Below are positions 1 through 25,542 of a stretch of DNA of 25,542 nucleotides, piece after piece. The notes below the pieces were generated by a model, which made no database searches, was not told the origin of the DNA, and worked only from the letters and a program-made list of their open reading frames with translations. The position numbers and the translations under genes are program-made. Position 1 is the first letter of the stretch; each line of letters opens with the position of its first letter. Origin of the DNA: a virus. Location: the IMG/VR virus record IMGVR_UViG_3300032665_000174, positions 1-25,542 of that record; one strand, written 5' to 3'.

Positions 1-1
1 G

Positions 2-220
2 TCTGCTCAACGTGACATTGTGATGGCACAACAAACTCAGCAGATTGAGGCATGGGAACAATTGCTGACAGCAAACGAAGTGATATTCAAAGCTGTCGCC
101 AATCGTACACATTGGAAAAGAACCGCATCAAGGTATTTAAAGAAACACGCACCTGATTTTTATGCGCAAGCAAAAGACGAATGGGAAAAACGTGCAGACC
201 CCAATGAACGGTTTTATTAA
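2..220 (+). CDS. Hypothetical protein, 5' end outside window
   Basis: The frame is open from the first codon of the window and ends at TAA 218-220. It could start at GTG 20 or ATG 23, but no convincing Shine-Dalgarno precedes these, so I treat it as truncated by the window edge. The visible C-terminal part is about 72 residues, highly charged and probably helical (Q-rich first half, then KRTASRYLKKHAPDFY and a KDEWEKR tail). I recognise no family. It begins the run of small genes upstream of the terminase genes; such genes in phages often act on host or replication functions, but nothing here shows which. Confidence 0.6.
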   Translation, partial: SAQRDIVMAQQTQQIEAWEQLLTANEVIFKAVANRTHWKRTASRYLKKHAPDFYAQAKDEWEKRADPNERFY

Positions 221-225
221 TTCCA

Positions 226-241
226 AGGAGAAGAACACATG
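226..241 (+). promoter_or_regulatory. Ribosome-binding cassette, copy 1
   Basis: AGGAGAAGAACACATG: a strong Shine-Dalgarno sequence (AGGAG) and the start codon of the gene at 239. The identical 16 nt recur at 795-810 and 965-980. Confidence 0.8.
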
Positions 242-445
242 ACACAAGATGAAATCATGGCGCTTGCAAAACAAGCAGGGTTTGAACGCTTGGGGCATAC
301 AGATGACGATTGGGTTTGTTTACCAAAAAACGTTAAAAATTTTGCCGAAATCATTGCACTTGCCGAGCGCAAAACTTGGGAAGTAGAGTTTGCAGGTATG
401 GGTGAATGGGCCTGCGTACACTTACTCCAAGAAAGGAACAAGTGA
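239..445 (+). CDS. Small hypothetical protein, 68 aa
   Basis: ATG 239 follows the AAGGAG cassette at ideal spacing. The stop TGA 443-445 shares its A with the ATG of the next gene, implying translational coupling. The 68-residue product is acidic at the N-terminus (MTQDEIMALAKQAGFER), followed by a region rich in Trp and aromatics, and has no membrane segment. The opening resembles short helix-turn proteins common in early regions of aquatic phages, but I cannot name a family or function. An antisense frame over the same bases is treated as a shadow. Confidence 0.75.
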   Translation: MTQDEIMALAKQAGFERLGHTDDDWVCLPKNVKNFAEIIALAERKTWEVEFAGMGEWACVHLLQERNK

Positions 446-603
446 TGATTGAACTAAAACAAGAGCAACCTGCGTTAATACCAAACCAGATGTTGATGCG
501 CGTTATTCAGATGAACGAATCCATTGTGCAACAAAACGCTTTGATTATTCAGGCATTGACGTTTGCTCCGATGATTGTCAAAAAGGAAAACACTGATGAC
601 TAA
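445..603 (+). CDS. Small hypothetical protein, 52 aa
   Basis: The start is placed at ATG 445, overlapping the previous stop by one base, with GAAAGGA 6-12 nt upstream. A longer in-frame start at 406 would lie deep inside the previous gene and has no ribosome-binding site. The 52-aa product (MIELKQEQPALIPNQML...) is probably helical and amphipathic, with a hydrophobic centre. Function unknown. It ends at TAA 601-603, overlapping the start of the next gene (ATG 596). Confidence 0.7.
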   Translation: MIELKQEQPALIPNQMLMRVIQMNESIVQQNALIIQALTFAPMIVKKENTDD

Positions 604-811
604 AACAATAAAAGTTGAAGGGCCAGTCCATGTTGTTTGTCATTGCGACAAGTGCAAGGCACAACCAGAGCATGAATGGGTTGGGCTTACGGATGAGGAA
701 ATACAAGAATGCTTACAAGGTTTGCCAACACAGACCATTGATGTTTACGCAAGACGCATTGAAGCCAAACTCAAGCAAAAGAACGGCTACGCCGAGGAGA
801 AGAACACATGA
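596..811 (+). CDS. Small CxC/CxxC protein, 71 aa
   Basis: ATG 596 is preceded by AAAAGGAAAA; the alternative in-frame start at 575 has no ribosome-binding site. The 71-aa product has a cysteine cluster CHCDKC near residues 16-21 that could bind a metal, but no second Cys pair is visible, so a complete zinc ribbon is not supported. The last residues (EEKNT) are encoded by the ribosome-binding cassette of the next gene, and the TGA overlaps its ATG (ATGA at 808-811). Function unknown. Confidence 0.75.
   Translation: MTKTIKVEGPVHVVCHCDKCKAQPEHEWVGLTDEEIQECLQGLPTQTIDVYARRIEAKLKQKNGYAEEKNT
795..810 (+). promoter_or_regulatory. Ribosome-binding cassette, copy 2
   Basis: AGGAGAAGAACACATG, identical to 226-241 and 965-980. 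Here it lies inside the upstream coding region and encodes that protein's C-terminus. Confidence 0.8.
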
Positions 812-981
812 GCGCTAAACCAATTCCAGCCGAAGAAGTGGCCGCCAGCATTATGAAAATCATGGATGAGGTCGCCAGTGAATATCCAGAAGAGGAGCGC
901 GAAGAGTTGAAGGCGGTAATGCTTGGAACGCTGGGCATGGCGCTGTTTAATAAGCCAGTTGAAAAGGAGAAGAACACATGA
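808..981 (+). CDS. Small acidic hypothetical protein, 57 aa
   Basis: Read directly from the sequence: ATG 808, 57 codons, TGA 979-981. It is supported by the cassette at 795-810, by ATGA overlaps at both ends, and by the absence of another gene in this gap. The product (MSAKPIPAEEVAASIMKIMD...) is acidic and likely forms two helices, with an EEEREE stretch in the middle. It ends in VEKEKNT, encoded by the next gene's ribosome-binding cassette. No recognised family. Confidence 0.75.
   Translation: MSAKPIPAEEVAASIMKIMDEVASEYPEEEREELKAVMLGTLGMALFNKPVEKEKNT
965..980 (+). promoter_or_regulatory. Ribosome-binding cassette, copy 3
   Basis: AGGAGAAGAACACATG, third identical copy. It drives the gene at 978 and encodes the tail of the preceding product. 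Confidence 0.8.
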
Positions 982-1193
982 AGTTTCACCCAGACTCCAT
1001 AGAACAACTTCTAATCGCCGCCAACAACATGAAGGACGAACAAGGAAACTGGGCTGGCTCCATGGCAATGTACAGAATACTCAGCACACAATTCCTACAC
1101 GAATACGTCTTCCCCATAGAGGACAAAGTACAAGAGATACTGAACAAGCATAGAGAAGAATCCCAAAACGCAACCAAAAGGAGTGAGAAATGA
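978..1193 (+). CDS. Small hypothetical protein, 71 aa
   Basis: ATG 978 follows the third ribosome-binding cassette and overlaps the previous stop (ATGA). The 71-aa product (MKFHPDSIEQLLIAANNMKD...) looks like a soluble helical protein with a charged, basic C-terminus (ATKRSEK). TGA 1191-1193 overlaps the next ATG, so this gene and its neighbours are probably translated from one message. I do not recognise the family. Confidence 0.75.
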   Translation: MKFHPDSIEQLLIAANNMKDEQGNWAGSMAMYRILSTQFLHEYVFPIEDKVQEILNKHREESQNATKRSEK

Positions 1194-1378
1194 AAGACAT
1201 CCAAGAATCAATCTTGACAGACAAAGAAATCAAACTGGAGTTCGCTTACATCTCTGGCTATGTAACCGCAATGACAGACGCAAAATTACCAGCAAACTTC
1301 GCCATCTGTTTGGTCAGACACATAGAGAGCCTATATGGCATTGCGCCACCAAAACCAGCAGATTTGCAAGAAAAATAA
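1190..1378 (+). CDS. Small hypothetical protein, 62 aa
   Basis: ATG 1190 overlaps the previous TGA and is preceded by AAAAGGAGTGAGAA. The 62-aa product (MKDIQESILTDKEIKLEFAY...) has a mildly hydrophobic middle but no clear membrane helix. It is the last of the coupled small genes; a 72-nt gap with a small hairpin follows before the terminase genes. Function unknown. Confidence 0.75.
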   Translation: MKDIQESILTDKEIKLEFAYISGYVTAMTDAKLPANFAICLVRHIESLYGIAPPKPADLQEK

Positions 1379-1382
1379 ACAT

Positions 1383-1395
1383 CGAGTTAAACTTA
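1383..1395. repeat. Degenerate CCAGTTNAACTGG-like palindrome
   Basis: CGAGTTAAACTTA matches the five perfect CCAGTTNAACTGG sites at 10 of 13 positions and keeps the palindromic core AGTTAAACT. It lies in the gap before the small terminase gene. A tentative member only. Confidence 0.35.
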
Positions 1396-1412
1396 CGGCT
1401 AATACAGCAAGA

Positions 1413-1427
1413 CGGCTAAAGTAGCCG
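1413..1427 (+). other. Small hairpin before terminase genes
   Basis: CGGCTA-AAG-TAGCCG is a perfect 6-bp inverted repeat with a 3-nt loop, followed by AAAA rather than a T tract. It is therefore not a convincing terminator; it could be a processing or mRNA-stability element in the 5' leader of the terminase genes. Confidence 0.35.
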
Positions 1428-1450
1428 AAAACAGTTAGGGAGATGTAATC

Positions 1451-1804
1451 ATGGGAGTTAGATTAGGCGGCAGGGCACCGGGAACGCCCAACAAGGCGAC
1501 TTCTGACGCAAGACAGGCCATAGCCTCATTTGTTGACGGAAACGCTCACAGGCTCTCTGAATGGCTCGATCAAGTGGCCAAGGGAGTGCGTAACGATGAG
1601 GGCGAATATGTTGTCCAGCCCAACCCAGCGAAGGCGTTCGACATGTTCCAGTCGGTTGTGGAGTACCACGTTCCTAAGCTGGCCCGCCATGAGCATGCGG
1701 GTGACCCCAACGCCCCGGTGGTGATCGACACCCACTTGAACTTGTTCAACGAACTGAAGAAGGCTGTGAAGCTCAAGAAGCAGGTCGACGCCAATGAAAG
1801 TTGA
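1451..1804 (+). CDS. Probable terminase small subunit
   Basis: A 117-aa protein directly upstream of, and overlapping by 11 nt, the large terminase gene, which is the usual place for the DNA-recognition subunit of the packaging motor. The N-terminus MGVRLGGRAPGTPNKATSDA carries the GGRxxGTPNK signature seen in phage DNA-binding and small-terminase-like proteins. The middle is helical, and the Lys-rich C-terminus (ELKKAVKLKKQ) could contact the large subunit. ATG 1451 is preceded by AGGGAG at 8-nt spacing. The role is inferred from position, size and the N-terminal motif; an unrelated small DNA-binding protein is the alternative. Confidence 0.65.
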   Translation: MGVRLGGRAPGTPNKATSDARQAIASFVDGNAHRLSEWLDQVAKGVRNDEGEYVVQPNPAKAFDMFQSVVEYHVPKLARHEHAGDPNAPVVIDTHLNLFNELKKAVKLKKQVDANES

Positions 1805-4061
1805 GGACGTACTAGACGACCCCAAGACGCAGGAGATGTTCCTGCAACTGTCCACAGAGGACAGGGCTGCATGGCTGTGGTGGATGGATTGGCACTACAA
1901 CAAGGCCATGGACTACCAGATCGAGCCGACTGGCGATCATTGGTCGATCTGGATGATGTTGGCTGGCCGCGGAGCCGGTAAGACACGCACGGCCGCGGAG
2001 ACTATCGGTCAATGGGCATGGGAGAACCCCAACACACGCTGGCTGGTAGCGGCCCCCACAAGTTCTGACGTCCGCGGCACATGCTTTGAGGGTGAGTCCG
2101 GTTTACTGGCCGTGATCCCCAAAGAACTGGTTGAGCCGGATGGATATAACAAGAGCCTGCACGAGTTGTATCTCAAGAATGGCTCATTGATCAAAGGCAT
2201 CTCAGCGAGTGAGCCTGACCGCTTCCGGGGTGCTCAGTGGCACGGCGCATGGTGCTTGCCTGCCGGTACGCGCATTCTTATGGCTGATGGGTCTCAAAAG
2301 CCTGTAGAGACTGTGAAGGCTGGTGAGCAAGTGCAAACACGCTTCGGCCCTCAAAACGTCTCAGTAGCATTGCCATCAAGCAATCCCAATATGCTAGTAA
2401 CTATCGATTGTGGCGATACGAACTTGACATTGACTGTTGATCATCCGATACTTGTTGGAAGTCGGTGGATTCCCGCTGGCCAGATCAAAAAAGGTGAAAT
2501 GGTATGGGTGGCTACAAGTACATTGGCGGTCGATACGCTCACAGAGTCATTTACGAGCAACACTATGGATCAATCCCAAAAGGATGGGTTGTCCACCACA
2601 AAGACGAAGACAAAAGTAACAACGATCCCGCGAACCTTGAAGCAATGCCTCGCAGCCAGCATGTCCATCATCACGCAGTTGGGCGCGAAGGATCTGATGC
2701 ACAGAGGGAGGCAGCACGCAACACGCTGGCGTCTTTGCGCACGCCAAAAAATGCAAAATGCATTCACTGTGGTGCAGGCTTTGTTTCCTACTCCGCTTCA
2801 GATGTCGGCAAGTTTTGCTCCCGCGATTGCCGTGAGCAGTGGAGGCGAAACAAGTTCATACCTGAGCAACGCAACTGCAATGTCTGTGGCACAGAGTACA
2901 CAGCAGTCAAGAGATTCCAGAGGTATTGTTGCAAGTCCTGTAACGCCAGATCAACTGAGCGCACCTATCGGGCTGAAGCAAATGGAGGTACTAAGCGTCG
3001 AACGCTTGGAGAACTGCCAGACGTACAACCTCACAGTTGACTACGTCAATGAGTACATAGCCAACGGCATCGTCGTACACAATTGCGACGAGTTGGCCGC
3101 ATGGGATTACCTGCAAGAGTCGTGGGACATGATCATGTTTTCGGTTCGGCTGGGTAAGCGCACGAAGGTGATCGTTACCACCACGCCCAAGCCCAAGCCA
3201 TTGATCATGGATCTGGTTGGCCGCGAGGGGGATGATGTGGTGATCACACGCGCCTCGACATACTCAAACATCAAGAACTTGGCGCCATCGTTCCAGAAGC
3301 AGATTCTTCAGTACGAGGGCACAAACTTAGGAAGGCAGGAAATCCATGCAGAAATCATCGACCCCGAAGAAGGGGGCATTGTTAAGCGCGACTGGTTCCG
3401 CCTCTGGCCGGGACACAAGCCCTTCCCCAAGTTCGAGTACATCATCCAGTCTTACGACTGTGCCACTAGCGACAAGACCCACAACGATCCAACTGGCTGC
3501 ATTACTCTGGGCGTATTCAAGCCCCTCGACGGTGGGATGTGTGTCATGGTCATCGACTGCTGGCAAGACCACCTCACCTACCCCCAACTGCGCCCCAAAG
3601 TAATCGACGAGTTCGAAGTCGTATACGGCGAGGGCAAGGAGAAGAAGCGCGTCGACCTCTTATTGGTGGAGGACAAGTCGGCTGGCATCTCATTGATACA
3701 AGACTTGCAACAGGCTGGTCTACCCGTCCACGCATACAACCCCGGCCGCGCCGACAAGATTCAGCGCCTGAGCATCGTGGCCAACATCATCAAAGCTGGC
3801 CGTGTATGGGTGCCTGAGTCTGACCAGCGTAAGGGCTACGTCCGCGCATGGGCTGAGGGCATGGTCAGCCAGATCTGCTCCTTCCCCGAAGGAACAGAAC
3901 ACGACGAGTTCGTGGACTGCATCTCACAAGGCCTGCGCTACCTGCGTGACGGCGGCTGGATCACCATCGACTTCCCGCGGGACGACAGCGTGGACAGCGA
4001 TGACATCGAGGACGCAGAGTTGTACAACATGCGGCACAAAGGGAATCCTTACGCATCGTGA
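1794..4061 (+). CDS. terL: Terminase large subunit with intein
   Basis: A 755-aa precursor; removing the 277-aa intein (residues 154-430) leaves 478 aa, a normal size for the ATPase-nuclease that pumps DNA into the prohead. The ATPase half has Walker A GRGAGKT at residues 58-64. After splicing, QWHGAW joins CDELAAW to form the Walker B region with its catalytic Asp-Glu. A TTTPKPKP stretch follows at the coupling-motif position. The nuclease half shows the acidic residues expected of the RNase H-like fold: D555 (SYDCATSD), E626-D627 (LLVEDKSAG) and D708 (DEFVDCISQGLRYL). ATG 1794 lies in the end of the small-subunit gene, with a weak ribosome-binding site, consistent with coupling. Insertion at Walker B makes activity depend on splicing. 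Confidence 0.93.
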   Translation: MKVEDVLDDPKTQEMFLQLSTEDRAAWLWWMDWHYNKAMDYQIEPTGDHWSIWMMLAGRGAGKTRTAAETIGQWAWENPNTRWLVAAPTSSDVRGTCFEGESGLLAVIPKELVEPDGYNKSLHELYLKNGSLIKGISASEPDRFRGAQWHGAWCLPAGTRILMADGSQKPVETVKAGEQVQTRFGPQNVSVALPSSNPNMLVTIDCGDTNLTLTVDHPILVGSRWIPAGQIKKGEMVWVATSTLAVDTLTESFTSNTMDQSQKDGLSTTKTKTKVTTIPRTLKQCLAASMSIITQLGAKDLMHRGRQHATRWRLCARQKMQNAFTVVQALFPTPLQMSASFAPAIAVSSGGETSSYLSNATAMSVAQSTQQSRDSRGIVASPVTPDQLSAPIGLKQMEVLSVERLENCQTYNLTVDYVNEYIANGIVVHNCDELAAWDYLQESWDMIMFSVRLGKRTKVIVTTTPKPKPLIMDLVGREGDDVVITRASTYSNIKNLAPSFQKQILQYEGTNLGRQEIHAEIIDPEEGGIVKRDWFRLWPGHKPFPKFEYIIQSYDCATSDKTHNDPTGCITLGVFKPLDGGMCVMVIDCWQDHLTYPQLRPKVIDEFEVVYGEGKEKKRVDLLLVEDKSAGISLIQDLQQAGLPVHAYNPGRADKIQRLSIVANIIKAGRVWVPESDQRKGYVRAWAEGMVSQICSFPEGTEHDEFVDCISQGLRYLRDGGWITIDFPRDDSVDSDDIEDAELYNMRHKGNPYAS
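2253..3083 (+). other. Intein in TerL Walker B region
   Basis: A protein-splicing element of 277 codons. Block A starts CLPAGTRILMADGS with nucleophile C154. Block B is LTVDHPIL, with T214 and H217 in the usual TxxH arrangement, followed by RWIPAGQIKKGE. The C-terminal block runs QTYNLTVDY...EYIANGIVVHN and ends in H429-N430, followed by extein Cys431. All residues needed for Cys-type splicing are present. The central linker (about residues 240-396) is Thr/Ser/Ala-rich and matches no endonuclease in this frame; the endonuclease is in another frame of the same DNA (2504-3040). In related phages the Cys before Asp-Glu is a normal TerL residue, so the intein uses a native Cys as its +1 nucleophile. 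Confidence 0.92.
2504..3040 (+). CDS. HNH homing endonuclease nested out of frame in intein
   Basis: A 178-aa ORF in a +2 frame relative to terL. Residues 11-57 form a clear HNH domain: YAHRVIYEQH, IPKGWVVHHKDEDKSNND, NLEAM, then SQHVHHH, with H31/H32, N39/N40 and H53 as likely metal and catalytic positions. Two Cys4 fingers follow: C86/C89/C105/C109 and C125/C128/C143/C146. ATG 2504 has AAGGTGA six nt upstream, and an in-frame TGA at 2495-2497 rules out read-in from upstream in this frame, so independent initiation is likely. It would cut an intein-free terL allele to drive homing. The last 59 nt also encode the intein's C-terminal splicing block, so real dual coding is required. A pair of compensating sequencing indels is the main alternative. 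Confidence 0.85.
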   Translation: MGGYKYIGGRYAHRVIYEQHYGSIPKGWVVHHKDEDKSNNDPANLEAMPRSQHVHHHAVGREGSDAQREAARNTLASLRTPKNAKCIHCGAGFVSYSASDVGKFCSRDCREQWRRNKFIPEQRNCNVCGTEYTAVKRFQRYCCKSCNARSTERTYRAEANGGTKRRTLGELPDVQPHS

Positions 4062-4062
4062 T

Positions 4063-4075
4063 CCAGTTAAACTGG
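4063..4075. repeat. 13-bp palindrome CCAGTTAAACTGG, site 1
   Basis: Perfect palindrome around a central A (TCCAGTTAAACTGGA at 4062-4076), directly after the terL stop codon. The first of two copies 34 nt apart, which share the 16 nt CCAGTTAAACTGGACT. Confidence 0.8.
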
Positions 4076-4084
4076 ACTGCAAAG

Positions 4085-4093
4085 TTATCCACA
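4085..4093 (+). promoter_or_regulatory. DnaA-box consensus TTATCCACA
   Basis: Exact match to the strong bacterial DnaA box, in the short non-coding gap between the two palindromes. A 9-mer can occur by chance in 25 kb; its interest comes from its position. Confidence 0.5.
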
Positions 4094-4096
4094 GCC

Positions 4097-4109
4097 CCAG
4101 TTAAACTGG
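4097..4109. repeat. 13-bp palindrome CCAGTTAAACTGG, site 2
   Basis: Identical to site 1, 34 nt downstream. It ends 15 nt before the -35 element of the putative promoter at 4125. Confidence 0.8.
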
Positions 4110-4124
4110 ACTCAAGCATTGTGT

Positions 4125-4153
4125 TTGCCACAGTCATCATGGCTTGGCATAAT
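4125..4153 (+). promoter_or_regulatory. Sigma70-like promoter for giant gene
   Basis: TTGCCA (4125-4130), a 17-nt spacer, then CATAAT (4148-4153). Each hexamer matches the consensus at 5 of 6 positions and the spacing is optimal. Transcription would start near 4160, giving a leader of about 17 nt for the gene at 4177. The palindromes lie just upstream, where an activator or a repressor interacting with a distal site could bind. Confidence 0.6.
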
Positions 4154-4176
4154 GCCGAAAACTCCCCGAGGTGCCC

Positions 4177-7100
4177 ATGGCCAAACAACAAGGAATAACC
4201 TATGACACAGCACAAGAAGGCCCATTCTACCGAGTCCGCCCACATGGCGTTGCATCGGGCTTCGCAGCTACGAGCGGCAATATTGAAAGCCATCGGGACA
4301 CCGGTCAAGGCCAGCAAGGACTATCACGAGACACAGTTCCGCAACCACTTACGGACGAAGCGGTCAAAGGGATAATCAAAGGCCCGGACAATGCCATTCG
4401 CCATGCGGCTGAGGCATATACAAAACAGCATTTAGGCAAACCGTACAAGCCTGTTGACAATTCATCCAGTTCATTGTCCAAGCAAGGCGCCATTGGACGC
4501 ACATTCCTTCTGGCGGCCACAGATCACCCCGAGTACAAGAAAGCCGTATACGAGGCTTACAAGCGCCACATGCCTGAGCACGTTGGTGAGGCTCAAGACT
4601 ACGATCAACTGCTGCAAAAAGCGTACGGCCACTTAGCCCATGAAACTAAGCGCCAGTTTGAGAGCCTACCAATCAACATGAGTTTTCACCGCAATGGTGA
4701 AGGCAACTACCAAGACAGCAAAGAGATGATGCGCGATGTGCATGGCCACCGACACCTCTATGTTTTCCAAGGCGGCGACCGCCATGACTTTTTGCATAAC
4801 GTCCATCCCGAGTCGGGCTTAAATGACAATGAAATGTTCCGGGCGGTGCATGATGTCTATGGCCATGCCTTGCACGGCACGACCTTTGGCCCTCAAGGCG
4901 AAGAGAAGGCTTGGGCGGCTCACTCTGGTATGTTCAGCCAGTTGGCTCAAGCAGCCATGACGGCAGAGACTCGTGGCCAAAACAGTGTAGTTAATTACAC
5001 GCCGTTAAATGCCCGCATAAAAGCTGAAGTGGCAGCGTTGGATGAGACTGCTTATGACGCCAAGCGCAAGGGCCGTATGGACTTGTTTGAAGCCGCCAAG
5101 GCCGAGAAGAAGAACTTACTGGACAACCATTTCCAGTTTGCCCCTCAAAGGGCTGTGTTGTTGCCTCCAGAGATGAACAGTGGCAGTTATGCTGGTGGCA
5201 TTCCCGCATACATCCGCCACTTGATCCAACCAGAAGGCGGCGAGACTGCGCAACTGACGCACTTCAGCCACGAACCGAACCTGACTATGACCGACCCAAC
5301 CCGATATGGCACTGGCATCAAAGGTGCAGAAGCAAGCCGCTTACAAGAACCCGGCGCCGTGCGTGACCGGACGTATTTTTATGCTGGCAACCCAGAACGT
5401 GGTGAAGTTGGTTTGGGCACACATAAATACAAAGCGATGGTCGACAAGTTGTATGACATGGGCGCTGACCCGTTAATGCTGCGCAAGCTTGCCGTGGAGG
5501 CCAACAGGACGCCTCATACGTCCATGGTCAACCCCGGCTTGGTGGATCAAGTGCAGGCAGCCAATGATTACGAACGGCTCATCAAAGACTACGGATACAA
5601 CGGCATGATTAACCGGAATCTGAGCATGCCAACTGCGGCGGTGTTCAACCCCGTGCCGGTACAAAAGTATGCTGACGGTAACAGCGTGAAGCCTTTGACG
5701 TTGCCGGATGTGCATAAACAGACAATTGGTCTGGCTCAACAGTTAATGGCAGACAATCCAAAGATGGATATGCAGTCGGCTTTGGAAAAAGCTGGTCAAC
5801 ATTTATCCAAGAAGTTTGACTGGGAACACGACACTAAGCCAGCATTGGAAAAAACGTATGGGGCATTACAACCGGCTGAGTATTCGGCCAGCGCACCACA
5901 ACGACAAAAAAATACTCCAGAAGTAGTCCAAAAAAGAATTGAGCACACGCAACAGTTTTTGAGCCAACCCACGGAGCCGTGGCAACCGCCTCCGCCTGAA
6001 AAGCAAGCTTTTGATCGTGCAGCAATCAAACATGCATTGGGTGGTTTCCCGGATGTGGAACAAAGCAAGTTCCCCAGAGATGTACCTCCACGAGCCAACA
6101 TCGAGCATGTGCATGAGGTTTACCAAGACCCGGTTAACCGCGAGTTGATCAAAAAACAAATCTTGCGCGGTTTGCCTTTAGGCGGTGAAACTTTTTACGC
6201 ATCGTTGTATCCAGTCAAGTTGGCTGCTATGGAGGCGGGCATTCCCGAAGAAAAGTTTAATAGTTGGATTCACAGCATTGCCCCGGCTTCGGCCCGTAAC
6301 TCAATCATGAATGAGATGGCGGTGGGTCAAGCCATTCGTGACTTGCATGCTCGAGGCGTTGAATTAACTCCAACAAACATGGAAAAATTACGTCAAGAGT
6401 TCAAAGAAAAACATGGCGTTGGTTTGCCCATGATGCCTTCGCATGAAGAAGGCGTGGCCAGCGTTCTTAACAACAACACCGATTTGCGCCAGCACAGTTT
6501 GGCCAACATCCCTACCAACTACAAAATCCCAACCTATGGCACACAAAAGGCTGGCGATTTTGCGCATTCTTGGGTGGGTGATGTGCATGAGGCGGCAGGT
6601 GAAACGCTTGGCAGCCCATACCATCCTTACTTTAAAGAGTCGGGTGGGTTTAAGAATCTTGAGTACGGCGCAGCAGAAAACCACATGTTGGATATTGCTA
6701 AAGAACTGGGGATACCCGGCGGTATGGCGCAAGCAGGACGTTGGTTTGGTGGTGGTGAACTGACCGGTTTGGTATCGCCTCGCGGTGATGCGTTGGACTT
6801 GTTGGAAAAGCAAGTTGCTTACAGTTTGCATCAACAAGGTATCAATCCAACTCCCAAGGCAGTACGCGACTACACATTAAACATGATCAAGACTGGGCGT
6901 GGAACTTTGCTGCCTTGGTTTAAAAAGAGTGGCATGCCTGATGTTAGAACCGTTAAAAAAGATGGAGGCTCTGTAGAACCATCAATCGACGAGATGCAAG
7001 CCGCCTTGGCACTGCGCAAGCCCGTACACTTGGCTATCGGTGGTCAAGGGCCACGCAATTGGATGAAGGGCGTTGAAGGCGTGATCAACCCGTTGAAGGG

Positions 7101-9411
7101 GCCTGAATCACCGCGCTACAACCACATCAATGACGAAGGCCAAGCAGTTGGTGAAAACTACGGTCGCCCAATGACCGAGCAAGAACTTCAAGCCTTGAGT
7201 GCCGACCCCATGTATGCAAGGAACAAGGCGCTTAACAAATGGGTGGAGAGCAACCTTGGCAACTACATTCGCAAGCAGATGGCAACGCCAAACGATCCGA
7301 TTCGCAAGCTGGCTGAAGAAGGCATCGTTCACATGGAGCCCGAGATGATGGGCACAGGCCAATACCTTGCTCGAGGCATGGAAGAGCCTGAGTACCATCG
7401 TCAACGTCATGGCGGTGAACGCCTTGGAAAATCAGAGGCTGCCAAAGCATGGGAAGACGCATCCGATGTATCGCTGGGCAAGACAACTGTTGGCGATGTT
7501 CTGCGCATGGGTCAAACTTCAGCAGGTTCTCATCATGTCGAACCATGGATGGAAAAGGCTGATCCAAAAACCGAACTGTTCCACCCGACAGATAACATGC
7601 ATGCGCATTATCTTGGGTTTGACCATATTGTCGACATCCTTAAGCAAGACTTGGCTGAAGGTCGTATTCGTCCAGACCAACTCAACAAGATCAGCATAGA
7701 ACAAGCCGTTCGTCGTGCCCATGAGTACAACGAAGAGCGCAAACGCAAAATGGCTGAGACTGCGCTCAAAGCAACTGAGGGGATGCCAGTCCATAAGGAC
7801 TACGGCAACGGCTTTAGATGGCTGGAACTGGCTCTGGACAAGAACCTGCCCGAAGGCTGGAGCCAACATCCGTCCGGCACATATACTGACCCGCAAGGCG
7901 TCAACCATGTCCAACATCCCAACTACAGCAAGCTGGAAGAGGCGCTGAAGTATGAAGGCGACACAATGGGTCACTGCGTTGGTGGGTACTGCCCAGATGT
8001 TGCAAGTGGCAATACTCGTATTTTTAGTTTGCGTGACAAGAAGAATGAGCCGCATGTAACGATTGAGGTTGAGCCCAAAGGGGCGGTCTTCAGTGATGTG
8101 GCAAAGTATATTGGTAAAGAAGAGGCTGATCGGTTACTTGACCAAGGCGTTACTTTGAGTGAAATGATCAAAAACATTCCTAATTTTCAATACCCGCAAC
8201 GTATCAACCAAATCAAAGGCAAGGGCAACGCCAAGCCTGCGGCCAAGTACATTCCTTACGCGCAAGACTTTGTGAAGTCGGGCAATTGGACAAATGTTGA
8301 AGACTTGCATCACGCCGACATGGTTCCCATTGGCAACAACAAGTATTTAGACCAAAACGAAGCAAAAAAACATTACGAACCACGCATAAAAATGGCGATT
8401 GAATTTTTGCAGAACCATCCAGCGTTCAAAGAACAGCATGCTGCAAAAGAAGCATATTATGGTAATAACTACGATTACCACAATAAACGCAACATTGAAA
8501 AAGTTTATCAAGAACCACTTTACCCAAATTCAAGCTACACGGCACCGGATCTGCTTAAATCTATTAAAAATCCACAAGATTATGTTAGAAATGTAAATGA
8601 GCATTACCCAAGCCTTAATTATTGGCTCAGCGAAGCTGAAAAAGGAATGGCTCATCACGGTTATGAACCGCCAGTTCAACAAAAAGCCCGCGGCGGCATT
8701 GTTTACAAAGCAACAGGAGGCTCTATGCCATCATTAAGTCAAATGCAAGCAGAGTTGATGATGAAACAACCGACAAGCCTTTCAAACATCACCAATGTTG
8801 GCGCTGAAGAAGCCCCCAACCTACCAGTCAAAGACTTCATCCTGCCTCATGGCCAACACCCCGGCCAGTTGCCCGTTGGCGGTATCGATATGCAGCCCGC
8901 GGTGCCCGGGCAACAATTGTGGCCTACACAACCACCTGCACCGGGACAACAGCCCCAGCAAGGCCAACAGCAGCCTCAGCAAGGCGGCCAACTACCACAA
9001 GGTGGCCCACAGGGTCAACCGCCCAGCAACATCCTTCAAATGACGCCCCAAGGCCGAGCCATGGGTGCTATGCAACCGCAACAGCCAGCAGCAATGGCCA
9101 GAGGTGGCAGTGTGCCGTCCAAGTATGAAGTGAAACCCTACCATGACGACGAGGGAAAACGTGTTGGTTGGAGTGTTCATGAAGGCGATTACATCCATGA
9201 CGTGTACCCAACCAAAGCGTATGCCGTCAATGTGATGAAGCAATGGATTGAGCACGATAAGAAAAAGAACGAACCCCAGCAAGCCAAAAAAGGTGGGACA
9301 ATCAAGCCTGTTGGGCACGGCATCACCAAAGAAAAAGTTACAATTTCGCCCAACCTTGACGCCATGCAGTACGAACTGATGAGCGTTAAACACTTTAAGA
9401 AGGCCAAGTGA
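4177..9411 (+). CDS. Giant multidomain polyvalent-type protein (1744 aa)
   Basis: ATG 4177 is chosen because GAGGTG (4168-4173) is its Shine-Dalgarno; GTG 4171 lies inside that site. Visible segments in order: residues 130-300, a domain with FRAVHDVYGHALHG (H225) and a following WAAHSGM...AMTAETRGQN motif; residues 360-505, an ADP-ribosyltransferase/MuF-like pattern (THFSHEPNL, YGTGIKGA, RTYFYAG, YGYNGMI, AAVFNPVPVQKY); residues 600-930, unrecognised helical region; about 1190-1400, a PcfJ-like domain with HCVGGY at 1266-1271, IFSLRD and QIKGKGN; 1557-1640, a Pro/Gln-rich linker; then a short C-terminal domain. A GG...MQxxL motif occurs three times. Large polyvalent proteins encoded beside portal genes are often packaged and injected; that role is inferred. 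Confidence 0.7.
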   Translation: MAKQQGITYDTAQEGPFYRVRPHGVASGFAATSGNIESHRDTGQGQQGLSRDTVPQPLTDEAVKGIIKGPDNAIRHAAEAYTKQHLGKPYKPVDNSSSSLSKQGAIGRTFLLAATDHPEYKKAVYEAYKRHMPEHVGEAQDYDQLLQKAYGHLAHETKRQFESLPINMSFHRNGEGNYQDSKEMMRDVHGHRHLYVFQGGDRHDFLHNVHPESGLNDNEMFRAVHDVYGHALHGTTFGPQGEEKAWAAHSGMFSQLAQAAMTAETRGQNSVVNYTPLNARIKAEVAALDETAYDAKRKGRMDLFEAAKAEKKNLLDNHFQFAPQRAVLLPPEMNSGSYAGGIPAYIRHLIQPEGGETAQLTHFSHEPNLTMTDPTRYGTGIKGAEASRLQEPGAVRDRTYFYAGNPERGEVGLGTHKYKAMVDKLYDMGADPLMLRKLAVEANRTPHTSMVNPGLVDQVQAANDYERLIKDYGYNGMINRNLSMPTAAVFNPVPVQKYADGNSVKPLTLPDVHKQTIGLAQQLMADNPKMDMQSALEKAGQHLSKKFDWEHDTKPALEKTYGALQPAEYSASAPQRQKNTPEVVQKRIEHTQQFLSQPTEPWQPPPPEKQAFDRAAIKHALGGFPDVEQSKFPRDVPPRANIEHVHEVYQDPVNRELIKKQILRGLPLGGETFYASLYPVKLAAMEAGIPEEKFNSWIHSIAPASARNSIMNEMAVGQAIRDLHARGVELTPTNMEKLRQEFKEKHGVGLPMMPSHEEGVASVLNNNTDLRQHSLANIPTNYKIPTYGTQKAGDFAHSWVGDVHEAAGETLGSPYHPYFKESGGFKNLEYGAAENHMLDIAKELGIPGGMAQAGRWFGGGELTGLVSPRGDALDLLEKQVAYSLHQQGINPTPKAVRDYTLNMIKTGRGTLLPWFKKSGMPDVRTVKKDGGSVEPSIDEMQAALALRKPVHLAIGGQGPRNWMKGVEGVINPLKGPESPRYNHINDEGQAVGENYGRPMTEQELQALSADPMYARNKALNKWVESNLGNYIRKQMATPNDPIRKLAEEGIVHMEPEMMGTGQYLARGMEEPEYHRQRHGGERLGKSEAAKAWEDASDVSLGKTTVGDVLRMGQTSAGSHHVEPWMEKADPKTELFHPTDNMHAHYLGFDHIVDILKQDLAEGRIRPDQLNKISIEQAVRRAHEYNEERKRKMAETALKATEGMPVHKDYGNGFRWLELALDKNLPEGWSQHPSGTYTDPQGVNHVQHPNYSKLEEALKYEGDTMGHCVGGYCPDVASGNTRIFSLRDKKNEPHVTIEVEPKGAVFSDVAKYIGKEEADRLLDQGVTLSEMIKNIPNFQYPQRINQIKGKGNAKPAAKYIPYAQDFVKSGNWTNVEDLHHADMVPIGNNKYLDQNEAKKHYEPRIKMAIEFLQNHPAFKEQHAAKEAYYGNNYDYHNKRNIEKVYQEPLYPNSSYTAPDLLKSIKNPQDYVRNVNEHYPSLNYWLSEAEKGMAHHGYEPPVQQKARGGIVYKATGGSMPSLSQMQAELMMKQPTSLSNITNVGAEEAPNLPVKDFILPHGQHPGQLPVGGIDMQPAVPGQQLWPTQPPAPGQQPQQGQQQPQQGGQLPQGGPQGQPPSNILQMTPQGRAMGAMQPQQPAAMARGGSVPSKYEVKPYHDDEGKRVGWSVHEGDYIHDVYPTKAYAVNVMKQWIEHDKKKNEPQQAKKGGTIKPVGHGITKEKVTISPNLDAMQYELMSVKHFKKAK

Positions 9412-11885
9412 TGGAAGAGCAAGACAACATCGACCCAGAACTGAACGAAGACGGCAGTGCGGAAGTAGAGATTCCCGAAGAGGACATTGACACCGAAGAA
9501 CTGCCTGATGGCTCTGCGATAGTGACGCTGCCGGAGGACGGCCCAGAGGTTAACCCTGACTTCTACTCCAACATGGCAGAGAGCATGAGCGACTGGGACT
9601 TGCAGCCGCTGTCTGCTCGGTACATTGACCTGCTTGAGAACGACAAGAACGCACGAGAATTAAGAGATAAGCAGTATGAAGAGGGTATTCGTCGGACTGG
9701 TATGGGCAATGATGCCCCCGGAGGTGCAACCTTTATGGGAGCCTCTAAGGTCGTCCATCCTGCCATGGCTGAGGGTTGCGTCGACTTCGCTGCACGGGCG
9801 ATCAAAGAGATGTTCCCGCCGGACGGCCCTGTACGCACGAAGATCATTGGCACGGTTGACGACCAGAAACTTGAGGTCGCAGAGCGCAAGCGTGATTTCC
9901 TGAATTGGCAGATCACCGAACAGATTGAAGAGTTCCGTGATGAGCAAGAACAACTGCTGACCCAACTGCCTTTGGGCGGCTCACAGTACTTCAAGCTGTG
10001 GTATGACGAGAAGAAGAAACGCCCATGCGTTGAGTTCTTGCCGATTGACCGAGTAATCTTGCCGTTTGCGGCGACTAACTTCTACACGGCAGAACGTGCG
10101 GCTGAGATGCACGAGATCACCCATTGGGAGTTCAACCGCCGTGTGGCGTCTGGTATGTACCGTGACGTGAGCATCACCCGCGCCACGATGGAGATTGACC
10201 CCACCAAGCCTCAGAAAGCCAACGACAAGATTGAAGGCAAGAAGTATGAGGACAATGATGACGGTTTGCGCAAGGTCTACCACATCTACACCTACATGGA
10301 ACTTGAAGACGACAAGTATTCCAAGGGTGAGATGGCTCCGTACATTTTGATGATTGACGAGTTGAGCAATCAGGTCGTGGGTCTGTACCGCAACTGGGAA
10401 GAGACTGACGACACAATGACCAAGCTAGATTGGATCGTTGAGTTTAAGTTCATCCCATGGCGAGGTGCTTATGCGATTGGTTTACCGCAGCTTATTGGCG
10501 GTCTTAGTGCCGCTCTTACTGGTGCTCTGCGCGCTTTGTTGGACACTGCACATATCAACAACAGCGCTACTATGCTTAAGCTTAAGGGCGCTAAGATTTC
10601 AGGTCAGTCTGCTCAACCTGATGTCACCCAAGTCATTGAGATAGAGGGCGCACCCGGCGTACAAGACATCCGTCAGATCGCCATGCCCATGCCGTTCAAC
10701 CCGCCTTCGGACGTGCTATTCCAGCTTCTAGGCTGGCTTGACACGGCCGCCAAGGGGGTAGTGACCACCAGCGAAGAAAAGGTCGCTGACGTCAATTCTC
10801 AAGCCCCTGTGGGCACGACTCAAGCGCTGATTGAGCAGGGCGCCGCGGTGTTCTCCGCTATTCACGCTCGACTGCATGAATCTCAAGCCCGTGTGCTAAA
10901 GATTTTGTGCCGCTTGAATCGCTGGCACTTTGACGAGATGCGCAAGGCTGACGTTGTCACCGACTTGGATATTGAGCGTGACGACTTTGCCAAGAACACC
11001 GACATCGTTCCGGTGTCTGATCCGCACATCTTCTCTGAGACTCAGCGCATGGCTCAGAACCAAGCTGTGCTGGCGTTGGTGGACAAGTATCCCGACCAGT
11101 TCAATGTCTCCAAAGTGTTGTCTCGCTTCTTGAAACAATTGAAAGTGCCGGACATCAACGAGATCATGAAGGACGTGCCTGCACCAGAGCAACGCACTTC
11201 CGCGGACGAAAACGCCGCCATGCTCATTGGCCAGCCTGCATACGCTTACATGCAGCAAGACCACATCGCTCACATCCAAGATCACTTGCAGTTTGCGATG
11301 AATCCCTTCTTGGGCCAGTCGCCATTTGCTGATCCGAACTATCTGAACAATGTGATCGAGCACTTGAAGCAACACATGACGCTCTGGTACTTGAACCGTA
11401 GCAATGCCTATGTGGCTGAGTCCCGCGGTGGCAAGCCTGTAAACAACTACGACGATCCGAAGTTGACCTCAAGCATCGACCAACTGTATGCAGTTGTTGG
11501 CGCCCATGTGGAGCAAGACACCAAAGAGGTGTTCCAAGCCTTCGCACCGGCCTTCCAAAGCCTCATCCAGCAAGCCCAACAGCGCCAACAAGCTGCTCAA
11601 GGTGGACTGCCTCCAGATGCACAAGTCGTCAAAGACACCAGCATGGCAGAGACACAACGCAAGGCGGCCAAAGACAAGGCGGATCAACAGATTGCTCAGG
11701 CAAGGTTGCAAGTGGAAGCACAACGCAATCAACTGGACAACCAGACACGCATCCAGATCGAAAATGCAAAATTGACGCACGAAACGATCAATCACGCTGC
11801 CGATTTGCAACAACAGAATTTACAATCGGCTCAACAGCCACAACCGGCAGCAATGCCACAACAAGGAGTTCCAAATGGCATCTGA
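9411..11885 (+). CDS. Portal protein
   Basis: An 824-aa protein starting at ATG 9411, coupled to the giant gene by TGATG. It would form the dodecameric ring through which terminase pumps DNA. Support: position after terminase and before scaffold and capsid genes, length in the P22-like portal range, and segments typical of portals of uncultured aquatic podoviruses (FMGASKVVHPAMAEGCVDFA near residues 104-123, then FLPIDRVILPF, and a central VNSQAPVGTTQALIEQGA). The N-terminal 45 residues are very acidic. The last ~110 residues are an Ala/Gln-rich coiled coil (AETQRKAAKDKADQQIAQAR, then QQNLQSAQQPQPAAMPQQG), resembling the C-terminal barrel of P22 gp1. Family assignment is from pattern and context, not a search. 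Confidence 0.85.
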   Translation: MEEQDNIDPELNEDGSAEVEIPEEDIDTEELPDGSAIVTLPEDGPEVNPDFYSNMAESMSDWDLQPLSARYIDLLENDKNARELRDKQYEEGIRRTGMGNDAPGGATFMGASKVVHPAMAEGCVDFAARAIKEMFPPDGPVRTKIIGTVDDQKLEVAERKRDFLNWQITEQIEEFRDEQEQLLTQLPLGGSQYFKLWYDEKKKRPCVEFLPIDRVILPFAATNFYTAERAAEMHEITHWEFNRRVASGMYRDVSITRATMEIDPTKPQKANDKIEGKKYEDNDDGLRKVYHIYTYMELEDDKYSKGEMAPYILMIDELSNQVVGLYRNWEETDDTMTKLDWIVEFKFIPWRGAYAIGLPQLIGGLSAALTGALRALLDTAHINNSATMLKLKGAKISGQSAQPDVTQVIEIEGAPGVQDIRQIAMPMPFNPPSDVLFQLLGWLDTAAKGVVTTSEEKVADVNSQAPVGTTQALIEQGAAVFSAIHARLHESQARVLKILCRLNRWHFDEMRKADVVTDLDIERDDFAKNTDIVPVSDPHIFSETQRMAQNQAVLALVDKYPDQFNVSKVLSRFLKQLKVPDINEIMKDVPAPEQRTSADENAAMLIGQPAYAYMQQDHIAHIQDHLQFAMNPFLGQSPFADPNYLNNVIEHLKQHMTLWYLNRSNAYVAESRGGKPVNNYDDPKLTSSIDQLYAVVGAHVEQDTKEVFQAFAPAFQSLIQQAQQRQQAAQGGLPPDAQVVKDTSMAETQRKAAKDKADQQIAQARLQVEAQRNQLDNQTRIQIENAKLTHETINHAADLQQQNLQSAQQPQPAAMPQQGVPNGI

Positions 11886-12033
11886 AGCAGAACAAAAGGG
11901 CATCAACGTGCCCCAGCACAAACGCTTGGCCCAAGGCGAAAAGCTGGACGGTACTAGCCTGCAACCCAAGGGCGGCAGCCAATCTCAAGGCAAGTCGCAC
12001 GGCGGTCTGAGCGCATTGAAGAAACAAAAATGA
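11875..12033 (+). CDS. Small basic protein, 52 aa
   Basis: ATG 11875 overlaps the portal 3' end by 11 nt and is preceded by ACAAGGAGTTCCAA, a strong ribosome-binding site. The 52-aa product (MASEAEQKGINVPQHKRLAQ...) is rich in Lys, Gln, Ser and Gly, with two GG motifs (PKGGSQ, SHGGLSALKKQK), and is probably disordered. The TGA overlaps the next ATG (ATGA at 12030). The GG-rich tail recalls the other Lys-Gly-Gly proteins of this window. Function unknown. Confidence 0.7.
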   Translation: MASEAEQKGINVPQHKRLAQGEKLDGTSLQPKGGSQSQGKSHGGLSALKKQK

Positions 12034-12209
12034 TTGACCGCCTGATCCATGTGATCAAGCTTCAACAAGCCGAGTTGAGCGCGTCCCTAGCCTCGGGGCA
12101 TGCTCAATCTTGGGAATCCTATCAGCGTCTGGTGGGCAGGTACGAGGGCTTCCAACAAGTGTTGGACGAGATCGACAACCTGCTGGACGAGGATAAGGGT
12201 AAAGAATAG
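12030..12209 (+). CDS. Small helical hypothetical protein, 59 aa
   Basis: ATG 12030 overlaps the previous stop; 59 codons run to TAG 12207-12209. The product (MIDRLIHVIKLQQAELSASL...) reads as an amphipathic helical pair: LQQAELSASLASGHAQSWESY, then GRYEGFQQVLDEIDNLL and an acidic end. Such small helical-hairpin proteins are common between portal and scaffold genes of aquatic phages, but no role is known to me. A palindrome follows the stop codon by one nucleotide. Confidence 0.7.
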   Translation: MIDRLIHVIKLQQAELSASLASGHAQSWESYQRLVGRYEGFQQVLDEIDNLLDEDKGKE

Positions 12210-12210
12210 A

Positions 12211-12227
12211 CCCCAGTTTAACTGGGG
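12211..12227. repeat. 17-bp palindrome with CCAGTTTAACTGG core, site 3
   Basis: CCCCAGTTTAACTGGGG is a perfect palindrome around a central T, in non-coding DNA. The core 12213-12225 matches the family of sites at 4063 and 4097. As RNA it could form a 6-bp hairpin, but there is no T tract. Confidence 0.8.
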
Positions 12228-12311
12228 CATGAAACGTCCCCCTAAAGGACGGAGGCCGCGCTGATAAAGCGCTTAGAAGACGCACCTGCAAAGGTGATTT
12301 TAGGAGTTAGT
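12228..12311 (+). other. Structured leader of GroES-like gene
   Basis: Three successive short hairpins: CGTCC/GGACG (12235-12251), GCGCT/AGCGC (12258-12272), and CACCT-GCAA-AGGTG with a GNRA loop (12283-12296). The last ends five nt before the AGGAG ribosome-binding site at 12302. Possibly an mRNA control or stability element. No T tract, and no tRNA T-arm. Confidence 0.4.
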
Positions 12312-12767
12312 ATGAGTGATACAAAAGACCCAATCCCCACGATTGAGGGGCAAGCGGGCGTGTCTGATCCAGTTGAACTGGCATGGGCATTCCCAGATGT
12401 GGCACCGGGGCAGCAGCCTTATGGTGGCCGCGTGATCGTCCAACTACGCCGGATCAAAAAGAAGGCTGGGCGCATCATCATCGTTGATGAAACCAAAGAG
12501 AACGAAAAATGGAACAACATGATCGGTAAGGTCGTGTCAATTGGCCCATTGGCGTTCAAAAACCGAGACACGATGGCGTCATGGCCAGAGGGTTCTTGGG
12601 CAAATGTTGGTGACTTTGTGCGCGTTCCTCGCTGGGGTGGCGACCGTTGGGAGCGTCCAGTTCCTAATGAGGACGGCGAAGACCCAGTTTTGTTCATGAC
12701 CATAAACGACCATGAACTTATTGCGAAAGTCACAGACGATCCCCTGTCGTTCAAAGCTTACGTTTAA
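12312..12767 (+). CDS. GroES-like co-chaperonin
   Basis: A 151-aa protein. ATG 12312 has AGGAG five nt upstream; an in-frame GTG at 12294 lies in the last leader hairpin and is less likely. After a 40-aa N-terminal extension it follows the GroES pattern: YGGRVIVQLRRIKKKAGRII (first strands, mobile-loop position), IGKVVSIGPLAF, VGDFVRVPRWGGDRW, and a final VLFMTINDHELIAKV matching the GroES ending VLFMxxxDxLA. GroES-like proteins partner with host GroEL to fold capsid proteins, as T4 gp31 does. Its position immediately before scaffold and capsid genes fits that role. The mobile loop is divergent, so GroEL binding is inferred. Confidence 0.75.
   Translation: MSDTKDPIPTIEGQAGVSDPVELAWAFPDVAPGQQPYGGRVIVQLRRIKKKAGRIIIVDETKENEKWNNMIGKVVSIGPLAFKNRDTMASWPEGSWANVGDFVRVPRWGGDRWERPVPNEDGEDPVLFMTINDHELIAKVTDDPLSFKAYV
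12369..12381. repeat. 13-bp palindrome CCAGTTGAACTGG, site 4
   Basis: Palindromic around a central G, inside the GroES-like gene (codons for DPVELA). It shares the flank TGATCCAGTT with site 1. Confidence 0.7.
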
Positions 12768-12776
12768 GGAGCCAAC

Positions 12777-13772
12777 ATGAGTACCGAACCAGAAAACAAA
12801 GATTTGTCCATCGAAGAGGGCGTTGACGGCTCCGCGGTGGTCGACTTGCCGGATGATTTTGTCACTGATGACGATAATTCTGGCGCACAAGTTGAGAAAA
12901 ACGAAGGCGGTAACGTCCAAGACGAAGAACCCGACCATCCTGATGACTCAGAAGCTGTTTTGGCGGCCAAACGAGCACGTCGCAAGGCAAAACGTGACCT
13001 TGCCAAGCGTGGCCGTGAGGAAAAAGACGCCCAAATTCAGGCTCTGCGTCGCCAAAATGAAGAAATGCAACGCAAACTGGCTCAAGCCGACCAGCGTTTG
13101 CAACGAGTAGAACAAGAAAGCCACCAAGGCTTCGTTTCTCGAGTGGAAAAAGCCGTCCAAGACCAGCAAGTGCGTGTTGAATACGCCAAAATGAAGCTGG
13201 CAGAGGCCGCAAACAGCGGTGACGGCCAAGCCATGGTTGAGGCGCAAGAAATGATGTACCAAGCCCGTAAGGACTTGGACGCATTGGAGAACCAACGCCG
13301 CCAAATCGACCAACAACCACGCCAACAACCGGTTGCACCGGCCGCACCCGATCCACGAGTGCAACGCAACGCTGCGGACTGGCTGAAACGAAACAATTGG
13401 TACAAGGTTGACGGTTCAGACACCGATAGTCGCATCGCAAAAGAGGTCGATGTTGAACTTTCTAAAGAAGGTTGGACACCAACTGACCCAGATTATTGGG
13501 ATGAACTCGATAACCGCTTGCAAAAGTATTTACCCCATCGTTACAATGGGGCATCTGACGGCAATTCTGCTGTTCGTAAACCGAGGAATGTAGTGGGCAG
13601 TTCTGGACGTGAAGCTTCTGCTGCGTATGGTGGTACTAACCGCAATCAATTCACGCTGTCACCTGAACGGGTGAAGGCGATGAAAGAGATTGGGGCTTGG
13701 GACAACCCTGAGCGCAAAAAGAAGATGATCGCCGAATTCATTCGATATGACCGCCAAGGCGGTAACCGCTAA
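12777..13772 (+). CDS. Probable scaffolding protein
   Basis: A 331-aa protein with AAGGAG upstream of ATG 12777. The first 60 residues are very acidic. Residues 62-185 are a long charged coiled coil (AKRARRKAKRDLAKRGREEK, RRQNEEMQRKLAQADQRLQR). A QQPRQQPVAPAAPDP linker and a mixed C-terminal region (LKRNNWYKVDGSDTDSRIAK; FTLSPERVKAMKEIGAW) follow. An elongated acidic/coiled-coil protein directly upstream of the capsid genes is the usual form and place of a scaffold, which organises procapsid assembly and is then released. It shares a DGSAxVxLPxD motif with the portal N-terminus. Assignment rests on architecture and position. Confidence 0.65.
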   Translation: MSTEPENKDLSIEEGVDGSAVVDLPDDFVTDDDNSGAQVEKNEGGNVQDEEPDHPDDSEAVLAAKRARRKAKRDLAKRGREEKDAQIQALRRQNEEMQRKLAQADQRLQRVEQESHQGFVSRVEKAVQDQQVRVEYAKMKLAEAANSGDGQAMVEAQEMMYQARKDLDALENQRRQIDQQPRQQPVAPAAPDPRVQRNAADWLKRNNWYKVDGSDTDSRIAKEVDVELSKEGWTPTDPDYWDELDNRLQKYLPHRYNGASDGNSAVRKPRNVVGSSGREASAAYGGTNRNQFTLSPERVKAMKEIGAWDNPERKKKMIAEFIRYDRQGGNR

Positions 13773-13789
13773 TTACTTGGAGAATAAAC

Positions 13790-14341
13790 ATGACAGAATC
13801 ACGCCTAAAGAAATCCCTCAGTGCTGGTGGCCGCAATGATCGCGCAAGCGAGGACGCAAGCCGCGAAGCACCCGAGAATAAGTTCGCTTCAACACAGGAA
13901 CGTCGCAAGATGTGGAGTGAGGAGTGGACGCAATCAGCGCTTCCGAAATTACCTAACCTAGATGGCTGGCACTTGTGCTGGCTTTCGACAACCAACAGCT
14001 ACGACTCCATTGATAAGCGGATTCGCCAAGGGTACGTTCCAGTTAAGTCTGAAGAGTTCCCCGGCTTTGAGAATTATCGAGTGAAGTCAGGTGAGCATGT
14101 TGGCTACATTTCATGCAACGAAATGTTGCTGTTTAAATTGCCGATGGACATCTATCAGGACATCATGTTGTATCAACATCATGAGAAGCCCCGCGAGGAG
14201 GAGGAGAAAATCCGAGTCCAACAGGAGCAACTGCAAGGTGCGGCACGAGACAGCCGAGGTCGTTCTTTGGTGTCAGTCGAGGGTGAGGGTTTTGGTGGTT
14301 TTGATCAACAGCCAAGCAAAATGCCGGTATTTTCCGGCTAA
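13790..14341 (+). CDS. Conserved-looking head-module protein, unknown function
   Basis: A 183-aa protein with CTTGGAG upstream of ATG 13790. It has a basic, Ser-rich N-terminus, then an ordered core: KLPNLDGWHLCWLSTTNSYD, DKRIRQGYVPVKSEEFPGF, and SGEHVGYISCNEMLLFKLP. A charged helix (HEKPREEEEKIRVQQEQLQ) and a Gly-rich tail follow. The DKRIRQGYxPV segment is familiar from proteins found between scaffold and capsid genes of aquatic phages, but I cannot assign a function. Its place between scaffold and capsid genes suggests an assembly or minor head role. Confidence 0.6.
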   Translation: MTESRLKKSLSAGGRNDRASEDASREAPENKFASTQERRKMWSEEWTQSALPKLPNLDGWHLCWLSTTNSYDSIDKRIRQGYVPVKSEEFPGFENYRVKSGEHVGYISCNEMLLFKLPMDIYQDIMLYQHHEKPREEEEKIRVQQEQLQGAARDSRGRSLVSVEGEGFGGFDQQPSKMPVFSG

Positions 14342-14356
14342 CCCAAGGAGTTTAAT

Positions 14357-14947
14357 ATGAGTGCAACCTCTGCTCCGTTCGGCTTGCGCCCCGCGTTCCA
14401 CCCCTCCGGTTTGGATCGCGCTCAAGCGCTTGCTGGCGGTATCACCTCTGGCTACTCGACCGCTATTCTTAAAGGTCAACCAGTAGCCTATTCCGCCTCC
14501 GCTGGCGTCATCGTTCCTATCACCGCTAACAGCACCCAAGCCACTTGGTCTGGCGCTTTTGCTGGTGTGGAATGGACTGATTCCACTGGTCGTCGTCGTG
14601 TGTCCAACTATTGGCCCGCAAACACCGCGTACATCACCGGTTCTTGCGTTGCTTATTTCTACAACGATCAAAACATCGTTTATGAAATTCAAGCTGATGG
14701 CTCGATGGCTCAAACCACTATCGGTAATGAGTACCTGTTCACCAACGTGACTGCTGGCTCGACCACTACTGGCCTGTCGCAAGCTACCTTGGGTGCTTCG
14801 ACCGCTGTCGGTAATGCTCAACCCGGTCAAATGCGCGTCGTTGATCTGGCCCCCTATGTGGACAATGCGTGGGGTGATTCCTACACCGTCGTCCGTGTCG
14901 TTAACTCAGCTTCGCAGTTCTTCGGTACTGTGAACGCCATTGCATAA
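14357..14947 (+). CDS. Probable capsid-associated (decoration-type) protein
   Basis: A 196-aa protein, AAGGAG before ATG 14357, immediately before the major capsid gene. It begins MSATSAPFGLRPAFHPSG, an opening I associate with small beta-rich capsid-accessory proteins of aquatic phages. It is rich in Ala, Thr, Ser and Gly, without membrane segments or cysteine clusters (one Cys), and reads as a beta-barrel-type protein (AYFYNDQNIVYEIQADG; GDSYTVVRVVNSASQFFG). Codon use here is strongly biased, as in the following capsid gene, consistent with high expression. A cement or head-decoration role is inferred from context. Confidence 0.55.
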   Translation: MSATSAPFGLRPAFHPSGLDRAQALAGGITSGYSTAILKGQPVAYSASAGVIVPITANSTQATWSGAFAGVEWTDSTGRRRVSNYWPANTAYITGSCVAYFYNDQNIVYEIQADGSMAQTTIGNEYLFTNVTAGSTTTGLSQATLGASTAVGNAQPGQMRVVDLAPYVDNAWGDSYTVVRVVNSASQFFGTVNAIA

Positions 14948-14960
14948 AGGGAGCTAAATC

Positions 14961-15875
14961 ATGGCAGCACCAATGCGCAGTACGGACTTCCGTTCGATTG
15001 TTGAACCTATTCTTAACGAATGCTTCGACGGAGTCTATGATCAACGTGCCGACGAATGGAGCCGTGTGTTCCGTGAAGAAGACGGCATTCCCCGTAACTA
15101 CCACGAAGAACCCGTCTTGTACGGTTTCGGCGCCGCACCTCAGTTGCCTGACGGTACGCCCGTGACCTATCAACAAGGTGGCGTCCTGTTCCTGCAACGC
15201 TATGTGTACAAAGTGTATGGCTTGGCCTTCGCTTTGACCAAAGTGTTGGTGGAAGACGGCGATCACATTCGTATCGGTCAAGTTTATGCACGTCACTTGG
15301 CACAATCTTTGGTGGAAACCAAAGAACTGTTGTCTGCTAACGTGTTGAACACCGCTTTCAACAGTGCCTATGTTGGCGGCGACGGCGTGTCTTTGATCAA
15401 CACCGCTCACCCCATCGTGAACGGTACTTTCAGCAACCAATTGTCGACCGCCGCTGTGTTGTCGCAAACCTCGCTGGAACAAATGTTGATCCAAGTTCGT
15501 CAAGCTGTTGACAACAACCAAAAGAAAATTCGTTTGGTTCCTCGTCAACTGGTTGTCGCTCCCGGCAACATCTTCCAAGCTGAAGTTCTGTTGAAGTCGG
15601 TTCTCCGCACCGGCAACGCCAACAACGACATCAACCCCGTGAAATCCATCGGGTTGCTGGACGAAGGCGCTGCTGTGTTGAGCCGTTTGACCAGTTCGAC
15701 CGCATGGTGGGTTCAGACCGATGCTCCCGAAGGCATGAAGCTTTTGATGCGCCGTCGTCTGGAGAAGACCATGGAAGGTGACTTCGAAACTGACTCGATG
15801 CGCTACAAGGCCACCGAGCGTTACACCGTGGGTTGGACTGACCCACGCGCCATGTACGGTACTCCCGGCATGTAA
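14961..15875 (+). CDS. Major capsid protein
   Basis: A 304-aa protein with AAAGGGAG before ATG 14961, in the expected slot after scaffold and before a strong terminator. It shows features of HK97-fold capsid proteins: a helical N-arm (RSIVEPILNECFDGVYDQRA), a central segment with a long helix (QVYARHLAQSLVETKELLSA NVLN, written as two parts), a P-domain region with LVPRQLVVAPGNIFQAEVLL, and a C-terminal RYTVGWTDPRAMYG resembling the terminal strand of Mu-like and aquatic-phage capsid proteins. The codon choice is strongly biased, as expected for the most abundant virion protein. There is no N-terminal protease-processed delta domain; the separate upstream scaffold would replace it. Confidence 0.8.
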   Translation: MAAPMRSTDFRSIVEPILNECFDGVYDQRADEWSRVFREEDGIPRNYHEEPVLYGFGAAPQLPDGTPVTYQQGGVLFLQRYVYKVYGLAFALTKVLVEDGDHIRIGQVYARHLAQSLVETKELLSANVLNTAFNSAYVGGDGVSLINTAHPIVNGTFSNQLSTAAVLSQTSLEQMLIQVRQAVDNNQKKIRLVPRQLVVAPGNIFQAEVLLKSVLRTGNANNDINPVKSIGLLDEGAAVLSRLTSSTAWWVQTDAPEGMKLLMRRRLEKTMEGDFETDSMRYKATERYTVGWTDPRAMYGTPGM

Positions 15876-15880
15876 GCAAC

Positions 15881-15910
15881 AAGGGGAGGCGAAATCCTCC
15901 CCTTTTTTTT
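15881..15910 (+). terminator. Rho-independent terminator after capsid gene
   Basis: AAGGGGAGG (15881-15889), loop CGAAAT, CCTCCCCTT (15896-15904), running into eight T residues: a perfect 9-bp stem with a T tract. It should end most transcripts of the head operon and leave downstream genes to read-through or a separate promoter. Confidence 0.93.
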
Positions 15911-15942
15911 AAACATCGGTCAAGCTTTTCAAGGAGAAGACC

Positions 15943-16896
15943 ATGCCTTTATTTTCTGACGACCTTTTCTTGGGCGCTGGCGCGACGTACATGGGTACGG
16001 GCAATCAGTCTGCCACTGCTGTTATTTCCGCCACCATCTCCGGCACCACCATGACGGTTGTTCAAAACCTGTCTGGCGATGCTCTGGTTGTGGGCCAGTA
16101 CATCACTGGTTCGAGCGTGACTGCAAACAGCTACATCACTGCCAATCTGGGCAATAACCAATACACCCTGTCGCAATCGTCTACTGTTGGCTCTGCCACC
16201 ACGATGTATGCCGCTGGTAATGCATTGTTGGGCGACCCTGCTCCTATGTCTTTGGGTGTTGGGCCTCTGGGCCGTGTGTACGTTTGGGACACCATTCCTC
16301 AAACCCTGCAAAGCGCAAACATTGCCGCTTCGCAAACCGCTTCGGCTTCCGGCAATCTGACGCTGACCGCTGGCACTTCCGCAACCTCGGTTGTGAAGTC
16401 CAATGGCACGACTGTGATTCAACTGGATGTGCCTCGCGCACTGACCGTGAACTGCTCGACGACTGCTCGTGCATTCACCGTGTCTGGCTATGACTACTAC
16501 GGTCAAGCCATGACTGAAGTGATCACCGTTGCCACCGCTGGCACCGCTGTGACTGGTAACAAAGCGTTCTACCAAATTGCCAGCGTGTCTATTGCCGGTT
16601 CTGCAACCGCTTGCGTGGTCGGTACTTCTGACTACTTGGGCTTGCCAGTTCGTGCAATTGATGCCGGTTATGTGGTCAGCGTTGGCTGGGCTAACACTTT
16701 GGCTCGTGATGCTGGCACTTTCACTGCTGCTGCTACTGCAACGGCTACCAGCACCACCGGTGACGTGCGTGGCACCTACAAGCCTTCCAGCGCCTCCAAT
16801 GGCTCTAATCGCTTGGTGATGGCCATCGCTGTGCCTGCAATCGCTGTTGGCCCCAATTCCACTGCTACTGGCGCACTCGGCGTCACCCAAGCCTAA
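15943..16896 (+). CDS. Probable virion structural protein (Ala/Thr/Ser-rich)
   Basis: A 317-aa protein. ATG 15943 follows AAGGAGAAGACC, close to the cassette used by the first genes. It is rich in Ala, Thr, Ser, Val and Gly, with alternating beta-strand patterns (TTMTVVQNLSGDALVVGQYI, GNLTLTAGTSATSVVKSNG, FTVSGYDYYGQAMTEVITV). The opening MPLFSDDLFLGAGAT and strand-rich body fit a head or tail surface protein. No enzymatic motif is visible. It is the first gene after the capsid terminator and has the same biased codon use as the capsid gene. The exact role is unknown. Confidence 0.6.
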   Translation: MPLFSDDLFLGAGATYMGTGNQSATAVISATISGTTMTVVQNLSGDALVVGQYITGSSVTANSYITANLGNNQYTLSQSSTVGSATTMYAAGNALLGDPAPMSLGVGPLGRVYVWDTIPQTLQSANIAASQTASASGNLTLTAGTSATSVVKSNGTTVIQLDVPRALTVNCSTTARAFTVSGYDYYGQAMTEVITVATAGTAVTGNKAFYQIASVSIAGSATACVVGTSDYLGLPVRAIDAGYVVSVGWANTLARDAGTFTAAATATATSTTGDVRGTYKPSSASNGSNRLVMAIAVPAIAVGPNSTATGALGVTQA

Positions 16897-16908
16897 TAGG
16901 AGGCGATC

Positions 16909-18357
16909 ATGGCTACAAAAAACGCTGGCGGCTTTAGCCAAATGCCAAAAATGATGACTGACGAACCGTCGGTCATTCTGAAACTCAAGAAGGGTGGCAA
17001 GGTTTCTCACAAGAAACACGAGCACCATGAAGAGCATGGCCACCACAGCATGCACCATGCTGCTTCCAAGCACCATGAAGGCATGCACGGCCACGCTGAA
17101 CATGGTCACGCCCCCAAGAAGCCTTCCATGGCCGAACGCCGCAAAGCAATGAACCCCAACTTCATGAAGAAGGGTGGCATGGCTCACAAGGCTGATGGTG
17201 GCATGATGCCTATGGGTGCTGCTCCTATGGGCGCTCCTATGGCCTCTCCAATGGCCGCTATGGGCCAAGCCAAACTGGCTCAGATGGCTCCTGCTATTCG
17301 TGCTGCCCGTGCTATGCAAGTCCGTAAGGCCTTGACTGGCATGAAGAAGGGTGGCCACGCCGGTATGGAAAAACATATTGAGAAGCTGGAAAAAGAACTG
17401 CATCACCACGAAGCCATGAAAGATTCGTCACACGGTGGCAAGGCTCACGCCAAGCACGGTGGCAAGATTCATCACAAGGCCAAGGGCGGTGAAATGTTGG
17501 GCAAGAAGCTTGACGAGTTTGAAACCAAAACCACGATTGAGCATGACGAAAAACCTTTCGTTAAGACCAAAGTGGTTGACGGCAACAAGCGCGACAAGGC
17601 CCACGGCACTGGCGAGATCAAAGAGAAGAATGCTGGCGGTTACAAACGTGGTGGCAAAGTCCATCACAAAGCAACTGGCGGCGATATTCCTGCTGATACC
17701 GACAAGAAGCGCAACCCCGGCAAAATTGAGATGCACGGCACTATCGAAGGCAATGAACATGACTTCGAAAACACCGAGATGCACGAAGCTGAACACGACA
17801 GCGCTCATGGCACTGGTGGCGTTCGTATGAACAACGCTGGCGGCTATCGTCACGGCGGCAAGGCTCACCACAAGATGCACCACAAGGCAACTGGTGGCGC
17901 TATTGAAGGCAACGAAATGAAGTTCGCCATCAACAACGTGGACGGCACTCCCAAGGGCAAGACCAACACCAAAACTGGTGAAGTTAAAGAAGCCAATGCT
18001 GGTGGCTACAAGCGTGGAGGGCATGCCACAAAAAAAGCCTACGCTACGGGGGGGAATGTTAACGATCAAGGCAAGGCAGAAAAAATGCCTCGTCACTTCG
18101 TTAGCCGCCCCGTAGCTAACAGCCTGCAATCTGGTACTTTTAAAAAGGGTGGCAAGGTGCATCACTTCGATGATGGTGGTCGCATGGCCACTCCTCAAGC
18201 GGTGAATGACCCTGCTCCAGTTAGTTCTAGCCGACCAACAAGTTCTGCTGGTACACGACTGGCCACGCCACAGGCTGTCAATGATCCTGCTCCAGTGTCT
18301 CGCCCAAGTGCTCAAAAGGCATCACAAGGCAAGAAACGAGGCGGTCGCGCTTGTTAA
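16909..18357 (+). CDS. His/Lys/Gly-rich repeat protein
   Basis: A 482-aa protein after AGGAGG and ATG 16909. Residues 30-66 are extremely His-rich (HKKHEHHEEHGHHSMHHAAS), a candidate metal-binding tract. A Met/Ala-rich segment follows. From about residue 235 a degenerate 25-30-residue unit occurs three times (NAGGY at residues 241, 309 and 363): GTGE-[IV]-[KR], NAGGY-[KR]-x-GG-[KH], HKATGG. Many shorter KKGGK/KHGGK motifs occur throughout. The C-terminus has two copies of ATPQAVNDPAPVS. There is almost no predicted hydrophobic core; it is probably disordered and strongly basic. Related Lys-Gly-Gly-rich proteins accompany aquatic-phage structural genes; DNA or surface binding is a guess. Long antisense frames here are shadows. 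Confidence 0.6.
   Translation: MATKNAGGFSQMPKMMTDEPSVILKLKKGGKVSHKKHEHHEEHGHHSMHHAASKHHEGMHGHAEHGHAPKKPSMAERRKAMNPNFMKKGGMAHKADGGMMPMGAAPMGAPMASPMAAMGQAKLAQMAPAIRAARAMQVRKALTGMKKGGHAGMEKHIEKLEKELHHHEAMKDSSHGGKAHAKHGGKIHHKAKGGEMLGKKLDEFETKTTIEHDEKPFVKTKVVDGNKRDKAHGTGEIKEKNAGGYKRGGKVHHKATGGDIPADTDKKRNPGKIEMHGTIEGNEHDFENTEMHEAEHDSAHGTGGVRMNNAGGYRHGGKAHHKMHHKATGGAIEGNEMKFAINNVDGTPKGKTNTKTGEVKEANAGGYKRGGHATKKAYATGGNVNDQGKAEKMPRHFVSRPVANSLQSGTFKKGGKVHHFDDGGRMATPQAVNDPAPVSSSRPTSSAGTRLATPQAVNDPAPVSRPSAQKASQGKKRGGRAC
18184..18302 (+). repeat. Two copies of an ATPQAVNDPAPVS-coding repeat
   Basis: Codons for R-[ML]-ATPQAVNDPAPVS appear twice, about 80 nt apart, with third-position differences, so the repeat is kept at the protein level. 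Confidence 0.6.
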
Positions 18358-18360
18358 ACA

Positions 18361-18387
18361 GCGGGGGCTTCGGCCCCTGCTTCTTTG
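18361..18387 (+). terminator. UUCG-loop terminator-like hairpin
   Basis: GCGGGGGC-TTCG-GCCCCTGC is an 8-bp stem (one G-U) with the extra-stable UUCG tetraloop, followed by TTCTTT. Probably an intrinsic, perhaps leaky, terminator between the repeat protein and the next structural gene. Confidence 0.75.
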
Positions 18388-18397
18388 AGGAATTATC

Positions 18398-19177
18398 ATG
18401 AGTAATGGAATCGTTGCATCAGTAACTCGTGCAGGTGCTTATGAACCATTTGATTTGCAAGTTGCTCGTGGCCAAATCTTGGGCCACACAACCGTCAGCA
18501 TCTTTGGCTATCAAGCATCGGTCGGTACAACTTCTATCCCAGTTTGGGAAAATGCAAGCACATACACTTACCCCACCTCAGCGACCACGCTGACGATGGT
18601 GAGTAGTTCTGCTTCAGACAATACATCGGCATCGGTTTTGATCAGTGGCCTTGACGCCAACTTCAACCCGTTGTCTGAAACCTTGTTCTTGAACGGCACA
18701 ACTGCTGTGACGACTGTCAACAGCTATTTCCGTATTAACAACTTGACCTTGGCCAGCGCAGGCACCAGCCAAAGCACCAACGTGGGCACGATTACTCTGA
18801 AGCAAAGCACCAACACGCTGGCTCAGATCAACCCCGGCATTGGTCGTTCGCAAAGCACCGTGTACACCGTGCCTGCTGGTTACACTTTCTTCTTGGATTG
18901 GGTTGAAGTCAACACATCGAACTCCTACACCGGCAGCATCACTGTGACCTACAAGGTGCAAGCTGGCGACAACGTGTCTGGCGTGACCCGAAACGTGTTG
19001 CAACAGCCTTTTGTGTCGCTCTACAGTGCTAACCGGATTGCTGATCCGTATGCTTATTCACAAAAGACTGATATCCAATGGCAGTTGTCAACGAGTTCCA
19101 GCACAGTTGCTGCTGGCGTTATCGTGATTGGCAAGCTGATCCAAAACAATAACACCCTAACCGTGTCTGGAGGTTAA
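18398..19177 (+). CDS. Probable virion structural protein (beta-rich)
   Basis: A 259-aa protein, GAGGA before ATG 18398. It is Ser/Thr/Asn-rich and beta-stranded throughout: TVSIFGYQASVGTTSIPVWE, LSETLFLNGTTAVTTVNSYF, IGRSQSTVYTVPAGYTFFLD, TYKVQAGDNVSGVTRNV. The pattern of a repeated strand, then VPAGYTFFLDWVEV, resembles conserved virion proteins of marine podoviruses and myoviruses, with no enzymatic motif. It may be a capsid or tail surface protein. It is followed by only two nt before the start of the split small gene at 19180. Confidence 0.6.
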   Translation: MSNGIVASVTRAGAYEPFDLQVARGQILGHTTVSIFGYQASVGTTSIPVWENASTYTYPTSATTLTMVSSSASDNTSASVLISGLDANFNPLSETLFLNGTTAVTTVNSYFRINNLTLASAGTSQSTNVGTITLKQSTNTLAQINPGIGRSQSTVYTVPAGYTFFLDWVEVNTSNSYTGSITVTYKVQAGDNVSGVTRNVLQQPFVSLYSANRIADPYAYSQKTDIQWQLSTSSSTVAAGVIVIGKLIQNNNTLTVSGG

Positions 19178-19179
19178 TC

Positions 19180-19254
19180 ATGCCTTTGATCAAATCGAAA
19201 TCCAAAAAAGCCTTTGAACACAACATTAAGGCTGAGATGGGAATTACTCAGTAA
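19180..19254 (+). pseudogene. Truncated 5' copy of the MPLI-SKKAFE small gene
   Basis: ATG 19180 has GGAGG just upstream and encodes 24 aa: MPLIKSKSKKAFEHNIKAEM and then GITQ and a stop. The first 20 residues match the start of the intact gene at 19815 (MPLINSPSKKAFEKNIRTEI); the rest of the gene is missing. The similarity stops where the 3' end of the reverse-strand HNH gene begins (19244). I read this as the stranded original 5' end left after insertion. It may still be translated into a short peptide. Confidence 0.75.
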
Positions 19255-19825
19255 AACCATGGCAGATATGTTTGGCGTGTTCAATCGAATGACAGTTTGG
19301 ACAAAGAACTTCCAAGTTCTCCATGCTGTTATTCGACCTATTGCGGTCTTTGTGATGAACGCCAAGAATTTGTGCGTTTTGATCAAAACCGCATCTTTGG
19401 CAAGAATTCAACAAACCTCTCCGTTTCATATTTTTTCTGACAGTGCTGAAATCACCTTTCCAATTTTCAATTGCAGATTTGTTGATACAAGCACGAGAAC
19501 AATATTTTCTTTTTTTAGATGGAGCAGAAAGAAATCTTGTTTTGCAATGAAGGCAGGTGTACTCAAAAGTTCCTTTATCTTTCATTGCTGTGTGATAGCA
19601 ATTTGGGCTACAGTATTTTGCTTTGTTTGCCCTGCTTGCAATGTGCTCAAAAACCGTATTGCAAACTTCACAAGTTGTTTTTTGAACGGTTCTAGCAGAC
19701 AATGCCATACAACTTCTTCCGCAGAACAAAGCAGTGTCTTTTCTGTATTCAGGAACAAAAAATTGTTTGCTGCAATGTTGGCAAAATTTTTCGTATTTCA
19801 CTCTGGAGCGTGTTATGCCACTCAT
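19244..19825 (-). CDS. HNH homing endonuclease with three zinc fingers, inserted antisense
   Basis: A 193-aa protein read leftwards. The start at 19825 is chosen because GGAAGGA lies six nt upstream on this strand; a longer frame to 19912 only adds a reversed image of the small gene. Three Cys4 fingers: C15/C18/C35/C39, C52/C55/C72/C76 and C91/C94/C109/C113. A C-terminal HNH domain follows: SCQRCGF (C142, C145), LGVHHKDRNRSNNSMENLEV (H157/H158, N165/N166), and CPNCHSIEH. The fingers probably bind the target site while the HNH domain cuts. It is the only clear reverse-strand gene in the window. Its ends overlap the truncated copy at 19180 and the intact gene at 19815. Confidence 0.9.
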   Translation of the reverse strand: MSGITRSRVKYEKFCQHCSKQFFVPEYRKDTALFCGRSCMALSARTVQKTTCEVCNTVFEHIASRANKAKYCSPNCYHTAMKDKGTFEYTCLHCKTRFLSAPSKKRKYCSRACINKSAIENWKGDFSTVRKNMKRRGLLNSCQRCGFDQNAQILGVHHKDRNRSNNSMENLEVLCPNCHSIEHAKHICHGFTE

Positions 19826-20003
19826 AAATAGTCCTTCCAAAAAAGCGTTTGAGAAAAACATACGCACAGAGATTGTACAAGGAAAAAAACCTGTTAAGCA
19901 GGCCGTGGCCATCGCCTACAGCGAGAAACGCCACGCCAAAAAAGCACATGGCGGCAAGGTTTCGACCTGCCACGAAAACCCCATGTGCAAGGGTGGCTGG
20001 TAA
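19815..20003 (+). CDS. Small basic phage protein (intact copy), 62 aa
   Basis: ATG 19815 has TGGAG seven nt upstream; a longer frame from 19734 runs inside the antisense HNH gene and is rejected. The 62-aa product starts MPLINSPSKKAFEKNIRTEI, continues GKKPVKQAVAIAYSEKRHAK and ends KKAHGGKVSTCHENPMCKGGW. The SKKAFxxNIxxE...GKPxKQAVAIAYxxKR pattern is a recurring small protein of aquatic phages, of unknown function. The first codons overlap the start and ribosome-binding site of the antisense HNH gene, so both sequences are constrained there. TAATG links it to the next gene. Confidence 0.75.
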   Translation: MPLINSPSKKAFEKNIRTEIVQGKKPVKQAVAIAYSEKRHAKKAHGGKVSTCHENPMCKGGW

Positions 20004-20398
20004 TGGCCAAGCCGGGGCTTTACGCCAACATCCACGCAAAGCAGGAGCGCATCGCTCACGGTTCTGGTGAGAAGATGCGTAAACCCGGCTCTAAGGGTGC
20101 GCCCACGGCTGCTGCGTTCAAAGAGTCAGCGAAGACCGTCAAGAAAAAAGAAGGCGGTGTATCGCTGGCTGTTGGCCGCGGAGAGAAGTTGCCTGTCTCC
20201 AAGGGTGCTGGCCTGACCGAAAAAGGTCGTGCCAAGTACAACCGTGAGACTGGCTCACATTTAAAGGCTCCACAGCCTCAAGGCGGCTCCCGAAAAGACT
20301 CGTTTTGTGCCAGAATGAGTGGTGTTGTAGAACACTCAAAAGGCGATGCCGAACGTGCAAAAGCATCCCTAAAACGCTGGAAATGCCCCGGCTGGTAA
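20003..20398 (+). CDS. Small basic protein resembling DUF6321
   Basis: ATG 20003 overlaps the previous stop (TAATG), with AAGGGTGG upstream; the in-frame ATG at 19985 is less likely. The 131-aa product is strongly basic: MAKPGLYANIHAKQERIAHG, KSKGxPTAAAFKESAKTVKK-like segment, then LTEKGRAKYNRETGSHLKAP, PQGGSRKDSFCARMSGV, and a tail ALKRWKCPGW-like ending (ASLKRWKCPGW). The GRAKYNRETGxxLKAPQPxGGxRKDSFCARM signature is, from memory, that of the phage family DUF6321, whose function is not established. It is a virion or DNA-associated candidate by context. Confidence 0.65.
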   Translation: MAKPGLYANIHAKQERIAHGSGEKMRKPGSKGAPTAAAFKESAKTVKKKEGGVSLAVGRGEKLPVSKGAGLTEKGRAKYNRETGSHLKAPQPQGGSRKDSFCARMSGVVEHSKGDAERAKASLKRWKCPGW

Positions 20399-20408
20399 AG
20401 GAACAAAC

Positions 20409-20843
20409 ATGTCCGATCTGAAGTCAATGATCAAGGCCGTGGCTGAGGCGCATAACGCCAAGAATCCCGGCCGCCGCATTTCAATTACCGACCCCATGAC
20501 TCGTGAACAGTCAGAAGAGCGTCAGGAAAAGCGCCGTCAACAAGAGGCTGTTGAGGCCAAAGAACGCGCCAAGAAAGATGCGGCTGACTTGCCCAACCTT
20601 GAAAAGCGTCATGCAGAAATGGCCAAAACTTACGAAGGCGGTAAGAATTATCGTTACGCCGACCGTGAGCAGAATTTGTCTGACTATGAGCGCAAGGCTC
20701 GTGACATTGAACCAGAAATGAACAAGCTGGGTGCTCGTATCAGTGCGGCCAAGGCTGGTGGATACAAGCAAGGCGGCAAGATTGACTTGAAGCATTGCAA
20801 GATCAGCACCGTTGAGAAAAGCCACAAGCACAAAGACTGGTGA
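20409..20843 (+). CDS. Charged helical protein with AGGYKxGGK tail
   Basis: A 144-aa protein, AAAGGAAC before ATG 20409. Residues 30-110 are a highly charged helix or coiled coil (REQSEERQEKRRQQEAVEAK, AERAKKDAADLPNLEKRHAE in approximate order). The C-terminus, AKAGGYKQGGKIDLKHCKIS followed by TVEKSHKHKDW, repeats the AGGYKxGGK element of the protein at 16909 and ends in a CxxSTxxK...W tail seen in related small phage proteins. Function unknown. The neck gene starts eight nt after its stop. Confidence 0.6.
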   Translation: MSDLKSMIKAVAEAHNAKNPGRRISITDPMTREQSEERQEKRRQQEAVEAKERAKKDAADLPNLEKRHAEMAKTYEGGKNYRYADREQNLSDYERKARDIEPEMNKLGARISAAKAGGYKQGGKIDLKHCKISTVEKSHKHKDW

Positions 20844-20851
20844 GGTAACCA

Positions 20852-21922
20852 ATGGCTTACAGCGGAACAGTAGGACAAACGGTCGTTACGACCCAACAAA
20901 TGATCGACCAAGGCGCCCGGATGTCGGGCAAATTGGCCGAAGAGTTGACTGTTGAGCAAATTCAGGCCTCTAAACAGGCCTTGTACTACGTTCTGAGCAA
21001 TTTGATCAATCAAGGCATCAACTATTGGGCGATTGACAAGGTGGTTTACGGCTTCAACGCTGATCAATTTGAGTATCTGCTACCTGTGGGTGGTAATGAC
21101 GTTTTAAACGCGCTGTATCGCCGTTTAAACCGCCCTACGCCTGCCCAATACGGCGGATACTTCGGCTCATCCGGTGTTGTTGGCCTTGCGTTTGACAACA
21201 ATGTGCTGACTGCCGACACCCAGACATCGCCAAACGGCTACATTGGCATCAACTACGGTAGCAACAATTCAATTTATGCGGGTTCGATTGGTATCTTGCC
21301 TGCCACTTCTGGCCAGTTCCACATTTATTTGGAATGGTCGAATGACGGCGCCACATGGAATCTGCTGGAAGACACTGGCGTGACCACATGGGTCAGCGGC
21401 CAGTGGCTTTGGTACGACATTGACCCCGGCGTGACATGCCAGTATTACCGTATGCGTGAAACTGGTGGCAATACTTTGAGCGTGGCTGAGTTTTTTGTGG
21501 GCAACAACTCCACAGAAATCACGATGGCACGTTTGAACCGTGATGATTACACGAACTTGCCCAACAAGAACTTCACGGCCAACCAGCCGTATCAGTTCTG
21601 GCTGAACCGCACGATCCCTCAAGCCAAGATCACGCTGTGGCCAACGCCAAGTGACCCATTTGAGCAGATGGTGGTGTGGTATTCACGCCAGATCATGGAT
21701 GTGGGTGATTTGTCTGGCCAGATTGAGATTCCTCAGTACGCCCAAATGGCCATTCAGACCATGTTGGCGCACCAAATGTCGATGCTCTTGCCCGGTGTGG
21801 ATGTGCCTCGTATTCAATATCTTGAGACACAAGCTGAGAAGCTGTTCATCATGATGGAGAATGAGAACCGCGACCGTTCGCCCATATATCTTTCACCTAA
21901 TATTTTGCCGTATACACGGTAA
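20852..21922 (+). CDS. Head-tail neck protein (P22 gp4-like) with inserted beta-sandwich
   Basis: A 356-aa protein. ATG 20852 has TGAGG as its ribosome-binding site. Residues 1-95 and 220-356 resemble the P22 tail accessory factor gp4 family: helices with TVEQIQASKQALYYVLSNLI, then QPYQFWLNRTIPQAKITLWP and a helical YAQMAIQTMLAHQMSMLLPG end. Such proteins plug under the portal after packaging. Residues ~108-219 look like an independent discoidin/F5-8C-type beta-sandwich (IYAGSIGIL, FHIYLEWSNDGATWNLLEDT, CQYYRMRETGG), a fold that often binds carbohydrate. The insertion could display a binding domain at the neck. Both domain calls are from pattern reading. Confidence 0.65.
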   Translation: MAYSGTVGQTVVTTQQMIDQGARMSGKLAEELTVEQIQASKQALYYVLSNLINQGINYWAIDKVVYGFNADQFEYLLPVGGNDVLNALYRRLNRPTPAQYGGYFGSSGVVGLAFDNNVLTADTQTSPNGYIGINYGSNNSIYAGSIGILPATSGQFHIYLEWSNDGATWNLLEDTGVTTWVSGQWLWYDIDPGVTCQYYRMRETGGNTLSVAEFFVGNNSTEITMARLNRDDYTNLPNKNFTANQPYQFWLNRTIPQAKITLWPTPSDPFEQMVVWYSRQIMDVGDLSGQIEIPQYAQMAIQTMLAHQMSMLLPGVDVPRIQYLETQAEKLFIMMENENRDRSPIYLSPNILPYTR

Positions 21923-21934
21923 TGGAGGCGGCCT

Positions 21935-22276
21935 ATTCCACGCTTCCTTGACACTACTGGCAACGCATCAATTGCCGTGTTCGTGTGCGACCGTTGTCGT
22001 TTCAAAAGACCCATCATTGAAGCCATGCCCGATCCCAATTTTCCGGGCCTCAAAGTGTGCCAACAAGGGTGTGCGGATGAAAAAGACCCATACCGTCTTC
22101 CCGCTAGGAAAACTGAGCGGATCACTCTACAATACCCACGTCCAGACGTTAGTGTGGCGGTTGATCCGAATGACATCGTGACTGTGCCATACGGCGGTGA
22201 AGTCTTGAGCACTGAGCAAAGCGGTCAAACGCCATCACAGGACGGGAATCAACAAATTATTGGATTGCAACCCTGA
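21935..22276 (+). CDS. Small zinc-ribbon-like protein, probable ATT start
   Basis: The frame is open from the neck gene's TAA. The earliest standard start is GTG 21977, which would remove the segment PRFLDTTGNASIA that I associate with the conserved N-terminus of this small phage family. GGAGG (21924-21928) lies six nt before ATT 21935, giving (M)PRFLDTTGN and 113 aa. CDRC and CQQGC form a possible four-Cys zinc site. RKTERITLQYPRPDVSVAV follows, then a polar tail. It lies between neck and fibre genes, where a small tail or neck component is expected. The start codon is an inference; GTG 21977 (99 aa) is the alternative. Confidence 0.6.
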   Translation: MPRFLDTTGNASIAVFVCDRCRFKRPIIEAMPDPNFPGLKVCQQGCADEKDPYRLPARKTERITLQYPRPDVSVAVDPNDIVTVPYGGEVLSTEQSGQTPSQDGNQQIIGLQP

Positions 22277-22277
22277 T

Positions 22278-25151
22278 ATGGCACAAGTTTCGATCACCGA
22301 ACTCCCACAGGCGCAGGCACTACAAGGCACTGAGTCTGTCCCAATTGTCCAAAATGGGGTGACAGTACAAACCACCACCGGTGCTATTTCTGGCGCCGGT
22401 GCGTTGAACTATCCATTTTTGACTGTTGGCGGTACGTCTGGCCTCACTCAAGCACGGTATTTGACAACTGGTTCTGGTTTGTCTTTGTCTGACGGTGGCG
22501 CAGGCAGCACTTTGCAAATCAATCTGACTGGCGCTGCTCAGTCTTTAGACGGCGCATCCAACGGATTGATCGTCAAGACCGGCCCTACAACGGTCAGCAA
22601 TACCGCAATTGCGGTTGGCACAGGCTTGACTATTGCCAACGCCGATGGCACGGCTGGCAACCCTACAGTGGGTTTGAACGCCACCTTACAAAACTTTGCC
22701 AGCACGTCCGGCACGGGCATTCTGTCGATCAACGGCACATCCGTGGGCGTGTTTACGCTTCAAGGCACATCCAGCCAGATTGCTGTGACCAACGGCAACG
22801 CTTCAGGCGGCTCCCCAACGGTTGGATTGGCATCAAACCCCACCTTGCCGGGTAATTCATTCGTTCAACTGCCCTCGGGCACGACTTCGCAGCGCGGCTC
22901 ACCCGCTTACGGCGCCTTCCGATATAACACCGACATCGCCAGCTTGGAGGCTTACACGTCTTCTGGATGGGGTGCTGTGGTGTCTGGCTCAGGCGTTACG
23001 ACATTCAGCGGTGGAACGACAGGCCTGACCCCTGCAACACCCACCGCGGGCGGTATTGTCCTCGGCGGAACCCTGAGTGCAGGTAGCGGCGGAACGGGCG
23101 CATCCAGTTTAACTGGATACGTTTATGGCAACGGAACTGGGGTAATGACTGCCTCAACCACCGTTCCCACCACGGCATTGTCTGGCACGGTCACGAATGC
23201 TCAGTTGGCCAACAGTTCGATCACAATTAACGGAAACTTGGTCAGCTTGGGCGGGTCAACTACCATTAGCGCCGCTACTACAAGCCCATTGACAATTAGC
23301 ACCGGTTTGTCTGGCGGTTCGTTCAATGGATCAACTCCAGTGACGATTGCGCTTGCCAATACGGCTGTGACGGCCGGATCTTACGGTTCAGCTTCTGTTG
23401 TTCCGACCTTTACAGTAAACGCCCAAGGTCAACTGACAACCGCGGCAAATGCAACGATTAGCATTCCTGCCTCGGCAATCAACTCTGCAATCCAAAACAG
23501 CGGTCTACAAAACAGTTCAATTACCATCAACGGCAACACAGTCAGCCTTGGCGGTTCAACAACTGTTACGGCCAGCACCACGTCGACTTTGACGATTGGC
23601 ACTGGATTGTCTGGAACATCGTTCAATGGCTCTGCACCCGTCACGATTGCTATTTCCAGTACTGGTGTGAGCGCAGGAACGTATGGATCTGCCACATCAA
23701 TCCCGACTTTGACGGTCAATGCACAAGGGCAGATCACGTCGATCAGCACCAATGCGCTGAATTCACCCGCCTATCAAGGCACATGGAACGCCTCAACGAA
23801 CACGCCGACACTGACATCAAGCGTGGGCACGAACAACAACTACTACATCGTGTCAACTGCCGGTACGACAACATTGAACGGCATCTCGCTGTGGTCGGTC
23901 GGTGACTGGGCAATCTTTAACGGAACTACCAACGCATGGGAAAAGGTTCTGGGCGGCTCTACAGAGGCCTTTAGCAGCCTTATCGTGACCGGTTTGACCG
24001 GTTACATGTATGCCAACGGCACAAGTGCTGTAACGGCCTCTACAACGATTCCTACAAGTGCTTTGTCTGGCAACTTTGTGTCGACATTCAGCGCTGGTAC
24101 AACTGGCCTGACACCGTCGACGGCTACGGCCGGGGCGATTACTTTGGGCGGCACTTTGGCCTTGGCCAGTGGCGGCACGAATGCTAATCTGACCGCAACG
24201 GCAGGCGGGATTGTTTACTCAGGTGCATCGGCTCTTGCCATTTCTTCGGTAGGATCAAGCGGTCAAGTGTTGACCTCTGGCGGTACTGGCGCACCTACAT
24301 GGTCGAATCTGTCGAGCATTGGCGTGACCACACTCAGTTTTGGCACAACCGGATTGACTCCATCGACTGCGACCTCGGGTGCGATTACTGTGGCTGGAAC
24401 ACTGGCAGTGGCCAATGGCGGTACAGGCGTGACATCATCCAGCGGCGCTAATTCGGTTGTTCTGCGTGATGCAAATGCCAACATCGTTTACAACAACGAG
24501 GCTCCCGGCTACACGAACACGGTCACCGCCGCAGGAACAACCACGCTGACGGCTGCATCGACCCGTTATCAGCACTTCAGCGGCACAACGACTCAGACCC
24601 TCAAGTTCCCTGATGAGACTACCGTCCCGGCTGGTTTGGGCTACATCGTTGACAATGACTCATCTGCCAACGTGACTGTTCAAGACAGTGCAGGCAACAC
24701 GTTGGCGACTGCTGTCCCCGGTGGTGCTGGTTGGATTTATTCGCTTTCGAACAGTGCTGCAACTGGCAACTGGGCGGGCTATATCTTGCCTCCCGGCAAC
24801 AGCGCAACTGGCTTTATCACATGGGGCACGGCTGGGTTGAACTTGGCCAGCAGCTACATCCAAGGTGTGACGACATTGAACATGTCGGGGCAGTTGACAT
24901 CGACTGTTGCAACAGGAACTGCACCGTTTGTGGTGGCCAGCACGACTCAGGTTGCTAATCTGAATGCAGCGACCGCGGGAACAGCAACAAATGCAACGAA
25001 CGTCGCGCTGACTGCTGGCTCAGGAGCCACAAATTACTTGCATTTCAGCGCATCGGCAACAGGGAATCAGCCGGTTAACACAAACTCGTCCCTGACATAC
25101 AATTACACCAATAATGCCCTAACATCAGGCATCAACGGTGGCACTTTCTAA
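22278..25151 (+). CDS. Tail fibre protein with internal repeats
   Basis: A 957-aa protein; ATG 22278 follows the previous TGA by one nt (a TTG 18 nt earlier is less likely). The N-terminus MAQVSITELPQAQALQGTES resembles adaptor regions of fibres. Most of the body is low-complexity Ser/Thr/Gly/Ala beta sequence with repeats: an ~80-aa unit beginning NSSITINGN occurs twice, and a GTTGLTPSTATAGAITLGGT unit occurs at least three times. Such repeats build trimeric fibre shafts. Near residues 740-830 a distinct globular segment (TRYQHFSGTTTQTLKFPDET) may be a receptor-facing or structural domain. It ends GINGGTF. Host binding is the expected role. Confidence 0.75.
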   Translation: MAQVSITELPQAQALQGTESVPIVQNGVTVQTTTGAISGAGALNYPFLTVGGTSGLTQARYLTTGSGLSLSDGGAGSTLQINLTGAAQSLDGASNGLIVKTGPTTVSNTAIAVGTGLTIANADGTAGNPTVGLNATLQNFASTSGTGILSINGTSVGVFTLQGTSSQIAVTNGNASGGSPTVGLASNPTLPGNSFVQLPSGTTSQRGSPAYGAFRYNTDIASLEAYTSSGWGAVVSGSGVTTFSGGTTGLTPATPTAGGIVLGGTLSAGSGGTGASSLTGYVYGNGTGVMTASTTVPTTALSGTVTNAQLANSSITINGNLVSLGGSTTISAATTSPLTISTGLSGGSFNGSTPVTIALANTAVTAGSYGSASVVPTFTVNAQGQLTTAANATISIPASAINSAIQNSGLQNSSITINGNTVSLGGSTTVTASTTSTLTIGTGLSGTSFNGSAPVTIAISSTGVSAGTYGSATSIPTLTVNAQGQITSISTNALNSPAYQGTWNASTNTPTLTSSVGTNNNYYIVSTAGTTTLNGISLWSVGDWAIFNGTTNAWEKVLGGSTEAFSSLIVTGLTGYMYANGTSAVTASTTIPTSALSGNFVSTFSAGTTGLTPSTATAGAITLGGTLALASGGTNANLTATAGGIVYSGASALAISSVGSSGQVLTSGGTGAPTWSNLSSIGVTTLSFGTTGLTPSTATSGAITVAGTLAVANGGTGVTSSSGANSVVLRDANANIVYNNEAPGYTNTVTAAGTTTLTAASTRYQHFSGTTTQTLKFPDETTVPAGLGYIVDNDSSANVTVQDSAGNTLATAVPGGAGWIYSLSNSAATGNWAGYILPPGNSATGFITWGTAGLNLASSYIQGVTTLNMSGQLTSTVATGTAPFVVASTTQVANLNAATAGTATNATNVALTAGSGATNYLHFSASATGNQPVNTNSSLTYNYTNNALTSGINGGTF
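23104..23116. repeat. 13-bp palindrome CCAGTTTAACTGG, site 5
   Basis: It lies in the fibre gene (codons for SSLTGY); the palindrome extends to 17 bp, ATCCAGTTTAACTGGAT (23102-23118). Same central base as site 3. Confidence 0.7.
23211..23750 (+). repeat. 300-nt-spaced duplication in tail fibre gene
   Basis: Two ~240-nt units start at 23211 and 23511, each encoding NSSITINGN-x-VSLGGSTT, then TGLSGxSFNGSxPVTIA and LTVNAQGQ-type segments. They differ at many third positions, so this is an old duplication or a selected structural repeat rather than a recent copy. Confidence 0.75.
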
Positions 25152-25160
25152 GGAAAAACC

Positions 25161-25542
25161 ATGGCCCAAAGTGGATACACGCCCATCATATTGTTTAACA
25201 GCACAACTGCTGGCAATACACCGACAACTGGTAATCTGGCTGTTGGCGAATTAGCAATTAACGCGGCTGACGGTAAGCTGTACTACAACACCGGTTCAGC
25301 GATCAAGGTGTTGGCTGGTGCTGGCGGTGCAGGTATTGCCGGTGGCTCAAACACTCAGGTTCAATACAACAGTTCCGGCAGCTTGGCTGGCTCGGCCAAC
25401 ATGACCTTCAACGGCACATCGTTGACCCTTGCCAATGACGCCTCTATCCACGGACTGACTGTGGGTCAAGGGGCTGGTAGTGTTTCTACAAATACTGCTG
25501 TGGGTGCTAGTGCTTTGGCGGCTAATACGACTGGATATGACA
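25161..25542 (+). CDS. Second tail fibre-type protein, 3' end outside window
   Basis: ATG 25161 has AAGGAAAA upstream, nine nt after the fibre stop. The frame is open for 127 codons to the window end. It begins MAQSGYTPIILFNSTTAGNT, then LAVGELAINAADGKLYYNTG, a common adaptor-like repeat at the start of phage fibres. It ends in TNTAVGASALAANTTGYD, the pattern of fibres that carry a C-terminal intramolecular chaperone (S74-type). Whether such a domain follows cannot be seen here. Confidence 0.75.
   Translation, partial: MAQSGYTPIILFNSTTAGNTPTTGNLAVGELAINAADGKLYYNTGSAIKVLAGAGGAGIAGGSNTQVQYNSSGSLAGSANMTFNGTSLTLANDASIHGLTVGQGAGSVSTNTAVGASALAANTTGYD

What the first reader, a model, noticed from the sequence alone, without database searches (positions are those of the whole stretch)
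2504..3040. HNH endonuclease encoded out of frame inside the terminase intein
The intein has all splicing residues, but its central linker in the terL frame resembles no endonuclease. In another frame the same DNA encodes a 178-aa protein with a textbook HNH domain and two Cys4 fingers, its own AAGGTGA and ATG, and an in-frame TGA nine nt before the ATG that blocks read-in. Normal inteins carry the endonuclease in frame as one fused protein. Here the parasite appears to have separated splicing from cutting while staying in the same DNA: one message, two proteins from overlapping frames. The terL frame stays free of stops for about 160 codons across the HNH gene, which is unlikely by chance, and the last 59 nt must encode both the HNH tail and the C-terminal splicing block. 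It is conceptually intermediate between a classical intein and a mini-intein with a free-standing endonuclease.
Basis: partly seen in the sequence, partly recalled or inferred. Interest (0 to 1): 0.9.

Follow-up and report, generated by a model that had tools for sequence, protein, structure and literature searches.

The report
Intein hiding an out-of-frame endonuclease gene
A self-splicing insert in a phage DNA-packaging gene carries its DNA-cutting enzyme as a second gene read in another frame of the same DNA, and this is a widespread, strongly selected arrangement in phages that grades into naturally split inteins.

Summary
TerL (1794-4061) carries an intein (2253-3083) with complete splicing motifs. 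An HNH_3 gene (2504-3040, 178 aa, two Cys4 fingers) lies in another frame inside it. It is not an artefact: an independent assembly is identical across the locus, and 14 more TerL homologues keep both reading frames in the same phase.

The codon position that diverges fastest switches from TerL position 3 to TerL position 2 (the HNH wobble) across 2514-2993 only. HNH is therefore the constrained frame and the TerL-frame linker need only stay open. AlphaFold agrees: a confident Hint fold split by a disordered linker in the TerL frame, and a moderately confident HNH fold in the other.

The HNH start and stop signals are built from intein codons.

It is a class, not an oddity. Of 114 related HNH genes, 75 are nested out of frame in contiguous inteins (nearly all in terL), 17 sit between the halves of split inteins, and none is fused in frame.

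Two papers mention out-of-frame HNH genes: brucellaphage terL in passing, and the ShiLan element, which has no intein. I found no published account of the class; one relevant preprint could not be read. Splicing, cleavage and HNH expression are inferred.

The parts
1794..4061 (+). terL, terminase large subunit with intein, 755 aa, one open frame
   Evidence: Terminase_6N and Terminase_6C; PHROG terminase; stop-free
2253..3083 (+). Intein in TerL frame, 277 aa, inserted in Walker B (GAW|C...HN|CDELAAW)
   Evidence: Junctions from intein-less MW202545/L001; block motifs conserved in 15 homologues; Intein_splicing, Vint, TIGR01443
2253..2528 (+). N-terminal Hint half (C1, LTVDHPIL, A-G-x-I-KKGE)
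   Evidence: AlphaFold block means of 90 or more over residues 1-90; Foldseek to RecA, DnaB and gp41-1 inteins
2529..2957 (+). TerL-frame linker (residues 93-235), predicted disordered, no endonuclease signature
   Evidence: pLDDT below 50 throughout; only 27-43% identity between homologues against 63-73% for HNH on nearly the same DNA
2958..3083 (+). C-terminal Hint half ending VVHN|C
   Evidence: pLDDT above 90 from residue 241; TIGR01443 intein_Cterm
2504..3040 (+). Out-of-frame HNH endonuclease gene, 178 aa, -1 relative to TerL
   Evidence: PF13392 E=1.4e-20; PHROG 15471 E=1e-25; similar to I-HmuI
2531..2665 (+). HNH_3 domain (HHKDEDKSNN motif)
   Evidence: Pfam residues 10-54; invariant H31 H32 D34 N39 N40 N44 H53 H57
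2759..2941 (+). Two Cys4 fingers (C86/C89/C105/C109 and C125/C128/C142/C146)
   Evidence: All eight Cys invariant in 23 aligned homologues
2491..2497 (+). Shine-Dalgarno AAGGTGA built from intein codons for K-G-E; includes TGA (2495-2497) that stops read-in in the HNH frame
   Evidence: SD-like purine run at the same motif in the homologues; Gly codon GGG 8/14 against 75/429 in exteins
2504..2506 (+). HNH start ATG, formed by host codons GTA|TGG (Val-Trp)
   Evidence: A-ending V/L/I codon at this site in 13/14 homologues against 117/1357 in exteins, p=4e-13; the 14th gives GTG
3038..3040 (+). HNH stop TGA, inside host codons GTT|GAC of the C-terminal splicing block
   Evidence: HNH stop lies 1-95 nt before the extein junction in 73/73 nested loci, commonly 43 or 55 nt
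2504..2528 (+). 5' dual-coding stretch: HNH N terminus over end of N-Hint
   Evidence: Overlap of HNH ORF with AlphaFold-ordered intein residues 84-92
2958..3040 (+). 3' dual-coding stretch: HNH C terminus over start of C-Hint
   Evidence: Overlap; fastest-diverging codon position returns to TerL position 3 by about 3000

Best explanation
This is a mobile intein that has uncoupled splicing from cutting without leaving its DNA. Shown by sequence: the TerL frame encodes a Hint splicing domain interrupted by a long linker that folds into nothing recognisable, and the -1 frame of that linker DNA encodes a free HNH_3 homing-type endonuclease with its own ribosome-binding site, start and stop, all written in intein codons. 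Inferred: ribosomes reading through in the TerL frame make a precursor, and the intein excises itself by Cys1/His/Asn/Cys+1 chemistry to give intact TerL. Other ribosomes start internally at 2504 and make the HNH enzyme, which cuts intein-less terL alleles near Walker B during co-infection, so that repair copies the intein and its enzyme across. Selection keeps the TerL frame free of stops because TerL is essential, and the HNH frame intact because mobility depends on it. When stops or frameshifts break the TerL frame but the halves can still join, the result is a naturally split intein with the HNH gene between the halves, as seen in 17 relatives.
For: (a) Fourteen homologues plus an identical independent assembly keep both frames, phase and all splicing residues. 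(b) Fastest-diverging codon position switches to HNH wobble over 2514-2993 only. (c) Intein codons are constrained by HNH signals: start codon 13/14 A-ending against 8.6% background; SD at the most upstream ATG in 50/65 nested loci against 20% background. (d) Stop avoidance in TerL frame: 0 observed in 74 nested genes, about 115 expected; L022, nested in the other phase, has 0 where 6.2 are expected (0 of 20,000 permutations); split inteins show no avoidance, 6.8 against 6.3 per gene. (e) AlphaFold: Hint halves above 90, linker below 50, HNH mean 78; Foldseek hits inteins and I-HmuI. (f) Class survey: 75 nested, 17 split, 0 fused in frame. (g) A close TerL relative (83% identity in the C-extein) lacks the intein at exactly this site.
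Against: No protein, RNA or cleavage data. All loci are sequence only, and most are metagenomic. The SD test uses a simple motif list, and 14 of 75 loci show no SD by it. Homologues are related, so p-values are not independent trials. The HNH model is of moderate confidence (pTM 0.40) and its best structural match is weak (I-HmuI, E=0.009). A packaging role for the HNH protein is not excluded.
Confidence: 0.86

Rival explanations
1. Assembly artefact: two compensating indels put a normally in-frame HNH domain out of frame.
For: A classical intein with an in-frame endonuclease would look like this after two opposite indels. None of the evidence collected here points to it.
Against: Independent assembly identical across the locus; 14 diverged homologues with the same phase; TGA at 2495 in the HNH frame; 75 nested loci and no fused one; phage genomes TJE1, Highwayman and LS06-2018-MD07 show it too.
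Confidence: 0.01
2. The HNH protein is a packaging nuclease that works with terminase (as the HNH protein of HK97 does), not a homing enzyme.
For: Nested relatives sit almost only in terL. HNH proteins beside terminase act in cos cleavage in HK97-like phages (discussed in PMC10448857); the brucellaphage authors suggested a functional link to terminase (PMC4422536).
Against: It lies inside an intein, an element kept by homing. Insertion sites differ between TerL types (Walker B and nuclease motif). A close relative lacks intein and HNH together (L001). L006 and L031 carry two intein-HNH units in one terL. The HNH family resembles homing enzyme I-HmuI.
Confidence: 0.08
3. HNH is made by programmed -1 frameshifting, as a fusion to the N-terminal part of TerL and the intein.
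For: HNH is in the -1 frame, and an A-run (2487-2492) precedes it in the window.
Against: TGA at 2495 ends the -1 frame just after the A-run. The A-run is not conserved, while the SD and start codon are.
Confidence: 0.03
4. The HNH gene is a decaying relic and only the intein matters.
For: Inteins commonly lose their endonuclease (established knowledge).
Against: HNH is the conserved frame: 63-73% identity against 27-43% for the TerL-frame linker over nearly the same DNA. Wobble-type divergence, invariant catalytic and Cys residues, and constrained start codon.
Confidence: 0.02

Closest known systems
Brucellaphage Tb/Pr terL with out-of-frame HNH ORF 8 (PMC4422536)
   Same: HNH gene overlapping the middle of terL out of frame, called 'putative intein-encoded' by the authors.
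   Different: A remark in a SNP paper: no splicing motifs, selection, start signals or family shown in the section read. The genome is not in the collections here, so homology to this element was not tested.
ShiLan domain in mycobacteriophage DNA methylase (PMC11855218)
   Same: Out-of-frame HNH in an insertion whose host frame stays open; HNH stop TAA overlaps the last in-frame Asn codon (TAAC). In L127 the HNH stop is likewise at the terminal Asn codon, 1 nt before the junction.
   Different: The authors find no intein or intron splicing element and no RBS; here a complete Hint domain and an SD are present.
'Fractured genes': split inteins with a free endonuclease gene between the halves (Dassa et al. 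2009; known from citations and memory, text not held)
   Same: Endonuclease as its own gene between intein halves; 17 relatives here have that layout.
   Different: In the window and 74 other loci the intein is contiguous and overlaps the HNH gene in another frame. The 2009 endonuclease family differs (from memory).
Classical bifunctional inteins (PI-SceI type)
   Same: Endonuclease at the canonical site between Hint halves; insertion in conserved host motifs.
   Different: There the endonuclease is in frame and part of the intein; here it is in another frame and a separate protein.
TerL inteins of mycobacteriophages (PMC5050341)
   Same: Inteins in the TerL ATPase domain near P-loop and Walker B.
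   Different: A term search of the paper found no out-of-frame endonuclease described.
I-HmuI (PDB 1u3e)
   Same: HNH homing endonuclease, best solved relative by sequence and fold.
   Different: Encoded in a group I intron of phage SPO1 (from memory); here two C-terminal Cys4 fingers, and an intein.

Membership tests
Intein (self-splicing Hint) | Catalytic Cys1, block B T..H, penultimate His, terminal Asn, +1 Cys | tested here: met
   All present in window and homologues
Intein (self-splicing Hint) | Hint fold | tested here: met
   AlphaFold plus Foldseek to Mtu RecA, Npu DnaB and gp41-1 inteins, prob 1.00, target TM 0.76-0.86
Intein (self-splicing Hint) | Precise insertion relative to an empty allele | tested here: met
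   L001 W|LDELAAW against W|C...HN|CDELAAW
Intein (self-splicing Hint) | Splices in vitro or in vivo | not testable with these tools
   No experiment
Classical bifunctional intein | Endonuclease domain in frame between Hint halves | tested here: not met
   TerL-frame linker has no family match and is predicted disordered
Mini-intein | Short linker, no endonuclease gene within the intein | tested here: not met
   143-residue linker region whose DNA carries an HNH gene in another frame
Split (fractured) intein | N- and C-intein on separate ORFs | tested here: not met
   Single ORF in the window; met in 17 relatives
HNH_3 homing endonuclease | HNH domain with conserved H/N residues | tested here: met
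   PF13392 E=1.4e-20; invariant HH, NN and H residues
HNH_3 homing endonuclease | Site-specific cleavage and homing | not testable with these tools
   Inferred only; empty allele exists (L001)
ShiLan-type out-of-frame HNH insertion | Out-of-frame HNH with open host frame | tested here: met
ShiLan-type out-of-frame HNH insertion | No self-splicing element | tested here: not met
   Complete intein present

The most novel reading that the evidence does not exclude
Inteins with an overlapping, out-of-frame HNH gene are a distinct, common class in phage terminases and are the usual starting point from which this family's naturally split inteins arise: once the endonuclease is its own gene, any break in the linker leaves three working genes. 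The 3' overlap stays phase-locked (C-intein in +1 in 16 of 17 split cases) while the N-intein frame becomes free (6 in +1, 6 in 0, 5 in +2).
Probability: 0.5. Interest if true: 0.87.

Novelty: new variant of a known kind. Interest (0 to 1): 0.8.

Why it matters
Inteins are usually described as one fused splicing-plus-cutting protein or as a mini-intein that has lost the enzyme. Here is a recurring third layout in which one stretch of DNA serves two proteins, with the endonuclease's start and stop signals written in the splicing domain's own codons. It gives a testable route to naturally split inteins, which are widely used tools, and points to many uncharacterised phage TerL inteins that may already be nearly split. 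It also shows that current annotation misses such genes: the HNH gene is unannotated in the TJE1, Highwayman and LS06-2018-MD07 records.

Tried and rejected
Brucellaphage genomes were not in the collections, so the closest published precedent could not be aligned. Dassa 2009 and the preprint 'Actinobacteriophage Inteins... Non-Canonical Architecture' (bioRxiv 2025.01.02.630785) are not held; the latter may describe related cases. Literature searches for out-of-frame HNH inteins returned only the ShiLan and brucellaphage papers and one genome announcement. Frameshift production of HNH was considered and rejected because of the TGA at 2495. The stop-free argument from this sequence alone was tested and found weak (P=0.31). 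A phase bias that looked meaningful is largely explained by composition: the +1 frame of these HNH genes meets about nine times fewer stops than +2. Direction of change (nested to split or the reverse) is not settled by the HNH tree, which has no outgroup.

Full report
WHAT IS THERE. The window has one open frame from 1794 to 4061 that encodes a Terminase_6 large subunit interrupted by an intein. The intein runs from Cys154 to Asn430 (2253-3083) and is followed by Cys (GAW|CLPAGT ... VVHN|CDELAAW). The junctions are fixed by MW202545 (L001), whose TerL is 83% identical over the C-extein and lacks the insert at exactly this place (W|LDELAAW). The site is Walker B of the ATPase (motif assigned from established TerL anatomy). 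NCBIfam and Pfam see intein N- and C-terminal signatures but no endonuclease in the TerL frame. In the -1 frame, 2504-3040 encodes 178 residues with HNH_3 (E=1.4e-20) and two Cys4 fingers.

NOT AN ARTEFACT. L003, from another metagenome, matches 5,019 bp with a single mismatch at 5114, outside the locus. Fourteen further TerL homologues (L004-L017; 69-77% extein identity; L013 and L014 near-identical) all contain an intein at the same site with intact splicing motifs, all carry the HNH gene, and all place it in the same frame relative to TerL.

TWO FRAMES, TWO KINDS OF CONSTRAINT. Across TerL, codon position 3 diverges fastest. From 2514 to 2993 the fastest position becomes TerL position 2, which is the HNH wobble (0.44-0.65 against 0.08-0.32 for the other two), and it returns to position 3 by about 3000. 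HNH protein identity to the window is 63-73%, while the TerL-frame linker over nearly the same DNA is 27-43%. So HNH is the protein under selection, and the TerL reading of that DNA is a spacer that must not contain stops. AlphaFold agrees: intein residues 1-90 and 241-277 have pLDDT of about 90 or more and match solved inteins, residues 93-235 are below 50 throughout, and the HNH protein folds with mean pLDDT 78.

SIGNALS WRITTEN IN INTEIN CODONS. The Shine-Dalgarno lies in the codons of the intein's conserved (K/Q)-G-(D/E) motif. In homologues the Gly codon is GGG in 8/14 against 75/429 in exteins (p=0.001). The ATG is made from the end of a Val/Leu/Ile codon plus Trp or Cys; this codon ends in A in 13/14 against 117/1357 in exteins (p=4e-13), and the remaining homologue has a GTG start. 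Across the nested loci the most upstream ATG has an SD-like motif in 50 of 65, against 20% for same-frame ATG/GTG in the upstream extein. The HNH stop always falls 1-95 nt before the extein junction (73/73 loci), commonly 43 or 55 nt, inside the C-terminal part of the intein. These p-values treat related sequences as independent and are indicative only.

STOP AVOIDANCE. For the window alone an open TerL frame is not remarkable given the HNH codons (P=0.31). Over 75 nested genes, permuting HNH synonymous codons predicts 117 stops in the +1 frame. Eight are seen, all in L022, which is nested in the other (+2) phase. L022 itself has 0 stops in its host frame where 6.2 are expected (0 of 20,000 permutations). 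HNH genes lying in split inteins or without an intein show no avoidance (6.8 against 6.3, and 7.1 against 7.1 per gene). The usual phase is explained mostly by composition: +1 meets about nine times fewer stops than +2.

A CLASS, AND ITS LINK TO SPLIT INTEINS. A profile of nested HNH proteins, run on all loci gathered from viral contigs, bacterial genomes and phage records, gives 114 distinct genes. Of these, 75 are nested out of frame in a contiguous intein, 17 lie between an N-intein ORF and a C-intein ORF, 2 sit at contig edges with only a C-intein, 20 have no intein detected, and none is fused in frame. Flanking residues suggest that host genes are almost all terL, at Walker B or near the nuclease motif (DH|C-D-A-x-R-Y), and the sampled ORFs match terminase or intein families. 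In split cases the C-intein is in the +1 frame of HNH in 16 of 17, while the N-intein is in +1, 0 and +2 in 6, 6 and 5. That is expected if the HNH tail/C-intein overlap is kept while the front junction drifts after splitting. On the HNH tree the labels need many changes (nested 16, split 10, at least 3 forced for split), so passages between layouts recur. The tree has no outgroup, so direction is inferred from parsimony: losing an open frame is easy, clearing about seven stops is not.

HOW IT MOST LIKELY WORKS. TerL-frame translation gives a precursor that splices itself; internal initiation at 2504 gives a free HNH enzyme that cuts intein-less terL and drives homing. Shown: anatomy, conservation, selection on both frames, an empty allele. 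Inferred: splicing, initiation, cutting, homing.

KNOWN OR NEW. An out-of-frame HNH in brucellaphage terL was noted in one paragraph (PMC4422536). The ShiLan element has an out-of-frame HNH but no splicing element (PMC11855218). Split inteins flanking a free endonuclease gene are known as fractured genes (Dassa et al. 2009, cited in PMC3229294 and PMC10448857; text not held). I found no account of nested out-of-frame HNH inteins as a class, of their codon-level integration, or of their relation to split inteins; a 2025 preprint on non-canonical actinobacteriophage inteins could not be read. Hence: a new variant of a known kind, of high interest.

Noticed in passing
L026, L028, L071, L080, L089, L112, L128, L034/L048/L049, L061, L069, L032, L091, L132, L134, L135, L144: Apparent naturally split TerL inteins with an HNH gene between the halves, including Vibrio phages 1.238.A and 1.245.O, where the C-intein ORF is annotated as a hedgehog/hint protein.
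   Followed up: partly
L006:1-2835: One terL ORF carries two inteins (Walker B and nuclease domain), each with its own out-of-frame HNH gene. L031 is similar, with two nested HNH genes in one terL.
   Followed up: partly
L019:2072-6691: A very long terL-like ORF with a LAGLIDADG domain near the N terminus and a separate intein with an out-of-frame HNH near the C terminus.
   Followed up: no
L022:3519-6698: The only contiguous intein found with the HNH gene in the opposite phase (+2), with strong stop avoidance in that frame.
   Followed up: yes
L046, L047, L050: In the public records of Tetrasphaera phage TJE1, Acinetobacter phage Highwayman and Rhodobacteraceae phage LS06-2018-MD07 the nested HNH gene is not annotated.
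   Followed up: yes
window 4171-9411: A 1746-aa ORF directly downstream of terL, not examined.
   Followed up: no
ShiLan element (PMC11855218): Its reported end TAAC, with Asn as last in-frame residue, matches the phase of the nested inteins here, so it may be related to one that lost its splicing domain. Not tested.
   Followed up: no
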